Source: an uncultured Poribacteria bacterium (GTDB lineage: Bacteria; Poribacteria; WGA-4E; WGA-3G). From it: 64,000 nt of DNA. A program made the translations under genes and the position numbers. Under the pieces are notes generated by a model that was not told where the DNA came from, searched no databases, and saw only the letters and a list, made by a program, of their open reading frames with translations. The stretch covers positions 3,525,200-3,589,199 of the forward strand of contig OX639973.1 of the NCBI GenBank assembly GCA_951828385.1, in the 5' to 3' direction. How positions within the stretch are numbered: the first letter of the stretch is position 1; each line of letters begins with the position of its first letter. Positions 1-64,000 of this stretch are shown one piece after another.

Positions 1-139
1 GATGGAGATGCAACCAGACGTTTTGGAGAATTTGTAAGGTGTACCTGCGCCCTGTGTCTTCATATCCGTGGCGGAATATAGAGCGCCAAATATCGGAATT
101 CGTAATCTTTTCTTTGAGCCCTTTACGTTCTTCGTTCAT
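1..139 (-). CDS. Cytochrome b (bc complex), N-terminal fragment
   Basis: Incomplete: the gene runs off the left edge. The minus-strand frame opens at ATG (137-139) and reads MNEERKGLKEKITNSDIWRS, followed by IFRHGYEDTGRR and QILQNVWLHLH. The SIFRHG and NVWLHLH segments match the N-terminal region of PetB/QcrB-type cytochrome b of quinol:electron-acceptor oxidoreductases. It lies directly downstream of the Rieske gene on the same strand, the normal order in bc-type operons, which strongly supports the call. Only 46 codons are visible, so haem ligands cannot be checked. No strong Shine-Dalgarno is visible before the ATG. Confidence 0.8.
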   Translation of the reverse strand, partial: MNEERKGLKEKITNSDIWRSIFRHGYEDTGRRYTLQILQNVWLHLH

Positions 140-255
140 ATTTTTTATAGCAAGTTCCGACGTGTACGTTGTAGTATGGGCACTCAAGGTGCGCCCAACA
201 ACGCCGAAACGCCTTTTCTACCTGACCGGAGCCAGGCACAAATGCTCTCCTTTCT

Positions 256-750
256 TCAGACCTTCAAAAAGGAGCTTGGGTCGGTCCACTGCCCCTTCTC
301 ACCTAAAAACTTCACAGACTTATCGATTTCGATCTGACCATCTTCTGCCAATGTAATTTTAACGCGTTCAAGGGGGCGTGGTGCGGGACCTTCGTAGTTC
401 ACACCTTCGCGGTCGAAACCGCTACCGTGGCAAGGACATTTGAATTTGTTTTCAGAGCCGAGCCAGCGCGGTGTACATCCGAGATGCGTGCAAATGGTTA
501 AGAGTGCATAGAATTCGCCATCCTGCTTCCGGACAATCCAAACACCATACGGTTCCTTTTTGAACTTTTCGCTAACGCTGCCCGGTGGATACTCTGCCGG
601 GAACCCTGCTTTAAAAATAGAGGACGGTTCAAACAACACGCGTGGATACAGATACCGAACCAGCCCAGGTCCCAAGGTTAAACCCAGTGCTGCAGTGAAA
701 TTTCCCCAACCGAGGAATTTGAAAAATTTACGTCGAGATACCACTTCCAC
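256..750 (-). CDS. Rieske [2Fe-2S] protein of a cytochrome bc complex
   Basis: 164 residues. The N-terminus carries SRRKFFKFLG followed by a hydrophobic stretch, a Tat-type signal anchor as in most Rieske proteins. The C-terminal half holds both cluster-binding motifs, CTHLGC and CPCHGSGF, supplying the two Cys and two His ligands. The protein transfers electrons from quinol to cytochrome c at the periplasmic face. The first codon is GTG; a second in-frame GTG two codons later has the better-spaced G-rich upstream sequence, so the true start may be 744. Cytochrome b follows 116 bp downstream. A consensus promoter lies upstream. Confidence 0.93.
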   Translation of the reverse strand: MEVVSRRKFFKFLGWGNFTAALGLTLGPGLVRYLYPRVLFEPSSIFKAGFPAEYPPGSVSEKFKKEPYGVWIVRKQDGEFYALLTICTHLGCTPRWLGSENKFKCPCHGSGFDREGVNYEGPAPRPLERVKITLAEDGQIEIDKSVKFLGEKGQWTDPSSFLKV

Positions 751-884
751 CCCCGATTTAGTAGATAGACGCGCACGCGCCAGTTCTACGAAACTAAAGG
801 CAACTGCCTACATTATAATATGATGCCAAAGAAATTCATCAAAATCTTTTCCACTTGAAAGCCATTCATTTCTGAGCGTTAAAT

Positions 885-913
885 ATTATAACATGTTCTT
901 AGAAGTTTGTCAA
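885..913 (-). promoter_or_regulatory. Consensus sigma70 promoter for the Rieske/cytochrome b operon
   Basis: On the minus strand TTGACA (908-913), a 17-bp spacer and TATAAT (885-890) form a perfect consensus promoter about 135 bp upstream of the Rieske start. The 385-bp divergent region 751-1135 otherwise holds no gene and is AT-rich with T-runs. Confidence 0.75.
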
Positions 914-1045
914 CCATTTTTTTCAATTTTTTCACAGAATTTGGAAAAATTTTAGGCAAACGCTTCATATTTTCTTATTGGCATCTTCAATGCGGTTATA
1001 TTACGCACTATACACAACAAATCAAATGCAATTAGCACAATTTTG

Positions 1046-1074
1046 TTCAGTTTTCTGGCAATCTGTGCTACAAT
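1046..1074 (+). promoter_or_regulatory. Probable extended -10 promoter for the LamG gene
   Basis: TG-C-TACAAT (1066-1074) is a good extended -10 element about 60 bp before the LamG start. The -35 is poor (TTCAGT at 1046, or TTGTTC with a 20-bp spacer). Confidence 0.4.
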
Positions 1075-1135
1075 CCACCGTAGGAATATCCTTAGTTTTC
1101 AAAGATTAACAACCCATAAACAGAGGAGAATCAAG

Positions 1136-1912
1136 ATGGTACGCCTTACAATTAGTTTAATCATCGTAGTTTCCATGTTTGCCCAGTTCAGCGACGCTGA
1201 AATCGATCCGAAGTCTATTGTCGGCGCATGGTTGTTTGACGAAACGAACGGAAAAGTGGCTAAAGATTCATCTGACAACGGTAACGATGGCAATCTTGTC
1301 GGCGGTGCTAAATGGGTGAAAGGTAAATTCGGCAACGCCATAGAACTCAACGGAAAAGACGCTTGGGTCACTGTCCCAGAGATTGGACCGCTCGAAGACT
1401 TTACGCTCATCAAATGGTTCAATTCAACAGGAAGAGTTGGCGCGTGGAGATGTTTTTTCAACCGTGACGGTTGGGCAGCTGGATATGTCCATTATCAATT
1501 CCGACCAGATAATAAGATGGAAATGGCTATTCATTCCAACAACCCTGTTCGACATCCGGGTTGGCCTGATTCAGACTTTACAGCAGATAAAAGTATCTTG
1601 AATAAATGGTTCCATCTTGCAGTCGCTTACAGCAGCAACGATGAAGAGGTTCGTGTCTACTTCGATGGCGAACTTGATGCTGAGGGTAAATGGGGGCCCT
1701 TGCCGGGCGAATTTGGACCTGGACGTATCGGTTCATGGAGTGGCGGCGGCAGAGAGTGGGAAGGTATGTTCGATGAAATGCTACTCTTTGATGTTGCCCT
1801 TGAGGAAGATGACATTCAGTCGCTGATGGATAACGGTTTAGAAGCGACATTGGCAGTTGATCCCGTAGGTAAAGTTGCAACAATTTGGGGGGCAATTAAG
1901 CAAAACAGATAG
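1136..1912 (+). CDS. Secreted LamG (concanavalin-like) domain protein with WGxxK tail
   Basis: 258 residues from the ATG at 1136, chosen because AGAGGAGA (1122-1129) precedes it at proper spacing and a clear signal peptide follows (MVRLTISLIIVVSMFAQFSDA). The body is a single LamG/laminin-G-like jelly roll: an IVGAWLFDE start, then KWFHLAVAY and VRVYFDGELD, and a closing FDEMLLFDVALEEDDIQ. Such domains bind carbohydrate or protein; no catalytic motif is visible. The C-terminus AVDPVGKVATIWGAIKQNR matches the tail of unrelated beta-propeller proteins in this window (8409-9407, 9716-10678) and of the partial gene at 63745-64000. Monocistronic; convergent with the downstream glycosylase gene. 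Confidence 0.8.
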   Translation: MVRLTISLIIVVSMFAQFSDAEIDPKSIVGAWLFDETNGKVAKDSSDNGNDGNLVGGAKWVKGKFGNAIELNGKDAWVTVPEIGPLEDFTLIKWFNSTGRVGAWRCFFNRDGWAAGYVHYQFRPDNKMEMAIHSNNPVRHPGWPDSDFTADKSILNKWFHLAVAYSSNDEEVRVYFDGELDAEGKWGPLPGEFGPGRIGSWSGGGREWEGMFDEMLLFDVALEEDDIQSLMDNGLEATLAVDPVGKVATIWGAIKQNR

Positions 1913-2006
1913 GTCCGAATAGTAGACGGTAATCTTTGGCAGGATAGGCGACTGGGGTTAGAGCAAGGTCGAAAACCTCATTCGCAGCTGGGTTGCGTAA
2001 GCTTCG

Positions 2007-2639
2007 TTAAAAAAGGGTGAGCCTGGGAATTTCGGGTGTCTCTTGTAGTTTCCGTACGGCATCGGCGATATCGTCAATGAGGATTTGTCGCATCGCTGTG
2101 AAATCCTCACCCTCTTGTCTGAGGATGTAAGCGGGATTGAATGTTGCCATAGCAAACGGGGCATATTGGGTATCTGTAAACCAGATGCCGCGTTCCTCCG
2201 TAATGCGGAAACTTCGATGAATAAGCACTTTCGCTGCAGGTGCCCCCATGCAGAGAATCACCGAAGGTTGTATCAAGGTGAGTTCTCCATCAAGCCATTT
2301 AGCGCACGCTTTAATCTCCGATGCCTTCGGTGGACGGTTTTTCAACACACCCCCTTTGAGACCTGCGGCTCGACACTTAATGATGTTGGTGAGCCAGATG
2401 TCACTGCGCGTCAAATCATTTATCGTCAATACTTCATCAAGCAAATTCCCGGTAGGCCCTGAAAATGGCAGCGTCGTGTGATTATCTGCAGCGGAGGGGC
2501 CCTCTGCAACAAGCACTAATTTCGCGGTGGCATCTCCGCTACCGAAAACGACGTTTGTACGGGTTTCTGCTAAGTCACAAGCCGTACAAACGCTTGCACG
2601 CGCTTTGAGGGTTTGCATTTGTGTATGAACAGTGCTCAT
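2007..2639 (-). CDS. Family 4/5-like uracil-DNA glycosylase (Fe-S)
   Basis: 210 residues. The four Cys of the UDG superfamily [4Fe-4S] cluster are visible at C18, C21, C89 (IIKCRA) and C112, with the intervening PFSGPTGNLLD segment of the uracil-binding fold. The enzyme would excise uracil from DNA to start base-excision repair. The motifs are not canonical: the usual GEAPG catalytic motif reads AEGPS, and the usual HP(A/S) near the C-terminus reads FNPAYILR, so the conserved His is Asn. Substrate preference may therefore differ from classic family 4. The gene follows the glycosidase gene by 24 bp on the same strand. Confidence 0.78.
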   Translation of the reverse strand: MSTVHTQMQTLKARASVCTACDLAETRTNVVFGSGDATAKLVLVAEGPSAADNHTTLPFSGPTGNLLDEVLTINDLTRSDIWLTNIIKCRAAGLKGGVLKNRPPKASEIKACAKWLDGELTLIQPSVILCMGAPAAKVLIHRSFRITEERGIWFTDTQYAPFAMATFNPAYILRQEGEDFTAMRQILIDDIADAVRKLQETPEIPRLTLF

Positions 2640-2663
2640 GTCCTGACCCCGACTTTCCTGAAG

Positions 2664-5147
2664 TTACACGGTGCCTCCGGAAGTTTTTGCGAAGTGAATG
2701 CTGGCGTGTACCAACTGCTCCGGTTGCGTCCCAGTAAACTTTAACTGATAAATCGGTTTGTCCCAATTATATTCATAACCGCTGCCGTAAGTCGCCACGC
2801 TTATGGGTAGATAACCCTCTGGCACATGAATAAAGCAGGTCCCGTCAGCCTGTCTAAGCGGTTTGCAAACGAGTAGATAACTTTGGCTGTGATGATCCCA
2901 ACCGGCAGATAGGATCTCGGCACTGCCTTGCGTATAGTGAATATCGGTTGCGAGCAATTGGGGTATGTCCTGCTCTTCACGGAAACAGAGCAGCTTCGCG
3001 GAACGGGGCGGAATATTCAACAAGTTTACGCTTTGTGAAACCTTGCCGAGATATTGACGCATCCAGAAATCGTGGACAAGGAATCCGTCAGATTCAGGCA
3101 CACCCAGTGCATCGAGTTCAAAATAAACATCGTCTTCGTGATCATTCCAATTGAAGACTGCGGCGAGATACCATGTTTCCTGAGGTGTTGAAATAGGTAG
3201 GCTCCAAATCTTGGGGAAAGGTTCGTCATAAATATCCACGGGCGTAGCAGCTTCATTTATAAGTGGAAAGATTTTCGCTAAGTATGCTGCCCGCAATGGC
3301 GTAAGTGTCGCGATGGGGTCAGCACAAAGAACAGCCCCACCACTGAGTGCAGCGGCTGTCATCTCCGCGATTGCCTCATTGATAGGTCGTGGTTCATCAA
3401 CAGCAAGTTCGCCAAAAAGATGGTTCCAGAGGACTCTATGCTCTCGTAGATACGCCGCATATCGACTTAAGCGATGCTTCGTGCCCCGTTGATGATGCCA
3501 CTGATCACTTGCACGGTTCGAGGGCCCATCAGCAGAAAACGGTGGATTGAGGAGTGGTGCGTTGACAGTAACATTACCGATACATAAATCCGAAATAGCA
3601 TTGTATCCTGCAAGCAAAACGGTCTCTTTTACCGGTGTGCTTTCCAAGCGAACCTCATTAATTGTATCTCTTAGCAGTTCAGCAGCGAGACGATACAGCT
3701 GCACTGCTGTTAAACTGTCATCATGCCATCGCAAATTGTGTGAAGCGTTGGTAAGTCCCGTTGTATAAGCGGTGAAGTCTACATTAATGAGTGAATAACC
3801 ACAATCGCTCACCATGTGTTTAATCTGTTCACGAATACGTGCCTGTACTTCTGGATGCGAAACATCCAAGAGTGCGACCTCTTTGCCGGTGTCTGGCAGA
3901 TGGATTGTTGCGGGTTTGGAGCTGTTCTGTGCAGTGCGTCTACGTGGGTGTCTCCTTCCGCTGCGAGTTGCAGGCTGTTCCTGTATGCAATAGTCTGGAT
4001 GGTTCTGTACAAATTCCGAATCAAGTGCGAGACCAAACAGATTAACTTGGAGCCCTGCCTTAAAACCTTTTGCTCGAATCTGGTTGACAGTCTCTGGATT
4101 TTGTAATCCTGACGCTGCGTCAAGTTGAATATAACTGATACCGCCCGGGGCGTTGGGTTGAAACAGAGGATGCTCGGCGAGTGCATCTGCTTGCGTTAAT
4201 ATAGCATCGGGATCAAGGGGGCCTGATGTATCGGAAAAAGACCACGCAGCAAACGATGCATCGTGAGCCATCGTAGATTGCACATGTGCGCGTTCGTTTT
4301 TTTTCGCCCTGAGAGCCGTATAGTGTTCATAGGCAGCCTGAGCACCACCTGTAAAGTTGATATAAACAGTTTCAGAGAGAATTTCCTCACCAGCGTCGCA
4401 GCGCTGCGCACACTGATGATAGAGTGCCCACGAGTTAACGCCTGATACCGATGTTTTTTTCTTTTTAGCACTCGATTGTGAACGTTTTCCACCATTCTGT
4501 TGACAACCGACCTGAATCCGGGGCCACCACTTCTCAGTAGTTAAGAAACCGAAGACAAGTGCCTTGCCAGTCTGTGTATCGTGAAGTACACCATCATGGC
4601 TCGGATGCATAGCATCGGTCTCGCTGAGAAGGAATCCGTCATAGAGTCTTTTACTGACACCGGGGGAGACGGGCGGCATATTAATAAAAAGGTGGCACTC
4701 CGATGGTGTTGTCCCGAGCAAAACGGCACCGCGATTTGCAGAAACACCCAGTACTGTCACGCTGTCGAGTTGCAACGGTTCAGGTTTTAGGTTTTCAACA
4801 CCAACTTTGAGGTGTATGCCGGGATGGGCGTTATAACAATTGAGGTAGGTATTTATCCGAATGCCCTTACCTGTCGCCTCGTATGAAAAACGGACCTGAT
4901 GATAATCACCGAAAGCATCGGTTTTGGGAAGCTCGGTCATAAATTCGCGGGTGCCAGTGTCTTCGGTTTTGATAACAGTTCCATCGTCAAGGGTTACCTG
5001 TGTACACCCGTTTCGGATAATTGTGTCACCATTTTCATCACTATAATCCCAAGTTCCTTTTGAAAGGTTAAATTTAATCTCAAATTGATTGTGGTTTATC
5101 ACAGCGAGGTTCCCCTGCCGTGAGACTGCTACATCATCTGGTCTCAT
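2664..5147 (-). CDS. GH36/GH27-like alpha-galactosidase family glycoside hydrolase
   Basis: 827 residues without an obvious signal peptide, so probably cytoplasmic. The N-terminal 280 residues look like the beta-sandwich domain of GH36 enzymes. A (beta/alpha)8-type domain follows (ISYIQLDAASG, KAGLQVNLFG, then CGYSLINVDFTAY, which could carry the nucleophile Asp). The C-terminal 150 residues resemble the beta domain (AVFNWNDHEDD, PPRSAKLLCF). There is a low-complexity basic insertion near residues 220-235 (SSAKKKK). The substrate is not certain; other clan GH-D families are possible. Start ATG at 5147 with AAGGAAA upstream. It lies between the bicupin and the glycosylase genes, all on the minus strand. 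Confidence 0.6.
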   Translation of the reverse strand: MRPDDVAVSRQGNLAVINHNQFEIKFNLSKGTWDYSDENGDTIIRNGCTQVTLDDGTVIKTEDTGTREFMTELPKTDAFGDYHQVRFSYEATGKGIRINTYLNCYNAHPGIHLKVGVENLKPEPLQLDSVTVLGVSANRGAVLLGTTPSECHLFINMPPVSPGVSKRLYDGFLLSETDAMHPSHDGVLHDTQTGKALVFGFLTTEKWWPRIQVGCQQNGGKRSQSSAKKKKTSVSGVNSWALYHQCAQRCDAGEEILSETVYINFTGGAQAAYEHYTALRAKKNERAHVQSTMAHDASFAAWSFSDTSGPLDPDAILTQADALAEHPLFQPNAPGGISYIQLDAASGLQNPETVNQIRAKGFKAGLQVNLFGLALDSEFVQNHPDYCIQEQPATRSGRRHPRRRTAQNSSKPATIHLPDTGKEVALLDVSHPEVQARIREQIKHMVSDCGYSLINVDFTAYTTGLTNASHNLRWHDDSLTAVQLYRLAAELLRDTINEVRLESTPVKETVLLAGYNAISDLCIGNVTVNAPLLNPPFSADGPSNRASDQWHHQRGTKHRLSRYAAYLREHRVLWNHLFGELAVDEPRPINEAIAEMTAAALSGGAVLCADPIATLTPLRAAYLAKIFPLINEAATPVDIYDEPFPKIWSLPISTPQETWYLAAVFNWNDHEDDVYFELDALGVPESDGFLVHDFWMRQYLGKVSQSVNLLNIPPRSAKLLCFREEQDIPQLLATDIHYTQGSAEILSAGWDHHSQSYLLVCKPLRQADGTCFIHVPEGYLPISVATYGSGYEYNWDKPIYQLKFTGTQPEQLVHASIHFAKTSGGTV

Positions 5148-5239
5148 CCATTAATTTCCTTTTTCGTCTTGGCACAAGTGTATAGACTGCGCTTGGACAA
5201 TTTTGCGGGAAACCCTTAACATTCGGCAGATACCACGAT

Positions 5240-5974
5240 TTACATGGAAGAAGCAACTGCCCGACAAGATATGACTGCTGTCTGTTCATCCCCAGTATGC
5301 GAAAGTGAAAAGGAGTCCCCAGGGGAGAGGAAAAGGACATCATATCGTTCGAGTGTATGCGTCTCTCCACCATTATGCTTCACTTCAGCACATCCATCCT
5401 TTAGCACATAAATTGATTCGCTGTGTATCGGTTCATGCGTAAAGTGTTGCCCCTTGTCAAGACAGATGTAATCTAAGGAGAGATGTACAGAGCCTTTTTG
5501 CGGTGAGACGACGCTTCGCCAATCAGCAGCTTTTCCGAACACAGGTCCACACCGCGCCATATTAAGCACCTGAACGTTGCTCCGATGCCCATCTTGTGGC
5601 GTTGGGGCTTCATCTGGTGTATCTCGTTCGCCCCGGTAGAGTGCCATATCCGGCGGAGCTTGGAAACTAATCAAGCGTGCTCTGTTCGGCGTGGTATTAA
5701 CTGTACCGTGGACCTCGCCTGCCGGGACAAAAATAACATCGCCTGCAGCAATCGGTGTATAGACACTCCCTTGTCGGATAGCACCGCCACCTTCTAAGAC
5801 GACAATAGCGTCTTCTGATGCGTCATGGTAGTGCTGTGTAAATTCTTGACCGGGAGCGTGGAGTCCATGGTTCAGCGTCAACTGTGTCGATCCCATATCT
5901 GGATGTACGACACGCCAATTTTTGCCTTTGCCCATTTGAAAAGGGGTTCCGGATTGGAGGTTCAAAATCTTCAT
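5240..5974 (-). CDS. Two-domain cupin protein
   Basis: 244 residues with two cupin domains. The first (about residues 25-110) has HYHDASEDAIVVLEGGG followed by GDVIFVPAGEVHG, giving metal-ligand His and Glu. The second (about 145-240) has FTHEPIHSESIYVLKDG and DVLFLSPGDSFSLSH. Bicupins of this type are dioxygenases, isomerases or sugar-binding proteins; nothing visible fixes the reaction. No clear Shine-Dalgarno. It is upstream of the GH36-like gene on the same strand (92-bp gap), so a joint role in sugar metabolism is possible. Confidence 0.65.
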   Translation of the reverse strand: MKILNLQSGTPFQMGKGKNWRVVHPDMGSTQLTLNHGLHAPGQEFTQHYHDASEDAIVVLEGGGAIRQGSVYTPIAAGDVIFVPAGEVHGTVNTTPNRARLISFQAPPDMALYRGERDTPDEAPTPQDGHRSNVQVLNMARCGPVFGKAADWRSVVSPQKGSVHLSLDYICLDKGQHFTHEPIHSESIYVLKDGCAEVKHNGGETHTLERYDVLFLSPGDSFSLSHTGDEQTAVISCRAVASSM

Positions 5975-6058
5975 TTTTTATGTCTATGCCCAGTGCGTAA
6001 AGGGTAGATCACCCTGTAATAATAAATAACATACGGCTTAAAAATCTACGGATTCCTT

Positions 6059-6090
6059 GTAGTCGGTGCGGTTAGGAAACCGCACCTACC
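6059..6090. repeat. Hairpin repeat (GGT...GGA...ACCTAC type)
   Basis: Perfect 9-bp arms, GGTGCGGTT (6065-6073) and AACCGCACC (6078-6086), with an AGGA loop, flanked by TGTAGTC on the left and TACC on the right. It abuts the rsmD stop codon and could also act as a terminator. The same architecture, with different arm sequence, occurs inside ksgA at 15275-15297. Confidence 0.7.
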
Positions 6091-6703
6091 GCGGAGTTGC
6101 GTAAGTCCTTTGATAAAACGAAACGACTGTATCCCCATAATTCGCCTGCCGACTCTGTGCCAAACTTCCGACGCTGTCAGGTATCACAAACTGCTTTGCA
6201 TGTTCAACAAGCAGTACGCCACTGGTATGGAGCAGCGAATTCTCAGCCAGCAATGCTAAACAGGCGGTGTATAGTTCTGAACCGCCCTGTAAACCTACGG
6301 CATAAGGTGGATCAAAATAGATAACCTCAAACACAGCGGCCTGTTTCTGGAGATATGTAATCCCTTTCACAGCATCGCGACGGAGCAGATATATTGTATC
6401 AGTTGGCTTGCGAGCTGCGCGAGGTTTAGTCGTAAGTCCACATATCCAAAGGTTCTGTTCTATCATCTGGATGCACCGCGGGTCGCGCTCCAAAAAGGTG
6501 ACATGTTTCGCGCCACGGCTCAACGCTTCGATCCCCATATTCCCTGTACCGGCACAAAGGTCGAGAAAATTCGCGTCAATAATCTGTTCTCGCAGTATAC
6601 TGAAGACAGATTCTTTAACGCGATCCGCAGTAGGACGGACGACACGATTGCCCTTCGGTGCAACCAAACGTCTCCCTCTGAATGTGCCAGCGATAACTCT
6701 CAT
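6086..6703 (-). CDS. rsmD: 16S rRNA (guanine966-N2)-methyltransferase RsmD
   Basis: 205 residues. It opens with MRVIAGTFRGRRL and has RPTADRVKESVFSIL, both signatures of RsmD. The SAM-binding segment is FLDLCAGTGNMGIEALSRGA and the catalytic motif is YFDPPY. It would methylate G966 of 16S rRNA on the assembling 30S subunit. The C-terminus (LLVEHAKQF...VVSFYQR) fits the family. Start ATG at 6703. The usual partner coaD is not beside it; a DUF1501 gene lies upstream across a repeat. Confidence 0.92.
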   Translation of the reverse strand: MRVIAGTFRGRRLVAPKGNRVVRPTADRVKESVFSILREQIIDANFLDLCAGTGNMGIEALSRGAKHVTFLERDPRCIQMIEQNLWICGLTTKPRAARKPTDTIYLLRRDAVKGITYLQKQAAVFEVIYFDPPYAVGLQGGSELYTACLALLAENSLLHTSGVLLVEHAKQFVIPDSVGSLAQSRQANYGDTVVSFYQRTYATPR

Positions 6704-6739
6704 TTTTTAGTAGTTATCAGTTGTCAGTTAAAGAGAGTT

Positions 6740-6790
6740 ACTGACAACCGAAAGGTTTTTCGCAGAAAAACCGTACTGATAACTGACAAC
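6740..6790 (-). repeat. Interspersed palindromic repeat (GTCAGTTATCAGT / GGTTTTTC family)
   Basis: On the minus strand the order is GTTGTCAGTTATCAGT, then the hairpin GGTTTTTC-TGC-GAAAAACC, then TTTCGGTTGTCAGT. A copy with only about half a dozen differences lies at 42502-42552 between ruvA and ruvB. The 101-bp gap between rsmD and the DUF1501 gene is almost filled by this element and a degenerate second arm (6712-6730). Confidence 0.75.
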
Positions 6791-6804
6791 TATTCCTCTG
6801 ACAA

Positions 6805-8115
6805 CTATATTGCCTTGAACAATTCCTCTATAACCGAACCATCGTTGACGACTCGAATCGGTCGTCCGGAACGAGAATAATTCTCTTCATTCCCATCAAC
6901 GCCAAGTGCGAAACAGAGCGATGCGAAAAGGTCAGGTACACCGACAGCACCACTCACGACTTCGCTACCGTCTTCATTGGTACCACCGACGATCTGTCCA
7001 CCACGGGTCCCACCCCCTGCGACGACAGCAGACCAACCGTTGGTATGATGGTCGCGTCCATCATTTTCGTTGATCCTCGGCGTACGTCCAAATTCACCCA
7101 GCCAGAGTACGATCGTCTCTTCGAGGAGATCCCGCTCGGATAAGTCTTTCAGGAGCATCGCGAACGCTGGATCCACGCTATCAAGAAGTTCTTTTGTCCG
7201 ATCAAAGTTGTTTTGGTGTGTATCCCAACCATCCAATGAGACTTCTACAAATTTGACCCCCGCCTCCACAAGTCGGCGCGCCATGAGACACCCTTGACCA
7301 AACTTGTTCATACCATACGCTTCGCGGATGGCGATCGGCTCTTCGTCGAGTTGGAAAGCATCTATTTTCGGGGAATTGATGAGTTCATCTGCTTTCTTAT
7401 AAATCGCTTCATGTGCTTCTGTGCTGCGTCCCGTCCGTTTCGCGATAAAATCTTTCTCAATCGCTCTGAGCATCTTGAGTCGTTCGCGAAAACGGTGTGT
7501 GTCCATTTGTGCCGGATAGGAAATGTCTTCGACAGGCTTCATCGGATCTTTAACGACAAACGGATCGTGCGTTGCACCGAGAAAGCCGCCGGAATATGTC
7601 GGCGAATTAATGTTAACACAACTCGGCAGATCCAAAAGTGCGTCTTCAAGATAGTAAGAGGTGATTGATCCGAGGGTCGGATGTCTGACGGCTCCACCGG
7701 GAGCATATCCTGTATGGAGTAAGTAGCGGGCGCGTTCATGATTCCCTTCACGCGAAACCATGGAACGAATGATAGAGAGATGGTGTGCCTGTTCGGCAAC
7801 ATTCGGGAGGTGTTCGGAGACCTGTATACCTGTAGCACTCGTTGGAATCGCTGCGAAGGGACCCCCGTTTTTGGTCCCGGGTTTCGGATCAAATGTATCT
7901 AACTGGCTGGCACCGCCACTCATAAAAAGCACGATACAATGCTTGGCGCGCGGTATTATATCTTCAAGCTGCGCGAAGCTACTGGCACCGAAGTGCTGCA
8001 TCGCAATCAGTCCCAGAAAACTACTGATACCGCTCTTGAAAAAACCGCGGCGTGAGATCTCTTTGTGCCATAATTCCGGTGTGTCGTATTCCGGAACCCA
8101 CAATTTTGTGTCCAT
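6805..8115 (-). CDS. DUF1501 family protein, Tat-exported
   Basis: 436 residues from the ATG at 8115, chosen because GGAGG (8122-8126) sits 6 bp before it; an ATG at 8121 is too close. SRRGFFKSG near residue 25 followed by a hydrophobic stretch and SSFAQ is a Tat signal. The body has the DUF1501 features: HCIVLFMSGGASQLDTFDPKPG near the start, then GWDTHQNNF, and LWLGEFGRTP. DUF1501 belongs to the alkaline-phosphatase/sulfatase-like superfamily and usually sits beside a DUF1553/DUF1549 cytochrome-like gene in Planctomycetes and Verrucomicrobia; no such partner is adjacent here. The substrate is unknown. Confidence 0.88.
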   Translation of the reverse strand: MDTKLWVPEYDTPELWHKEISRRGFFKSGISSFLGLIAMQHFGASSFAQLEDIIPRAKHCIVLFMSGGASQLDTFDPKPGTKNGGPFAAIPTSATGIQVSEHLPNVAEQAHHLSIIRSMVSREGNHERARYLLHTGYAPGGAVRHPTLGSITSYYLEDALLDLPSCVNINSPTYSGGFLGATHDPFVVKDPMKPVEDISYPAQMDTHRFRERLKMLRAIEKDFIAKRTGRSTEAHEAIYKKADELINSPKIDAFQLDEEPIAIREAYGMNKFGQGCLMARRLVEAGVKFVEVSLDGWDTHQNNFDRTKELLDSVDPAFAMLLKDLSERDLLEETIVLWLGEFGRTPRINENDGRDHHTNGWSAVVAGGGTRGGQIVGGTNEDGSEVVSGAVGVPDLFASLCFALGVDGNEENYSRSGRPIRVVNDGSVIEELFKAI

Positions 8116-8146
8116 GTCCATCCTCCTCAATTATTTCATCTATACC

Positions 8147-8176
8147 ATTTTAACATACCTATGTCTTTATAAACAA
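8147..8176 (-). promoter_or_regulatory. Probable promoter of the DUF1501 gene
   Basis: Minus strand TTGTTT (8171-8176), 18-bp spacer ending in TGT, TAAAAT (8147-8152), about 30 bp before the start. Confidence 0.45.
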
Positions 8177-8318
8177 GGAGAAATTTAAGCGATTTTCAAT
8201 TTTGATCTTCTAAAGGGATCAGAAAGGCATGGTCGGTAAGAGATGAGATTCCAAACCTCGCCAGTCAAAGAAAGGCAATTACGGATTTTACTATAAGAAA
8301 AGAAAGCATCCTACTAAA

Positions 8319-8334
8319 GTAGGAGCAGGCCTTG
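8319..8334. repeat. Small palindrome TCCTACT-AA-AGTAGGA
   Basis: Perfect 7-bp inverted repeat in the 293-bp intergenic stretch 8116-8408. The arm contains the TCCTAC tail seen in the other hairpin repeats of this window. Nothing else is evident in this interval. Confidence 0.5.
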
Positions 8335-8408
8335 GGTCCAACCGCAAAAATTGTAGCCGTGCCCTTCTCGTTAGTTGTGAGACTATCCAGATGTTCTCAC
8401 CTTAAGTC

Positions 8409-9407
8409 CTACTGCTTGAGTTTTCCCCAGAGTGTGGTAAGCTTATTTGTGGGTTCAACGGCATGTGCTCCAGATTTAGCTGCGTGGGTCCATTCAAACA
8501 GTGGCGCGCCACCAGCATACATTTCCAAAATGCGTTCAGGGGGACCTCCAGCGATAGGCGCTGCGAAATTTTCAGATGTAAGATTAGGACCTGCTAATGT
8601 GTAAACGATGTATCGCCCATCAGGTGACCAAGTGAGGTAAATAGGTGAAACACCGCCTTCAATTTCTATGTGCTTCAAGTTGTGTAGGTTCGCAAGCGAG
8701 AGAATGCCAAGTTTCGTGGGTTTTGTCCCAGTCAAAAAAGCGAGGTGTTTGCCATCTGGTGAGAAAACGGGACGATATCCGTCTTTGATGATTTGTGAAA
8801 CCTTTTTCGTTGAAATATTAAAGAGAAAAATGCCCGTGTCAGTGCTGTAGGCAATCTGATTGCGATGAGGTCCCCAGTCTACATAATCTGCATCAACTTG
8901 CTTTAATAATCTGGCTTTCGGATTATGTTTCTGTGTCGCCTCATGCTTTCGAATGAGAAAGGGACCACGTTCCTGTACCTTTCCGTTCTTAACCGGAACA
9001 AATGGACGGTTTGTGAAGACGACATCCCCGTTTCGTGAGATAGCAGCATCAAGAATCTCACCATACCGCCCCTGCGTTAGGTTTTTCGCTTCTGCATTCG
9101 GCCTCTTTTTATCCAGAAGGTAAGCATCAACGTGAAGATGCAATTCATCATCCACGAATCTCTCAGCAACGGCAACAAGGTAACGATCATCTTTTTGTAC
9201 GGATAATTCCATGATGAGAAGTTTTTGCCTGAAAACACGTCGTGCGCCATGTCCTTCCTGCACGTTGCCGGTCCATAGTTCAAAGAAATCCAATGGGTGT
9301 CTAAAGATAATTTCCCCTGCCGGTTTGGCATGCGTTGCGAGTGGCAGAAAGCAGACAAGACACCAATACAAGCACCCCAAGCGAAAACGAGAAAAAAGAT
9401 GTTTCAT
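8409..9407 (-). CDS. Secreted TolB/WD40-like beta-propeller with WGxxK tail (copy 1)
   Basis: 332 residues. It has a signal peptide (basic FSRFR, hydrophobic LYWCLVCFLPLATHA, cleavage at AHA/K) and then KPAGEIIFRHP, the paralogue-specific start. Blades of the PD40/WD40-like type are visible: GYRPVFSPDGKHLAFLTG and LTWSPDGRYIVYTLAG. The C-terminus AVEPTNKLTTLWGKLKQ is the shared tail. Start ATG at 9407 with AGGA upstream. It is the downstream member of a tandem family (9716-10678 and the remnant at 10732-10870). Such propellers sense or bind ligands at the cell surface; no enzymatic motif is seen. Confidence 0.75.
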   Translation of the reverse strand: MKHLFSRFRLGCLYWCLVCFLPLATHAKPAGEIIFRHPLDFFELWTGNVQEGHGARRVFRQKLLIMELSVQKDDRYLVAVAERFVDDELHLHVDAYLLDKKRPNAEAKNLTQGRYGEILDAAISRNGDVVFTNRPFVPVKNGKVQERGPFLIRKHEATQKHNPKARLLKQVDADYVDWGPHRNQIAYSTDTGIFLFNISTKKVSQIIKDGYRPVFSPDGKHLAFLTGTKPTKLGILSLANLHNLKHIEIEGGVSPIYLTWSPDGRYIVYTLAGPNLTSENFAAPIAGGPPERILEMYAGGAPLFEWTHAAKSGAHAVEPTNKLTTLWGKLKQ

Positions 9408-9473
9408 GATTACTTCCTATCGTAGTAAAAGTGTGTCAGGACAGATTTTGGATGTGCCCTGACACAAAGATTG

Positions 9474-9671
9474 TTACTCTAATGGTATTTTTAGCGTTTT
9501 AGTTGGATTTTCCATCTCCATAGGGAATTCGCCTAAGTGAATAATCTGCTCGGATGAAAGATGCGGTGGCTTTCCAAAACTATATTGGATTTTTATCTGT
9601 GGTTTCTCGATTCGCTGCAGGAAGTTCAATTCCTTATCAAGTTCATCAAGATACACACGAAGCGTTTGCAT
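9474..9671 (-). CDS. Small hypothetical protein between the propeller paralogues
   Basis: 65 residues from an ATG. The N-terminal part (MQTLRVYLDELDKELNFLQRI) has a heptad-like pattern suggesting a short coiled coil; the rest (KIQYSFGKPPHLSSEQ...) is not recognised. The frame remains open upstream to the neighbouring stop without another ATG, extending the coiled-coil-like pattern (TRLKAVQTE), so a non-ATG start or a broken longer gene is possible. No good Shine-Dalgarno. Confidence 0.35.
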   Translation of the reverse strand: MQTLRVYLDELDKELNFLQRIEKPQIKIQYSFGKPPHLSSEQIIHLGEFPMEMENPTKTLKIPLE

Positions 9672-9715
9672 CTCAGTTTGGACCGCCTTGAGTCGTGTCC
9701 CGATGTTTTTTATTT

Positions 9716-10678
9716 TTAGTCCTGCTGTTTCAGTTTTCCCCAGAGTGTCGTGAGTTTGTTCTCGGGTTCAACGGCATACGTAACAGTCGTACGGGTCCAA
9801 TCGAATAACCACACACCCTCCTCATACTTATTCAAAATTTCTTCATGGGGTCCTCCGTTGATAGGTGCTGCGAAGTTGTGATATGCCTCGTCCCATTGTA
9901 TTGTGTAAACGACGTACTGTCCATCAGGAGACCATTTGAGCCTCAAAAAGCCTTGCTCGGCTTCTTGAGTTTCTATAGTTTTCAAGTTTGGTGGACCGAT
10001 AAACGAAACAATGCTAATTTTATACGCATTTGCCCAACGCCCACGCACAAAAGCGATGTGTCTTCCATCTGGCGAGAAGACAGGGTTAAAACCATCTCCG
10101 CTTATTTGTAAAACTTCTTGGGTTAAGATATTGAAGACAAAAACGCCGTCGGAAGTACCATAGACGATCTGTTTTCCGTTCGGTGACCATTCTACAGTAT
10201 ACGCCTCACCTTCCTTTAACAGGTGGATTTTTGGGCGCGCTTTTCTTAATTCATGTTTTGGAATGAGATATATCCCGGTTGTCGGTACCGGTCCTGTTCG
10301 TTCATGTGTGAAGACAACATCACCGTTTTGTGAGATATCGAGACCCCAAATAAGACTAAATTGCTGACGTGTAAGGTTTCGCTCTTTTGCAGCCCCCTCT
10401 CTATCAAAAAGGTAGACATCGTTACCAAAGGGTCTTTGATCGTGGTTAGCAGTCGTGACAACGAGGTTTCCATTAGGTTGTACGGCGAGTGCTTGCGGCG
10501 TATTTTCCAATTTTAAAAGCGGGCGAGTGTTGCGTGGTCTCTCCACATTGGATATCCAGAGTTCGTTGAATTCATTCACTGGGGGTCTAAAAATGATTTC
10601 GCCGGTAGGTTTGGCGTGTGCTGCGACGGGAAGGAGGAAAGTCAAACAGAAACAGAGGCATTTGAAAAAGTGTCTCAT
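9716..10678 (-). CDS. Secreted TolB/WD40-like beta-propeller with WGxxK tail (copy 2)
   Basis: 320 residues from the ATG at 10678, preceded by AGGA at 6-bp spacing and followed by a signal peptide (MRHFFKCLCFCLTFLLPVAA, then HAKPTGEIIFRPP). A longer open frame upstream is ignored because it would run through the remnant of the third copy. Propeller blades show as VEWSPNGKQIVYG, FNPVFSPDGRHIAFV and LKWSPDGQYVVYT. The end is AVEPENKLTTLWGKLKQQD. It is clearly paralogous to copy 1 over the full length. Confidence 0.75.
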   Translation of the reverse strand: MRHFFKCLCFCLTFLLPVAAHAKPTGEIIFRPPVNEFNELWISNVERPRNTRPLLKLENTPQALAVQPNGNLVVTTANHDQRPFGNDVYLFDREGAAKERNLTRQQFSLIWGLDISQNGDVVFTHERTGPVPTTGIYLIPKHELRKARPKIHLLKEGEAYTVEWSPNGKQIVYGTSDGVFVFNILTQEVLQISGDGFNPVFSPDGRHIAFVRGRWANAYKISIVSFIGPPNLKTIETQEAEQGFLRLKWSPDGQYVVYTIQWDEAYHNFAAPINGGPHEEILNKYEEGVWLFDWTRTTVTYAVEPENKLTTLWGKLKQQD

Positions 10679-10731
10679 GATAAATCCTATTGTGCAGGCT
10701 GACTGCACTGTTGACACTGATGAAAAGTTTT

Positions 10732-10870
10732 TTACCTTAAGTCCTGCTGTTTGAGTTTGCCCCACAGGGTGGTAAGTCGGTTCACGGGTTCAACGGCATA
10801 CCGAGTGCTTGTCCAATCAAAAGATGGCACGCCAAACTCAGATAGACCCTCTAAAATCAATCCAAGTGAC
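10732..10870 (-). pseudogene. 3' remnant of a third beta-propeller paralogue
   Basis: The minus strand reads LILEGLSEFGVPSFDWTSTR, then YAVEPVNRLTTLWGKLKQQD, LR and TAA (10732-10734). This aligns with the last ~45 residues of copy 2 (EEILNKYEEGVWLFDWTRTT onward), including the WGxxK tail. Everything upstream is missing: the SDR stop codon lies at 10871. It shows the array once had at least three members. Confidence 0.75.
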
Positions 10871-11641
10871 TTAAATATTTGAATGGGTCTGGCATCCATC
10901 AACGTTCACACAGGCACCTGTTACAAGGCTTGCGCGTTCTGATGCGAGAAAGACAACGACGTTCGCGATCTCTTCCGGTTTCCCGAATCTGCCGAGGGGC
11001 ATATCGCTTTTCACAAAAGCCTCCATCGCCTCTGGATCCGCCGCTATGCGACGCGCCCAACCGCCACCCGGAAAGAGGATTGAACCGGGAGCAACGCTAT
11101 TGACGCGGATATTGTCCGGTGCAAGCTCCTTTGCCAACGACTTCGTCATACTAATCTCAGCGGCTTTCGCGGCGTTATAGGTAATGTGTCCACCACCTTC
11201 TCTGCCGTAGATAGATGTTATCATCAAGATCACACCGCTTCCTTGTTTTTTCATTTCAGGGATCGCGAGTCGGTTAACGCGCGCTGCAGAAACTAAGTTC
11301 AGATCAAGGATTTCGTGCCACTCGGTATCCGAAATCTCTTCCAGAGGGGTCCATCGGCTGCCACCGACATTGTTCACAACAACATCAATTCTACCGTAGG
11401 TTTCCACCGTTTCCGCTATAAATGCGTCAACCTGTTCGGTATCCGTAACATCTGTGAGCTTGGCGAATACCTCTGCGCCTTTCGCAGTGAGTTCGTCTGT
11501 TACACTTTGGAGTGTATCTTCGGTTCTGCCGCAGATGCTGAGTCGCGCGCCTTCTTCAGCGAATCCGTGTGCGATGGCGCGTCCGATACCTCGGCTCGCC
11601 CCTGTTACAACGACAACTTTATCCTTTAGTCCTAAATCCAT
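10871..11641 (-). CDS. SDR family NAD(P)-dependent oxidoreductase (FabG-like)
   Basis: 256 residues, classical SDR. The cofactor motif TGASRGIG is at residues 13-20, NNVGG follows near 90, catalytic Ser lies in ITSIYG, the YxxxK pair is YNAAK, and the C-terminus has PEEIANVVVFLASERASLVTG with the usual NVDGC end. It reduces or oxidises a small alcohol or 3-oxoacyl substrate; the substrate is not fixed by sequence. The promoter is a perfect consensus with an overlapping palindrome (11706-11737). The gene has replaced the 5' part of the third propeller copy. Confidence 0.9.
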   Translation of the reverse strand: MDLGLKDKVVVVTGASRGIGRAIAHGFAEEGARLSICGRTEDTLQSVTDELTAKGAEVFAKLTDVTDTEQVDAFIAETVETYGRIDVVVNNVGGSRWTPLEEISDTEWHEILDLNLVSAARVNRLAIPEMKKQGSGVILMITSIYGREGGGHITYNAAKAAEISMTKSLAKELAPDNIRVNSVAPGSILFPGGGWARRIAADPEAMEAFVKSDMPLGRFGKPEEIANVVVFLASERASLVTGACVNVDGCQTHSNI

Positions 11642-11705
11642 TAGAATTCCATGTCCTTTTTATATACGAGTTTGAAAGTAACACCTTAATATTTCTATGT
11701 TGTTA

Positions 11706-11737
11706 TTATAGCCGACAACGGTTGAAATGTCAACCGG
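11706..11737 (-). promoter_or_regulatory. Consensus promoter with overlapping operator-like palindrome (SDR gene)
   Basis: Minus strand TTGACA (11729-11734), 17 bp, TATAAT (11706-11711). The palindrome CGGTTGA-AATG-TCAACCG (11720-11737) covers the -35 hexamer, a typical position for a repressor site. The 320-bp gap 11642-11961 also holds a degenerate TATCAG/TCAGT-rich repeat (about 11748-11860) and the promoter of the next gene. Confidence 0.65.
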
Positions 11738-11875
11738 ATAGTTTTCATTGGCTATCAGCAGTCGGCAATCGGCTTTCTTTCAGCATTCAAAGGTTTACGT
11801 GTATCAATTCAACAACCTCTATAATTCTGGCAACTGAGTACTGATAACTGACAACTTCTGACGATAAAAATACAC

Positions 11876-11904
11876 TTGACAATTTCTAACGACTGTGGTA
11901 AAAT
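11876..11904 (+). promoter_or_regulatory. Promoter of the polyferredoxin/gmk operon
   Basis: TTGACA (11876-11881), 17-bp spacer ending in TGG, TAAAAT (11899-11904): consensus -35 plus extended -10, 58 bp before the start codon. Confidence 0.75.
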
Positions 11905-11961
11905 ATATGTGTTGAAGAAAATAAAAGATTCTGTCTGAATTAAAAAACAGGAAAAGGACCC

Positions 11962-12435
11962 ATGGCATACTATATCACTGAAGAGTGTATTGGCTGTATG
12001 GCGTGTTTAACGAACTGTCCCGTTGACGCAATTACGGGGGATAGGAACATGCTGCATATCATCGACCCAGACGTATGTATTGATTGCACTGCGTGCGGGA
12101 TGGTCTGCCCGGTTGAGGCAATCCGAGACCAGTTTGGTGAAGTGTGCAAGTTCATCCGCCGTCCAACACACCGTCCTATTGCCGTTATTTACGAAGAACT
12201 CTGCTCTGGATGCGATTTTTGTGTCCACATTTGCCCTTGGGACTGCCTCGAACTCAAGGATCCAGACACCGGCGAACATGCCGAAAGTTTCTTCGGTATC
12301 TGTGAACTTGTTAAACCGAAGGAATGTGTCGGTTGCAAGTTATGCGAAGAAGTTTGCATTAAAGACGCTATCCGCGTTGAATCCCCAGTGCTTGTAGAAC
12401 TCGCAGAAGCAGCAGAGGCAGAAGCAGCGGATTAA
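11962..12435 (+). CDS. Multi-cluster 4Fe-4S ferredoxin-type protein
   Basis: 157 residues with four CxxCxxCxxxC-type motifs: CIGCMACLTNC, CIDCTACGMVC, CSGCDFCVHIC and CVGCKLCEEVC, consistent with up to four [4Fe-4S] clusters. The C-terminus is acidic and Ala/Glu-rich (LAEAAEAEAAD). It is a soluble electron carrier or an electron-transfer subunit without its enzyme; no oxidoreductase partner is adjacent. Start ATG with AGGAAAAGGA upstream. gmk begins 4 bp after its stop, so the two are cotranscribed. Confidence 0.88.
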   Translation: MAYYITEECIGCMACLTNCPVDAITGDRNMLHIIDPDVCIDCTACGMVCPVEAIRDQFGEVCKFIRRPTHRPIAVIYEELCSGCDFCVHICPWDCLELKDPDTGEHAESFFGICELVKPKECVGCKLCEEVCIKDAIRVESPVLVELAEAAEAEAAD

Positions 12436-12439
12436 CGTT

Positions 12440-13111
12440 GTGAGAACGATGCTTCCAATGGTGAACACACACCTTTATAAACCGAACCTTGTCATTGTCA
12501 TCTCTGGACCGTCTGGCTCAGGAAAAAGCACCGTCATTAATACGCTCTGCAAAGCAGATAAAACACTGATAGAATCCGTTTCTGCGACGACGCGTTCGCC
12601 GCGTCGCGGTGAAGCAGATGGTGTTGATTATCACTTTCTGTCAAAACCGGCATTTGAAAAGTATGTTCAGCAGAACCGTTTTCTTGAATGGGCAGAATAT
12701 GGTGGCAACTTCTACGGTACCCTCAAATCTGAAATAGTTGCTGCCCGCGAAGCAGAAAAAGACGCTATTTTAGAAATCGAAGTCAAGGGTGCTTTGCAGA
12801 TCCAATCGCAAGACTTGTCGCCCGCGCGCAGTCTCTTTATCTTCATCATACCCCCATCCTTCGCTACCTTGGAGGAACGGCTCCGTCGCAGAAAAACAGA
12901 ATCGGAAACGGAACGCAACGAACGCCTTGCTATCGCGAAATCCGAAATTCTTGAGATTGAGCACTTCGATTACTGGATCAGCAATCCAGAAAACGCGCCA
13001 CAACACGCAGTTCAGCAGATTCAGGCTATTATCGCCGCAGAACGCTCCCGTATTGATGACAAACTGATAGAGACGATTAACCCACTGTTCGGCGTTGATA
13101 ATGCCGATTAA
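12440..13111 (+). CDS. gmk: Guanylate kinase
   Basis: 223 residues by the GTG start, with possible ATG starts at 12449 and 12458; the extra N-terminus relative to typical ~205-residue enzymes favours a later start. The P-loop is SGPSGSGKST, followed by SVSATTRSPRRGEADGVDYH, the GMP-binding signature, and EWAEYGGNFYGT. It phosphorylates GMP to GDP. It heads a run with coaBC, echoing the common gmk-rpoZ-coaBC order, but no rpoZ is seen; a truncated Uma2 gene occupies the interval. Confidence 0.93.
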   Translation: MRTMLPMVNTHLYKPNLVIVISGPSGSGKSTVINTLCKADKTLIESVSATTRSPRRGEADGVDYHFLSKPAFEKYVQQNRFLEWAEYGGNFYGTLKSEIVAAREAEKDAILEIEVKGALQIQSQDLSPARSLFIFIIPPSFATLEERLRRRKTESETERNERLAIAKSEILEIEHFDYWISNPENAPQHAVQQIQAIIAAERSRIDDKLIETINPLFGVDNAD

Positions 13112-13126
13112 ATTATGGAGAAGACC

Positions 13127-13570
13127 ATGGATACCATAAACGACTTTGGATTCAAACAGAGAAAATATATGCCAGTCTTTCCAAAAGCAAACGGTAAAAC
13201 GACTGTCTATATTGAAGGTTATCCGTGTGAAGATGACGAACCTATGTCCGCAACCGGTTTTCACGGCGAACAGATTGCAGCAATTTACGAACAGTTCAAG
13301 CGATACTTTGCTATCAACGAACTTGTTCATATTGGGATTGACAGTTTTATCTACTATAGCGAAGGCGACATCACAAAATGTGTCGCGCCAGATATTTACG
13401 TCGTTTTCGGCGTTGCGAAGTATCCGCTACGGCGTAGCTTCTATACGTGGGCAGAAGGCACCGCCCCGGTTGCTGTCTTTGAGTTTCTCTCTGACGCGAC
13501 GGCCCGTCAAGATCGGAATGAAAAAGTCGGCGTGTATCTCATTGGAAAAACTACGCGCACAAATGGCTAA
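13127..13570 (+). pseudogene. Uma2 family (DUF820) endonuclease-like gene, 3'-truncated
   Basis: 147 residues from the ATG at 13127 (GGAGAAG six bases upstream). The N-terminal two thirds match the Uma2/DUF820 PD-(D/E)XK fold: HIGIDSFIYY, VAPDIYVVFGV, RRSFYTWAEG, VAVFEFLSDATARQDRNEK. In intact members the next segment reads like YLxIGVxEYWLFDP and the protein has about 190 residues; here it breaks off as VGVYLIGKTTRTNG and stops, pointing to a frameshift or deletion just before 13550. The final catalytic Lys region may survive, but the C-terminal helices are lost. Probably non-functional. Confidence 0.65.
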
Positions 13571-13591
13571 ATCTCAACGCTGATAAAAAAT

Positions 13592-14815
13592 ATGGAATTC
13601 AGAGATCGGACGATCATCTTAGGTGTCACAGGCGGCATCGCCATCCACAAATCACTTGACTTGGCAAGTCAACTTGTTAAGAGTGGTGCTTCCGTCCATG
13701 TCGCTATGACAGAAAACGCCACGCGCCTTGTCCAACCGTTGCAATTCCAAGTTATCTCACGAAATTCTGTCCTGTTGAACCTATTTGACGCAGGCACAGA
13801 TTGGAAACCTCCGCATATCGATCTCGCCGACCGTGCCGACTTGCTCGCAATTGTCCCAGCAACCGCAAACATTATCGGTAAACTCGCAAACGGTATCGCT
13901 GACGATGCGCTCTCCACTGTCGCCGTTTCTGTTCACTGTCCGATACTCCTTGCGCCTGCAATGAACGGTCACATGTATCAAAACCCGTTCGTCCAACGGA
14001 ACGTTGACCTTCTGAAAACACACGGTGTTCATTTCATTGAACCCGCGAGCGGTGATCTGGCATGCGGCTATGAAGGCATAGGACGCTTGAATACAGTAGA
14101 AACAATCCTCCAAGGCATAAGTGATATCCTTTCCACTGTAACACCAAGAGAAAAAACACAGGACTTGGAAGGGACACGTATTGTTGTCACAGCAGGGGCA
14201 ACGCGCGAACACATCGACCCTGTGCGCTTTATTACAAACCGTTCCAGCGGTAAAATGGGATATGCCATCGCCGAAGCGGCGACCGAGCGTGGCGCAGAAG
14301 TACGCTTGATTAGCGGCACCGCTACTGTTCATCCGCCCGTTGGCATCATGACACAGCACGTCGAAACGACCCTTGATATGTACGATGCCCTTCTGGAAGT
14401 ATTCAATGAAACGGACATTGTCATTATGGCAGGCGCGCCTGCGGATTATCGTCCAAGCGAATACACACCGCATAAAATCAAAAAGAGTGCCGATACATTG
14501 ACGCTCCCGCTTGAAAGGAATCCTGACATCGCACAGACACTTGGTGAGCAGAAAACGCATCAAACACTCGTCTGTTTTGCTGCCGAAACAAACGATCTTC
14601 TTGAGAACGCGAAAAAGAAACTGATACGCAAAAACTGTGATTTGATTGTGGCGAACGACATTCTCGAAGAAGGCGCGGGCTTCCAATCCGATACGAATAT
14701 CGTCACGCTGCTGGACCGAGATGGCACTTGCAAACAACTGCCCCGTTCCTCAAAACGGGGTGTGGCGGATGCCATTCTGACAAAGGTTGTTTCTCTACGA
14801 AAAGGCACGAAATAG
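13592..14815 (+). CDS. coaBC: Bifunctional phosphopantothenoylcysteine decarboxylase/synthetase CoaBC
   Basis: 407 residues. The N-terminal flavoprotein decarboxylase part has GVTGGIA, the [10 protein letters not shown] catalytic His, [25 protein letters not shown], and [15 protein letters not shown] as the substrate-clamp Cys. The C-terminal synthetase part begins near residue 195 with [20 protein letters not shown] and has [22 protein letters not shown] and KIKK. It makes 4'-phosphopantetheine from phosphopantothenate and cysteine for CoA synthesis. Full length for the family. Confidence 0.95.
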
Positions 14816-14830
14816 AGTATTCAGAAAATC

Positions 14831-14851
14831 GGGCTTACAAAGCCCTCCTAC
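14831..14851 (+). repeat. Hairpin repeat with ACA loop and TCCTAC tail, in the ksgA leader
   Basis: GGGCTT-ACA-AAGCCC followed by TCCTAC, ending 3 bp before the ksgA start codon. The position replaces a normal Shine-Dalgarno, so it may influence ksgA translation. Same architecture at 15849 onward, 33055 and 61283. Confidence 0.7.
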
Positions 14852-14854
14852 AAG

Positions 14855-15820
14855 ATGAACCACCAACAAATCCGTGCCTTTTTCGCGCTAAACCATACCC
14901 GTCCCAAAAAGCACTTAGGTCAAAACTTCCTTATTAACCCAGAAACCCTCGAAATCATCCTTGAAGCCGGAGCACTCACAAAAGGTGATACGGTCATAGA
15001 AATTGGTGCCGGGTTAGGATGTCTCACAGAGGTCCTGGCGCAGCATGCCGAACGTGTCATTGCTATCGAAGTGGACGAGCTACTATACAACGCCTTAGCA
15101 GCCCATTTTGGCGTAACTTGGCGTAGCGACGAGGTGACATTGAAGAAATCCGCAGAAATACCCCAAGCAAAAACACCCTCAAGCAAAAACACCCTACAAA
15201 AGTCAACACATCCACGCGTTCAGCTTCTCAACGCCGATGTTCTCAAATTGGAACTCAACTCACTGTTGGTTGACGGTACAGGGACTGTACCTACTACTTT
15301 TAAAGTTATCGCGAACCTGCCTTACAGTATCACAACACCCATTTTGTGGAAACTTCTCGCACATCACAAACAAATCCATAGTTGCGTGCTAATGATGCAG
15401 AAAGAGGTCGCGGAAAGAATTGTTGCGGGACCAGGCGGGAAGGACTACGGCGCGTTGACAATCGGGGTCGCCTATCACGCCGAAGCGACACTCATTGCCA
15501 CGCTATCGCCAGAAAATTTCTATCCTGCCCCGAAGGTAGATTCCGCACTTCTAAAACTAAAAATGCGTGAAACGCCAAAGGTTGCGGTAGACAATGAGGA
15601 AATCTTCTTTAAAGTTGTGCGTACCGCGTTTCGGATGCGACGGAAGATGCTAAAAAATGCTTTAGTTAAGGGCGGGTTTGCTTCAGGAGAAGCATTGGCA
15701 GCTGCATTTGAAGAACTGGGTATAGCGCCACAGCGACGCGCCGAGACATTGGACATCGCCGAATTTGCAGCCCTCGCAAATCTTTTGTCTCAATCCGTAT
15801 CAGCGAAGACAGGTGTTTGA
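14855..15820 (+). CDS. rsmA: 16S rRNA dimethyladenosine transferase KsgA/RsmA
   Basis: 321 residues. HLGQNFLINPETLEII opens the domain; SAM binding by VIEIGAGLGCLTEVLA; catalytic NLPYSITTPI; then LMMQKEVAERIVAGPGGKDYGALT. It dimethylates two adjacent adenosines near the 3' end of 16S rRNA. It is about 50 residues longer than E. coli KsgA, with two non-conserved insertions: a Lys/Ser/Thr-rich stretch at about 95-122 and DGTGTVPTTF at about 140, the latter encoded by a hairpin repeat (15275-15297). No canonical Shine-Dalgarno; a hairpin repeat lies directly upstream. Confidence 0.93.
   Translation: MNHQQIRAFFALNHTRPKKHLGQNFLINPETLEIILEAGALTKGDTVIEIGAGLGCLTEVLAQHAERVIAIEVDELLYNALAAHFGVTWRSDEVTLKKSAEIPQAKTPSSKNTLQKSTHPRVQLLNADVLKLELNSLLVDGTGTVPTTFKVIANLPYSITTPILWKLLAHHKQIHSCVLMMQKEVAERIVAGPGGKDYGALTIGVAYHAEATLIATLSPENFYPAPKVDSALLKLKMRETPKVAVDNEEIFFKVVRTAFRMRRKMLKNALVKGGFASGEALAAAFEELGIAPQRRAETLDIAEFAALANLLSQSVSAKTGV
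15275..15297 (+). repeat. Hairpin repeat embedded in the ksgA coding sequence
   Basis: GGTACAG-GGA-CTGTACC followed by TACTAC, in frame within ksgA in the variable linker before NLPYS. The structure equals the intergenic element at 6065-6090 (GGTGCGGTT, AGGA loop, AACCGCACC, TACC) but with different arms. Confidence 0.6.
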
Positions 15821-15848
15821 GACACATAATCTTGAACTCACATTACGG

Positions 15849-15950
15849 GTCGCGAGCACAGCTCGCTCCTACACGGAGAGGCTATCGTCGCGAGCACAAC
15901 TCGCTCCTACACGGAGAGGCTATCGTCGCGAGCACAACTCGCTCCTACTG
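15849..15950 (+). repeat. Three tandem copies of a 38-bp hairpin repeat
   Basis: Units begin at 15849, 15887 and 15925 (the last partial), period exactly 38 bp. Each has a GCGAG...CTCGC hairpin with an ACA(A) loop followed by TCCTAC and, in the first two, ACGGAGAGGCTATC. The first copy has the perfect GCGAGC-ACA-GCTCGC stem. The array sits between convergent ksgA and the lipoprotein gene. Confidence 0.85.
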
Positions 15951-15957
15951 GGAGTGA

Positions 15958-16737
15958 TTACAAGCGGATGTCCAACTCAATCAACTGCCAATATATAATC
16001 TTCCAATCCGAGCCTTCACGGCGGAACTCAAATTTACAATGTGCCTTGAGTTCCCTTGGATCACGTTGCTCCCCCTTCTCAGCGTTTACATCAAGTCGAA
16101 GTGTTACTGCCATTTTCCGTGCATGCGTTACATCTATCTCTATATCCTCGAATAGGAATTCAAGGAAGACGTACTCCTCAAAGAGTTGCGTCATCGCCGG
16201 AACGACATCTTCATAATTTTCAGGAATAATGCCTGATGCAACACCGAAGAGTGTCGCAGCGTCGTCTGCAGCGACGTAGGTCTCCGAAAAGAGTGCCTGG
16301 ATCGCTTCAATGTTGTCCATATCCAGCGATTCAAGGAGGTCAGAAAAATCATCAAAGAATTCTCGGATCTCCGCTTCTGGATCCTTTAGGGGTGCCAACG
16401 CAACATCTACAACCAAGCGTCCCTGATTGAGCCCGAAGAGTTGGTTATACGGTTTGTAATCTGCATCCTCAACAATCAGTGTGTGCGCATCGCCGTAAAC
16501 GACACCTTGAAAAGAGTAAACACCCTCCACGCCAGTTTCGACTGATGACCCTAACAGTTTTACAGTAGCACCCGGAATAGGATTCCCGGTCCCCGCATCG
16601 GTGACAGTGCCAGAGACTGTCCCGTATTCGAGGACGACCGGTTTTTCAGGTTCAGGTTCAATTGGATCTTCAGCATTCTCACACGCAGAAATACATACCA
16701 CGATTAATAAAAATAAAATAATTTTCTTGGGTATCAT
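15958..16737 (-). CDS. Lipoprotein with carboxypeptidase-regulatory-like domain
   Basis: 259 residues. Lipobox: hydrophobic ILFLLIVVCISAC with lipidated Cys at about 19, followed by an acidic/proline linker (EDPIEPEPEKP). Residues 35-110 form a CarboxypepD_reg-like beta-sandwich (YGTVSGTVTDAGTGNPIPGA, YSFQGVVYGDAHTL). The C-terminal half (EIREFFDDFSDLLESLD..., FEFRREGSDWKIIYW) resembles a SnoaL/NTF2-like alpha+beta domain. Predicted outer-membrane or periplasmic lipoprotein with a binding role. AAGGAG lies upstream. It is the last gene of the minus-strand cluster after the symporter gene (78-bp gap). Confidence 0.65.
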   Translation of the reverse strand: MIPKKIILFLLIVVCISACENAEDPIEPEPEKPVVLEYGTVSGTVTDAGTGNPIPGATVKLLGSSVETGVEGVYSFQGVVYGDAHTLIVEDADYKPYNQLFGLNQGRLVVDVALAPLKDPEAEIREFFDDFSDLLESLDMDNIEAIQALFSETYVAADDAATLFGVASGIIPENYEDVVPAMTQLFEEYVFLEFLFEDIEIDVTHARKMAVTLRLDVNAEKGEQRDPRELKAHCKFEFRREGSDWKIIYWQLIELDIRL

Positions 16738-16815
16738 ATCTATCTACCACTCCTTAAATAATACTGTTCAGCGAAGTTCTCACCTTGCTACCGTACGTTT
16801 TCAACGAAACTCCCA

Positions 16816-18261
16816 TCAATCAAAAAACTTCTCAAGTGTTTGTGAGCTCGGCGGTTTCGTGAGTAGAGAAACGATTATTAAGGTGACAGATGAAACGGCG
16901 ATCAGGATCGTAACAGGCATAATCCCTGTCCCGCCTACAGTATATCCCGGTGTCTGCCAGTTGCGGAGAAAGAAATAGAGCCATAACAGAATAACGCTTA
17001 TAATCGCGGCAAACACACCACTTTTTGTGCTCCGCCGCCAGAACAACGCTGCGACCACAATCGGAAAAAGCCCCGAAAATCCGGTGAATGACCAGATAGC
17101 GAGTCTAAAAATACTCGGTGTCGCGATCAGCGAGATGAGATAGGTAATACAAAGCACACCGCTTACAAATAGCCGTCCCACCCACACCCGCTGTTTCTCG
17201 GAAAACGCGCCTTGACGATAATGCCCAATAATATCGTGCGTGAACATGCTGCCAATCGCAAGCGATTGTGAATCAAGCGATGACATAATCGCAGCAAAAA
17301 CACCAGCACCTAAAAATCCAGCCAAGACACCCGGGGCGTGCATACCTATCATCTGAATCAGCACATTATTTGCTTGCGATCCGTGTAAATCCGGGACATC
17401 TACATTTCCCAATATTCCGAGCAGTACGCTCGGAATCCACACAATTGCGATACACAATGGATACAGGATAATTGCATAACGGAACGTACCGACATCTTTT
17501 GCGGTTAGGAAATGTGAGAAGATATGCGGAAACATACCGACACAGAGGGGAATACAGAGATACGTTAACAGTTCTAACGGCTTAATATGCTCCGCCTGCA
17601 TCAGCAACCCCGGATCAACTTTAGAGATTGCGTTTGCAAAACCGCCCATTCGATTCGTGATAACAAAGAAGGTGATACCTCCGAGTGTCATGAAAACGAG
17701 TGTCTGGAAGGTATTTACCCAAGCGGTGCCTCGCATACCGCTATAGGTAACATAACAGAGCACAACAGCGCAGATAAGTAAACCGCCGCCCCACTGTGGA
17801 ATTTTGCCATCTGTAAGGGTCGCCAATGTCCCTCCACCGCCCATCACTCCGATCAGCAGATACGGTATGAGCAGCAACACAAATATAATGAAAAGCAGTA
17901 GTCCTATGCCATCGGACTCCCACCGGTCTCGGAAGTACTGCGCCTGCGTCACATAACCAAACCGTTTTCCAATTCGCCATAAGCGGGTCCCGATAAAGAG
18001 GAACACACACGGCACAACGATCGCAGAAGAAGAAGCCATCAGCGCAAAGACACCGATGCCTCTGTGGTAGGCTTCACCGGATGCCCCAAGGATTGAGAAC
18101 GCAGTCATGTTCGTGCCGAAAAGCGTCATCAAGAGAATAAACCAATTGATTGTCCGGCTCGCGACGAAGTAGTCTTCGCCGGTGTTTCGGAAAAGTTTGT
18201 GGCTCAAAGCACCGAGAAGCAGCACCATAGCGAGGTAGATAAAAATAACAGCAAGACTCAT
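16816..18261 (-). CDS. Sodium:solute symporter family (SSS) permease
   Basis: 481 residues starting at ATG 18261, which overlaps the TGA of the DUF3311 gene (ATGA), implying translational coupling. Roughly 12-13 membrane segments. SSS features include DYFVASRTINWFILLMTLFGTNMTAFSILG near the start and GLLICAVVLCYVTYSGMRGTAWVNTFQT, the family signature region. It imports a small organic solute with Na+. The DUF3311 partner is commonly found with symporters of this type. The substrate is not determinable from sequence. Confidence 0.88.
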   Translation of the reverse strand: MSLAVIFIYLAMVLLLGALSHKLFRNTGEDYFVASRTINWFILLMTLFGTNMTAFSILGASGEAYHRGIGVFALMASSSAIVVPCVFLFIGTRLWRIGKRFGYVTQAQYFRDRWESDGIGLLLFIIFVLLLIPYLLIGVMGGGGTLATLTDGKIPQWGGGLLICAVVLCYVTYSGMRGTAWVNTFQTLVFMTLGGITFFVITNRMGGFANAISKVDPGLLMQAEHIKPLELLTYLCIPLCVGMFPHIFSHFLTAKDVGTFRYAIILYPLCIAIVWIPSVLLGILGNVDVPDLHGSQANNVLIQMIGMHAPGVLAGFLGAGVFAAIMSSLDSQSLAIGSMFTHDIIGHYRQGAFSEKQRVWVGRLFVSGVLCITYLISLIATPSIFRLAIWSFTGFSGLFPIVVAALFWRRSTKSGVFAAIISVILLWLYFFLRNWQTPGYTVGGTGIMPVTILIAVSSVTLIIVSLLTKPPSSQTLEKFFD

Positions 18262-18458
18262 TTCTCTCCCCAATCGCCTCGTGCTTTGACGAAGGCTGCC
18301 ATCAGCACCGTTGCTACAAGGCAGAACGCTATATGATAGAGCAACCCTACCGGCAATCCCAAAACAAGCTGCGGCGTTTCCCAGAACCAGAAATCGTTAT
18401 GGAGTAAGAACAATAACACGAGTAGGCAGTACAACATCCATCTAATTGGGTTCTTCAT
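18258..18458 (-). CDS. DUF3311-like small membrane protein
   Basis: 66 residues from the ATG at 18458, which has AAGGAGG six bases upstream; the longer open frame is not needed. Two membrane helices (WMLYCLLVLLFLLHNDFWFW and LGLPVGLLYHIAFCLVATVLMAAFV) and the position just before an SSS symporter match DUF3311 proteins. It overlaps the end of the TRAP permease gene by 17 bp and the symporter start by 4 bp, so the three genes form one unit. Possibly a symporter accessory subunit. Confidence 0.7.
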   Translation of the reverse strand: MKNPIRWMLYCLLVLLFLLHNDFWFWETPQLVLGLPVGLLYHIAFCLVATVLMAAFVKARGDWGEK

Positions 18459-20481
18459 AGCGCGCCTCCTTTTCTCGCCAATTATAATAGAAAATGGCAA
18501 TACTGGCGACTATTACTATTCCATGAATCCACACAAACTGCACGCTGGTTGGGAGAAAAAAGAGGATGAGTGCAGCGGCAAACAAGATGCAGCGTGTCCA
18601 TAGCGACAATTTGTTAAAAATATAACCTGCGATCGCAGCCGCAAAGATAACCGTCCCAACCAATGTGAGTGAGAAATTCCCGAAAACTGCCCATAATTCG
18701 GGTGCACCGCCATCGCTATCCAGCCAGAGTAACGCCGGGCGCAACACGAACGCGTAGGGTAACGCGAAACCGACGAGTGCGAACCTGAATGCGGCGAACG
18801 CTGTCGCCATTATCCCGGACCCCGCGATCGCAGCTGCAGCATACGCTGCCAATGCAACAGGTGGTGTCACCATCGACATCATCCCGAAATAGAAGATAAA
18901 AAAGTGTGCCGCGAGTGGAACAACTCCCAAATCCAGAAGCACGGGCCCCACCAAGATAGCCATCAGTAGATAACAGACCGATGAAGGCAAGCCCATCCCG
19001 AGAATGATTGTCGAAATCATCAGAAAGAACAGTGCTAACATCAGATTTGTAGCCGCAAGCGGTAAGAGCGTTGAGGGTAACTTACTACCGATCCCCGTCA
19101 ATGTCACGACCCCCAGAATGATACCGACGCACGCTGCAGCCGCAATCAACGAAACGCCGCTCTGTGCTGCCCGCTCACAAGGCGATATTAAAAAGTTGAC
19201 CCCTTGCTTCAAATCCGAAGCACCGACACCGGTTTCAGTGGTAGGATGCAGTCCACGTATTCGGCGTATTAAGTAGCCCAACAGACTTATTGCGATGACT
19301 ATCAATAGACTCCAGCTCACCGCTCGGAACGCCGTAGCCCCTATTAGCAAAACGCCGATAAGCGTAACAAACGCAGCGAAAAAGATAAACCCTTGCAGCG
19401 TCAAGAGTTTTCCACGCTTCTTTTCCTGCTCGTCGTCAACTGCTTCTTCAGAATTGCGAACGTGCCTACCACTTTTCGCCGACTTCGCTTTAGCCAACTC
19501 GCGAGCCGAAAAATGCACCATACACAGCATGCCCGTATAGTAAAGGATTGCTGGAAGTAGTGCTGCCCTGATGATCTCCAAATAGGTGACAGCAGGCTCC
19601 ACGATTTCAAGCATCATATATGCGGCTGCACCCATGATGGGTGGTACTAATGCGCCGCCGGAACTTGCCGCGGCTTCAATGCCACCTGCTATCGTAGGTT
19701 GAAACCCAGAGCGTTGCATCAGCGGAATCGTAAATGTGCCAGTCGTCGCTGTATTCGCTACAGCGGAACCGGACAACGATCCCATCATACCGCTGCTCAG
19801 GACAGCGACCTTCGCGGGTGCCCCCGCACTCGCACCGAACACGCGCCTCGCCAAATCCAAGACATAACGGGTGGCACCCGTCCGTTCGAGCAATGTACCG
19901 AACAGGACAAACAGGAACACATAGGTGAACATCACCCGAAGCGCGATGCCAAATGTGCCTTGACTGTGTAAAAAAGTCTGACTGACAATACGTTGAACGG
20001 AATATCCGCGATGTGGAAACAACGCATCCGGCATAAACTGCCCAAAGCCAGCATAGAGCAGAAACGCGAGAGAGAGCAATGGAAGCGTTACACCAATAGA
20101 ACGACGCGTCGCTTCTAATACTAAGACGAGTCCGACCCCACCGACGATGTAATCCAGGAGCAGTTCTGCACCCGCCCGATCACCGAGCGACTTACCGTCT
20201 AACCAGAAGCCTTGAAAAACCGGTTCTGTTTGTATTACAACATAGCCGAAACAGGCAATCACACTGCCTATCAGCACAACATCAAGCCCTTGAAAAACAG
20301 GGTTTTCCGCGAAACGTGAATGAATAGGGTATCTCAAAAATACCACTATTAACCCGAACATCGCGAAGAGTGCTAACTCAGATTGCGGCGCCAGCTGCGG
20401 ATAGTTGACCTCGGCTAAGATAAAAAGGCACAGCAGCACCGAAACGACAAGAAAGATGTTATTTTTTAATTTTTGTATCAA
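18442..20481 (-). CDS. TRAP transporter fused permease (DctQ-DctM type)
   Basis: 679 residues, about 18 membrane segments. The N-terminal ~170 residues correspond to the small 4-TM (DctQ-like) part, and the rest to the large DctM part: SGMMGSLSGSAVANTATTGTFTIPLM and SSGGALVPPIMGAAAYMM are classic for the 4TM/12TM fusion class, which usually works with TAXI-type receptors. It takes up organic acids or amino acids using Na+/H+. No solute-binding receptor gene is adjacent; upstream is an unrelated operon. Start is TTG, since no in-frame ATG precedes the first helix. Confidence 0.88.
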   Translation of the reverse strand: MIQKLKNNIFLVVSVLLCLFILAEVNYPQLAPQSELALFAMFGLIVVFLRYPIHSRFAENPVFQGLDVVLIGSVIACFGYVVIQTEPVFQGFWLDGKSLGDRAGAELLLDYIVGGVGLVLVLEATRRSIGVTLPLLSLAFLLYAGFGQFMPDALFPHRGYSVQRIVSQTFLHSQGTFGIALRVMFTYVFLFVLFGTLLERTGATRYVLDLARRVFGASAGAPAKVAVLSSGMMGSLSGSAVANTATTGTFTIPLMQRSGFQPTIAGGIEAAASSGGALVPPIMGAAAYMMLEIVEPAVTYLEIIRAALLPAILYYTGMLCMVHFSARELAKAKSAKSGRHVRNSEEAVDDEQEKKRGKLLTLQGFIFFAAFVTLIGVLLIGATAFRAVSWSLLIVIAISLLGYLIRRIRGLHPTTETGVGASDLKQGVNFLISPCERAAQSGVSLIAAAACVGIILGVVTLTGIGSKLPSTLLPLAATNLMLALFFLMISTIILGMGLPSSVCYLLMAILVGPVLLDLGVVPLAAHFFIFYFGMMSMVTPPVALAAYAAAAIAGSGIMATAFAAFRFALVGFALPYAFVLRPALLWLDSDGGAPELWAVFGNFSLTLVGTVIFAAAIAGYIFNKLSLWTRCILFAAALILFFLPTSVQFVWIHGIVIVASIAIFYYNWREKEARYEEPN

Positions 20482-20759
20482 TAGGTTGACCGATTCTGCT
20501 TTTTTAGTTTGCCGACAAGGCTTGAACTTCCATCTGTTTTCAGGGTGCGAGTTTGCAAGGCAAGTAACGAGATACCCTAAATTTCTTTAAGTTTAGCAAG
20601 GAATGCGGAGGAAAGTCAAGGGAAAAGCAGAAGTGCAGGCAAAGTCTCTTGATCACGACTTCTCTTAAAACGGAAAGCGGAGGCACTGAGGGTGAGGGGT
20701 CTACGGTGTTCTTCTTGTAAGGAAAAAGAATAGGAGTCCGCGGACGAGGCAGTACGCGT

Positions 20760-22796
20760 TTATTTTCCCGGTTCCGTTGCGAGATATTTCGGGTTTGGTT
20801 GAATCGCCGGGGGATAATGAATTTGCCACACTTTGACTCGTGCCTGCGTGAAGTTAGCCGTGGGGTAGACAGGAACAAACGCGTCGCTTAGTTCACCTTG
20901 CAGGAAAACTTCCGGGGGTTGACTTTGTGTTAGCATAAGGTGTGTCGCTTCGTGGGTTTTTAGGAATTCCAACGCGTCTCGTGCATCGGTGGCATCGCGG
21001 ATATGTGTGTTGTAGAGATGGATCCAGTGCTGGATGTAGTGATCCTGATCAATAACGGTTTTGACCCCACCGAGAACGTTCAGTTGACTGCCGAAACTCC
21101 ATCTTGCAGCGACAACAGCAGTGTGTGACAGTTCCGTTTTCATCCACGCAAACGCCTTTGCAACCGGGGAATCTCCGGGCTTGGCTTGGCGCATCTCTGT
21201 TGCGGCGAAAACTGAGCGTTCCGCGTGTTCCCCAGCGGGTCTCCAATACATGAGGGAAGCAACGAGAACGACAGCAATACCAACTTTTATGACACGCAGC
21301 GGCAGCTTTTCCCTGAAGTTTGCACTCAGGAATCGTGTGTTTTTGAGATTTTCAGTTACAGACAACCCGACACGGTGTATCAGTTCAGTGGAAAAGAACG
21401 CAATGGGAAGTCCGATAAAAAAGTCGTAGCGTTTCGCATCTCGGGAAAGCGATACCCAGAGAAGAAACCAAACAGCCATCGCAATATAGACAAGTTCTCG
21501 TTTTGGTGCTTCGCGTTGCCGCCATGCAATGAAGAGAAGCACAAGTGCCATGCATCCAAGCGATGCGAAAAAGAGGATGCTACCCCCAGACGCGCCTAAC
21601 AGGGTCTCAAGTCGCGCTTGAAAAAAGGTGGTGAGCATGAACAGAAATATAAACACCGCTAACACCGTGCCGCTGTTTTTCCAGAGACGAATGCTGACAC
21701 TCATGAATCCAAGACTGCTCAAGAAAAAGAGACTGCCGTATCGGAACACCCAATATCTGTAATCCGGTATGTTGAGTTCTCCCACGGTTTGCATCAGTTG
21801 GTTTTGACTTAGAGGAACGGTGCTGATTGCGAAGGTGTCAAATTGCATCAACACGTATCCAAGTGCCAGGGCAAGGCTCGCGAGTGTTAATCCCAGGGAG
21901 AGGTTTCTGGCGTGTGGGCGGAATGTATCCGCAAACGGTGATTTTGTGATCAAAACGTGCCGAAGGGCACGAATCCCTAATAGAACGAGTGGTGGCATCA
22001 GCACAAAAGCAAAGAGATGCGTTGCGAAGCCCTCTCCACTCCGATAGGCAGGTGATGCAAGGTAGAGCGTCGGTACGAAGGTACATACCCAGAGAAGATA
22101 TAACCGTAGCCCCTCTTCCTTTTCAGATGTGAGGAATCTCCAGAGTTCAATACACAAGATGACGCTAAGGAAAACGCCGAAGCCTTCCCAACTGATACCA
22201 CCGAGAAAGACGGTAAAGCCACTGGCGAGCGTCCACAAAAATCGGCTGCGCGGGCGTTGGACGTGTAGGGAAACGAGATAGGTTGTGCCGGCGAGAATGC
22301 CGAGCATGAGACACCAACTGTCCCTATCACTGAATCCGGCGGCACTGCGTTCAACAATACCGGGGAGGGTTGCCAAAAGCACGCCAACGATGCTTGAAAA
22401 GAGCAATCCAAAGTTCCGATAAAGGAAGAAACAGAGGACACCCAATCCTAACAGAAAACAGACAACAGGTGCGAAGAGTGCTACCTGATAGAGTGAGACG
22501 TTGCGAAAGATGAGCGTTATTACCTTGTGCGTGTAAGCAATAGCATAAGAATAGGCATTTAGCGTCTGCCCCAGGTCCCTACCAATGGGGAGCCAGCGGT
22601 GCATATCGCGTGCGGGTAGCCAACCGTTCTCAGACACGATCTGTGCTTGCCAATAGTATAGATAAGGATCGTTTCCTGTAAATTGTCCCTCCGGAATATT
22701 AGGAACACCGTGAATACGAATCCAGAAAGCGACGAATAAAATAACACACAAAAGTAACCAAGGGCTAAAACGTACTATTTTTTGTAAAGTATTCAT
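20760..22796 (-). CDS. STT3/PglB/AglB-like oligosaccharyltransferase family membrane protein
   Basis: 678 residues: about 13 N-terminal membrane helices, then a ~170-residue soluble C-terminal domain, the layout of STT3 proteins. Residues corresponding to the PglB active site are visible: N42-D43-P44 in the first loop, R150, D157-R-D159 (same spacing as PglB R147/D154/D156), and TVGE340 matching TIQE319. SRDAKRYDFF precedes the last helices as in the family. The acceptor-binding WWDYG is replaced by RWSFG (565-569), followed by GGVKTVIDQDHY as the usual GxxTTxxDNNTW. It could transfer a lipid-linked glycan to protein or be a diverged GT-C enzyme. It starts 8 bp after the permease gene. Confidence 0.72.
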   Translation of the reverse strand: MNTLQKIVRFSPWLLLCVILFVAFWIRIHGVPNIPEGQFTGNDPYLYYWQAQIVSENGWLPARDMHRWLPIGRDLGQTLNAYSYAIAYTHKVITLIFRNVSLYQVALFAPVVCFLLGLGVLCFFLYRNFGLLFSSIVGVLLATLPGIVERSAAGFSDRDSWCLMLGILAGTTYLVSLHVQRPRSRFLWTLASGFTVFLGGISWEGFGVFLSVILCIELWRFLTSEKEEGLRLYLLWVCTFVPTLYLASPAYRSGEGFATHLFAFVLMPPLVLLGIRALRHVLITKSPFADTFRPHARNLSLGLTLASLALALGYVLMQFDTFAISTVPLSQNQLMQTVGELNIPDYRYWVFRYGSLFFLSSLGFMSVSIRLWKNSGTVLAVFIFLFMLTTFFQARLETLLGASGGSILFFASLGCMALVLLFIAWRQREAPKRELVYIAMAVWFLLWVSLSRDAKRYDFFIGLPIAFFSTELIHRVGLSVTENLKNTRFLSANFREKLPLRVIKVGIAVVLVASLMYWRPAGEHAERSVFAATEMRQAKPGDSPVAKAFAWMKTELSHTAVVAARWSFGSQLNVLGGVKTVIDQDHYIQHWIHLYNTHIRDATDARDALEFLKTHEATHLMLTQSQPPEVFLQGELSDAFVPVYPTANFTQARVKVWQIHYPPAIQPNPKYLATEPGK

Positions 22797-22804
22797 CAGG
22801 GACT

Positions 22805-24076
22805 TTATATCTCCATTCTAAGTGCGTCAATAGGCGAAAGCCGTGCTGCCCGTATAGCGGGGTAGACCCCGAAACTCATGCCCATGAAAACCGAAAAGAA
22901 AACAGAAGTTAGCATCCAAGGTAAAGAAAGAACAACAGGCCACTCCGGCACAATTGGGACGATCCGAACAGCAAGGCGTGCCATGCCGTGCGCTGCTAAC
23001 CAACCCCCCCCAATGCCAAAAACTCCGCCGCAGAAACAGAGGCATACCGATTCGGTTAAGAACTGATAGAAGATGTCAATTCGCTTCGCACCAATCGATT
23101 TCCGTAATCCTATCTCTCGTGTCTTTTCACCAACGGAGACGAGGCAGATGTTCATGATACCGATGCCGCCCACAAATAACGAGAAACCCGCAATGCTGCC
23201 CAGAGAAATCCCAACGACCCTTTGGATGTGCTCCAATTGCCGAATAGAACGGTTGGGTAGCCGATAACCGATAAAGTCATCTTTTCCCCGGTGCCTCTTA
23301 CGCAGGACATTTTTAACCGAATCAATGACACTGTAAACGTCTGCGCCTTCTTGAAAAAAGACGGTAAACCTTAGAATATCGTGCTCTCCGGAGAGTCGCT
23401 GTTGGTGTGTTGTTAACGGCACGCAGACAATATCATCCAGTGAGTAGTAGTTATGGAGGCTTCTTCCCTTTGGTGCCATGATACCGACGACACGACACCG
23501 GACCGCGGGGTGTCTCCAACTGAACTTAATTTTCACCTCTTCTCCAATAGCGAATGCTTCCCCAAACAGATCCATAGCAGCTTCTGCACCAAGTATACAT
23601 ACCTGCACACCCGTCTCAATATCATTCTCAGAGAAAAATCGCCCGTGTTGCACCTCCCAATGCATGCCTTGGGCATAGTCGGGTGTCACACCTTCAACAT
23701 AAGTCCGTGTTTGCCTGCCGCGTTGACTGATGATAGTACTCCTCCGGTATCTATCAGCCGCTGTGGGTAAGACAAAAAGAACAGAGGGACATTCTGCCTC
23801 AATTGCAGAAATATCCTCAAACGTGTATCGTTCAGTAGTGCGCCGCACGAGGCGCCCGCGTTTCCAGATAGAAGTGTGCGTATCGAACAGAATTCGGTTA
23901 CCCCCACCAAACTTTTTCAGGTCGTCCGTAATGATTTTTTTCGCACCATCGCCAATAGCTATCATACAAAGCACACTCGCAATCCCAATAGAAATGCCGA
24001 GGATAGATAATCCGGCGCGGAGTCTGTTTTGAGAAAGGTGAACAATACCTGCAGCGATAACATCACGACTTTTCAT
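22805..24076 (-). CDS. MacB/FtsX-type ABC transporter permease
   Basis: 423 residues. First helix near 20-40 (LSILGISIGIASVLCMIAIGDGA), a ~210-residue periplasmic MacB_PCD domain, and three C-terminal helices of the FtsX domain (GSIAGFSLFVGGIGIMNI, VGEKTREIGLRKSIGAKR as the cytoplasmic coupling signature). The C-terminus SFGVYPAIRAARLSPIDALR is typical. Members move lipoproteins, peptides or signals mechanically with a separate ATPase; no ATPase gene is adjacent. It overlaps the WD40 gene by 14 bp and is followed after 8 bp by the STT3-like gene. Confidence 0.88.
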   Translation of the reverse strand: MKSRDVIAAGIVHLSQNRLRAGLSILGISIGIASVLCMIAIGDGAKKIITDDLKKFGGGNRILFDTHTSIWKRGRLVRRTTERYTFEDISAIEAECPSVLFVLPTAADRYRRSTIISQRGRQTRTYVEGVTPDYAQGMHWEVQHGRFFSENDIETGVQVCILGAEAAMDLFGEAFAIGEEVKIKFSWRHPAVRCRVVGIMAPKGRSLHNYYSLDDIVCVPLTTHQQRLSGEHDILRFTVFFQEGADVYSVIDSVKNVLRKRHRGKDDFIGYRLPNRSIRQLEHIQRVVGISLGSIAGFSLFVGGIGIMNICLVSVGEKTREIGLRKSIGAKRIDIFYQFLTESVCLCFCGGVFGIGGGWLAAHGMARLAVRIVPIVPEWPVVLSLPWMLTSVFFSVFMGMSFGVYPAIRAARLSPIDALRMEI

Positions 24077-26111
24077 TTTGTAGATAACGCTTCATATCCC
24101 ACAAGAGAATGGTGCCATCGAAACTTGCACTTGCCAAAAGTGTGTTATCTCGAGAAAAGGCGAGACATTGAACATCTGTCGGATGTCCAGTGAGTGTGGC
24201 GATAATTTCCCATGTGGCAACTTCCCACAACTGGATGGGGGCTCTCTCTCCAGCATACCACCAAGAACCAGAGGCTAAATACCGACCACAAGATGAAAAC
24301 GTTAGCGCAAACGGCTGCCGACATTCATGTGGCGGAAGTATCGCCATGAGGAGTTGGTAGGTTGTGGCATCCCACAACCGAATCTCGTTGTGCATTCCAC
24401 CGACAATGATACTCCCACAGGGTGAAAAAACAACTGCTTCCATTGGAATAGGATGATAGGCTGTGTCTCCTCTGATGTGTCTGTTACGCTGCAACCGAAG
24501 TTTACGCTGTTTTTGCTCGGCATCCCCGACATAGCGTTCTGCTTCCAAAGTTAGATCAAACGGTGCTAATGGAAGTGTAGCAATCTCTTTGCCAGAATCA
24601 ACATCCCAGACCCGAGCGGTTCCATCGGTTGAACCACTCACCAGCCGTTTTCCATCTGGATCAAACACCAAGGACCGAATTAAACGGGTATGCCCCAACA
24701 AAGTCGTCTGTTTTCCCTGCGTATCCCATACATATATTTTCCCTTCTGTATCCCCACTCGCAAAAGGCTCACCAAGGGGTGCGAAGGCAAAGGTCCGAAC
24801 GAATTCTTGATGTCCAGCAAAGGTAACGATTGTCTCGTCGGTATCAACATCCCATACAAGGAGTCTGTTTTCAATGCTACCAATAGCGCGGATGCTACCC
24901 GTTGGTGAGATATAGACTGAACGAATTGTTGTATTTGGGCGGACAATTGCCCGCTGTCGTCGTTTTTCGGCAACATTCCAACAGATGGCCTCTGGAGAGT
25001 CAACGCTCACTAATGTCTGCCCATCGGGTAAAAACTCCACGAAGTGTGGATAGTGAACTTCTCTGGAAATAGAAGCGACAGCGCGAGAATTATCCATATC
25101 CCACATTTTGATATCCCGTTCGGTTGCGAAAATCAGAGCCGATTTCAATCTGCCCCCAGACGGTGATTTTTCAGTTAAAAAGCGTAGAACATCAACACCC
25201 CCATGAGAATCAAAAGTGTTAAGTTTCTCATCAGTTTTCACATCCCAGACGGTGAGTGTGGATTGATGCACACCAGCAGCAAGAAGGCTTCCTGACCCTG
25301 AGTAAGTCGGCATTATCTGTCGATATTCAGGATATGAGAACTCCCTCATCTGGGTACCTGCGGTAACATCCCACTCTCGCAAGGTGCCGCCCGACAAATC
25401 ACCTGCGGCAAGGTATTTTCCACACGGCGAAAAGTTAAGCGCATATACCCGTGCTGTATGTCCTTTAAGGGAAGCAATCTGTTCACCTGTTTCTACATGC
25501 CACACCGAGATGAAATCGGCGGTGCCTTCTATATCCGCCGGAGTTGGACAGGCGAGGAGCTGCCCATCATCGGAAAAGCAGAGAGGACGCGGAACACCCC
25601 CTTGCCATCGGACTGTTATGTCGGGGTCGGCTTGGAACTCGGCAATCTGCTCTCCTGTTTCGGCATGCCAAAGATGAACGATACCGATGAGCGGCTCAGA
25701 AGTGGCGATGTACTGACTGTCATTGGAAAAGACAACCCGGCTCAGTCTCGATCTAAATCTAACTTTTGAAGATTCAATTCGGGTAATGCTTGTCCCTCGA
25801 TCAACGTCCCATACCTTAAGGGTCTGGTCACGGTTGCCAATGGCAAGCCATTTGCCATTTGGAGAAAAATTGAGGCGGCAACTCATCCCCCGCTCCGTTT
25901 CCCACAAATGGGTGGGAGTCATCGTTGAAAGTTCATACAACCATACTCCGATACAGGTGGCAACAACCAGCGTCTTCCTATCTGGCGAAAGCGCGAGATC
26001 TTCCACATATCCTCGTCCAAAACGGATTATAGCCCCCTCTGGGAGTGCCCACGTACGGACTTCCTTATTTATTTCGTCTGCACTCTGAATGTGCACAGTT
26101 TGGTTTTCCAC
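24063..26111 (-). CDS. Large WD40-repeat protein
   Basis: 682 residues with about 12-14 WD40 blades. Examples are LNFSPNGKWLAIGNRDQTLKVWDVD, LVFDPDGKRLVSGSTDGTARVWDVD and LAFSRDNTLLASASFDGTILLWD. No signal peptide or kinase domain: a cytoplasmic double beta-propeller scaffold. GTG start at 26111 with AGAGGAG upstream. It is the first gene of a three-gene unit with the MacB-type permease (14-bp overlap) and the STT3-like protein, so it may organise or regulate that membrane complex. Confidence 0.88.
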   Translation of the reverse strand: MENQTVHIQSADEINKEVRTWALPEGAIIRFGRGYVEDLALSPDRKTLVVATCIGVWLYELSTMTPTHLWETERGMSCRLNFSPNGKWLAIGNRDQTLKVWDVDRGTSITRIESSKVRFRSRLSRVVFSNDSQYIATSEPLIGIVHLWHAETGEQIAEFQADPDITVRWQGGVPRPLCFSDDGQLLACPTPADIEGTADFISVWHVETGEQIASLKGHTARVYALNFSPCGKYLAAGDLSGGTLREWDVTAGTQMREFSYPEYRQIMPTYSGSGSLLAAGVHQSTLTVWDVKTDEKLNTFDSHGGVDVLRFLTEKSPSGGRLKSALIFATERDIKMWDMDNSRAVASISREVHYPHFVEFLPDGQTLVSVDSPEAICWNVAEKRRQRAIVRPNTTIRSVYISPTGSIRAIGSIENRLLVWDVDTDETIVTFAGHQEFVRTFAFAPLGEPFASGDTEGKIYVWDTQGKQTTLLGHTRLIRSLVFDPDGKRLVSGSTDGTARVWDVDSGKEIATLPLAPFDLTLEAERYVGDAEQKQRKLRLQRNRHIRGDTAYHPIPMEAVVFSPCGSIIVGGMHNEIRLWDATTYQLLMAILPPHECRQPFALTFSSCGRYLASGSWWYAGERAPIQLWEVATWEIIATLTGHPTDVQCLAFSRDNTLLASASFDGTILLWDMKRYLQNEKS

Positions 26112-26138
26112 CTTAAATCTCCTCTTTTAAAATCTCTC

Positions 26139-26272
26139 AGGACTTACGCAAAAGAGTTGACATGATTTCTATATAGGACTTACGCAAATTTAGCACACAG
26201 TGCGGTATTTTGGTATATTTAACCCCCTAAATCCCCTTATCAGGGAACTTTAAGAGAAAATACGTAAGCCCT
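26139..26272. repeat. MITE-like element bounded by GGACTTACGCAAA repeats
   Basis: AGGACTTACGCAAA occurs at 26139 and again at 26175. An imperfect inverted copy (TACGTAAGCCCT) ends at 26272. Between lies CCCCCTAAATCCCCTTATCAGGG. A further GCGTAAGTCC is at about 6103. The organisation resembles a non-autonomous mobile element or its remnant; no transposase is present. Confidence 0.45.
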
Positions 26273-26273
26273 A

Positions 26274-26424
26274 AAGATCTTTATCAGTAGAACCACCACA
26301 TACGCCATCACATTCGCGACACTCACTTTGGTTTTTCCGTACAACAGCCGTCAGTCCCCCCAGAGCATTTAATAAGATCTTTATCAGTAGGACCACCACA
26401 TACGCCATAACACTCGCGACACTT
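26274..26424 (-). repeat. 52-bp direct duplication, offset 100 bp, at the end of the Cys-rich gene
   Basis: Segments 26274-26325 and 26374-26424 differ at only about four positions and lie exactly 100 bp apart. 100 is not a multiple of three, so the downstream copy is out of frame with the gene that contains the upstream copy. Confidence 0.85.
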
Positions 26425-26700
26425 GTCAGGGAAATTACACTGATCTGAACAGCCTTTGGGCCTTCCATCACATGCATCGTTCCTTGGACAATCACCACAA
26501 TCACCGTTACCCTCACAGTTACAACAGCTGCTGGAAGAGAAATCCTCCCCAGCACCACAGCCAGCACCACAGCAGCTGGAGGCTTCGATTTCCACGACAA
26601 ATCCATCAAACGCGCCTGCGTAAACCACACCACCGACGAAAAGTAAGGCAATCATTAATTTACCTATGATATTCGGGGTTGCGAAAAAATTTCTGACCAT
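26323..26700 (-). CDS. Cysteine-rich secreted small protein
   Basis: 125 residues. A hydrophobic segment (IIGKLMIALLFVGGVVYAGAF) gives a signal peptide or anchor. The mature part is packed with about 19 Cys: SCCGAGCGAG, SSSCCNCEGNGDCGDCP, CRECYGVCGGPTDKDL, CSGGTDGCC. No family is recognised; EGF-like, metal-binding or disulfide-knotted peptides are possible. The frame stops at TEKPK, but in the other frame the sequence continues as SECRECDGVCGGSTDKDL, a repeat of the in-frame CRECYGVCGGPTDKDL, so the ancestral protein was probably longer and has been shortened by a frameshift. Confidence 0.6.
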   Translation of the reverse strand: MVRNFFATPNIIGKLMIALLFVGGVVYAGAFDGFVVEIEASSCCGAGCGAGEDFSSSSCCNCEGNGDCGDCPRNDACDGRPKGCSDQCNFPDKCRECYGVCGGPTDKDLIKCSGGTDGCCTEKPK

Positions 26701-26860
26701 TTCTGAAATGCTCCTTTATGTAAAAGAGACGTGAATCAGTATAGCACGTCTCCACGAATTATCTGCAAACAATTAAATCAAAATCAGGTTTTCGCAGCTT
26801 CTGTGCCCTTACGGGTGTCTTAGACCACTGCACACAAGCGGCGTAACCCTGTTAACAACA

Positions 26861-27312
26861 TCAATCGAATGTTAACGTCTCCCCTTTCACTTTTGTTAGA
26901 ACGGAATCCATCCACTGGCTATATGGTGTGTCTCTAAACAGATCGTAACCGCCGAAAACTCGAAAGAATGGAGCAGCAGCGGAATAGAGATACCGTTGAA
27001 GCGACCTCACAGTACATGGCACTAAAAGGGCTCGTTGAAACCTATAAAGAGAGATATGTTTGTGGAAGTTGTTTTCCGGTAGGATACCAGAAACAATGAA
27101 AGCACTGACGGATAGAGTTAACTTTAGGTCAAGATTTGTGAAGGGGGGGTAAACCAATAGTTAACTTTTGAGAACAGAGACCGAGAAGGCGATGCCATAA
27201 CACGCGCACCAGCTGCTAAAGCGGTTAACACTTTGTTCAATACATTTCTGAGTGAGGTATTCAGATGGAGTCGTCGGTTCATTGTGCTCTTTATCCGTTT
27301 TGGTAAATTCAC
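26861..27312 (-). other. Possible frameshifted unknown ORF in a gene-poor stretch
   Basis: The 855 bp between the Cys-rich gene and cydB hold no recognisable gene. Two overlapping minus-strand frames (27124-27312 and 26861-27157) meet at a run of seven C (minus strand, near 27143-27149). Joining them there would give about 150 residues with a basic N-terminus and an ending in DSVLTKVKGETLTFD. No homology is recognised. It could be a decayed gene, a sequencing homopolymer error or chance. Confidence 0.2.
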
Positions 27313-27555
27313 GTTGGATCGCTATTAACGCGAAACAGAGTAATCAAATTTACCGGTATTATACAAAAAAAGAAAATATTTGTCAAATTAAATTCCGAAA
27401 AAACCATAATTTTGGGAAAAGTGTGTGATTCTCTAAATTTTCTCGCTTTTTTTCCGCAGGAAAGCCTTTTTAGAATTTTGGCATGCGGGATTGTAAATAG
27501 GGCGGACAAGGTTTCCTGCCACACTTTATGAGATAGCCCGTAATATTGCTTGCCG

Positions 27556-28608
27556 CTAATCTTTTCGAGAGGCATCAATCTGCACCGCAGCTGCCCCCGT
27601 CTTCCGAGAGGAGCCCTTAAACACAGCGTAAAGATACCAAAATGCGGGGACCAACAGTACACCGCCCACACCGAGCACAATCAGTACCGGACGCAGTACA
27701 GTATCTGGTGCAGCCGTATTTGAAAAGGTTAAATCCGGCGTGACAAGGGACGGATACTGTGCCAACCCCCAACCCAAAACGATGAGCGTAACCTGTATTG
27801 GGACGAGGATACGCGCAAGGCGAAATTGACGGTTCCAAAGCGTCCAGATGGCCCACAATGCCACCGCACCTGTTAAAATTTGAAACGGGAGTGACCAAGG
27901 GGCATTACCGAGTCCACGTCGAATTGTAGGAGCACCTTCAGCAGATAAGATAAAACTCAGTCCTGCCATCGCGCCGACACTCACTGCAGCAATGAGAGCA
28001 CGCCGTCTAAAATCCTCTCGCAACGCGGTGTCATCCGTCTCCAGCGTGAGATATACCGCTGCAAGCAAGGCGCAAAGCGTCAATGTGAAAAGACCTATCG
28101 CAAACGGAAACGGCGCAAGCCACGCTGAGATGAAGTCGGTGTCTACCTGTCCGCTTTCTATATCAACATGAATCGTGCCGGAGGCAACCGCGCCCAACGT
28201 AATTCCCAACATCACAGGCGTGATGACACTCCCAATAGCGAATACGCGGCTCCAACGGCGGTGTGTCGTATCCGATTGGTCATCGTAGGTACGAAATATA
28301 AACGCCGATCCGCGTAGCACAATCCCGATGAGCATTAAGGTTAGCGGAATGTGTAACGCTGTGCTAATCGCCGCGAATGCAACCGGAAACGCCACGAAGA
28401 GCAACACGATAATCACAATCAGCCAGACGTGGTTCGCTTCCCAGATAGGTGCGATGGCTTCTGTGATGAGTGACCGTTGTGCTTTTGCGCGGGGACCTGT
28501 CGCGAACAGATCCCAGACACCGCCACCAAAATCCGCGCCACCTGTCAGCATATAGATAATCAGGGAGATAAGCATCACGCCTGCAACGCAGAGTTCAAGT
28601 GTTAGCAT
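27556..28608 (-). CDS. cydB: Cytochrome bd ubiquinol oxidase subunit II
   Basis: 350 residues, 8-9 membrane segments. It starts MLTLELCVAGVMLISLIIYMLTGGADFGGGVWDL, the CydB signature, with the TEAIAPIWEANHVWLI region intact. It has a well-spaced GGAG upstream and follows cydA by 12 bp. Together with CydA it forms the high-affinity bd-type quinol oxidase. Confidence 0.94.
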   Translation of the reverse strand: MLTLELCVAGVMLISLIIYMLTGGADFGGGVWDLFATGPRAKAQRSLITEAIAPIWEANHVWLIVIIVLLFVAFPVAFAAISTALHIPLTLMLIGIVLRGSAFIFRTYDDQSDTTHRRWSRVFAIGSVITPVMLGITLGAVASGTIHVDIESGQVDTDFISAWLAPFPFAIGLFTLTLCALLAAVYLTLETDDTALREDFRRRALIAAVSVGAMAGLSFILSAEGAPTIRRGLGNAPWSLPFQILTGAVALWAIWTLWNRQFRLARILVPIQVTLIVLGWGLAQYPSLVTPDLTFSNTAAPDTVLRPVLIVLGVGGVLLVPAFWYLYAVFKGSSRKTGAAAVQIDASRKD

Positions 28609-28620
28609 CGGATTTCTCCA

Positions 28621-29931
28621 TTAATTTGCATCATACAAGCGCGGACTCTGGAAAATATGACGGCGTAAGAGGACAACAACAATAATTGAAAGAAAAATGT
28701 AAAGGATAGTAAAACTAACAAACGGAACAACGAGATTCGGCATTGGAGTTACCGCATCTGCTGTACGCATGATATTGTAGATAACCCACGGTTGCCGCCC
28801 GACCTCTGTGACCGTCCAACCCGCTTCAATGGCAATAAATCCAAGTGGCGTACAGAACGTAACGCACCGAAGATACCAGTGTTGGGTTGGTAGACTTTTG
28901 TGTTTCCACGCCAGCCAGCCTCCAATGATACCGACAGTAATCAAGACCATCCCACACGCGACCATAATCTGAAATGCGAAATGCACGATTGCCACCGGTG
29001 GACGATCTTCGCGCGGCACTTCCTTGAGCCCCATGATTTCCGCGTCGAAATCAAAATGTGCAAGGAAACTGAGTGCTTTCGGAATCTCAAGTGCATACCG
29101 GGTTTCCTCGGCATCTTCATCCGGAATACCGCCGATGCGTAATGGTGCGCCGCGCTCCGTCTCCCATTGTGCTTCCATCGCTGCGAGTTTAATAGGTTGG
29201 TACTTTGCGACGCGCTTCGCACTAATATCGCCGGAAATCGGTTGGAGGAGGGCGAACACCGCGCCGACACTCAAAGCAATCGCAAACGCTCGACGATGGA
29301 ATAGGTTATCGGGGTCACGTCTGAGAAAATAGGCGTGGATACCGGCGACTGCAAACCCGACTGCGAGAAAGGCAGCGATCGTCATGTGAAGTGCCTGGCT
29401 GAAAGAGGAAGGGTTCAACATTGCCGCAATCGGGTCAACGTTTGTCACCTTGCCATCGACAATAGAGAACCCAGTCGGTGTGTTCATCCATGCGTTAGCA
29501 GTAACAACAAAGATACCGGAAAATGTGCCGCCGAGTACCACCATCATCCCCGCAAACCAGTGTGCATATTTCGGGATACGGTCCCAACCGTAGAGGTAAA
29601 GTCCTAAGAAGATTGCCTCAAGGAAAAATGCGAACCCTTCCAACGAAAACGGCATGCCGATGATCGGACCGGCGTAAGCCATGAAATTGGGCCACAACAG
29701 ACCGAGTTCAAAAGACAAAACAGTCCCTGAGACCGCGCCTACAGCGAACATGATAGCTGTGCCTTTTGCCCACTGTTTCGCCAGCGTCAGGTAGACCTCT
29801 TCGCGTGTTTTGAGCCAGAACCCTTCAGCAATCACCATCAGCAGTGGCATCGCTATGCCGACTGCTGCGAAAATGATGTGGAATGCGAGTGACATCGCCA
29901 TTTGTGCGCGTGCTGCCAATAAATCTGTCAT
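28621..29931 (-). CDS. cydA: Cytochrome bd ubiquinol oxidase subunit I
   Basis: 436 residues from the ATG at 29931, chosen for GGAGGA seven bases upstream; a longer open frame adds 19 unlikely residues. Haem b595 ligand His is in AFHIIFAAVG, the WPNFMAYAGPIIGMPF and LEGFAFFLEAIFLGLYLYGW segments are typical, and the quinol-binding loop around ISAKRVAKYQPIKLAAME is of the short type associated with cyanide-insensitive oxidases. It forms an operon with cydB and gives respiration at low oxygen. Confidence 0.94.
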   Translation of the reverse strand: MTDLLAARAQMAMSLAFHIIFAAVGIAMPLLMVIAEGFWLKTREEVYLTLAKQWAKGTAIMFAVGAVSGTVLSFELGLLWPNFMAYAGPIIGMPFSLEGFAFFLEAIFLGLYLYGWDRIPKYAHWFAGMMVVLGGTFSGIFVVTANAWMNTPTGFSIVDGKVTNVDPIAAMLNPSSFSQALHMTIAAFLAVGFAVAGIHAYFLRRDPDNLFHRRAFAIALSVGAVFALLQPISGDISAKRVAKYQPIKLAAMEAQWETERGAPLRIGGIPDEDAEETRYALEIPKALSFLAHFDFDAEIMGLKEVPREDRPPVAIVHFAFQIMVACGMVLITVGIIGGWLAWKHKSLPTQHWYLRCVTFCTPLGFIAIEAGWTVTEVGRQPWVIYNIMRTADAVTPMPNLVVPFVSFTILYIFLSIIVVVLLRRHIFQSPRLYDAN

Positions 29932-30013
29932 GAGAGTGTCCTCCTTCATGCACGAGCTGCACACCGGCGAGTGGTCCCAAGCACCCACCCTATTTGTTAA
30001 CTATAGAGACGCA

Positions 30014-30838
30014 TCACGCACCCCACGGTTCAAGCCCGAGAAGTTTCTTGCCTAAAGGCGTCAATTCGGCAGTCTTACCGTGGTGATGCTCTTTCTCTTT
30101 CGCTTCTTTTCCAAGTCCTGTTAACCGTTCGCGCCATCCTGTAACCCGGCCTTCGCTTGTCGCTTTGCCGTCATCTGGTGCCGGTGACATCGTAATGTAC
30201 TGCGCCATCCGTGGACGTTCCGCGGAGTTCGGACTACTGCCATGCGGCAATGCGCTATGCCAGATAACCAGATCACCGGCTTTCCCAGCAACCGGGACCG
30301 CCTCCGCTTGATATTCCCGTACAACTTCCCGTGGGTTCGTATCGTCAGGAAGGTTCTCCAACCATGCCTCTAACTTCCGATGGAAACCCGGAATACAGGT
30401 AAACGCGCCTTGATTGCCCGGTGTATCCGCCAGATATAGTACACCTTGTACCTTTAAACGTACCGGCATATTGTCTAATGACATATCCCAATGCAGGTAA
30501 GGACCGGGAAAGTTCCAATCCGGGCGTTCAGGTGGATTCATGCTCGCACGATCAAAACTGACCCAGAGTTTATCGGTTCCCCAAATCTCTGAGAACGCCT
30601 GATGGACGCGAGGGAACTGTCGGTTATTCCACAACGCTTGATGCTGGTAAATTTCGACCATGATACCGCGGCGCGGTGGGTCAGGATACCAACTGTCCGG
30701 ATTGTCCCCTTCCATTTCAAGAAAATCCCAGACGGCTTGTTCGGCAGCGCGGCAATTCTCAAGGGGTACCGCTTCTGGCACAACAACGTAGCCGTGCTCT
30801 TCCCAAAATTCTAAGGCTTCTGCATCAAAAACTGGCAT
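30014..30838 (-). CDS. Phytanoyl-CoA dioxygenase (PhyH) family protein
   Basis: 274 residues. Fe(II)/2-oxoglutarate dioxygenase fold with the metal motif HWD (in PYLHWDMSLDN) and the distal His in LVIWHSALPHGSSPN, followed by the Arg-containing ERPRMAQYI that binds 2-oxoglutarate. FTCIPGFHRKLEAW is the usual PGSH-like loop. The substrate is unknown; the family hydroxylates many small molecules. Start ATG with AAGGAG upstream and a promoter at 30924-30953. It is divergent from the dehydrogenase/PhyH pair at 31176. Confidence 0.88.
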   Translation of the reverse strand: MPVFDAEALEFWEEHGYVVVPEAVPLENCRAAEQAVWDFLEMEGDNPDSWYPDPPRRGIMVEIYQHQALWNNRQFPRVHQAFSEIWGTDKLWVSFDRASMNPPERPDWNFPGPYLHWDMSLDNMPVRLKVQGVLYLADTPGNQGAFTCIPGFHRKLEAWLENLPDDTNPREVVREYQAEAVPVAGKAGDLVIWHSALPHGSSPNSAERPRMAQYITMSPAPDDGKATSEGRVTGWRERLTGLGKEAKEKEHHHGKTAELTPLGKKLLGLEPWGA

Positions 30839-30923
30839 AATTTTCTCCTTATCAATCGGTTCAGTTTCGAGCTGCTCTATGAACAGGAAACATTTCGATT
30901 ACCTGAAAATCAATGTAGTTTTA

Positions 30924-30953
30924 AGAATACCACAAAACGTTAAGAAAATTCAA
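30924..30953 (-). promoter_or_regulatory. Promoter of the PhyH gene
   Basis: Minus strand TTGAAT (30948-30953), 18 bp ending in TGG, TATTCT (30924-30929). Located in the 337-bp divergent gap 30839-31175, which holds nothing else besides the opposite promoter. Confidence 0.5.
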
Positions 30954-31090
30954 ATTTTTAGACCTACACATTAGCATCATCGAGTTTTCAGTCGTCAGCA
31001 AACAAGTAGCAGTCCCTTCAGCATACCGGAAATGACCCACCGAACCTTCTCACAGAAGAACAGTCGTAATTGAAGATCTCAAAAATTTTC

Positions 31091-31119
31091 TTGTAATTGA
31101 CTTAACCTTGTGGTAAAGT
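31091..31119 (+). promoter_or_regulatory. Promoter of the Gfo/Idh/MocA gene
   Basis: Weak -35 TTGTAA (31091-31096), 17 bp ending in TGTGG, TAAAGT (31114-31119). The TGTGGTAAA core is also found at 11894 and 46819. Confidence 0.45.
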
Positions 31120-31175
31120 ACGGACACTTAAAGCATGAAATTTAACGAACACTGAGATGGAAAGGAAAGTTCCCA

Positions 31176-32129
31176 ATGCTTAAAGCAGGATTTATTGGTG
31201 CAGGTGGGCGTAGTCAAGGTGCACATTACCCAAACGTTAATCGCTTGGAAGATGATGTTGAGATGCTCGGTGCGTGTGAATTAGACGAGTCAAAACTCGC
31301 ACAAGTCGCACAAAAATACGAGTTTCCGCATACCTTCACAGACCACCGGAAGATGTTAGATACCTTAGATTTAGATGTCGTCTATTGTGTAATGAACGAG
31401 AAGTGGATTTTGCAACCCGCTTTGGATTGCCTGAATGCTGGTAAGCATCTGTTCATAGAAAAACCGCCCGGTGCCAATAGCGATGAAACGCAACAATTAC
31501 TTGAGGCAGCGATTGCAAACGATGTCTACTGCATGGTAGGGTTTCAGCGTAGATACGCCGCTGTCACACGCGAAGCTATGCGGCGCGTCGCGGAAAAGGG
31601 ACCTGTCACATTGGCAGTCGCCACCTTCAACAAACAGATGTTGGGGCAGAACCGAGAATTTACGACAACCCTTTGGAACGATGTCTGCCACGTCATCGAT
31701 CTACTCCGGTATATGGCAGGTGGCGAACCGGTGGAAGTCACCGCGCATCGCGACACGTTTGGTGCGGAACAACGCAACTTTTACACTGCCTTTGTCCGCT
31801 TTGATAACAACGTTACAGGTGTACTTTTTGGGAGTCGCGCATCGGGTGGACGTGTCTTACGTTCCGAATTGCACGGTGTCGGCATCGGTTGCTATATGAA
31901 GATTCCTGAAGAAATCGAAATTTACGAGGATAACAACAGAAGCACTATGGGCGGCTGGGAAGTTGATGGGGTTGATCAGCGCGACTCACCGAGTTATGAA
32001 GGCGTGCTAACCATGCATCAACATTTCGCCGACAGCGTCCGCAACCGGACAGTTCCACTCACAGACCTCCGTGATGTCATCCACTCCATTCATCTCGTGG
32101 ATCAGATAGAAGGTCCTTTACCTAATTAA
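31176..32129 (+). CDS. Gfo/Idh/MocA family oxidoreductase
   Basis: 317 residues. Rossmann N-terminus with FIGAGGRSQGAHYPNV, then the catalytic-Lys motif HLFIEKPPGANSDE near residue 95. The C-terminal alpha/beta dimer domain ends with VLTMHQHFADSVRN. It oxidises or reduces a sugar, inositol or related polyol with NAD(P). Start ATG with AAAGGAAAG upstream. The PhyH gene follows after 17 bp, so the two probably act on one pathway. Confidence 0.9.
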   Translation: MLKAGFIGAGGRSQGAHYPNVNRLEDDVEMLGACELDESKLAQVAQKYEFPHTFTDHRKMLDTLDLDVVYCVMNEKWILQPALDCLNAGKHLFIEKPPGANSDETQQLLEAAIANDVYCMVGFQRRYAAVTREAMRRVAEKGPVTLAVATFNKQMLGQNREFTTTLWNDVCHVIDLLRYMAGGEPVEVTAHRDTFGAEQRNFYTAFVRFDNNVTGVLFGSRASGGRVLRSELHGVGIGCYMKIPEEIEIYEDNNRSTMGGWEVDGVDQRDSPSYEGVLTMHQHFADSVRNRTVPLTDLRDVIHSIHLVDQIEGPLPN

Positions 32130-32146
32130 TTTGTTCGTGTACCTGG

Positions 32147-33043
32147 ATGAAACATGACGAAGAATTGGAGATCGAATCTATGCTTGATGAACGCCATCTA
32201 CAACATCAGCTTACTGACGAACAACGTAACAGTCTAAATGAGGACGGGTATTTCACCGTTGAAAACGCACTTCCGTTAGACCTTGTTGAACGCCTTGAAG
32301 CACGGGTGGATCGCATCTACCAGAACCATCTCGATGCTGGCTATGATCCACATACTAAAAACCAACTGACTGCGGATAAGAACTTTTTTTACCCAAACTT
32401 CCTTGGCAAAGATCAGATTTTCGTAAACATTTTGGATTGGTATAAAACGTTCCCGAAAGTATGGGGCATTATGGGATGGAACATCTACTCCTACCATAGC
32501 CACTTCATTATCACACCACCACGCCCTGAAGCGGTTCGGGGCAGACCTGCACCACTGGGTTGGCACCAAGACAGTGGACGCGTTAACATTGAAATCGAAA
32601 GCTCACCACGACCGCGTCTCTCCATCAAAGTTGTTTACTGGCTGTCTGACTGTTCCGAAACAGGGCGCGGGAATTTTTATGTCATTCCCGGAAGCCATCT
32701 GTGGGACAAATTTGAACGTCCAAAAGATGGGTCGTTGCCGGAGGGTGCGACACCTATCTGTTGTAAACAAGGGGATGCTGTTTTCTTCGACCGTCGCCTA
32801 TGGCACGCCCGCAGTGAAAATGATTCTGACATCACGCGTAAAGGTCTCTTTTACGGATACGGTTACCGTTGGTTACGGAGCAAGGACAACATGACAATTC
32901 CACACGAGATGTTTGAGCGGAACGATCCAATTCGACAGCAGTTGCTCGGTGGTGGGACTAATGCGAACGGGCATTTCTCGCCCAAGGACGCAGACGTTCC
33001 TTTGAAAGTATGGCTTGAAGAGCACGGTGCTATCTCGAACTAA
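32147..33043 (+). CDS. Phytanoyl-CoA dioxygenase (PhyH) family protein
   Basis: 298 residues by the first ATG; an ATG at 32180 (MLDERHLQHQ) has GGAG nine bases upstream and may be the true start. Metal ligands: HQD in LGWHQDSGRVN and the distal His in FDRRLWHARSEN; FYVIPGSHLWDKF is the usual loop. Fe(II)/2-oxoglutarate oxygenase of unknown substrate, cotranscribed with the dehydrogenase upstream. Confidence 0.88.
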   Translation: MKHDEELEIESMLDERHLQHQLTDEQRNSLNEDGYFTVENALPLDLVERLEARVDRIYQNHLDAGYDPHTKNQLTADKNFFYPNFLGKDQIFVNILDWYKTFPKVWGIMGWNIYSYHSHFIITPPRPEAVRGRPAPLGWHQDSGRVNIEIESSPRPRLSIKVVYWLSDCSETGRGNFYVIPGSHLWDKFERPKDGSLPEGATPICCKQGDAVFFDRRLWHARSENDSDITRKGLFYGYGYRWLRSKDNMTIPHEMFERNDPIRQQLLGGGTNANGHFSPKDADVPLKVWLEEHGAISN

Positions 33044-33054
33044 GCACAAGAATC

Positions 33055-33075
33055 GGGGTTACAAACCCCTCCCAC
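33055..33075 (+). repeat. Hairpin repeat with ACA loop and TCCCAC tail
   Basis: GGGGTT-ACA-AACCCC then TCCCAC, preceded by AATC, just downstream of the PhyH gene. Same form as 14831-14851 with different arms. It could also serve as a terminator. Confidence 0.65.
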
Positions 33076-33125
33076 AAGAGTGATTGGTGACAAATTGAAT
33101 AGCTCCAGACGGAAGACCAATTCAC

Positions 33126-33154
33126 TTGACACGCATCAGAAAATAGCGTATAAT
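33126..33154 (+). promoter_or_regulatory. Perfect consensus promoter of the selenoprotein gene
   Basis: TTGACA (33126-33131), exactly 17 bp, TATAAT (33149-33154), 35 bp before the start codon. One of the strongest possible sigma70 promoters, suggesting high constitutive expression. Confidence 0.8.
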
Positions 33155-33189
33155 TTCATTAACTAACGTATTCATGGAGGCATAACGCG

Positions 33190-34200
33190 ATGTTTCAAAC
33201 GCGGCTTAACTTAAGCGTGTTGGCTGTTATCCTCACGACAGTCATTTTGATTGCAGCAGCTTCAGGGGAGAAGGCAGTGACAACTCCAGACACATTAAAA
33301 GTAGGAATGATCGCCCCCGATTTTACCTTGAAAGATGAAGAAGGCGTTGAGCGGAGTCTCAGCGACTATATCGGGCAGAAGAGTATCGTCCTCGCATTTT
33401 ATCCAAAAGATTTCACCGGTGGCTGAACGGCTGAACTTTGCTCGCTCCGGGATAGTTTGAGCGAGATAGAAGCAACCGGAAGTGTTCTTTTCGGTGTTAG
33501 CGTTGACGATGTTGAATCGCATAAACGGTTTAGAGCAGAACAAAAATTTGGGTTTTCCCTGTTAGCGGACACCGAATTTGAGGTGAGCAAACAGTACAGC
33601 GGGATCATCGAGCGTTTCAACGCTTCAAAACGGACAACCTTCATCATCGATAAAGCAGGATACATCCGCGCTATTGACACAGAAGTCAATGTCAAAACGC
33701 ACGGTGAAGATGTTGTCGCCCTGCTTAAGGCAGTGTTACCGAAGATAGAAGTCGGGCAACCTGCGCCAGATTTCATCGCAACGGACAGTACAGGCAAAAG
33801 TTATCAGCTCAGCGAGTTAATCGAGAAAAAGAACGTCGTTCTATCGTTTTACCCGCGCGACTTCGGGCGTGGCTGAACGGCGCAAGTTTGCTCGCTCCGG
33901 GATGAGTCGAGTCATTTAGCAAAATACGATGCCCAGATTTTTGGGATCACCCACAATGACGCAGCTTCGCGTCAGAAATTTTCTGAAGAAAATCAGTTGA
34001 ACTTCCCGCTTTTGGTAGACACTGGCCGTAATCTCGCGCTCCTGTACGGTGCAACGGATGCCTCAGATGGCGCAATCCAACGGTCCGCTATCATCATTGA
34101 TAAAACCGGGAAGATTGTGGAGATTGACCAAAAGGTGAACGCCAGTACACACGGAACAGATTTAGTTAATTTCTTCAAAACTTTGGAAACGTCAAATTAA
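33190..34200 (+). CDS. Tandem two-domain peroxiredoxin (BCP/PrxQ-like) with two selenocysteines
   Basis: A single 336-residue frame broken only by TGA at codon 79 (33424-33426) and TGA at codon 229 (33874-33876). A signal peptide or anchor (LSVLAVILTTVILIAAASG) precedes two AhpC/TSA domains (about 34-180 and 184-336). Each TGA replaces the peroxidatic Cys: FYPKDFTGG-U-TAELCSLRD and FYPRDFGRG-U-TAQVCSLRD, compared with the FYPKDFTPGCTxxxCxxRD of BCP. The UxxxxC spacing equals the CxxxxC of PrxQ. A hairpin follows each TGA. Predicted periplasmic peroxide reductase using Sec. GGAGG lies before ATG 33190. No sel genes are in the window, so Sec decoding is inferred. Standard gene callers would split it into three. 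Confidence 0.85.
33441..33465 (+). promoter_or_regulatory. Candidate bacterial SECIS hairpin after the first UGA
   Basis: CTCGCTC (33441-33447), loop CGGGATAGTTT, GAGCGAG (33459-33465): a perfect 7-bp stem beginning 15 nt after the UGA, the distance expected for a SelB-binding bSECIS inside the reading frame. Confidence 0.6.
33891..33911 (+). promoter_or_regulatory. Candidate bacterial SECIS hairpin after the second UGA
   Basis: CTCGCTC (33891-33897), loop CGGGAT, then GAG-T-CGAG (33904-33911): the same 7 bp with one bulged U on the 3' arm, again starting 15 nt after the UGA. The apical loop begins CGGGAU as in the first copy. Confidence 0.6.
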
Positions 34201-34203
34201 TAG

Positions 34204-34818
34204 ATGGTGCGTAGCAATTTATCAACAATTCCGGCAGGTATAGCGTGGGGCACGTCTGTCTTGTTTAGCCCATTTTTGGTGCCAATCGCCACGGCTGTCG
34301 GTGTTGTTCAAAAGCATGCGGACCCGCAAAACGCCCTCCGGTGGTTAGCGATTGTTGCGCTATTTGTTACTGTACTGCCCGCACTCTCAATAGCACTCAT
34401 GGTGCGGTTTGCGAAAGTGAGCGATTTTCATCTACAGAACAGAGAGGAACGGCTCTTACCGTTATGCTGCACGCTTGTCAGTATGATTATAGGGACGGTT
34501 CTCCTCCACCAGTTGGGTGCGGCACGGGAAATCGTTTGGGCGGGAGTCGCCTACATCACCAATAGTCTCATTTTCTCGGCAATTACCCCGATTTGGAAAA
34601 TCAGCTTTCACAGTAGCGTTGCCACCGGATGTGTCACTGTCCTCGTCATGCTCGTTAACCCACACTTCGGCTGGCTATTTCTGTTGATTCCATTGATTTC
34701 ATGGGCGCGGGTTTACCGAAAACGTCACACGCTCCTCCAAACCGTTGTCGGCGCGGTACTGGCTGTTGGGAATACGGTCATTGTTCTGTATATAGTACGA
34801 CTTGGCAGCCAAAGTTAA
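34204..34818 (+). CDS. PAP2-like (phosphatidic acid phosphatase-related) membrane protein
   Basis: 204 residues, about six membrane helices. KVSDFHLQNREERLLPL after the second helix and WKISFHSSVATG followed by WARVYRKRHTLLQTVVGA resemble the PAP2 active-site motifs (KxSxHx6 and Rx6Hx3Q/D). A membrane lipid-phosphate phosphatase or related role is likely, though the last acidic residue is Gln here. It begins 4 bp after the peroxiredoxin stop codon, so it is probably cotranscribed. No own Shine-Dalgarno. Confidence 0.6.
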   Translation: MVRSNLSTIPAGIAWGTSVLFSPFLVPIATAVGVVQKHADPQNALRWLAIVALFVTVLPALSIALMVRFAKVSDFHLQNREERLLPLCCTLVSMIIGTVLLHQLGAAREIVWAGVAYITNSLIFSAITPIWKISFHSSVATGCVTVLVMLVNPHFGWLFLLIPLISWARVYRKRHTLLQTVVGAVLAVGNTVIVLYIVRLGSQS

Positions 34819-34868
34819 AGAACAACAGTCTGATGGATGATACCATTTCTAAAAATAGAGTAGCTTAT

Positions 34869-37800
34869 ATGCAAATCAAACATCTATTTTTGCCCCTCAC
34901 GATTATCTGCACGCTTTTACTGCCAAGTTTCGTCCGCGCGCAACAGGATGATCCGCAAGTGGTGAACGTCCCCGATCCGAATTTAGCAGCAGCGATCAGA
35001 AACGCGACTGATGCCGACACAATTACGACGCACACGATGCTGACTCTGACGAGTTTATATGCCAACGGTTACGGGATAGAAGACCTCACCGGCCTTGAAC
35101 ACGCACACAACCTCTACACTTTGGGGCTTAGTGATAACAACATCTCGGATATATCACCACTCGCCGAACTAAAAAACGCACAAGACCTCAGAAGTTTAAC
35201 TCTTTCTCATAACAACATCTCGGACATATCACCACTCGCCGAACTCACGCAAGTGGGCTATTTGCATCTTGATAATAACAACATCTCGGACATATCGCCT
35301 CTCGCTGAACTCAAAAATTTGAGGCAGTTGCTTCTTTACGATAACAACATCTCGGATATATCGCCCCTCGCCGAACTCACGCAAGTGGAGCGATTGTGGC
35401 TTGACGATAACAACATCTCGGACATATCACCTCTTGCCGAATTAAAAAACTTGGAGAAGTTGCTTCTTCGCGATAACAATATCTCGGATGTATCCCCTCT
35501 CGCCGGACTTACACAGCTGGAACAATTGGGGCTTCATCGTAACAACATCTCGGATATATCCCCTCTCGCTGGACTTACAAAACTGATACTATCGTGGGAC
35601 ATATTACTTTATGCTAAAAACCTTTCAGAACTTTTACCCTTCGCTGGACGTCTGGAACATTTGACTTTTAGCTATAAAAACATCTCGAACATATCACCTC
35701 TCGCTGAATTCAAAAACTTGGTTTCGTTGGATCTTCGTAATAACAACATATCGGATGTATCACCCCTCGCCGAACTCACGCAACTTAATTCTTTGGTTCT
35801 TCAGGATAACAACATCTCGGATATATCACCCCTTGCCGAACTCACACAACTCAATTCTTTGAATCTTGAGAATAATAATATCTTCGATGTATCACCCCTT
35901 GCCGAACTCACACAACTCAATTCTTTGGTTCTTCAGAGTAACAACATCTCGGATGTATCACCATTGGTCGGGTTAATAAATCTGAAACAGCCCGGGTACC
36001 TTTACAACGCGTTGTCTCTTAGTAACAATCCACTGAATTATACCTCCATCAACACACATATCCCGGCCATGCAAGCGAAAGGGATCGACGTAGCATTTTG
36101 GGAGCGAGTCCCAGAGACACTCCTACAAATATCAGGGGACACCCAACAAGGCGGTGTCAATTCGACATTGCCGCTCCCGTTTGTCGTGGAAGTGTTGGAT
36201 CAGCGGCGCGGACGGTTTTCAGGGGTACCGGTGACATTTACCATCACTGCGGGGGAAGGCAAACTCAGCGCGACAACCGTTGAAACAGACTTCTACGGTA
36301 GAGTATCGGTACATTTGCGGATGGGAGCAACACCCGGTACGACAACTGTCGAGGTAAGTGCACCGAATATCTCGGAACCCCTACTGTTTACAGCAACCAC
36401 CATCCCGGAAAGCCCACCGGTGATTGTCCGCGATGCGAACCTTCGAGCGAAGATAATGGAAACCCTCGGCACACCCTTCGGTGAGGTGCTAACCCACACG
36501 GATATGTTGCAGCTGCGGACATTGGCGGCGGACAATATGAACATCTATGATCTCACAGGGTTGGAATATGCCGCTAATCTGACGAGTCTATCGCTGCAGG
36601 ACAACATGATAGCAAATGTGCTACCCCTATTTGCATTAACGCAACTGACAACGTTGGACCTCAGGAACAATTGGTTATCGGATGTGTCGCCCTTGACGAA
36701 CTTAGTCCATTTAAAAAACGGGCAAGGAGTATTACTGCAAGGCAACCGCCTGAATACTGCCGCTATCCATAAATATATTCCATACCTACAGACAGCCGGT
36801 GTGAACGTCAGTTTTGATAGTACCGTGACGGAGTCAGAGTATATCGTACGACCCATCTATCTCCGTGGGCCCGGTCTTCGACATGACCCCGAAACGTTTG
36901 AAGAGATAAAAAACTTGATGCGGGAGGTACAACAATTTTACGCCGATCAGATGGAAATCTACGGCTTCGGCAGGAAGACCTTCCAGTTTGAGACCGACGC
37001 GGACGGGAACGCCTTTGTGTATCACGTTAACGGAAGATTTTTTGGAGAAAACGCGTTACCAACATTCAATAAATTTGATTCATCAAAGAATATTATTCGT
37101 CTTCTCTTCGTGGAGGATCTGAATCCCAACACAGTGAGCTATCCATGCGGTCAAGGGCACGGCGATAGCCATAGCGGATATGCAGAAGTGGCCTGCTTTA
37201 GTTTCATAACAGTTGCCCATGAACTTGGACACGCTTTTGGCTTACCTCACGATTTCCGCTATCGTCCTTCAAGTCCTGCTGGTTATATAATGTCGTACGG
37301 GAGCCAGAGAATGCTCTCCCAATGTGCGGCGGAGTGGTTGGATGTCCACCGCTACTTCAACACTGAGCGCACTGCCGCTGATGGAGACGTTACAATCGAG
37401 GTGTTACCGCCTCTCCGACATCCACCGAATGCTATCCGTCTCCGCTTTAATGTAACTGCACCCGCGGGACTTCACCAAGCACGGATTTCTGGAATTGATC
37501 AAATTGGAACGTTTAGTGGTCGCAAGGAGCCTGGATTGATTGCTTGTAAACTTTTAAACGGAAATCAGAGCGAAACTGTCGATTTTGTCATCCCCCCTTT
37601 ATCTCCTGACACGTTCGGTGTAGTCCTGACAGTTGTTGATAAGCATGGAAATACCGGAAGCGCAGGAAGCGGTACAGTCGATGTGCCTTCTCTGCTACCT
37701 GAACAACCCGTCTCAATACCGGACCCCAATTTAGCAGCGGCAATCCGAAAAGAGATTGGCGAGGCTATCACGACCCGGACACTGTTTAATCTAATAGAGC

Positions 37801-39542
37801 TTTCTGCCGGAGAGATAACAGACCTCACCGGTATAGAATACGCAAGCAACCTCAGAGTATTGGGACTTTCTGGTTCAATATCAGATATTTCACCCTTATC
37901 AGGTTTGACACAATTACGTCGTTTGTCTCTTGGTGGTAACAACATATCGGATATAACCGCTCTTACCGAACTCAAAAACTTGAGAGGTTTATACCTTGAT
38001 AATAACAACATATCGGATATAACCTCTCTTGCCGAACTCAAAGAGATCGATTGGTTGTCGCTTCGCAATAACAACATATCGGATATATCCCCTCTTGCCG
38101 AACCCACACAGATCCGTTGGTTGTATCTTTCCAACAACAACATTTCGGACGTAGTGCCTCTCGTTAAGCTCGCTTCGGTGATTCCATCTCGGAATTCATT
38201 GCATCTTTATCTTGATCAGAATAATATCTCAGATATATCCCCCTTTTTGGCGTTAGATCCCCCGGAAACGAGGCGGCTATGGTTATCTCTGTGGGGCAAT
38301 CCGTTGAACGATGCCTCCAGAAATAGACACATCCCGGCACTGCAGGCAAAAGGGATTCAATTTACATTTTCACCTTTTATCCAAGCTTATGCACGAAGCG
38401 AAATCACGGGACCCTGGCTCTGGATGATCGCACCTACTATACAGTTCGAGGGTGGTGCGCACTCCATAGATGTGGATTCGCTCGCCGCTGCCAGCAACGG
38501 AACTGTCACGGAAGCAGATGTCGCAATCCACGGGGCAAACGCAGGTGATAGGCTCGGAAATTTCGTCTGGACACCCGGACGTATTTCTGCTCTCCAAAAC
38601 AATAATATCAATGACTGTCTCAACAGGATCGGGATGATAGAAGGCGATGTGAACGACCATTCGGCTTACGCCTTGTTTTCGTGGGTCTCTGATACCGATG
38701 GAACACGCAGGATGTATGTCGGTTATGATGATGCCATCAAAATCTGGCTCAACGGGGAAATGGTTTACAGAACTGCTGCGAATAGGCACCTATATAATTC
38801 TGGTGCGAGCTTTCAAGTGAATTTAAAGCGTGGACAGAATCTGCTGCTTGTAAAGGTAAGTCAATGGGAAGGGGATTGGAGTATGTTCGTCGGTATTGAT
38901 GGGTTTGAAGACATACAGGCACCCGACATAGCGGCGGATGTCAACGGCGATGGCGTGGTGAACGTTCAAGACCTCGTGCTGGTGTCCGCTAACTTTGGGG
39001 AGACGGGTCAGCAGAGTGCGGATGTCAACGGGGATGGTGTCGTCAACATTGCCGACCTCGTCTTGATAGCAGGTGCGTTAGGGAACGCGGCAGCTGCGCC
39101 TTCAGCATTCCGTGGGACTGCTACGGCGTTACCGTCGCGCGCCACAATTGAGCAGTGGTTGGTAGATGCATACCGGCTGCCGCGCCTTGACGCGCGTTTG
39201 GCGCGTGGGATCGCGTGGCTGGAACATATCTTGGCGGCGTTAGTACCAGAGGAGACAGCCGTGCTGACGAATTATCCGAACCCTTTCAACCCGGAGACGT
39301 GGATACCCTACGAGTTGGCAACACCTGCGGAAGTGACGCTGCGTATCTATGCTGTAGAGGGTGCTTTGGTGCGGCGTTTGGTTTTGGGGCATAGAGCAGC
39401 AGGCATCTATCGTAGCAAGAGTCGTGCGGCGTATTGGGATGGCAGGAACGCGCAAGGCGAGAAAGTCGCGAGCGGTGTCTATTTCTATACATTCTCAGCA
39501 GGCGATTTTGAAGCCACGCGGAAGATGTTAGTAAGGAAATAA
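34869..39542 (+). CDS. Giant secreted LRR / metzincin / dockerin protein with T9SS-like sorting domain
   Basis: About 1557 residues from the ATG at 34869, which starts a signal peptide (MQIKHLFLPLTIICTLLLPS); an ATG at 34833 is possible. In order: a first internalin-type LRR block (about 30-400, ~15 repeats around NNISDISPLAEL); a Big/invasin-like Ig domain (VPVTFTITAGEGKLSA); a short LRR block; a zinc metalloprotease with HELGHAFGLPH and Met-turn YIMSYG; a third LRR block; a carbohydrate-binding-like sandwich (DDAIKIWLNGEMVYRT); a two-repeat type I dockerin (ADVNGDGVVNVQDLVLVSAN, ADVNGDGVVNIADLVLIAGA); and a C-terminal NYPNPFNPETWIPYEL...ATRKMLVRK domain typical of type IX secretion cargo. 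Probably a cell-surface protease and adhesin. Confidence 0.88.
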   Translation: MQIKHLFLPLTIICTLLLPSFVRAQQDDPQVVNVPDPNLAAAIRNATDADTITTHTMLTLTSLYANGYGIEDLTGLEHAHNLYTLGLSDNNISDISPLAELKNAQDLRSLTLSHNNISDISPLAELTQVGYLHLDNNNISDISPLAELKNLRQLLLYDNNISDISPLAELTQVERLWLDDNNISDISPLAELKNLEKLLLRDNNISDVSPLAGLTQLEQLGLHRNNISDISPLAGLTKLILSWDILLYAKNLSELLPFAGRLEHLTFSYKNISNISPLAEFKNLVSLDLRNNNISDVSPLAELTQLNSLVLQDNNISDISPLAELTQLNSLNLENNNIFDVSPLAELTQLNSLVLQSNNISDVSPLVGLINLKQPGYLYNALSLSNNPLNYTSINTHIPAMQAKGIDVAFWERVPETLLQISGDTQQGGVNSTLPLPFVVEVLDQRRGRFSGVPVTFTITAGEGKLSATTVETDFYGRVSVHLRMGATPGTTTVEVSAPNISEPLLFTATTIPESPPVIVRDANLRAKIMETLGTPFGEVLTHTDMLQLRTLAADNMNIYDLTGLEYAANLTSLSLQDNMIANVLPLFALTQLTTLDLRNNWLSDVSPLTNLVHLKNGQGVLLQGNRLNTAAIHKYIPYLQTAGVNVSFDSTVTESEYIVRPIYLRGPGLRHDPETFEEIKNLMREVQQFYADQMEIYGFGRKTFQFETDADGNAFVYHVNGRFFGENALPTFNKFDSSKNIIRLLFVEDLNPNTVSYPCGQGHGDSHSGYAEVACFSFITVAHELGHAFGLPHDFRYRPSSPAGYIMSYGSQRMLSQCAAEWLDVHRYFNTERTAADGDVTIEVLPPLRHPPNAIRLRFNVTAPAGLHQARISGIDQIGTFSGRKEPGLIACKLLNGNQSETVDFVIPPLSPDTFGVVLTVVDKHGNTGSAGSGTVDVPSLLPEQPVSIPDPNLAAAIRKEIGEAITTRTLFNLIELSAGEITDLTGIEYASNLRVLGLSGSISDISPLSGLTQLRRLSLGGNNISDITALTELKNLRGLYLDNNNISDITSLAELKEIDWLSLRNNNISDISPLAEPTQIRWLYLSNNNISDVVPLVKLASVIPSRNSLHLYLDQNNISDISPFLALDPPETRRLWLSLWGNPLNDASRNRHIPALQAKGIQFTFSPFIQAYARSEITGPWLWMIAPTIQFEGGAHSIDVDSLAAASNGTVTEADVAIHGANAGDRLGNFVWTPGRISALQNNNINDCLNRIGMIEGDVNDHSAYALFSWVSDTDGTRRMYVGYDDAIKIWLNGEMVYRTAANRHLYNSGASFQVNLKRGQNLLLVKVSQWEGDWSMFVGIDGFEDIQAPDIAADVNGDGVVNVQDLVLVSANFGETGQQSADVNGDGVVNIADLVLIAGALGNAAAAPSAFRGTATALPSRATIEQWLVDAYRLPRLDARLARGIAWLEHILAALVPEETAVLTNYPNPFNPETWIPYELATPAEVTLRIYAVEGALVRRLVLGHRAAGIYRSKSRAAYWDGRNAQGEKVASGVYFYTFSAGDFEATRKMLVRK
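35127..35980 (+). repeat. LRR-encoding tandem DNA repeats, block 1
   Basis: About a dozen near-identical copies of the sequence around AACAACATCTCGGATATATC, spaced 66-75 bp (22-25 codons). The very high nucleotide identity suggests recent expansion or ongoing repeat gain and loss. Confidence 0.85.
37880..38245 (+). repeat. LRR-encoding tandem DNA repeats, block 2
   Basis: Five to six further copies of the AACAACATATCGGATAT repeat at roughly 66-bp spacing in the third LRR block of the same gene. Confidence 0.8.
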
Positions 39543-39543
39543 G

Positions 39544-40374
39544 TCATCGTGCCTGTCTGAGAGGTGGCAAATTATCCCAATCGCACTCTAAGCAAAAATC
39601 GGCTTCTCTACCGAGTCGGCGTACCCTGCCGCCACACTCAGGGCACTTATTAATGCGAGGCGAGTTTGTATCTTCGGTACTCGGTGGAAACATGAGCAAC
39701 TGTTCTATCGGTAAAGGCTGCTCTCTTTGGCCAACAAGTTGGAGTTGCAGACTCTCAATTATATCGCGGGTATCAAGTTTAAATGGCGGTGGTGAATTCT
39801 CGGCGAGGTTAATAAAATCGCTCCGGTAGACCCGAATGGTGTTTTCTTCTCGCACCTGTCGAATAAAAAGTGTATATTTATCAGGGGCTACCAAATAAGC
39901 TGCAGTATCCAAGATATGTCTGCGGGGTTTGATTGTTATCTCGTATCCACCATAGTGGAAAATAGAGGTGTTCGCGTCAGGCTGCATCTGGCAGATTTCA
40001 AAGAGTTCATGGGAACGCGAGGTGGAAAGGATCAATGCATATTGTTGGCAAGGATGGTGCGCGAGGCGTTCAAATGGCAGAAAATCTTCAGGTTCAGCAC
40101 TATTTCGGAGAAACGTGATAAAGGTCGCGTAAGCGTTTTCAGTGGCTTCGTGCAAGATCACCTGGCTTAATCTTCGCGACTCTGGTGTACGCGGCACATC
40201 AGCCCGGTTAATCTCCCGGGCGTAAAGCTCAACTTGCACATTAACGTCAATAGACTGACTTTCAGTGCTAATACGCTGCAGGCGTTCTATAGGCTGATCC
40301 GCGATTTTCAGGACAAAAGGTAACATAGCAACCCGTTTATACTCCTTAAATGAAGGGTGTAACAAGTGTAGCAT
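39544..40374 (-). CDS. Hypothetical protein with C-terminal zinc ribbon
   Basis: 276 residues; ATG at 40326 (MLPFVLKIADQP) is an alternative start. The first ~225 residues are not recognised (mixed alpha/beta, e.g. FITFLRNSAEPEDFLPFERL, YEITIKPRRHILD). The end has a CPECGG-x9-CLEC zinc ribbon at about residues 243-262. No signal peptide; a nucleic-acid or protein-binding role is possible. It is convergent with the giant LRR gene, stops only 1 bp apart, with no visible terminator. Confidence 0.55.
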   Translation of the reverse strand: MLHLLHPSFKEYKRVAMLPFVLKIADQPIERLQRISTESQSIDVNVQVELYAREINRADVPRTPESRRLSQVILHEATENAYATFITFLRNSAEPEDFLPFERLAHHPCQQYALILSTSRSHELFEICQMQPDANTSIFHYGGYEITIKPRRHILDTAAYLVAPDKYTLFIRQVREENTIRVYRSDFINLAENSPPPFKLDTRDIIESLQLQLVGQREQPLPIEQLLMFPPSTEDTNSPRINKCPECGGRVRRLGREADFCLECDWDNLPPLRQAR

Positions 40375-40589
40375 AGATGCGGATCTTTGTCCAGTCTAAT
40401 TATGGAAACCAGAAATTTAATCCAAGAATTTAGGATGCTTTTTGGCTTCGTGACAACTCGGTGTTTACACACCCTCATTACAGAACAAACGAAATTACTG
40501 AACGACTGAGCAACTTTTCAAACAAAAAATTTAATTTACATTTTTTGTTGTCTGTTATATTAACGCAATTATTTAGAAAGGAACAGGTT

Positions 40590-41336
40590 ATGTCAGGGCA
40601 CTCTAAATGGTCAACGATCAAACATAAAAAAGCAGCGAACGACTCCAGACGCGGCAAACTCTTCTCAAAGTTAGTCAAAGAAATTACAGCGGCTGCGCGC
40701 ATCGGTGGTGGCGAGATAGACACCAATCCACGACTGAGAACCGCCATTGCCGCCGCAAAATCGAGCAATGTCCCCAACGATAACATTGCAAAAGCGATTC
40801 TTCGTGGTACCGGTGAACTTGAGGGTGAAACCTACGAAGAAATTCTCTATGAAGGCTACGGGCCCGGTGGTGTCGCCGTGATGATAGAAGTCTTGACCGA
40901 CAACCGCAATCGGGCTGTCGCAGCGATCCGACATGCCTTTAGCAAACACGAAGGCAGAATTGGGGAACGCGGATGTGTCGCATGGGGATTCAATAAATGT
41001 GGATTGATCGTCGTCACGCCTGATAGCATTGATGAAGAAGAATTGTTCATGACCGCGGTTGAAGCCGGTGCTGAAGATGTAACCGCTTCCGAAACAGGTA
41101 TGGAAATCGTTACACCGTTTGAGATGTTCGATAGCGTCCTAACAACAATTCAGGAAACATCTGCTGAAGTTCAACTCGCTGAAATTAGCATGATTCCACA
41201 AAATACAGTGAAACTCGAAGGGAAAGAAGCGGAACGGATGTTACGCCTCATGGATGCCCTTGATGAACTCGATGATGTTCAAAAGGTTTATGCTAATTTC
41301 GATATCCCCGACAACCTTTTGGAAGCTGCAGCTTAA
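40590..41336 (+). CDS. YebC/PmpR family transcriptional/translational regulator
   Basis: 248 residues from the ATG at 40590 (AAAGGA upstream); MSGHSKWSTIKHKKAANDSRRGKLFSKLVKEI is the exact family start. Further signatures: NVPNDNIAKAI, YEGYGPGGVAVMIE, DNRNRAV, and the ending DDVQKVYANFDI. The family acts in relief of polyproline stalling and/or transcription control. It heads the ruvCAB operon, the common arrangement. The 215 bp upstream hold no gene. Confidence 0.94.
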   Translation: MSGHSKWSTIKHKKAANDSRRGKLFSKLVKEITAAARIGGGEIDTNPRLRTAIAAAKSSNVPNDNIAKAILRGTGELEGETYEEILYEGYGPGGVAVMIEVLTDNRNRAVAAIRHAFSKHEGRIGERGCVAWGFNKCGLIVVTPDSIDEEELFMTAVEAGAEDVTASETGMEIVTPFEMFDSVLTTIQETSAEVQLAEISMIPQNTVKLEGKEAERMLRLMDALDELDDVQKVYANFDIPDNLLEAAA

Positions 41337-41356
41337 CTATACACAGAGTAGAAAAA

Positions 41357-41857
41357 TTGATAATCCTTGGTATCGACCCAGGCATTGCGAATACTGGATA
41401 CGGTGTGGTTGAATCTCACGCCAACCGTCACATCCCGCGGGACTTCGGCAATATTAGAACCAGCCCGAAAACAGCATCGGAAGTACGACTGAAACAAATT
41501 TACGATGCCGTAACCGGTTTGATTGCGGAACACGCTATTGAGAGTGTCGTTCTTGAGGATATTTTCTTTAGTAAAAATGTAAGCAGCGCGTTCGCTGTTG
41601 GTGAAGTCAAGGGCATCGTGAAACTTGCGGCGGCAAATGCGGATTGTCCGGTTACACTATACACGCCTACACAAGTTAAACAAGCGATTGTCGGTTACGG
41701 AAAAGCCACGAAACCGCAAATGCAAAAAATGGTGCAGGTACTGCTGAAACTTAAGGAACCGCCTCGCCCGGATCACGCGGCAGATGCGCTCGCCCTCACG
41801 CTTTGCCATGCGCGTTCTTATAAAGTCCTTGAACTTCGTAAAAAATTGACGCAGTAG
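41357..41857 (+). CDS. ruvC: Crossover junction endodeoxyribonuclease RuvC
   Basis: 166 residues with a TTG start giving ILGIDPGIANTGYGVV. Catalytic acids: Asp in GIDPG, Glu in VVLEDIFF, and the pair in PDHAADALALTLCH. TPTQVKQAIVGYGKATKPQMQ is the DNA-binding/dimer region. It resolves Holliday junctions with RuvAB, encoded directly downstream. Confidence 0.95.
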   Translation: MIILGIDPGIANTGYGVVESHANRHIPRDFGNIRTSPKTASEVRLKQIYDAVTGLIAEHAIESVVLEDIFFSKNVSSAFAVGEVKGIVKLAAANADCPVTLYTPTQVKQAIVGYGKATKPQMQKMVQVLLKLKEPPRPDHAADALALTLCHARSYKVLELRKKLTQ

Positions 41858-41890
41858 CATTCGCGTGCCTCTGTCCAAAGGAATAGTCAG

Positions 41891-42487
41891 ATGATCGCTT
41901 ATATCAAAGGCATTATCGTCCATAAAGAGACAAAACAGGTTATCGTAGATGTCAACGGTATCGGGTATATCCTTGACGTACCACCGAGAGTCGCAACCGG
42001 TTTACCCGCTATAGGTGATACCGTTACCCTCTATACGTATTACTACCAAAACCGTGAAAACAAGATTACGCTCTACGGGTTTCCTTCAAGGGACGCAGTC
42101 AAAGTTTTTGAATTGGCACTGACTGTGTCTGGTGTGGGACCGGCACTCGCGCAAAACATCGTTGCGCGGTTGTCCCCTTTACAATTCCAACGCGCTATCA
42201 ACCGGGGCGAAGCTACCACCCTGATGCGGGTGCCACGGTTAAGCAAAGACCTTGCACAAGTTATCATTACCAAATTGAAAAAGAATATCGCTACAATGAA
42301 ATTTGAAGGCGATGCTGACCCTTCAAAATCCATGGCTCCAAACGCAGAGGTGATCGAAATGCTTGTCAATCTTGGTGCATCAGAACTTGAAGCAGAACAA
42401 GCCGTCGAAAAAGCACAAAAAGTCCTCGGCGACTCTGCACAACGGGAGAACTTAATCAAACAGGCACTGCGTTATATCCGAAATTAG
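41891..42487 (+). CDS. ruvA: Holliday junction branch migration protein RuvA
   Basis: 198 residues: OB-fold N-terminus (MIAYIKGIIVHKETKQVIVD), HhH region VSGVGPALAQNIVARLSP and the RuvB-binding C-terminal domain (EVIEMLVNLGASELEAEQAV). It forms the tetramer that holds the junction. 33 bp after ruvC. Confidence 0.95.
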   Translation: MIAYIKGIIVHKETKQVIVDVNGIGYILDVPPRVATGLPAIGDTVTLYTYYYQNRENKITLYGFPSRDAVKVFELALTVSGVGPALAQNIVARLSPLQFQRAINRGEATTLMRVPRLSKDLAQVIITKLKKNIATMKFEGDADPSKSMAPNAEVIEMLVNLGASELEAEQAVEKAQKVLGDSAQRENLIKQALRYIRN

Positions 42488-42501
42488 TCTTTATTTTCTG
42501 A

Positions 42502-42552
42502 GTCGTCAGTTATCAGTTCGGTTTTTCTGAGAAAAACCTTTCAGTTATCAGT
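42502..42552 (+). repeat. Interspersed palindromic repeat, second copy
   Basis: GTCGTCAGTTATCAGT, hairpin GGTTTTTC-TGA-GAAAAACC, then TTTCAGTTATCAGT. Near-identical to 6740-6790 on the opposite strand. It fills much of the ruvA-ruvB gap; the rest (42553-42645) contains further AACTGAAAACTGAAAAC-like sequence. Confidence 0.75.
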
Positions 42553-42645
42553 CAGAACCTAATTGGGGGACCAACAGTTCCCAAGAAATGTCTGCAGATA
42601 GGAACCTCTTAACTGAAAACTGAAAACCATTCAAGGACAAAACAA

Positions 42646-43656
42646 ATGGATAACGATCAAATATTAGATTTATCTGAAGATGATGATTTCGGATATAGTC
42701 TTCGTCCGAAAACGCTGAGCGAATTTATCGGACAGGAGAAAGTTAAAGAGCAGCTCCGCATCCACATTGAAGCCGCTAAACAGCGCAACGAAGCCTTGGA
42801 GCATGTCCTACTTGTGAGTCCACCGGGTCTGGGGAAAACCACACTCGCAAGGATCATCTCTAATGAGATTCAGAGCAATTTTAAACAGGCGATCGGTCCT
42901 GTTATGGAAAAGTTAGATTTAGCCTCAACGCTGACAAATCTCGAAAAGGGTGATATTCTCTTTATTGACGAAATCCACCGGGTGAAAGGATATGTGCAAG
43001 AATCGCTCTATCCAGCGATGGAAGATTATCAACTCGATTTAACGATCGGTCAAGGTCCTGGGTCCGATATTATGCAAGTACCGCTTGATCCATTCACGCT
43101 CGTTGGGGCGACAACGCGCGAAGGCTTGTTAGCAGGTCCTTTCCGGGACCGGTTTGGCATCCGTATTCACCTCGATTATTATGCGGCAGAAGACATCCAA
43201 CAAGCAATCCGTATCAACAGTGAAAAACTGAAAATTAATATTGACGAAGACGCAGAATATGCCTTAGCGCGCCGTTCGCGTGGCACGATGCGAATTGCGA
43301 ACAAACTACTCGCCAATGTTAGGGATTATGCTGAAGTCAAAGGCGACGGTATACTTTCGCTTGAAATAGCAGAGGAAGCACTTGAATTCTTTGATATAGA
43401 TGAACGCGGATTAAATAAACAGGATTATGCCTACTTTCAGATACTCATTGAGAACTTCAGCGGACGTGCGGGGAAAAAGGCGCTCGCTGTAGCACTCAGC
43501 GAGGATGAGCGCACTATTTCAGAAGTTTACGAACCTTACTATATTAAAGAGGGATTTTTGGCACTGACACCGGGTGGGCGCGTCGCAACGGATGCAGCTT
43601 ACACGTATTTCAACTATCCTATTAGTTCGCAACCATCGTTCTTCGATTCGACGTGA
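42646..43656 (+). CDS. ruvB: Holliday junction branch migration helicase RuvB
   Basis: 336 residues. SLRPKTLSEFIGQEKVKEQL start, Walker A PPGLGKTTLA, Walker B ILFIDEIHR, sensor LVGATTREG, arginine-finger region GPFRDRFGI, and the C-terminal winged helix (EPYYIKEGFLALTPGGR). It drives branch migration with RuvA. Full length. Confidence 0.96.
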   Translation: MDNDQILDLSEDDDFGYSLRPKTLSEFIGQEKVKEQLRIHIEAAKQRNEALEHVLLVSPPGLGKTTLARIISNEIQSNFKQAIGPVMEKLDLASTLTNLEKGDILFIDEIHRVKGYVQESLYPAMEDYQLDLTIGQGPGSDIMQVPLDPFTLVGATTREGLLAGPFRDRFGIRIHLDYYAAEDIQQAIRINSEKLKINIDEDAEYALARRSRGTMRIANKLLANVRDYAEVKGDGILSLEIAEEALEFFDIDERGLNKQDYAYFQILIENFSGRAGKKALAVALSEDERTISEVYEPYYIKEGFLALTPGGRVATDAAYTYFNYPISSQPSFFDST

Positions 43657-43686
43657 TTTTTGGCGAGGTGCAATCTCAACGTAATT

Positions 43687-44721
43687 ATGAAACTCACAGA
43701 TTTCGATTACCATCTGCCGCCTGAGCGGATCGCGCAAAGCCCTCTTCAACAGCGTGATGCATCGCGACTTTTGGTAATCGACCGTGGTAGCGGTGCCTTT
43801 CATCATACGCAATTTTCGCAGATCCGGGAATACTTACCGAGCAAGACTGTGTTAGTTCTGAACGACACGAAGGTAATCCCAGCACGGTTAATCGGTCATA
43901 AGATTGGAACCGGAGGCAAGATAGAACTGCTCCTCATCCGAGAAAAAGAACCGGATACTTGGGAAGTGCTCGCGAAGCCGCGGCGGAGCCTCCGCATCGG
44001 TACACGAGTAGCGTTCGGTAACAGTAAACTGATAGCAGAGGTGCTCGCGAAACCAGATGATGGACACTGTATCGTTCGCTTTGACTATGACCCTAACGAC
44101 GCGTTTTTGAGCATCCTCACAGATGTCGGCATGATGCCTTTACCGCCTTATATTCGTCGTCCACCGAGTGCCGAAGATAAGGTGCGCTATCAGTCAGTCT
44201 ACGCGGCGAGTGAAGGTGCTATCGCTGCCCCGACAGCTGGGCTGCATTTTACACAAGAATTGTTGGCGGAATTGAAAAGTAACGGGATAGAGATAGCGAC
44301 GTTAACACTGCATGTCGGACCTGGGACGTTCCAACCGGTGAAAGTCGAAAATATTCAGACGCATAAGATGCACGCCGAATATATTCACCTCACTGAAGCA
44401 GAAGCGAAACGGATTCGCACGGCACGGGATGCAGGGGCGAAAATTGTTGCCATTGGGACTACAGTGGTACGCTCGCTTGAAACGGCTGGGGCAACCGGAA
44501 CTGTCTGTCCTTATAGCGGCTATAGCGAACTTTTTATCTATCCCGGACACCAATTTAATGTGGTAGATGCATTGGTTACGAACTTCCATCTACCTAAATC
44601 AACCTTACTCATGCTTGTGAGTGCCTTCGCTGGATGCGATTTGATTCGGAAGGCGTATCAAGAGGCACTCCAACACAACTACCGTTTTTACAGTTATGGC
44701 GATGCCATGCTAATTCTTTGA
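43687..44721 (+). CDS. queA: tRNA preQ1(34) S-adenosylmethionine ribosyltransferase-isomerase QueA
   Basis: 344 residues from ATG 43687, giving the canonical MKLTDFDYHLPPERIAQ; the TTG at 43660 would add nine unconserved residues. Family signatures: NDTKVIPARL, GGKIELLL, MPLPPYIRR, YQSVYAASEGAIAAPTAGLHFT, HVGPGTFQPV and TNFHLPKSTLLMLVSAF. It converts preQ1-tRNA to epoxyqueuosine-tRNA. It belongs to the ruv operon. Confidence 0.95.
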   Translation: MKLTDFDYHLPPERIAQSPLQQRDASRLLVIDRGSGAFHHTQFSQIREYLPSKTVLVLNDTKVIPARLIGHKIGTGGKIELLLIREKEPDTWEVLAKPRRSLRIGTRVAFGNSKLIAEVLAKPDDGHCIVRFDYDPNDAFLSILTDVGMMPLPPYIRRPPSAEDKVRYQSVYAASEGAIAAPTAGLHFTQELLAELKSNGIEIATLTLHVGPGTFQPVKVENIQTHKMHAEYIHLTEAEAKRIRTARDAGAKIVAIGTTVVRSLETAGATGTVCPYSGYSELFIYPGHQFNVVDALVTNFHLPKSTLLMLVSAFAGCDLIRKAYQEALQHNYRFYSYGDAMLIL

Positions 44722-44762
44722 TCTTTTAACAGCAAGTCTTGACTTGCAGAAGGAGATATTCC

Positions 44763-45071
44763 ATGGGAATGGAAGCAATCGCAAGTCCACTTTTTTTATT
44801 TGTGGCAATGGGTGCAATTTTTTATTTTTTGCTATTCCGACCTGAACAAGCGAAACGCAAAAAACACCAGAATATGCTGGAAAATCTGTCTAAAGGCGAC
44901 GACATCGTAACCAACGGCGGACTTCACGGCAAGATCCTTGGACTCAGTAATGATAAAAACACGATTCTTATTGTCGTCGGAGAATTGAATAATCAAGAGG
45001 TAAAGGTTCAAATTTCTCGGAGTGCTGTCGCTTTCCTCAAAAAGGGCGGCGAACTCATTGAAGGTGAGTAG
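44763..45071 (+). CDS. yajC: Preprotein translocase subunit YajC
   Basis: 102 residues from ATG 44763 with AAGGAGATATTCC upstream. One membrane helix (ASPLFLFVAMGAIFYFLLF) then RPEQAKRKKHQNMLENLSKGDDIVTNGGLHGKI, the YajC signature. Accessory subunit of SecDF-YajC. The usual secD does not follow; the operon ends here with a convergent gene. Confidence 0.93.
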   Translation: MGMEAIASPLFLFVAMGAIFYFLLFRPEQAKRKKHQNMLENLSKGDDIVTNGGLHGKILGLSNDKNTILIVVGELNNQEVKVQISRSAVAFLKKGGELIEGE

Positions 45072-45099
45072 TCCCGTGGATTCACTGTGGTGATATAGG

Positions 45100-45127
45100 A
45101 CAGCCAATTTTTCAGAAATTTGGCTGT
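45100..45127. terminator. Bidirectional terminator hairpin between yajC and the IolB-like gene
   Basis: ACAGCCAA (45100-45107) pairs with TTGGCTGT (45120-45127), with inner TTT/AAA pairs and T-runs on either side, between two convergent genes; it overlaps the end of the minus-strand gene. Confidence 0.6.
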
Positions 45128-45774
45128 ACCCATAACTGGTAGCCAACGCCTTCAGATGTTAGCAACACAACGTTATCTTGCTCTGGAACAGCGAACACAT
45201 CGTTGTGATACAACTGCACGCGTGCCGTCCCCGTGGTGACATCGAAAACAGCAACACCCTCCGTATTTTGGAAGCGATGGAGGCAGATCGCTTCCGATGC
45301 GTCAGGTATTGTTGGGGCACCTCTGACGCTTGCTGCCAAATCATCTGAAAAGACATTCTCCCAAATTCTAAGGTGCGTCTCATCTTCGTCTACTGCCTCA
45401 CCCGCCTCCAGAATAATCGCTGCGGATTCCGAGTGAGACGGCACTTTGCATACCGCAATTTCGACGCCGGTTTCATTTGTGAGGACTTCATAAGTTGTGC
45501 GATGTGGGATATATGCGATACATGCCTCTCCTTGGAAAACATCTGGACGCTCACCTAAAATCCCGTACGCTTTATTGCCGTTATGTCCCACTAATAAAGT
45601 ACAGTCTCCACCTAATGCGATCAGTGCGACTTCAGTATCGTCAGAATGATCAAAGAAGGTTGTCTCAGGTGTGAGACTCAGAATTCCGAAATGGAGTTTC
45701 GTGATGCCCATCTCGCCGGGCTTCACGATTTCGGTGTATCCGTTGGCAGGTGTATAATTTTTAGATGCTGACAT
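45112..45774 (-). CDS. IolB/KduI-like isomerase family protein
   Basis: 220 residues from ATG 45774; a TTG 27 bases further out is possible. Resembles 5-deoxy-glucuronate isomerase (IolB): KLHFGILSLTPETTF, ALIALGGDCTLLVG, GERPDVFQGEACIAYIPHRTTYEVLT, VEIAVCKVPS, and a second half with ICLHRFQNTEG...VQLYHNDVFAVPEQDNVVLLTSEGVGYQLWV. Bicupin fold. Shorter than typical IolB (~270), so the exact role (inositol breakdown or another uronate) is open. It overlaps the end of maf by 14 bp. Confidence 0.6.
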   Translation of the reverse strand: MSASKNYTPANGYTEIVKPGEMGITKLHFGILSLTPETTFFDHSDDTEVALIALGGDCTLLVGHNGNKAYGILGERPDVFQGEACIAYIPHRTTYEVLTNETGVEIAVCKVPSHSESAAIILEAGEAVDEDETHLRIWENVFSDDLAASVRGAPTIPDASEAICLHRFQNTEGVAVFDVTTGTARVQLYHNDVFAVPEQDNVVLLTSEGVGYQLWVQPNF

Positions 45775-46375
45775 TGGATGGAAAATTCGATAGGTGTTCA
45801 ACCAAGCTTGCTAATGGAAGTCCAACGACATTAAAATAGCATCCTTCAATGCGGCGAACGAAAGCGGCACCGCGTCCTTGAATTCCATAAGCACCCGCTT
45901 TGTCTGATGCCTCTCCGCTTTCAATATAGGCGGTTATCTCAGCAGCATGTAACTGCCGAAAGTAGACGTGGGTCGTTTCTGCCCAGACCCGGTACTGTCC
46001 TGTTACTGCGTCAATTAATGCCACGCCTGTCACGACTTCGTGGCAGGTGCCGCTCAGGCGCGACAACATCACCAATGCGTCCGCATCATCAGCGGGTTTA
46101 CCCAGAAGTTCCCCATCTAAAGATACTAACGTATCGGCTCCGATAATCAGACCGTGATCGTAATATTGTGTAACAGATGTAGCCTTTAGCAAGGCAAGTT
46201 CTTGTGTTACCTCACTCACAGGCTTGTTTGTGTGGACGTTGGGCGGTGGTTCAACAATATCACTCGGATGTATTTTAAATGTTAACCCAATCTGTGATAG
46301 CAACGCTGAGCGTCGAGGCGATGCAGAGGCTAAAACAAGGTGCGGAACTTCTACAATACATTCTCGCGTTTGCAT
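45761..46375 (-). CDS. Maf family nucleoside triphosphate pyrophosphatase
   Basis: 204 residues. LVLASASPRRSALLSQIGLTF is the Maf signature; GLIIGADTLVSLDGELLGKPADDADA and TGVALID follow, then SDKAGAYGIQGRGAAFV and GCYFNVVGLPLA. It hydrolyses non-canonical or methylated (d)NTPs and is linked to septum inhibition. The DTLV and KAGAY motifs suggest the YhdE-like dTTP/UTP pyrophosphatase subgroup. Starts at ATG 46375; directly downstream of an unknown gene (1-bp gap). Confidence 0.92.
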   Translation of the reverse strand: MQTRECIVEVPHLVLASASPRRSALLSQIGLTFKIHPSDIVEPPPNVHTNKPVSEVTQELALLKATSVTQYYDHGLIIGADTLVSLDGELLGKPADDADALVMLSRLSGTCHEVVTGVALIDAVTGQYRVWAETTHVYFRQLHAAEITAYIESGEASDKAGAYGIQGRGAAFVRRIEGCYFNVVGLPLASLVEHLSNFPSNVSI

Positions 46376-46376
46376 G

Positions 46377-46790
46377 CTATTTTAGACAATACCATTTTGT
46401 ATCTTGTCCCTCGTGGATTTGCAACAGATTCGCCTGAACCAATTCTTGAAGACCGTTTTCAATATCTGCCTTAGAAAATCCGATCTTTTGAAGAAGCGGG
46501 TCGCGACGTGGCATGCGAAACCACTCGGGGTTGTCGGAAGAACGATATCTTTTTTTAAAGACCTCCAAAGCATTGTACAAACGCAGCGTCCTTGGAGGCA
46601 ATCCAACAAGTGGGTTAATCTCAGCAAAGGATTGGAGCGATTCGTTCGGCATTGCTTCAGTCCATAGATAAGCAGAGTTATTCATACTATGCATAACGTA
46701 TGGATCAGGGGGTTGGTTACAAAAAATAATAAACGCGTTTGTGGTATTGTCTTTGTATATGAATACCGCAGCACCTCGTGATGTCCGCAT
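46377..46790 (-). CDS. Hypothetical protein, possible winged-helix end
   Basis: 137 residues by the first ATG; ATGs at about 46694 and 46685 are alternatives. Not recognised. The C-terminal part (RRDPLLQKIGFSKADIENGLQELVQANLLQIHEGQDTKWY) has the look of a winged-helix: helix, recognition-like helix and a short beta hairpin. It stops 1 bp before maf, implying cotranscription. Confidence 0.45.
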   Translation of the reverse strand: MRTSRGAAVFIYKDNTTNAFIIFCNQPPDPYVMHSMNNSAYLWTEAMPNESLQSFAEINPLVGLPPRTLRLYNALEVFKKRYRSSDNPEWFRMPRRDPLLQKIGFSKADIENGLQELVQANLLQIHEGQDTKWYCLK

Positions 46791-46800
46791 CCGACTGCTT

Positions 46801-46829
46801 TTGACAATTTTTTGAAGTTGTGGTAAACT
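46801..46829 (+). promoter_or_regulatory. Promoter of the OPT-like membrane protein gene
   Basis: TTGACA (46801-46806), 17 bp ending in TGTGG, TAAACT (46824-46829): consensus -35 with an extended -10, 25 bp before the GTG start. Confidence 0.7.
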
Positions 46830-46853
46830 CTACCAAATTTCATACAGGACGGT

Positions 46854-48812
46854 GTGCTATTGCCTTCCTCAAACGAAAACCGCCTATCTGTGCGTTCCCT
46901 CCTGCTCGGTATCTGCTTCGTTATCCTGATATGTTGCATCGTCTCCTATGCAGAATTAGTAATTACCTACATCCAAATCGGATTTTTACAGCTGCCGCCA
47001 GCAGTGATCGGATTGTTCTTTTTCCTTGTATTAGGGAATCGGCTACTTGCCAGACTCAACGATCGGTTTGCCCTGTCACCCCGCGAGTTGATGTGTATCT
47101 ACTGCATGATGCTCGTTGCCTCAATGATTTCATCGCGCGGTGTTATGGAAAAACTCATCCCTGCGCTCATCGCTGTCAACTATTTTACCAACGAAACCAA
47201 CAGTTGGGACACCCTCTTCTTCCCACATATCAAGCCGTGGTTGATCCCATTTTCACCTGAACAAAAGGGACAAGCACCTATTGCCATCAGCTTCTATGAA
47301 GGCACACAAACAGGCGATGTTATTCCGTGGCGCGCATGGTTAGAACCCCTGTGCGCTTGGGGTGTACTTGTCTTTTTAGTATTCACCGCCTTTCTCTGTT
47401 TAGCAGCAATTTTGCGTAAACAGTGGATTGAAAATGAGAAACTCTCGTTTCCATTAGTCTCCCTCCCGCTTGAGTTCGTCCACGAGGGACAAAGTTTCTT
47501 TCGGAATCGGCTGATGTGGTTGGGATTCGCACTGCCTGCCTTCATCTTTACGTTAAACGGACTTCATGAAATCTGGCCCCAAATTCCGAACATCTCGCTG
47601 AGGTATCTGCTCAACCAATATTTCACCGAACAACCGTTTAATGCTATCGCTTACACACCTATTTTTCTCTCTTTTGCGGCGATAGGGTTCTTCTACTTGT
47701 TGCCAACGCAACTCCTTTTCAGTCTATGGTTCTTTTTTTTACTCACGCGGCTCCAAGACGTTGTCGCGGCAATGTTCGGTTTACGGATTAGTAGCATGCC
47801 GCTCTACCCAACCCGTCTCTATATCGGCTACCAAGTTGCGGGGGCTTATGTCGTGCTGGTTATTTCGTTTATCTATATGGGACTACCACATTTCCGACGT
47901 GTACTTCGTCACGCCTTCACAGCGAACAAAACAGATGATACTGAGGAACTCCTATCTCACCGGACAGCCGTTTGGGGACTTATCGTCAGTTTGATCCTTG
48001 CGATAGGTTGGTGCTACGCGGCAGGACTGAATTTAGGGTTTGCGGCGTTTGAGATACTGGTCTATATCTGTATTGTCGCGGTTGTAATGGCGCGCAGTAC
48101 AGCGGAAGGTGGCTTGCTAATGACAGAAACATCGTTTCGCCCCTTAGATTTGTACCAACTCGTTGCGAGCAAAGCTTCATTAGGCGCGCAGAGTCTCACC
48201 GTGCTGTCGTTCCTTGATGCGATTTTCACTCGCGATCAGCGCGGATTAATCCTAACAGGTTTCCTTGACGGCTTAAAAATTAGGGATCGGGTCGGAATGT
48301 CTTACCGGTCATTAGTAGGGGTGTTCGTATTAGGCTGTACATTGGCGTTCATAACCGCAGCAGCCATCCACCTATGGCTTCCCTATACTCACGGTGCAAA
48401 CTATATGTATAGCTACACGTATCGCGGGAATCCACTTTGGGCATTTCAAGACAATGTCGCAGCGATAGAAGGGTTAGGCACGAACCTCCGCACAACTGGA
48501 GGTCTCTTCTTCGGGATAGGCATATTTGTAACGACCGGTTTGGTCATCTTGAGAATGTTATATTGGTGGTGGCCCCTGCACCCCCTTGGATATGCGTTAT
48601 CGGCTTCGTGGACCCTGATTGTTTTCTGGTTTCCTGTGCTAATTGCGTGGGGCATTAAAACCCCGCTTCTCCGTTACAGCGGAATCCGGCAGTATCAGCG
48701 ATTCCGTCCCTTCTTTTTAGGCATGGTCTTCGGAGAATTCAGCATGGCGGTTGTGTGGTCGCTCGTCAGTTGGGCAGCAAATGTCCCAGCACCGTTCTTT
48801 CCGTGGCCCTGA
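46854..48812 (+). CDS. Large polytopic membrane protein (OPT-like, DUF6785/DUF6784 type)
   Basis: 652 residues with about 14 hydrophobic segments and no soluble domain of size. GTG start at 46854 (AGGA upstream). Segments such as SPRELMCIYCMMLVASMISSRG, LEPLCAWGVLVFLVFTAFLCLA, RKQWIENEKLSFPLVSLPLE and ARSTAEGGLLMTE are reminiscent of the OPT-transporter-like family found in Planctomycetes, Poribacteria and relatives. Transport is inferred, substrate unknown. Driven by its own promoter. Confidence 0.6.
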   Translation: MLLPSSNENRLSVRSLLLGICFVILICCIVSYAELVITYIQIGFLQLPPAVIGLFFFLVLGNRLLARLNDRFALSPRELMCIYCMMLVASMISSRGVMEKLIPALIAVNYFTNETNSWDTLFFPHIKPWLIPFSPEQKGQAPIAISFYEGTQTGDVIPWRAWLEPLCAWGVLVFLVFTAFLCLAAILRKQWIENEKLSFPLVSLPLEFVHEGQSFFRNRLMWLGFALPAFIFTLNGLHEIWPQIPNISLRYLLNQYFTEQPFNAIAYTPIFLSFAAIGFFYLLPTQLLFSLWFFFLLTRLQDVVAAMFGLRISSMPLYPTRLYIGYQVAGAYVVLVISFIYMGLPHFRRVLRHAFTANKTDDTEELLSHRTAVWGLIVSLILAIGWCYAAGLNLGFAAFEILVYICIVAVVMARSTAEGGLLMTETSFRPLDLYQLVASKASLGAQSLTVLSFLDAIFTRDQRGLILTGFLDGLKIRDRVGMSYRSLVGVFVLGCTLAFITAAAIHLWLPYTHGANYMYSYTYRGNPLWAFQDNVAAIEGLGTNLRTTGGLFFGIGIFVTTGLVILRMLYWWWPLHPLGYALSASWTLIVFWFPVLIAWGIKTPLLRYSGIRQYQRFRPFFLGMVFGEFSMAVVWSLVSWAANVPAPFFPWP

Positions 48813-48830
48813 GCGTCAGACTTCTCAAGT

Positions 48831-49940
48831 TCACGCAGCACTCCGATTGCGGGCTATGACCTCCCATGTGCCCCGACAATACCCATCGCTATCCACAACA
48901 TAGTAAAACGGATGCAACGCGACACACGGACAGATATGTGTCGGACAGACGTAAATTTCTTGCCCCATGCGCATCGGTGTACTGTCAGGAACGTTGATCG
49001 CCCAATGCTCCTCGTGTTGCTTGTCTACCTCAGCGTTCTCAACATTCAAAATGATCCCGCGCACGCCATCAGGATCCGCGGCGATGGCTTTATGCCCCAA
49101 ATCAAGCGTAATCCGATGCCGTGTAGGGATACTAATCACACGACTCAGGAGCAGTGCTGCAGGCGTAAAACCGAGGTCAGGAAAGTGGGTTGAATAGCCA
49201 TAGTCGTGGAAAACGAAAGTCCCTGGTGACGCTTCTACACCCGGTGTCTCGGCATACATTGGAAATGTCGGTGTACCGCCCATTACAACCAACGGCACGT
49301 CAAGACCTTTGGCTGCAAGTTTATCTTGCATCTCTGCTACCTGTGCAAGGCTTTTGTCGCAGGATGCCTTCCGCTCGGCGACATCTTCATCGTGGATATG
49401 TCCATCGTACACGTGTAACCCCCACGGCTGCAACCCTTCTGCCGCTCCAATCTGCGCGTAGACATCCACAGCAGCATCACCGACAGGTATCCCCGTGCGG
49501 TGCATCCCTACGTCCACATCTAACATGACTTTGACCGTTAAGCCAAACTTCGCCACTTCCGCCGAGAGTGCTGACACTGCTTCTGTATGATCAACGATGA
49601 CTTTGAAATCTGCATCGGGATATTGTCGCTGTAGCGATACAAAACGGTTGACATTCGGGCCTACCATCTGATAGGCGATTAGAATATCCTGAATACCGTT
49701 CTGTGCCAACATTTCCGCTTCGCGCAGCGTAGCGCATTTGTGCTTTAAGATACCGGCATCCCGCTCCATCGCGATAATCTCTGCGGTTTTATGTGTCTTC
49801 GCATGTGGTCTCAGCTTCGAGACATCCCCATTCACAGTAGCAATCGCATGTTCAATGTTCTGCTGAACCTGCGCGAGATAAACGACAAGGGACGGACTTG
49901 GTATTGTTTCAACGTTCTGAATACGGTATCTCTTATCCAT
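48831..49940 (-). CDS. D-threonine aldolase-like / alanine-racemase-fold PLP enzyme
   Basis: 369 residues from the ATG at 49940, with AGAGG seven bases upstream. PLP-Lys region LRPHAKTHKT in an alanine racemase N-terminal barrel (ETIPSPSLVVYLAQVQQNI), then MLDVDVGMHRTGI, VMGGTPTFPMY and the C-terminal beta domain with the metal-binding HICPCVALH. The arrangement fits D-threonine aldolase or D-serine dehydratase (DSD1-like), which act on D-beta-hydroxy amino acids with PLP and a divalent metal. Exact substrate is not assignable. Confidence 0.82.
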   Translation of the reverse strand: MDKRYRIQNVETIPSPSLVVYLAQVQQNIEHAIATVNGDVSKLRPHAKTHKTAEIIAMERDAGILKHKCATLREAEMLAQNGIQDILIAYQMVGPNVNRFVSLQRQYPDADFKVIVDHTEAVSALSAEVAKFGLTVKVMLDVDVGMHRTGIPVGDAAVDVYAQIGAAEGLQPWGLHVYDGHIHDEDVAERKASCDKSLAQVAEMQDKLAAKGLDVPLVVMGGTPTFPMYAETPGVEASPGTFVFHDYGYSTHFPDLGFTPAALLLSRVISIPTRHRITLDLGHKAIAADPDGVRGIILNVENAEVDKQHEEHWAINVPDSTPMRMGQEIYVCPTHICPCVALHPFYYVVDSDGYCRGTWEVIARNRSAA

Positions 49941-49981
49941 AACTGTACCTCTTTGTATGAATTCCGAAATTGTGAAATATC

Positions 49982-51178
49982 TCATAGGTTACCAACGGTG
50001 TTCCATGCAGGATCGTAGTCTCGTAGTGTTTCATCTATAACTGTGGTGTTGCTTATTCGGAGGTCGCTGGCAGTTTTCATATCCGATTTCGCTTTTTCCT
50101 CTTCTCCGAGGTATAACCACGCCTTGCTGCGATGGTAATAAGCATTGGCATAATCGGGTTTGAGTTCTATCGCTTTGGTGTAGTCTTTGATCGCTTGCTC
50201 ATAATCGCCTTTCATGTGGTAAACAGTGCCGCGGTTATAATAAGCAATGACAATCTCTGGATTCAGCTCTATCGTTTTGGTAAAGTCAGCAATTGCCTGG
50301 TCGTACTTGCCTTTATCGCGGTAGGCAATGCCGTGATTGTTATATGTCTCGGCAGCATCCGGATTCAATTCTATCGCTGTTTTATAGTCTTCAATCGCCC
50401 TATCAATCTCGCCTTTGCTATGGTAAGTTGTCCCGCGGTTATTATAGAATTTGGCTTCATGAGAATTGAGATCTATCGCCGTGTTAAAGTCATTAATAGC
50501 TCTATCAAACATCCCACTACTGTGGTAAGCCACTCCGCGATTGTAATAAGCAAGGGTATTGTTCGGTCTGTAGGCAATCAGCGCGCTAAAGTCATCGATC
50601 GCCTGATGGTATTCCGCAAGGCTATAATAAGCCAAGCCTCGATACTTATATGCTTTGGCGAGTTTCAACTTCAATTCTCTCATTGGGCTATAACCATCAA
50701 TAACATCATCGGCCGCGTCTTGTTCATAGATTTCGGCAAGTTCGAGATGCAGTTCTATCGCTTTGGTATAGTCTTCAATGGCACTGTTCACGTTGCCCTT
50801 TTCATTATAAACCGTCGCACGACAGAAATAGACTTCCGAGTGCTTTGGATCCAGTTCTATGGATGTGCTATAGTCTTGGATAGCAGTATCAAGATTACCC
50901 CTCTTGTGATGTGTCGTCCCGCGATTGTAGTAGGCAGAGGAGAATTCTGGATCCAACGCTATCGCCTTATTATGATCAACGAGTGCTTTGTCAAGTTCGC
51001 CGGTCATCGCATAAGCACACCCGCGATGGGTATAAGCGGCGGCATGCTCCGGATTCAGCTCTATGGCCTTACTAAAACTCTCAATCGCTTTGTCGTATTG
51101 CTCGCCCATGATCTGAAAAACGCCAAGGTTGCTATAGCCGACAGTAGAGGATAACGGGTCTATGTTCGGTTGTGGCAT
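49982..51178 (-). CDS. Tetratricopeptide repeat protein
   Basis: 398 residues, about ten TPR units of 34 residues (AYYNRGTVYHMKGDYEQAIKDYTKAIELKPD type) almost end to end; no signal peptide. Such solenoids bind partner proteins. Its ATG overlaps the stop codon of the upstream small gene (TAATG), indicating translational coupling. Similar in style to the 734-residue TPR protein at 58277-60481. Confidence 0.9.
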   Translation of the reverse strand: MPQPNIDPLSSTVGYSNLGVFQIMGEQYDKAIESFSKAIELNPEHAAAYTHRGCAYAMTGELDKALVDHNKAIALDPEFSSAYYNRGTTHHKRGNLDTAIQDYSTSIELDPKHSEVYFCRATVYNEKGNVNSAIEDYTKAIELHLELAEIYEQDAADDVIDGYSPMRELKLKLAKAYKYRGLAYYSLAEYHQAIDDFSALIAYRPNNTLAYYNRGVAYHSSGMFDRAINDFNTAIDLNSHEAKFYNNRGTTYHSKGEIDRAIEDYKTAIELNPDAAETYNNHGIAYRDKGKYDQAIADFTKTIELNPEIVIAYYNRGTVYHMKGDYEQAIKDYTKAIELKPDYANAYYHRSKAWLYLGEEEKAKSDMKTASDLRISNTTVIDETLRDYDPAWNTVGNL

Positions 51179-51372
51179 TACTTTTCCTCCATACGAATGG
51201 ATAGATACGCGCTCACTTCCAGATTCATCCGATCAATTTCGGCAAGAAATCCACCCGCGGAAAGGCGATAATTTTGCGGATTAGTTTCAACCTCTCGGAG
51301 TTTTTCAATCTGTTTTTGAAAACGCTCAATGCGTTCTAATGTTGCTTCAAGTTCTTGATTATTCTGAATCAT
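51178..51372 (-). CDS. Small coiled-coil protein coupled to the TPR gene
   Basis: 64 residues from ATG 51372: NNQELEATLERIERFQKQIEKLREVETNPQNY then LSAGGFLAEIDRMNLEVSAYLSI. Two helical segments with heptad hydrophobics separated by NPQNYRLS. The same general form is common for small antitoxin-like or adaptor proteins, but the function is unknown. Stop codon overlaps the TPR start (TAATG). A longer frame upstream to 51426 is less likely. Confidence 0.6.
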   Translation of the reverse strand: MIQNNQELEATLERIERFQKQIEKLREVETNPQNYRLSAGGFLAEIDRMNLEVSAYLSIRMEEK

Positions 51373-51418
51373 TAGCAGCTTTTCACTCTCCCGCTCCAGC
51401 GGAGTGATATGGTAATAA

Positions 51419-51442
51419 AGGCACACGGCGTGTGCCTGCTAC
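51419..51442. repeat. Hairpin repeat with TGCTAC tail
   Basis: AGGCACAC-GGC-GTGTGCCT followed by GCTAC, between the small coiled-coil gene and the sulfatase gene; likely a member of the hairpin families described here. Confidence 0.5.
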
Positions 51443-51445
51443 TCT

Positions 51446-52867
51446 TTAGGTTAAGGTCGCAGTACGTAAGATAATCCGATCTTCGGTCCAATTATCGCGA
51501 TACCATGTACACGCCTCAAAGGTGTCGCTAAGGGCATCCATGCGTTGCTGCAACGTCGTTCGGAATTGTTCGCGGAGTTCGGTGGATTCAGGTGCATCAA
51601 TCAGATTCCGGGTTTGGAACGGGTCAGCGATATTATCGAAAAGCTTCTCACTCCGATCTGGACGGTGGACAGCGTAGGTATGCTGTTTTGTGCGCAACGC
51701 TCGCCACTCATAACCGTCTTCCCATTTCGCGGTACACCCCATCCCTTGCATGAACGCTGCCTCCGGTTCATCAGCGGGTTGGTTAAACGCGGCGTTGCTT
51801 AAATCAGTGCCTTCAACGTCTTCTGGAATCGGTAGATCCAGCATGGATAGCAGCGTCGGCATGATGTCGGGTGTATTTAGGCATGCGTCCGAGACGTGCC
51901 CTGCTGGCATCTGCCCTTGCCATCGGACGAGAAATGGCACACGCACCGCCTCCTCATAAAAGATGTTTTTCGCGCGGCGACCCTGCGCGCCAAACATTTC
52001 ACCGTGATCAGACGTAAAAACAAAGATTGTATCATCGCGTAATCCAAGGTCATCAATGGCACGGAGCAGCCGCCCTATATTCCGATCCAGGTTGGTAGTC
52101 ATTGCGTAGTAGACGCGCATCCATTCAGGTATCTGAGATCTCTGTTTGGGGGACATAATCGCCCACGTATCACCGTAAGGGTCATTCTCATCGCGATAGT
52201 TGGGTGGCAGCGGGAATTCAACGTCTCGGAACATCTCATAATCAGCGATTGAAACGTTATCCTGTGTCCACGGATCGTGCGGTGTCCCGATTGAGAGGAA
52301 AAGCGCGAACGGGTCGTCCGTCGTTGATGCCCGTTGCAGGTAATCAATTGCCAAATCGGTCTGTCCATCCGGTTCATAACCGGGCAGGACAATTTTTTCA
52401 GGCGAATCTTTGTGATAATACGCGTCAAAATAGAGGTGATGAAAATTGTATGCCGACCACTCTCCATCAAAACCGAGCCGATGTTGCCCCGGCGGGATAT
52501 AGGAATTCTGGGAGTCGTTGTGCCTTCCCAATTGATTTGCCCACAGGTGCCATTTCCCGATGTAACTTGTCTGGTACCCGTTGCGATGCAAAACATGTCC
52601 GAAGCAGTCATGGTTGGGGTTCATCCTGAGTTCATTAATCGCCATGCCTGTGCTACTGGCGTATTTGCCGGTGAAAAGTGAGGCGCGATACGGCGCGCAC
52701 ATCGGGCTGCCAGAGACAGCGTTGCAGAAATCCACACCCTCTGTCGCAAGTCGATCAATGTGAGGTGTGCGCGCGCGGGTATCTCCAGCATAACCACATG
52801 ACTGGTAACGGAGTTGATCCGCGAAAACATAGACAAGATTCGGTCGCTTTTTGCTTGAATGAGACAT
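51446..52867 (-). CDS. Type I sulfatase (cytoplasmic)
   Basis: 473 residues from the ATG at 52867 with GGAGGGG upstream. Formylglycine motif SPMCAPYRASLFTGKY (CxPxR), N-terminal metal site VYVFADQLRY, TPHIDRLATEGVDF, and FTSDHGEMFGAQGR. Cleaves sulfate esters, probably from sulfated sugars. There is no signal peptide, so a cytoplasmic step in degradation of imported sulfated oligosaccharide is likely. Requires a formylglycine-generating maturase, not found in the window. Confidence 0.92.
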   Translation of the reverse strand: MSHSSKKRPNLVYVFADQLRYQSCGYAGDTRARTPHIDRLATEGVDFCNAVSGSPMCAPYRASLFTGKYASSTGMAINELRMNPNHDCFGHVLHRNGYQTSYIGKWHLWANQLGRHNDSQNSYIPPGQHRLGFDGEWSAYNFHHLYFDAYYHKDSPEKIVLPGYEPDGQTDLAIDYLQRASTTDDPFALFLSIGTPHDPWTQDNVSIADYEMFRDVEFPLPPNYRDENDPYGDTWAIMSPKQRSQIPEWMRVYYAMTTNLDRNIGRLLRAIDDLGLRDDTIFVFTSDHGEMFGAQGRRAKNIFYEEAVRVPFLVRWQGQMPAGHVSDACLNTPDIMPTLLSMLDLPIPEDVEGTDLSNAAFNQPADEPEAAFMQGMGCTAKWEDGYEWRALRTKQHTYAVHRPDRSEKLFDNIADPFQTRNLIDAPESTELREQFRTTLQQRMDALSDTFEACTWYRDNWTEDRIILRTATLT

Positions 52868-52945
52868 CAAAATATCCCCTCCGATTTGTGATGTCTACAG
52901 CATAGCATACTCCGGTAGATCCTTCAAGGTAAAAGTTGAAAATGT

Positions 52946-52974
52946 TGCTTTTTGCCTAAAAATATAGTATAATT
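52946..52974 (+). promoter_or_regulatory. Promoter of the 5'-nucleotidase gene
   Basis: TTGCTT (52946-52951), 17 bp, TATAAT (52969-52974), about 180 bp before the start codon. The divergent 287-bp gap to the sulfatase gene shows nothing else. Confidence 0.5.
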
Positions 52975-53154
52975 TCAGTTGCGCATAGACATTAATTAGT
53001 TTTAATTTTTCCTATAATAAAATAGATCATATTATAACTTACAGCTCTTTGGGCAATACCTATCGCTTGCGAGTTGCGTGTTTTCCCCTGGTTGCACACC
53101 TCACAGAACTCTAAGAAAAATACAGCACGCCAGATAATGAAGGAGTATCTTCTG

Positions 53155-56040
53155 ATGCAGAATAAGGAACCTTTCGTTCCGAATGTTATAGGGCTAAAAG
53201 CCCAGATTACAAAAATAGTTTTCTCAATTTTACTGTTAGGTATCCTCACGCCTGCCTTCTCTCAAAACGGAGAGACCCCTTCGTCTAAAATGACACTTCA
53301 ACTGCTCCATGCAGCGGACATGGAAGGCGGTATTGAGGCACTCGAAAACGCGCCTCGCTTCTCATCGGTGCTGAATGCCCTCAAAGCCGAAGTAGAAAAT
53401 ACAGTGATCATCGGTGCCGGTGATAGTTATATCCCTGGTCCGTTTTTTGCAGCTGCGAATAACCAGAGCCTTCGTGAAGTCTTAGGACGCGAGGGTTCAG
53501 GTCGCGCCGATATTCTGATGCTCAACGCCATGGGCTTCATGGCAGGCGCACTCGGCAACCACGAGTTTGACGCAGGCACCGGTACACTTGCGAGTTTGAT
53601 TGCGACAGATAGAGACTACGTCGGCACAGCATTCCCATTCTTGAGCGCGAACTTAGATTTTAGCCTTGATAGCAATCTCGCTTCCCTTGTTGTTGATCCA
53701 GGGCAAGAAGCGAGTACAATTCCGAACAGTATCACGAAGAGTGTAGTTATCACCACACCTTCCGGCGAAAAAGTCGGTGTTGTCGGTATGACAACACCAT
53801 AGCTCGGCAGTCTTTCTGTCCCTGGGAACGTCGGCATTGCACCAACAGATCCGAACGATACGGCGGCATTGGCAGCTATCGTTCAAGAATCCGTTGACGC
53901 ACTGACAGCAACCGGCATTAATAAAATTATTCTTACCGGACACCTTCAACAGATTAGCCTTGATGAAGCAATCGCAGCACACATCAAAGATGTTGATATT
54001 ATCATCGCTGGCGGTTCAAACACGCTTCTCGCCGATGAAACAGATCGCCTCCACCCCGGCGACACTGCAGACCGTCCCTATCCGATCATGACGCAATCCG
54101 CAACAAATGAACCGATTGCGATTGTCGGTACGGACGGGAATTACCGATACGTCGGACGGTTGGTCGCCGATTTTGACGCAGCAGGTGTTTTAATTCCCGA
54201 ATCAATTGATGCTGCAGTCAGTGGTGCCTTTGTCACCGATGAACAAGGCGTTGTAGATACTGGTAACGCGAAACCCGCAGCACGTGTGGTTGAAATTACG
54301 GAAGCGGTTCGGAATATCGTGACTGAAAAGGATAGCAATATTTTTGGACAAACGAGTGTCTATCTGAACGGGAACCGTGGTTCTATCCGCACAGAGGAAA
54401 CCAACATCGGTAACTTAATCGCTGAGGCAAACCTTGCTGCAGGAAAACGGGTTGATCCAAGCGTCGTTGTGTCTTTGAAAAATGGTGGAGGCATTCGTGC
54501 ATCCATTGGCGTGGCTGCCTATGGCGAATTGCTTCCTCCACCCGCGAACGGTTTAGTTGGTAAAACTGGAGGTCAGATTTCACAGATTGACATCGAAAAT
54601 ACGCTTCGATTCAACAACGGATTGACACTTTTGACCTTAAGCGCAGCGGAACTGCTTGAAGTCATCGAACACACGGTTGCTGCCTCCGGTGAAAGGTCAA
54701 CCCCCGGACGTTTCCCGCAAATCGCAGGCATGGCGTTCAGCTTTGATGCTTCACTACCAGAGGGTTCAAGGGTTCAGTCGCTTGTCATCACCGACACGGA
54801 TGGAAATCCGATGGACACAATTGCCCAGAACGGTGAACTGGTGGGAGATGCGGATCGCACGTTCCGAATGGTCACGATCACTTTCCTTGTCGACGGCGGC
54901 GATGACTATCCGTATGTTAATTTCCCGAATACGCATCGCGTTGACCTTACTAAAGCGATGACAGAGGCGCAGTCTGGTGGACAAGCAACCTTCGCTGATC
55001 CCGGTACAGAGCAAGACGCGCTTGCTGAATATCTTGCGGCGAACTTCGCCGAAACACCGTTTGGCATGGCGGATGTTGGACCCGAAAACGACGAACGCAT
55101 TCAGAACCTCACATTCCGTGCCGACGGTCTGGTTGTGCCGGTGGCAGACGAGAATGCGTTTGATATAACACTCACTACAGGCTTGAACATGATCAGCCTA
55201 CCATTGATGCCGGATAAACCCTACACAGCACGTTCATTCATGGAAAAAACTGGCGCGACAACTGTTATTGAATTCGATGCCGCTACGCAACGATTCATCG
55301 GATTCACGGCAAATTCTACCGGTAACGGATTCCCGATTGAAGGTGGAACGGGATACATCGTCAACGTCACTGAAGCGAAGAGTGCCAATTTCACCGGCAG
55401 CGCATGGCAAAACACTACCTCACCAGCTGCAGCGGCTCCGATACAGCCATCAACTCCGAAGACGTGGGCATTTGTTTTACGTGCGCAGCTTGAAGGCATC
55501 ATCGGCGTGACGCTCACTGTCTACAACGGACATATCAGAGTTGCCGAAGCGGTTGCCGCTAACGGTTTTCACGCCGCTTGGGCAGATATGAACCGTCAGG
55601 CAGTTGTCTCGGTTGGGGATACGCTGACGATTGAAGTGCATGACACAACCGATAACCTCATCCGCACACTCCAACACGACATCAGTGTTGCAGACGTTCA
55701 CCGAGCGTTCACCGAACTTCGACTCACACCGGCGGATCTTATCCCGCAACGGACTGTTCTGCTTGCCAATTATCCGAACCCGTTCAATCCAGAAACGTGG
55801 TTGCCCTATCAGTTGGCAAACGACGCGGAAGCTGCAATTCGTATCTATTCATCAGCGGGACAACTCGTCCGACATTTGGACCTCGGATTCCAACAGGCGG
55901 GGTATTACACCGAGAAGTCACGTGCTGCTTACTGGGATGGACGTAATGATTTGGGTGAACGACTCGCTTCAGGCGTTTACTTCTACCAGTTGAGCACACC
56001 TGATTCATCAGCAACACGTAAGATGGTCATCAAAAAATAG
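53155..56040 (+). pseudogene. 5'-nucleotidase family protein with T9SS-like tail, interrupted by in-frame TAG
   Basis: Start ATG 53155 (AAGGAG nine bases upstream) with a signal peptide (IVFSILLLGILTPAFSQ). The frame runs to codon 216, TAG at 53800-53802 (GMTTP-stop-LGSLSVPGNVG), then continues uninterrupted to 56040; total 961 codons. The N-terminal metallophosphatase part has LLHAADMEGG, GAGDSY and GNHEFD; the 5'-nucleotidase C-terminal part has NLIAEANLAAGK, SLKNGGGIRASIG and FNNGLTLLTLSAAELLEVIEH. The end is NYPNPFNPETWLPYQLAND ... ATRKMVIKK, the type IX sorting domain. The TAG may come from CAG (Gln) by C-to-T change. Unless suppressed, the protein is lost after 215 residues. Confidence 0.82.
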
Positions 56041-56073
56041 TAGTGCTTCAATGTTGAGTTTATAGGTGATCCT

Positions 56074-56209
56074 GTTCGTAGTAGGGCAATTCATTGCCCG
56101 TTCTTCTCACTGCAAAGCAGTGCGATAATGTACTTCGCATTTGGGTGAGTACACCGCGATGCACGTCGCATCTGGGCGAGTACGCCGCAAAAATCGCACT
56201 ACTACGAAC
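56074..56209. mobile_element. 136-bp MITE-like element with perfect 11-bp terminal inverted repeats
   Basis: GTTCGTAGTAG (56074-56084) and CTACTACGAAC (56199-56209) are exact inverted repeats. Inside are a GGGCAATTCATTGCCC hairpin and two diverged copies of a ~34-bp unit (GCGATAATGTACTTCGCATT... and GCGATGCACGTCGCATCTGG...). No coding capacity. The remainder of the 255-bp gap 56041-56295 shows nothing. Confidence 0.65.
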
Positions 56210-56295
56210 CACCCCTCAAGTTCAAAGTTGAAAGACTAATAGTATCAAACTTACAACAAAAACCGAAAGAATTGCATCCCGTCCGTTGTCTGCTG

Positions 56296-57708
56296 CTACT
56301 TATCAGGAGGCTTTCGCCATTGTCCCTCAGTGACCTGATCTATCAGAATACGGGCTTTCTGACTCGCCCGAACCTGCTTCTCAATTTCAACAGGATCCCA
56401 GTTTGCTAATAGTTGCGCCTCAAGTTCTTGGCAAATAGCATGATATGCCTTGTCATTGGCAAGATTTTGAAATTCACTGGGGTCGTTAACAATATCGTAA
56501 AGTTCCGGTGGGTCGCCGAGGCTATAGTTGTATTTATATCGTCCCTTCCGCAGCATTGCCATCGGTCGCTCAACGCCGTGTGCAAGGTATTCGGAAAAAG
56601 CGAAATCTTTCCAGTCGCTTGCAGTGCCTTGTATCAGAGGGAGTAGACTGTCTCCATCAAACTGCTGGACAGACTGCACACCGGCAAGGTCAACAAACGT
56701 CGCTGTCAGATCTACGAGCGAAACCACTTCATCAATGCGCTTGCCTGCGGATAGTCGGTCAGGGAACATAATCTGTAGCGGAACACGCGCAGATGCCTCA
56801 TAGAAATTCGACTTCCGCCACATGCCATGCTCACCATTCATTTCGCCGTGGTCACTGGTATAGATAACGACGGTATTCTCCAACTGTCCGGTCTCCTCAA
56901 GCGTCTTAAGTAAGTTGCCAATTTTTTCGTCGAGATAGGTAATCAATCCATAATAGCCTGCTCTCCCACGACGGACGAGTGCTTCTGGAAAATCAACACA
57001 ACCGAACATGCGTCGCATCCGTTGGTAGACGGGATGCTGACTTTCAAGGTGTCCCTCTGGAATGTCGGGGAGATCAATTTCATCAAGTGGATAGAGGTCC
57101 CAAAACCGTTGTGGCACGATCAGCGGGAAATGTGGTGCGATAAACGAGACATTAAGTGCCCACGGTTGTTCCTTCCGAGTGGGATCTCGGAGATACTTCA
57201 AAGCTTCCGTCTCTGCAAGGTCATCAACCTCGATTTCCTCAGTTGTTCCCGGGCGTGCCTGTGCAAGTCCTTGCCATGGACGGGGTGCTGGGGGTGTACC
57301 GTTATCCCAATCTGAAAGTCCGTGTTGTCGTTCTGCGTGCAGATCGCGAGCGAGTTGCGCGCGAAATCCGTGGAGTTGGTCCATCCCACCGAAATGCTGT
57401 TTTCCAGAAAGCACGACATCGTAGCCTACTGCGCGTAGATTGTGTGCCCATGTGATCGCATCGGGGCGCAGGGGCGCGGCGTTGTCCCATGCACCGATTT
57501 TATGGATATACCGCCCTGTCATAAACGACATCCGAGACGGCATACAGAGCGGTGAATTGCAGTAAGCGTTCGTGAAGGTGACACCGTCTTCAGCGAGTCG
57601 GTCCATGTGCGGCGTTTGGACAAGAGGATGTCCATAGGGACCGCTGTACATCGGTGCGTGTTCATCGGACATGATAATGAGGAGATTGGGATTTTGTTTT
57701 GAGGACAT
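56296..57708 (-). CDS. Type I sulfatase
   Basis: 470 residues from ATG 57708 (MSSKQNPNLLIIMSDEHAP). Formylglycine motif SPLCMPSRMSFMTGRY, metal-binding IIMSDEHAP and YTSDHGEMNGEHGMWRK, and SEYLAHGVERPMAMLRKGRYKY. No signal peptide. The related sulfatases at 51446 and 61378 suggest stepwise processing of a sulfated glycan. The longer TTG start at 57744 is less likely. Confidence 0.9.
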   Translation of the reverse strand: MSSKQNPNLLIIMSDEHAPMYSGPYGHPLVQTPHMDRLAEDGVTFTNAYCNSPLCMPSRMSFMTGRYIHKIGAWDNAAPLRPDAITWAHNLRAVGYDVVLSGKQHFGGMDQLHGFRAQLARDLHAERQHGLSDWDNGTPPAPRPWQGLAQARPGTTEEIEVDDLAETEALKYLRDPTRKEQPWALNVSFIAPHFPLIVPQRFWDLYPLDEIDLPDIPEGHLESQHPVYQRMRRMFGCVDFPEALVRRGRAGYYGLITYLDEKIGNLLKTLEETGQLENTVVIYTSDHGEMNGEHGMWRKSNFYEASARVPLQIMFPDRLSAGKRIDEVVSLVDLTATFVDLAGVQSVQQFDGDSLLPLIQGTASDWKDFAFSEYLAHGVERPMAMLRKGRYKYNYSLGDPPELYDIVNDPSEFQNLANDKAYHAICQELEAQLLANWDPVEIEKQVRASQKARILIDQVTEGQWRKPPDK

Positions 57709-57757
57709 ATATCTACTATCCACAAGTCTTACGGTTCTCTTCAAATCCTTGTATCAT

Positions 57758-58183
57758 TCATAACTTACGCCAAAAGTCCTTTTCGATGAAGGTTCCAACA
57801 TCTAAGGTTGTTGTTAACACACCCCCATCCCATGTATAGGTTGGTTTGGAAATTATGTCTGATGTCTCATTGTCTATTAACATAACTCCTTCATCTGGAC
57901 GGATCTCAAATGTTCCTGTGACAGATACAGGAACTCCCAATACTTCCAGTTTCTGAGTTATTTTTTGATCTGATGATATTGTCATAGATCCGACAACATC
58001 GGGAGGTTCAAGCGTCAACTTGGGTTGACCGACATACGTGATTTCTGCCTTGTATAAATTATATGTTCCGGTCAATTCTCTGTAGATCCTATCCACATCA
58101 TCTTCATCTTCGCCGCAACCTGTCATGAAGCTGTTCAGCATCATAGTCATAACAAGTATGAGAATGAAATTGATTTTTTTCAT
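57758..58183 (-). CDS. Small lipoprotein, lipocalin-like
   Basis: 141 residues. Lipobox: LILVMTMMLNSFMTGCG with lipidated Cys at about 22, then acidic EDEDDVDRIY. The rest alternates beta strands (LTGTYNLYKAEITYVGQPKLTLE, VSVTGTFEIRPDEGVMLID, TTTLDVGTFIEKDFWRKL), suggesting a lipocalin/META-like barrel. No specific function is visible. Confidence 0.7.
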   Translation of the reverse strand: MKKINFILILVMTMMLNSFMTGCGEDEDDVDRIYRELTGTYNLYKAEITYVGQPKLTLEPPDVVGSMTISSDQKITQKLEVLGVPVSVTGTFEIRPDEGVMLIDNETSDIISKPTYTWDGGVLTTTLDVGTFIEKDFWRKL

Positions 58184-58276
58184 TAAAAAGTATTTCCCTT
58201 TATGTTGTATTTTCAGGCGAACCGTTAGTTGGACCTGGGACTATCTAACGTCCTTAAAATTAACCTGTTTTAATGC

Positions 58277-60481
58277 TTAGTTTGCGAACAGACTGGGTGA
58301 TATTTCGCTTGGAGATTGGAGTAAATTAATTGGCATAGGTGGAGTTTGGGATTGCTCTGGCTGTTGCAGAGGCATTGCTGTGAAGTTTTCAAATGGATAC
58401 TGTTTCATTTGGGTTTGAAGTTCAGATAACTCCATTTTCATAGGTGACGTACGGATTTGTTCATCCTGTTGTTTCAACATTGCAGCAATATCTCTTCGCA
58501 ATTTAATATTAGTTTTCTTCTCAAAACCCTCCACGCCTTGATAGTCTTTACCAAAAACGGTAGAAATATCTATGCCTTTGTCCGCTGCATCTGTTAAGCT
58601 TACTTTGGCTTTCTCCCATCTTTTTTCGCGCAACCAAGCCATGGCGCGATTGTAATAGGCTGGTGCATAATCGGCATCTAATTTTAGTACTTTGGTATAG
58701 TCTTCGCGTGCTCGACTAAACTCGTTATTGCTGAAGTAAACCAGACCGCGATTGTGATAAAACGCTGGATCATTTGGATTCAATTCTATCGCCTTACTAT
58801 AATTTTCAATAGCCGCATCAAACTCGCCATCGTTACTGTAAACGTTGCCAAGGTTGTTATAAGCTACAGCATTATCTCGTTCCAATTCTATCGCCTTATT
58901 TAAGTCATTAATTGCTAAATTCACTTCACCCATATCACCATAAGTAACACCGCGATTGACATAGGCTCTAACATGTTCAGGATTGATCTCTATCGCCTTC
59001 GTATAGTCTTTGATTGCCAAATCAAGTTTTCCCATGTCATTGTAACCAATAGCGCGATTGAAATAGATATCCGCATGATTGAGACCAAGTTCTATCGTCT
59101 TCGTACAGTCATCTATGGCTTTTCCAACTTTTCCAACAACACCGTAAGCTGCCCCTCGACTGGCATAGGTCCTTGCATCATTGGGATTAAGCTGTATGGA
59201 GATCGTATAATCTGTAATGGCTGAGTCAAAGTCGTTCTTGAGCAAGTAAACATTACCGCGATTATGATATGGGGCCGCAAACTTTGGATCAGTTTGTATC
59301 GCTATCGTATAGTCTGTGATAGCATTGTTAAACTCATCTTTGTTACTATAAGCGATACCGCGATTGACATAGGCTGGAACATGGTCAGGTTGGAACCGAA
59401 GAACTACGGTATAGTCCCTAATGGCATTATCAAAGTCTCTTTTTCCAATATAAGCGATACCACGATTAAAATAGCACTCACTATGATGTGGGTTTAGTTC
59501 TATCACTTTCGTATAATCCATTATGGCTTTGTCAAAATCGCCTCTACTACTATAAGCGTTACCGCGTTCATAATACGCATTGAGGTAATTGGGTTGCAAT
59601 TTTATCGCTTTAGTATAGTTTTCAACAGCCGAGTCAATCTTTCCTTTGTTATTCAAAGCCATACCGAGAATGAGATAGGCATCCGCCGCATTCGGATTAC
59701 GTTCTATTGCACTTTCACAGTCTGCAATAGCAGCGTCAAAGTCGTTTTTTAGGCTGTAAACAGTCGCACGAGTGATATAAGGATCGGCTGCATTAGGCCT
59801 GAGTTTCATTACTTTTTGGCAGTCTGAGATAGCGGCATCAAAGTCCCCCTTAAGCAAGTGAATGTGGCCGCGCATAACATAGACTGGCGGGTAATTCGGT
59901 TTCAATTCTATCGCCCTGCTATAGTCTGCAATAGCTTTATCCCCTTCACCTTTGCTGCTGTGAGCACTGCCACGAATAGCATAAACCTCAGCAAAATCCG
60001 GCTTGAGTCGTATTGCCTTACTATATTCCATAATAGCAAAGTCAAATTCGCCTTTGTCCCTATAAGCGTTGCCTCGAATGAGATAGACCTCAGCAGCATC
60101 GGGGTTAATCTGTATGGCTCTATCACAATCTTCAATGGCACGATCAAACTCTTCCTTGCTAACATAAGCATGAGCGCGATGGTAATACGCTTCGGCATAG
60201 TCCGGTTCGTATTGAATCGCCTTCGTGAAGTCTTCAATTGCTTTGTCAATGTCACCTTTAGCACCATGTGCCATACCGCGACCGTGATAAGCTCTGGCAG
60301 GTTGACGGGTCCAGAAAATCGCTTCGGTATAATCCTTAATCGCGAGATCAAACTTGCCCATCTTATGGTAAACTTCGCCACGATAGATATAAGACATGGC
60401 AAAACCAGGCCTCAGATCAATGGCTTCGCTAAAATGTTTGACTGCTTCTTCATAGTGTATCATTTTTGCTTTGTTAGCCAT
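58277..60481 (-). CDS. Large tetratricopeptide repeat protein of the FRG-TPR pair
   Basis: 734 residues with about 17 consecutive 34-residue TPR units (DFDSAITDYTISIQLNPNDARTYASRGAAY type), then a C-terminal ~110-residue tail (VFGKDYQGVEGFEKKTNIKLRRDIAAMLKQQDEQI, Gln/Pro-rich end). No signal peptide or enzymatic domain. Its start codon lies within the end of the FRG gene (8-bp overlap), so the two are translated together. Likely the sensing or scaffolding partner of the FRG protein. Confidence 0.9.
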   Translation of the reverse strand: MANKAKMIHYEEAVKHFSEAIDLRPGFAMSYIYRGEVYHKMGKFDLAIKDYTEAIFWTRQPARAYHGRGMAHGAKGDIDKAIEDFTKAIQYEPDYAEAYYHRAHAYVSKEEFDRAIEDCDRAIQINPDAAEVYLIRGNAYRDKGEFDFAIMEYSKAIRLKPDFAEVYAIRGSAHSSKGEGDKAIADYSRAIELKPNYPPVYVMRGHIHLLKGDFDAAISDCQKVMKLRPNAADPYITRATVYSLKNDFDAAIADCESAIERNPNAADAYLILGMALNNKGKIDSAVENYTKAIKLQPNYLNAYYERGNAYSSRGDFDKAIMDYTKVIELNPHHSECYFNRGIAYIGKRDFDNAIRDYTVVLRFQPDHVPAYVNRGIAYSNKDEFNNAITDYTIAIQTDPKFAAPYHNRGNVYLLKNDFDSAITDYTISIQLNPNDARTYASRGAAYGVVGKVGKAIDDCTKTIELGLNHADIYFNRAIGYNDMGKLDLAIKDYTKAIEINPEHVRAYVNRGVTYGDMGEVNLAINDLNKAIELERDNAVAYNNLGNVYSNDGEFDAAIENYSKAIELNPNDPAFYHNRGLVYFSNNEFSRAREDYTKVLKLDADYAPAYYNRAMAWLREKRWEKAKVSLTDAADKGIDISTVFGKDYQGVEGFEKKTNIKLRRDIAAMLKQQDEQIRTSPMKMELSELQTQMKQYPFENFTAMPLQQPEQSQTPPMPINLLQSPSEISPSLFAN

Positions 60482-61196
60482 GTTCTGAATCTCCTCGTTG
60501 CTTTTGGGCTAAGCCTGTGTAAATTGTCCGATAGATTTCCGAATTAAGCCTTTGATGTCTAATGAATCCATGAACGTCATTGTAGATGGTTTCGACAGAT
60601 ATACCGTGTGATCTTTTAAGATGCACCTGCATTGGTTTTTTGAGAGCTGCTGGAACATTGATAACATCATCCTCATTAGGTTGAATAAAACCATTTGGAG
60701 GTCGCACAAATACACTTTTCTGCGCGATGACACGATTTACTGGCTCGTAAGGGTTTTTGATATAAGTATCTATTAATTCTTTTTTCTCCACGATAAGTCT
60801 ACCATCCTGGTCAAGAGAATCAAGAGGGCCGTCACACGCCATGAAGAGAGCAACAAGATAGTCTTCCGTAAAATCAATGAGATTGGTTTTACCTCCGTAG
60901 TGTTGAATTTCGGCGAGGCGTTCAAGTTCACTAACCGTCTTTCGTGTAAAAAGTTTAGCCATCTCCAATATTTCTGCTTGGATCACTTCTATGTCAAATT
61001 GCTCTGCTTCAACATCAGATTCGTTGTCTTCTAAGAAAACGCGGTAGAGATTTGAAGAAACTTTCCCATAATAAGGATCTTCCTGATAGTGTTCAGGCTC
61101 ACCGCGGTAGAGATATTCCCCAGTGTCCGCTTTTTCTTCTATTTTTCGGAGTATTTCATCAACCGTACTTGGCTCGTTTTGGTTTTCTGTGTCCAT
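60474..61196 (-). CDS. FRG domain protein
   Basis: 240 residues. The FRG domain shows GEYLYRGEPEHY at about 27-38, VSSNLYRVF, and the core LAEIQHYGGKTNLIDFTEDYLVALFMACDG near 95-125. The Y-R-G-E and QHYGxxTxLxDxT motifs are the conserved ones. FRG proteins occur in phage-defence neighbourhoods and are suspected toxic effectors, but the biochemical activity is not established. Own consensus promoter (61230-61258), AAAGGAAAG before the ATG, and an 8-bp overlap with the TPR gene. Confidence 0.85.
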   Translation of the reverse strand: MDTENQNEPSTVDEILRKIEEKADTGEYLYRGEPEHYQEDPYYGKVSSNLYRVFLEDNESDVEAEQFDIEVIQAEILEMAKLFTRKTVSELERLAEIQHYGGKTNLIDFTEDYLVALFMACDGPLDSLDQDGRLIVEKKELIDTYIKNPYEPVNRVIAQKSVFVRPPNGFIQPNEDDVINVPAALKKPMQVHLKRSHGISVETIYNDVHGFIRHQRLNSEIYRTIYTGLAQKQRGDSEHG

Positions 61197-61229
61197 TCAC
61201 TTTCCTTTAGAATTGCGATGCTGTCTAAA

Positions 61230-61258
61230 AGGATAACATGTTTTGTGAAGGATGTCAA
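61230..61258 (-). promoter_or_regulatory. Promoter of the FRG-TPR operon
   Basis: Minus strand TTGACA (61253-61258), 17 bp, TATCCT (61230-61235), about 34 bp before the FRG start codon. Confidence 0.7.
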
Positions 61259-61282
61259 CCGAATTTAATTCGCTCCAAAATC

Positions 61283-61302
61283 GGGTCACAAACCCCTCCT
61301 AC
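61283..61302 (+). repeat. Hairpin repeat with ACA loop and TCCTAC tail (imperfect arms)
   Basis: GGGTC-ACA-AACCC C TCCTAC preceded by AAAATC; one arm pair mismatched (C/A). It lies between the divergent FRG and sulfatase promoters. Confidence 0.55.
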
Positions 61303-61312
61303 AGCATTTGTC

Positions 61313-61341
61313 TTGAATTATTCTCTGTAAAGTGCTATGCT
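61313..61341 (+). promoter_or_regulatory. Promoter of the third sulfatase gene
   Basis: TTGAAT (61313-61318), 17 bp, TATGCT (61336-61341), 37 bp before the start. Confidence 0.55.
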
Positions 61342-61377
61342 GATTTTATTAACAAATACAATACAAAGGAAAACAAT

Positions 61378-62889
61378 ATGCCTGAAACCAGACCTAATAT
61401 CCTACTTATCACCAGCGATCAGCAGCATTGGAACACATTGGGGTGCCTCAACCCCGAAATCCAGACCCCTCACTTGGATACATTGGCACAGCAAGGGACA
61501 CTTTTCAATAGAGCCTATTGCCCGAATCCTACATGCACGCCGACACGCGCATCTATTATCACTGGGAAATACCCAAGTCAACACGGTGCCTGGTCCCTCG
61601 GCACGAAACTCTCTGAAGACGAACATACCGTCGGTGAAGACTTCATGGACGCAGATTATCGCACTGCCCTTGTCGGAAAAGCACATTTTCAACCGCTCCA
61701 CGGCACGGAGGAATTCCCATCTCTCGAATCCTATCCGATTCTCCAAGACTTGGATTTCTGGCGGAGTTTTGACGAACCGTTCTACGGGTTTGAACACGTT
61801 GAATTGGCACGCAACCACGCCGACGAAGCACACGTTGGACAGCATTACGCCATCTGGATGGAAGAGAACGGTTGCACCAATTGGCGCGACTATTTCGCCC
61901 CACCAACAGGAAACGCCCGCGGGCAATATCGAAAGTGGCCCATCCCAGAAGAATACCACTACGATACATGGATTGCGGAACGTACCAACGCACTCATGGA
62001 GGCATACCAACAGAATGGCGAGAACTTCTTCCTCTGGGCAAGTTTCTTCGATCCGCACCCGAAATATCTTGTGCCAGAACCGTGGGATACGATGTATGAT
62101 CCCGCAGAATTGACGGTGCCTTCTGTGACGGAAGGGGAACATGACAACAATCCGCTGCATTTTCAGCTAACGCAACAGCAAAAGCCCGATTTCTCTGCTT
62201 GGCGTGAAAGTGGAAAGGGGGTCCATGGATTCAGATCGCACTTACGAGATAGAGACGAACTCGCCAAAGATATTGCCGTCTATTACGGGATGGTGAGTCT
62301 GATGGACAAGTATATTGGGAAAATCATGGCGAAGCTGGATGAACTCGGACTTGCAGATAACACGTTGGTTGTGTTTACTTCCGATCACGGACATTTTTAC
62401 GGACAACACGGCTTGATCGCAAAAGGCGCGTTCCATTACGAAGATGTTATCCGAGTGCCTTTCATCGTGAGGTATCCCGGTGTTGTACCTGCGGGGCAGC
62501 AGTCGGAGGCGTTGCAGACGTTGGTAGATTTAGCACCCTCGTTCCTCAGTGCCACCGGTATTGATATTCCGCGTCCGATGACGGGTATAGATCAGATGCC
62601 GGTTTGGTCGGGACAAGCAGAACAGGCACGCGATCACATCATCGTCGAAAACCGCCACGAACCGAAAACGGTTCACGTTAAAACCTACGTTGATGATCGT
62701 TATAAACTGACCGCCTACTATAACCAAGAGTATGGTGAACTGTTTGATCTGAAAGAAGATCCTGGGGAAGTCAACAACCTGTGGAATTCCGCTGAGCATG
62801 CGAAACTGAAAGCAGATTTGGTTATGAAGTTATTATTCGCAGAGATGGGGAAGGAACCGTTGTGGATGCCGCGGACTTCGGGAGCATAA
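61378..62889 (+). CDS. Type I sulfatase
   Basis: 503 residues from ATG 61378 (AAAGGA upstream); the longer frame upstream overlaps the promoter. Formylglycine motif CPNPTCTPTRASIITGKYP (CxPxR), metal-binding LLITSDQQHW and VFTSDHGHFYGQHG, and IVENRHEPKTVHVKTYVDDRYKL near the end. No signal peptide. Convergent with the HxG PhyH gene, 8 bp apart. Confidence 0.93.
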   Translation: MPETRPNILLITSDQQHWNTLGCLNPEIQTPHLDTLAQQGTLFNRAYCPNPTCTPTRASIITGKYPSQHGAWSLGTKLSEDEHTVGEDFMDADYRTALVGKAHFQPLHGTEEFPSLESYPILQDLDFWRSFDEPFYGFEHVELARNHADEAHVGQHYAIWMEENGCTNWRDYFAPPTGNARGQYRKWPIPEEYHYDTWIAERTNALMEAYQQNGENFFLWASFFDPHPKYLVPEPWDTMYDPAELTVPSVTEGEHDNNPLHFQLTQQQKPDFSAWRESGKGVHGFRSHLRDRDELAKDIAVYYGMVSLMDKYIGKIMAKLDELGLADNTLVVFTSDHGHFYGQHGLIAKGAFHYEDVIRVPFIVRYPGVVPAGQQSEALQTLVDLAPSFLSATGIDIPRPMTGIDQMPVWSGQAEQARDHIIVENRHEPKTVHVKTYVDDRYKLTAYYNQEYGELFDLKEDPGEVNNLWNSAEHAKLKADLVMKLLFAEMGKEPLWMPRTSGA

Positions 62890-62897
62890 AAGGCAAA

Positions 62898-63716
62898 TCA
62901 ATACCGCCGTTTCCAGTGCCAACTGTCGCTCCCGGAAATAAGAGGGCGGATGTCTTCTGGTAGTGTTTCAATGAACTCGGGACTGACTTCGTTGCCGGGC
63001 CATTCCCGCACCATTGGGGGTGTATAACCGGAGATAAGGATCACACGCTCTTTGTCGCTGCGGATGGCAGTCGTGCTGTGAATCAACGCTTCGGCAAAAA
63101 GCAGCACGGAACCGGCGGACGCTTCGACTTGGTAGATGAGTTTGTCATCAGAAAGCGCAGCTTCAATCATTTCACTATGATTCCACGTTAAACGATGGCT
63201 TCCGGGTATAACGCATGTCCCGCCATCGTCGGGACCGACATCCGTGAGGTAAGCAAGCGTCTTTACAAAGATGCAGTGGAACTTGTTCTGTTCTATATAG
63301 GTGCCCCATCCGTGTTGGGTTCCGCGGTGAAACCCCGTTGGATTATAGCGGCGTTTGTGGAGTTCGTCCAATTCTGTCTCTGGGTTACGCCTATTGATGA
63401 TCGCTTCGGTCTCCTCAAGACGCACTGAACCACCGACGACTTCCTCAACAAGCGGCACGAGTTTTGGATGCGCTGCATATTCCAATAATGCTGGATCATA
63501 TTCAACAAGGTTACCGAAAAGCACATGGTGTTCTCCGCCCGGACGTGCATAGACACGCTTAGCATCTCGATCTTCGTCGGCTTTTATTCTGTAGAGTGCA
63601 TCTTTCATACGTTGAATTTCATCGCCGTTTAGGACGTTCTCTAATAACACATAACCGTAGATGTCGAAGTGTAACCGTTGTGCTGGCGTTAGGCAAACCT
63701 TTTCACCGTTTTTCAT
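62898..63716 (-). CDS. PhyH-family Fe(II) protein with HxG instead of HxD
   Basis: 272 residues from ATG 63716 (GGAGGAG upstream). PhyH features: RLHFDIYGYVLLENVL start, LTDVGPDDGGTCVIPGSHRL, and the distal ligand region AGSVLLFAEALIHSTTAIRSDKERVIL. At the place of the HxD metal motif it has TGFHRGTQHGWG, so the carboxylate ligand is Gly. Fe/2-oxoglutarate halogenases have this change, but it also occurs in PhyH relatives of unknown function. The two other PhyH proteins in the window keep HxD. Confidence 0.75.
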   Translation of the reverse strand: MKNGEKVCLTPAQRLHFDIYGYVLLENVLNGDEIQRMKDALYRIKADEDRDAKRVYARPGGEHHVLFGNLVEYDPALLEYAAHPKLVPLVEEVVGGSVRLEETEAIINRRNPETELDELHKRRYNPTGFHRGTQHGWGTYIEQNKFHCIFVKTLAYLTDVGPDDGGTCVIPGSHRLTWNHSEMIEAALSDDKLIYQVEASAGSVLLFAEALIHSTTAIRSDKERVILISGYTPPMVREWPGNEVSPEFIETLPEDIRPLISGSDSWHWKRRY

Positions 63717-63744
63717 TTCTCTCCTCCACATTTATAAGATCGCT

Positions 63745-64000
63745 CTACAACCCACGCTTAACTTGTCCCCAGAAGGTGGTGAGTTTTTCGCCTGGGTCAA
63801 CGGCAAGGTCGAGTGCATCTGATCCTTCATAGACCAGCAAATCATCAACGTAACCCGGGACAATTATCCCCCACGTATAGAAAGCGACCCACTTGGCAAC
63901 GGGACCGAGGGCAGCGTTCCGAAAGGCGAGACCTTTCTCAGGCTTGGCACCCAACGCATCGTCCCTGTCATCGCCTACGGAAAAATCAAATTCGCTTTTG
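63745..64000 (-). CDS. Partial secreted protein with WGxxK tail (C-terminal end)
   Basis: The minus-strand frame is open from the right edge to TAA/TAG at 63745. It reads KSEFDFSVGDDRDDALGAKP, then ALGPVAKWVAFYTWGIIVPGYVDDLLVYEGSD and ends ALDLAVDPGEKLTTFWGQVK-RGL. The VDDLLVYE piece resembles the closing strand of a LamG domain and the end is the shared AVDPxxKLTTxWGxxK tail. The start is outside the window. Confidence 0.7.
   Translation of the reverse strand, partial: KSEFDFSVGDDRDDALGAKPEKGLAFRNAALGPVAKWVAFYTWGIIVPGYVDDLLVYEGSDALDLAVDPGEKLTTFWGQVKRGL

Follow-up and report, generated by a model that had tools for sequence, protein, structure and literature searches.

To our knowledge, every oligosaccharyltransferase (OST) characterised to date is believed to require a pocket built from the WWDYG and DK/MI motifs, and N-glycosylation sites take the form N-x-S/T because of this pocket. 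The Ser/Thr pocket is formed by the Trp-Trp-Asp part of WWDYG together with a DK/MI residue carried by a kinked helix, and has been described as common to all OST enzymes (PMC3703281, PMC8342417). The protein described here, P0001, shares with the STT3, AglB and PglB enzymes (GT66) the fold, the EL1 Asp, the EL2 DxD motif, the EL5 Glu, the conserved Arg and the position of the WWDYG helix. However, its family lacks the WW pair and usually the Asp of that motif, its short forms lack the DK/MI kinked helix, and P0001, one of several copies in its genome, lies in an operon-like module with a small Cys-rich peptide and falls under the curated STT3 cut-offs. The shortest known OST soluble domains are those of Archaeoglobus AglB-S1 and AglB-S2 (PMC3703281), with which P0001 has a reduced C-terminal domain in common, but these enzymes retain WWDYG and a DK-variant kinked helix, both of which are missing in P0001.

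Two further systems invite comparison. The DPY19 C-mannosyltransferases have a GT-C fold in common with P0001 (TM-score 0.62), but are a weaker match, with an E-value behind those of STT3, AglB and PglB, and are absent from the sequence matches, while P0001 has the DxD and Glu of STT3. Glycocin transferases are cytosolic GT2 enzymes that operate with C39 exporters. Glycocins of the sublancin and enterocin F4-9 type (PMC8620827) nevertheless resemble the module described below in that a leader-bearing Cys peptide is combined with its own glycosyltransferase, although in the module the glycosyltransferase is a polytopic GT-C protein and the permease is of the MacB type. No record of STT3 in Poribacteria, and no published description of a module of this composition, was found in the literature searched.

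Identity and catalytic residues of the STT3-like protein

The window, i.e. the whole 64,000-nucleotide stretch of DNA that was analysed, lies inside a complete 6.66-Mb contig of Candidatus Poribacteria, and all genes, motifs and codons located on it below are on the reverse strand. P0001 is an STT3-like (GT66-fold) membrane glycosyltransferase of the short form (678 aa, ATG start, 20760..22796), and the loci related to its gene in GTDB genomes were all from Candidatus Poribacteria. The source genome contains six STT3-like genes, most genomes of the genus have retained the family, and a dN/dS of 0.12-0.20 against 12 orthologues is indicative of purifying selection on the open reading frame.

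Searched alone against the PDB with phmmer, P0001 gave a best match of only E=0.72, and a family profile of 52 relatives was required, which, from sequence only, matched human STT3A at E=1.4e-17 and also matched yeast Stt3. The archaeal STT3 model TIGR04154 matched P0001 at 2.9e-14 with 52 bits, below the curated cut-off of 450, and an HMM scan found no Pfam STT3 match in P0001, the PF02516 model being passed by some of its long paralogues. The AF2 model (pLDDT 91.4, pTM 0.92) contains approximately 13-14 long membrane helices and a C-terminal soluble, periplasmic domain, in agreement with the 13 transmembrane segments plus soluble domain of the preliminary description. In a fold search of the PDB the model was ranked closest to AglB (E 3.8e-14), human STT3 (STT3A TM 0.64) and yeast Stt3, followed by PglB and DPY19. 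Based on the profile matches and the predicted fold, P0001 is therefore assigned to the STT3/GT66 fold and not to another GT-C family, which upholds its earlier identification as STT3/PglB-like against the possibility that a different GT-C family was involved.

The profile alignment placed the family sequence ERSAAGFSDRD on SRSVAGSYDNE of human STT3A, the VGEL stretch on SVSE, and R456 on a conserved Arg of STT3A and yeast Stt3 which we take to be phosphate-binding. In the genus-level family of 80 relatives, D43, R150, D157, R158, D159, E340, R456, G569, N573, T580 and D583 were invariant. These include D43 (codon 22668..22670), aligned with the EL1 catalytic or metal-binding Asp of STT3, R150 and the EL2 DxD motif D157-R158-D159 (22320..22349), and R456 (codon 21429..21431). 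The EL5 motif, of the TIXE/SVSE type, reads T337-V338-G339-E340 (TVGE, 21777..21788) and ends in the catalytic Glu; position 337 was Thr in 33 and Ser in 23 of the 80 relatives (56 together), with Val or Ile at 338 in 66. As the TIXE motif of AglB pairs with the backbone of the acceptor (PMC8342417), its partial retention keeps a peptide acceptor plausible for P0001.

The reading frame, the residues D43, R150, D157, D159 and E340, and RWSFG at 565-569, all reported previously, were confirmed on re-reading the sequence. The claim that these residues have the same spacing as in PglB was correct for the distances from the Arg to the DxD motif (7 and 2 residues) but not for the wider ones, which are 107 residues from 43 to 150 and 181 from 159 to 340, against 91 and 163 in PglB. 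That the five residues meet in one site is predicted from the alignment and the fold match, and P0001 would accordingly appear to be a catalytically intact STT3-fold glycosyltransferase.

Absence of the +2 Ser/Thr pocket

When the family profile was aligned with STT3A and yeast Stt3, a family consensus of xWxxG fell exactly on WWDYG, and in P0001 this position is occupied by RWSFG (residues 565-569, 21090..21104). The second Trp and the Gly of the motif were strongly conserved (W566 in 78/80, G569 in 80/80 relatives), whereas position 565 was N, H, D, R, S, K, G, E, T, A or P and in no case W, and position 567 was mainly S, G or N, with D in 5/80. By variability, the two columns ranked within the top 16% and 11%, respectively. 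The motif read RWGFG, GWSYG, GWSSG, SWNYG, DWGFG or EWGFG in orthologues at 74-92% identity, so that RWSFG could be ruled out as a conserved alternative motif. L090, L092 and L093, relatives that belong to other families within the class, kept WWDYG, and a separate WWDYG-type STT3 (L097) was carried by a single genome of the same genus; none was found in the source genome. Because positions 565 and 567 vary among the relatives while the outgroups keep WWDYG, the state seen in the window is, as judged from the alignment, a loss of constraint at two pocket residues and not a new motif. The preliminary description was thus right that RWSFG occupies the WWDYG position, but no substitute motif has replaced it. 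In another family of the class, a short STT3-like protein reads RWGVG (L096:2434-4518, reverse strand), and the pocket may have been lost there independently.

The second component of the pocket was affected by a difference in length. Directly behind the strand THLML, the WWDYG outgroups and the long paralogues of approximately 800 aa contain some 120-150 additional residues, at a point corresponding in P0001 to a junction at residues 624-637 (20886..20927), located from the alignment and the models. In the model of a long paralogue (L006) this region forms a kinked helix (617-622, 624-631) followed by beta strands, while the model of P0001 passes from a strand at 619-623 through a low-confidence loop into a strand at 640-644, with no kinked helix of the DK/MI type. 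Short forms occurred in several places in the tree, which required seven length changes, at least five of them forced by starred branches, albeit in a quick search with long outgroup branches, and a single origin of the short form was rejected.

On the combined alignment and model, the +2 Ser/Thr pocket, consisting of the WWD residues and the DK/MI helix, is absent from P0001 while the catalytic residues are invariant. Since both the WWD part and the whole kinked helix are missing, acceptor recognition by P0001 would have to differ from that of known OSTs, as had been suggested from the motif. A large natural family that has lost the pocket and kept the catalytic residues would offer a direct test of whether catalysis depends on the pocket or only site selection does, and allow the question of which acceptor serves in its absence.

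The operon-like module and its peptide

The STT3-like gene is the last of four genes in the order peptide, WD40, MacB, STT3, on one strand, an arrangement shared by the window and many other loci and genomes. The STT3-like gene is preceded, at a distance of 8 bp, by the gene of a MacB_PCD/FtsX permease without an ATPase domain (22805..24076; PF12704, PF02687), and the permease gene overlaps that of a WD40 beta-propeller protein of 682 aa with no evident signal sequence (24063..26111). The first gene encodes P0002 (26323..26700), a Cys-rich leader peptide of 125 aa with 17 cysteines and a membrane segment in its leader, considered here as the candidate acceptor. The module thereby combines, in the manner of a RiPP or glycocin-like system, a conserved leader, a variable Cys core and a linked glycosyltransferase. 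A second such module was present in the source genome (L084), with an STT3 copy reading NWDYG. The TRAP and SSF transporter genes downstream in the window were rejected as module partners and treated as incidental, as just 2 of the 11 orthologous loci retained them.

P0002 matched no Pfam or NCBIfam family, and homologues were found in 18 of 60 relatives searched, all of the same genus. These share a leader of approximately 42 residues with a membrane segment (MxRNFFxxPNxIGRLMIxLLFxGGVVxAGAFDGFVVETEAS), followed by variable cores, commonly with 16-17 cysteines. P0002 contains no Trp. It also contains no N-x-S/T in its whole sequence, and would therefore not be expected to undergo canonical N-glycosylation; N-x-S/T is present in some of its homologues. 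Directly past the P0002 stop codon its tail is repeated (26271-26323, 19 residues at 74% identity), which may be a trace of duplications that diversify the core.

In comparisons of the window with orthologous modules, the leader was 60-86% and STT3 72-83% identical, while in eight of nine such modules the core was only 34-46%, WD40 at most 42% and MacB 59-68% identical. In this small sample, the sole module keeping the whole cassette was that of G017 (core 69, WD40 84 and MacB 89%). The joint divergence of core, WD40 and MacB and the joint conservation of leader and STT3 suggest, at the level of sequence, that the WD40 and MacB proteins may go with the variable core and that the enzyme may work with the constant part.

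Variation in gene content was also observed. The WD40 slot was occupied at three loci (L044:761-1567, L186:4887-5672 and L191) by an unrelated protein of approximately 265 aa with no confident Pfam match, and an optional His-rich, outer-membrane-like protein of approximately 350 aa was seen between MacB (or WD40) and the glycosyltransferase (L044:2749-3807, L176:7747-8805 and L087:7372-8397), with no Pfam match for the L044 and L176 copies.

Glycosyltransferase families occupying the slot

Across 27 peptide modules, L046 included, readable as far as the glycosyltransferase slot, using simple ORF calling on partly fragmented genomes, the slot contained an STT3-like gene in 20, a PMT_2-family GT-C gene by Pfam in five (L174, L176, L180, L196, L198), a PMT remnant in one (L175) and neither in one (L194). 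A GT-C gene was thus found in 25 of 27 modules, counts that are non-independent owing to shared descent of the modules, though the slot changed glycosyltransferase family more than once. The complete source genome has 16 GT-C genes of these kinds (six STT3-like and ten PMT_2), and each of its four peptide genes had one of them at most 6 kb downstream on the same strand, for which a simple proportion gives our estimate of chance as about 3e-9. It is mainly because either PMT_2 or STT3 fills the slot beside the peptide genes that the STT3-like enzyme is thought to act as a glycosyltransferase in the module.

Some of the PMT_2 modules contained additional genes. Downstream of PMT_2, both L174 and L176 encode a GT2 as well as an LPG-synthase-TM-type protein, and L180 the LPG-synthase-TM-type protein only. 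At L174 (760000-776000 in the source genome), the peptide module is joined in a row by the PMT_2 GT-C, a GT4, the GT2, the LPG-synthase-TM-type protein, a methyltransferase and a second GT-C, and likely represents a complete glycan-transfer cluster acting on a Cys-rich peptide.

Proposed role of the enzyme and alternatives

The preferred explanation, to which a probability of about one half is given, is that P0001 represents a dedicated extracytoplasmic glycosyltransferase that modifies the Cys-rich peptide of its own module without recognition of a sequon; the chemistry, donor and acceptor are inferred. P0002 would cross the inner membrane and be presented to the enzyme, probably via the constant leader or leader-proximal region. 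The glycan would then be moved by the enzyme from its polyprenyl-(pyro)phosphate donor onto the peptide, possibly to an Asn amide without the +2 requirement or to a Ser/Thr hydroxyl. The donor would be made elsewhere in the genome, where four PF02397 polyprenyl-phosphate sugar transferases are candidates, and the permease and WD40 protein might subsequently have a part in exporting, releasing or recognising the variable core. With enzyme and acceptor paired in one operon, there would be no need for a general reading of N-x-S/T, and this would account for the +2 pocket having been lost. Against this explanation, the STT3-type modules carry no genes for donor synthesis, the permease has no ATPase in the module, and several STT3-like genes lack a neighbouring peptide of the P0002 family. 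Should the operon peptide prove to be the acceptor, dominant sponge symbionts would possess a new kind of secreted peptide that is both glycosylated and disulfide-rich, with a possible use in sequon-free glycosylation in engineered bacteria.

Alternatively, the enzyme could act on a target different from the peptide, for instance the envelope. The enzyme might then glycosylate a lipid, polysaccharide or surface protein and confer self-immunity against the cell's own Cys-rich toxin peptide, the slot having no part in maturation. Pairing with a hypervariable secreted peptide and the interchangeability of GT-C families would fit this too, as would the conservation of STT3 and leader while core, WD40 and MacB vary. 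However, a specific immunity protein would usually co-vary with the core, which the glycosyltransferase does not, and the motif expected to contact a peptide backbone is partly kept. We also know of STT3 enzymes only as peptide or protein transferases, and self-immunity was considered unlikely.

Replacement of STT3 by PMT_2 genes, annotated as Dol-P-Man-type, together with the GT2 genes in two modules and the DPY19 match (E=9e-9), would be compatible with C-mannosyl or O-linked transfer to the peptide by a GT-C enzyme using a polyprenyl-monophosphate sugar in place of a lipid-linked oligosaccharide. This was judged distinctly unlikely, as both the sequence profile and the best fold matches are to STT3 and AglB instead of DPY19, the STT3-type DxD and EL5 Glu are invariant, and P0002 contains no Trp.

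That P0001 is an ordinary N-linked oligosaccharyltransferase whose pocket has degenerated but which still modifies N-x-S/T in many proteins appears very unlikely despite the STT3 fold, the fully invariant catalytic residues, the T/S-V/I-x-E motif of most members, the retention of W566 and G569, and the sequons of some homologous peptides. The loss of W565 and D567 is family-wide, short forms have dispensed with the kinked helix, the source genome has no WWDYG-type STT3 and P0002 no sequon, and six dedicated copies accompanying peptide operons are unlike a general system. Decay of the family into pseudoenzymes or acceptor-less lipid-linked oligosaccharide hydrolases, which gene fragments in the genome and the missing pocket might indicate, is highly improbable given the dN/dS of 0.12-0.23, the catalytic residues fully invariant in 80 sequences and the retention of the family by most genomes of the genus.

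Extending the preferred explanation of a dedicated peptide-modifying enzyme, it is tentatively proposed that Poribacteria possess undescribed secreted glycopeptide systems, in which hypervariable Cys-rich leader peptides, both of the P0002 family and of unrelated small Cys types, are each paired in an operon with their own extracytoplasmic GT-C enzyme, either a sequon-freed STT3-fold or a PMT-type protein. If so, STT3 would have become a dedicated peptide-maturation enzyme instead of a general oligosaccharyltransferase.

Small peptides and other genes near STT3-like loci

A survey around 44 STT3-like genes for short ORFs that combine an N-terminal membrane segment with a Cys-rich tail found 26 upstream on the same strand, two downstream and none on the opposite strand. 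Some of the upstream ORFs belonged to families unrelated to P0002, for example those encoding 82-85 aa with six cysteines (L055, L057, L060, L062, L064). No member of the P0002 family was found near the STT3-like genes L083, L085 and L086, and others had different small peptides or none that could be recognised. A different type of module was observed at L055, L057, L060, L062 and L065, consisting of a small six-Cys peptide, then three membrane or secreted proteins without a Pfam family (cl2, cl8, cl9), and then an STT3-like gene. A type IV pilin or other Pfam-known neighbour beside the other STT3 clades was rejected, as neither the small peptides nor cl2, cl8 and cl9 gave any match.

Homologous proteins were encoded immediately upstream of the STT3-like gene at two loci (L053:401-2785 and L071:2293-4581), the second of which matched Pfam C39 peptidase and DUF1573, with a weak LolA-like match. 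Finally, STT3-like fragments were located directly upstream of an intact copy in the source genome (G000:C1:3941624-3942042, L087), indicative of gene decay beside paralogue turnover.

Follow-up and report, generated by a model that had tools for sequence, protein, structure and literature searches.

The locus described here raises two questions: whether a gene that contains two in-frame TGA codons is read through both of them as a selenoprotein, and what two selenocysteine (Sec) residues would do in one protein. The gene lies in a stretch of 64,000 nucleotides (hereafter, the window) from an uncultured Poribacteria bacterium, and its features are on the forward strand. The frame at positions 33190..34200 encodes 336 amino acids followed by TAA, and it contains exactly two internal stops, both of which are TGA, at codon 79 (33424..33426, context DFTGG-U-TAELC) and at codon 229 (33874..33876, context DFGRG-U-TAQVC). 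An earlier note on this DNA, made from the letters alone, had placed these two codons at the peroxidatic positions of two consecutive AhpC/TSA domains, and the frame reading together with the Pfam matches bears this out.

Domain 1 is an AhpC-TSA domain (33301..33672; residues 38-161 by Pfam PF00578 and the AF2 model), and domain 2 is a Redoxin/AhpC-TSA domain (33751..34143; residues 188-318 by PF08534 and the AF2 model). When the protein was read through both TGA codons, PF00578 matched it in two stretches with an E value of 5.6e-68. The comparison with the peroxiredoxin (Prx) families thus identified both domains as AhpC-TSA, and NCBIfam NF006960 was passed with 176.1 bits against a cut-off of 140, this being a whole-protein score over two stretches. 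The cut-off of the PrxU equivalog NF040737 was missed (107.9 bits against 270). Under translation table 11 the gene falls into pieces, and the only fragment of at least 80 amino acids in its frame has 139 residues.

The region upstream of the gene has a perfect promoter and a Shine-Dalgarno sequence, as the earlier note had also remarked. A sigma-70-type promoter, TTGACA-17-TATAAT, is located at 33126..33154 and matches the consensus at 12 of 12 positions; of the 62 regions upstream of orthologues, 29 show the same full match, that of the window included. As read from the sequence, a Shine-Dalgarno GGAGG (33176..33180) stands 9 nt upstream of the ATG, and of the 32 loci belonging to the window's genus, 31 have an SD-like match at -14. 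The first codons (33190..33261) specify a probable signal peptide with an Arg, a hydrophobic stretch and an Ala-rich site, recognized by inspection and with its boundary set by eye. In a simple hydropathy count, the N-terminal maximum over 15 residues was 2.89 in the window's protein; it reached 1.6 or more in 59 of the 62 loci and stayed below that line in the other three, L048, L055 and L161. On the basis of this hydrophobic N-terminus, we think that the tandem enzyme is probably exported past the inner membrane.

We searched 84 genomes of the phylum for the tandem gene at E values up to 1e-30. It was found in 64 of the 72 genomes of one order and in none of the 12 genomes outside that order, where at most single-domain matches occurred. 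Among the 64, the gene is complete in 62 and interrupted by runs of N in two (G034 and G066). The eight genomes of the order in which it was not found are G003, G004, G012, G014, G022 and G067, which are 73-89% complete, and G073 and G038, each 96% complete; G038 holds instead a stand-alone Sec gene of the domain-2 type (L057, on contig G038:C35). Two TGA-containing gene patterns gave 0 and 0 matches in viral contigs.

The TGA pair is strictly kept. Both sites carried TGA in 63 of the 63 tandem loci that are readable at both, as they did in 43 of 43 loci of a smaller set. The 63 include L145, which is split by a run of N and was left out of the 62 complete loci; they leave out L049, in which a gap of N covers site 1 while site 2 is TGA, the paralogue L143, the stand-alone L057 and the single-domain loci. 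All 62 complete loci, one per genome, have the pair, and no TAA, TAG or frameshift occurs across both domains. In two genomes (G044 and G049) a comparison of the whole gene gave an additional TAA or TAG; when only the domain part was taken, the two TGA codons were the sole stops. The pair is retained over a range of 51-100% identity among orthologues, and the conservation that the earlier note had seen on both sides of each TGA is matched by the orthologues, which keep the frame on both sides. Cys was found at the corresponding position in single-domain relatives, and none of the tandems seen in the 84 genomes had Cys at site 1 or at site 2. The sole sign of loss is in genome G080, which holds a two-TGA copy (L144) and a diverged paralogue (L143, on G080:C108) in which Ser stands at site 1 and site 2 is still TGA. 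Domain 2 of this paralogue is UxxxxC, and the paralogue possibly represents the start of a loss of domain 1 activity.

These distributions bear on whether the locus is merely a decaying gene whose Cys codons have mutated to stops, as the two in-frame stops under table 11 and the single fragment of at least 80 amino acids might suggest. Decay is refuted by the orthologues. That is, the frames are intact in the 62 complete tandem loci and the TGA codons persist in orthologues down to 51% identity; moreover, the silent sites after the TGA codons are constrained, as described below, and the promoter is perfect in nearly half of the upstream regions. We regard the chance that this explanation is correct as negligible.

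The genome of the window, which forms a single contig of 6.66 Mb, contains all four components of the Sec machinery that were looked for. SelA is full-length (523.8 bits), the C-terminal domain of SelB lies in a 647-aa frame that adjoins the tRNA-Sec gene, the tRNA-Sec itself scores 76.4 bits and has the anticodon tca according to ARAGORN, and SelD was found with 362.6 bits. The selD gene (L166, C1:1330118-1331041) has one in-frame TGA of its own, and SelD is in this respect a selenoprotein candidate itself. Among the 81 genomes examined for SelB, 58 of the 62 that bear the tandem gave a match; the four misses (G033, G034, G042 and G064) are multi-contig drafts.

It could be considered that TGA has been reassigned throughout this genome. 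We rejected this candidate because TGA serves as a stop: among 47 long ORFs in the window that do not overlap, and that are mechanical ORFs and not curated genes, 13 have TGA as their stop codon, and one of these, RuvB, has a complete C-terminal domain, with QueA starting one codon after its TGA. A narrower alternative is that the two UGA codons are read as another amino acid, either as Cys by a tRNA with a UCA anticodon or as Trp. The Cys homologues, which carry Cys at the peroxidatic position, agree with the former. Against this, ARAGORN typed 46 tRNA hits, in which Trp has CCA and Cys has GCA, and no UCA anticodon occurred among them apart from that of tRNA-Sec; as the scan went on to score 150 of its 293 first-look candidates, a very odd tRNA could escape it. 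The presence of SelA, SelB and SelD and a constrained hairpin 3' of each UGA also oppose a reading other than Sec, which we consider very improbable.

Because UGA acts as a genuine stop for other genes of the window, early termination must compete with its decoding. The two UGA codons could accordingly be selenium-responsive switches, low selenium giving short products that end at codon 78 or 228 and that matter in themselves. A product of 78 codons would, however, miss most of a Prx fold, and we think such a switch rather unlikely.

PMC9312934 places the bacterial SECIS element immediately 3' of the UGA. We analyzed the synonymous codons among loci that share the amino acid and expressed their variation as a ratio to expectation. 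Over the 62 loci the mean ratio was 0.753. The ratio fell to 0.328 in the 14 codons after the second TGA (rank 4 of 283 windows of codons) and to 0.418 in the 14 codons after the first (rank 16 of 283); since the loci are related, these ranks are not a probability. The 14 lowest of the 283 values all lie at the two TGA codons, and the lowest value elsewhere is 0.667. The low variation at both TGA codons is repeated in the genus alone and, when L013 is included, in the sister genera and in the remaining three families; it was seen as well in an earlier analysis of 43 loci.

A hairpin can be drawn in each of these constrained segments, at about +16 to +41 nt from the UGA. The one after TGA 1 (33441..33465, CTCGCTC...GAGCGAG) and the one after TGA 2 (33890..33912, 8 pairs with one bulge and the 6-nt loop CGGGAT) are candidate bacterial SECIS elements by their pairing and by the synonymous constraint. 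Across loci the site 2 hairpin keeps 8 pairs and a 6-nt CGKGAT loop, and outside family f1 the site 1 hairpin takes nearly the site 2 form. At site 2, 99.5% of 424 cells were paired, compared with 25-39% (maximum 39.2%) when the pairing was slid along the alignment; at site 1 the values were 90.6% of 385 cells and 17-52% (maximum 52.2%). Because the hairpin columns hardly vary, pairing also remained high after shuffling, at 98.6% of cells for site 2 and 87.4% for site 1. Two pairs were changed on both sides at each hairpin, a number reached by 1 of 500 shuffles at site 2 and by 67 of 500 at site 1, and the covariation indicated by the alignments is thus modest at both. When the two sites were pooled, RNAalifold detected no shared structure; for site 1 pooled over all families it returned three weak pairs only. 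In single-sequence folds at the sites of the window, the native fold was matched or bettered by 16, 117, 56 and 99 of 200 shuffles (z -1.48 to 0.25), and a search of the window against Rfam at the gathering scores gave 0 hits. We infer that the hairpins after the UGA codons may bind SelB as SECIS elements.

Taken together, the conserved UGA pair, the Sec machinery, and the hairpins with their silent-site constraint support what the earlier note had proposed, a fused protein with two Sec sites. We therefore think that the gene very probably encodes a genuine double selenoprotein, in which two PrxQ/BCP-type domains are fused and UGA specifies Sec at each peroxidatic position; this judgment is drawn from comparison of sequences.

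Are the two sites then equivalent, as the earlier note took them to be? The residues around them do not agree with this. The position +5 from Sec is Cys in domain 2 of 63 of 63 loci, whereas in domain 1 it is Cys in 24, Gln in 13, Arg in 12, Asn in 9, Lys in 4 and Ser in 1. In the window, these positions are Cys234 (33889..33891), the candidate resolving Cys of domain 2 in a UxxxxC motif, and Cys84 (33439..33441), +5 from Sec79. The 24 occurrences of Cys84 are all in the window's genus, and for this reason it looks like a late gain. The Thr of the PxxxT motif shows the opposite pattern: domain 1 has it in 63 of 63 loci (PxxxT in 61, LxxxT in 2), whereas domain 2 has it in 13 of 63 (families f2-f4) and has Gly in the other 50, all of family f1. 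In the window this Gly is residue 226 (33865..33867), and the motif PxxxTxx(C/U) is present in domain 1 and absent from domain 2, which reads PxxxG. R115 and R265 of A1 are invariant in 25 of 25 rows; we take them to be the catalytic Arg residues of the two domains. Other Cys residues in the domains, the N-terminal segment aside, occur in just 3 of 62 loci, and the usual redox set is thus Sec79, Sec229 and Cys234, joined by Cys84 in most of the window's genus. Judged by these patterns, the two active sites are asymmetric. The likeness to BCP/PrxQ enzymes with CxxxxC that the earlier note had pointed out holds for domain 2 with its conserved UxxxxC, but not for domain 1, which is basically a Sec-only site.

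The origin of the tandem was analyzed with a maximum-likelihood tree of 85 rows, which included 21 of the 63 tandem loci. Domain 1 (support 99/98) and domain 2 (100/99) form separate clades that are sisters at 97/87; the tree has several long branches and some open forks. L057 falls inside the domain 2 clade, and the single-domain Sec and Cys relatives fall apart from the joint clade. Since the two clades are sisters, the tree implies one internal duplication before the order arose; that is, as far as the tree can be followed, the tandem is the product of one duplication older than the order. In a genome collection of 84,980 species, a scan with Cys-codon patterns, which could detect Cys forms only, gave 130 relatives, and the best 80 of them are all single-domain Cys proteins with P...T..C; none of these 80 loci has a second Prx region within the same table-11 frame. 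Some Cys relatives have no +5 Cys, and carry His, Arg or Lys there. The single-domain Sec Prx genes of the phylum (L058-L060, L062 and L162) have P...T..UT and no +5 Cys, like domain 1 in most loci, but differ from the tandem in having one domain and in standing outside its clade. Other Prx-like genes of the phylum, L175, L176 and L177 among them, have one in-frame TGA in contexts such as SWUPFC, TWUPN and SVUAS, and these suggest a larger selenoproteome in the phylum.

An AF2 model made from 35 rows had a mean pLDDT of 88.8 and a pTM of 0.73, and its secondary structure is that expected for two Prx domains; the 34 helper rows were single-domain, and on average 33 of the 34 covered domain 1 and almost none domain 2. 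Its best PDB matches were BcpB, BCP, Bcp1 and AhpE, each over about 150 residues, and none of the best 50 of 1368 matches was a tandem-length structure. Each domain resembles PrxQ/BCP (NF006960 PRK09437; PF00578) in its AhpC-TSA fold family, in the P...(T)..U motif, in the Arg and, for domain 2, in the +5 Cys. Unlike PrxQ/BCP, the tandem has two domains, Sec at both peroxidatic sites and a hydrophobic N-terminal segment; the +5 Cys is missing from its domain 1 in 39 of the 63 loci, and the Thr from its domain 2 in the window's family. AhpE of Mycobacterium tuberculosis (1xvw and others) is a 1-Cys enzyme according to the PDB titles, and domain 1 likewise mostly has no +5 Cys; AhpE differs from the tandem in being a single domain, and its peroxidatic residue is Cys, not Sec. 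The Sec-containing peroxiredoxin TxxU (NF040737, peroxi_PrxU) also has a peroxidatic Sec that follows PxxxTxx, but Table 1 of PMC13188914 assigns one Sec to that family, compared with two in the tandem.

Prokaryotic proteins with two Sec residues are known. PMC13188914, a 2026 review of 119 selenoprotein families or subfamilies, includes in its Table 1 the Prx-like UxxC/UxxU proteins with 1-2 Sec, MduS, MbdU and the HUGP/GUXX-star fusion, and it lists several double-Sec fusions. These share two Sec per chain with the tandem, and are set apart from it by the names given there. The family table of that review names nothing as two Prx domains with one peroxidatic Sec each. The earlier note was aware of no fused two-Sec peroxiredoxin, and none came up in the literature searched, which was covered at the level of abstracts, with subscription papers and preprints outside its scope. 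The novelty of the architecture is accordingly provisional.

What, then, might the second site do? One possibility, which we put at a little under even, is that domain 2 is the built-in partner of the peroxidase domain 1, as the residue patterns hint. In this mechanism, Sec79, assisted by Pro72, Thr76 and the invariant Arg, would reduce peroxide in domain 1 and be converted to selenenic acid. The Sec229-Cys234 pair of domain 2 would then restore Sec79, which ancestrally lacked a resolving Cys; the pair could belong to the same chain or to a partner chain, and would in turn be reduced by a thioredoxin-like protein. Domain 2 of families f2-f4, which has PxxxT, may also be a peroxidase, while that of the window's family, with Gly at the Thr position, may be specialized as the partner. 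A more specific version, a relay of selenium in cis, is only a tentative proposal and less likely to be correct: the selenenic acid of Sec79 would be resolved by Sec229 as a diselenide or by Cys234 as a selenylsulfide, and domain 2, in an exported enzyme, would be a dedicated resolving module that has given up its catalytic Thr.

About as likely as the partner role, and likewise somewhat short of an even chance, is that two independent selenoperoxidases are simply tethered. Domain 1 would then be a 1-Sec enzyme recycled by outside thiols, like the 1-Cys AhpE, and domain 2 a self-resolving UxxxxC PrxQ. This also describes a double selenoprotein, and it differs from the partner role only in how domain 1 is recycled. 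AhpE being among the best structural matches, the lack of a +5 Cys in some Cys relatives and in the single-domain Sec relatives, the occurrence of domain 2 alone as the Sec gene L057, and the retention of PxxxT in domain 2 of 13 loci all agree with it. The fusion is nevertheless retained in most genomes of the order, and Gly in place of the catalytic Thr in domain 2 of 50 loci would be odd for an independent peroxidase. Against the partner role, the paralogue L143, which has lost the Sec of domain 1 and kept that of domain 2, and the stand-alone L057 suggest that domain 2 is more than a servant of domain 1.

The neighbourhood was also compared. In family f1, a GFO/IDH oxidoreductase, a PhyH dioxygenase, the tandem gene and a PAP2-like gene stay together (31176-34818 in the window). 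In f2-f4, flanks of about 1.5 to 4 kb showed none of these neighbours next to the tandem gene, and for this reason they tell little about its function. Downstream, at 34701-39542, there is an ORF of 1613 amino acids with many leucine-rich 'NNISDISPLAEL' repeats, the first start codon of which lies inside the end of the PAP2-like gene. An LRR protein and PhyH genes may be in keeping with the Poribacteria. Subunits I and II of a cytochrome bd oxidase are encoded on the minus strand at 27556-29988, about 3 kb upstream of the tandem gene, and this nearby oxidase may fit a microaerobic, peroxide-prone life.

A double-Sec peroxiredoxin of this architecture would be an addition to the list of selenoproteins, and it is easy to miss because simple ORF calling under table 11 splits the gene at each of the UGA codons. 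UGA would be decoded twice in one mRNA, at sites 450 nt apart, and the pair has been kept across four families of one order. Because the two sites diverged after one duplication, the family would offer a natural experiment on the role of a second selenium atom and of a resolving Cys.
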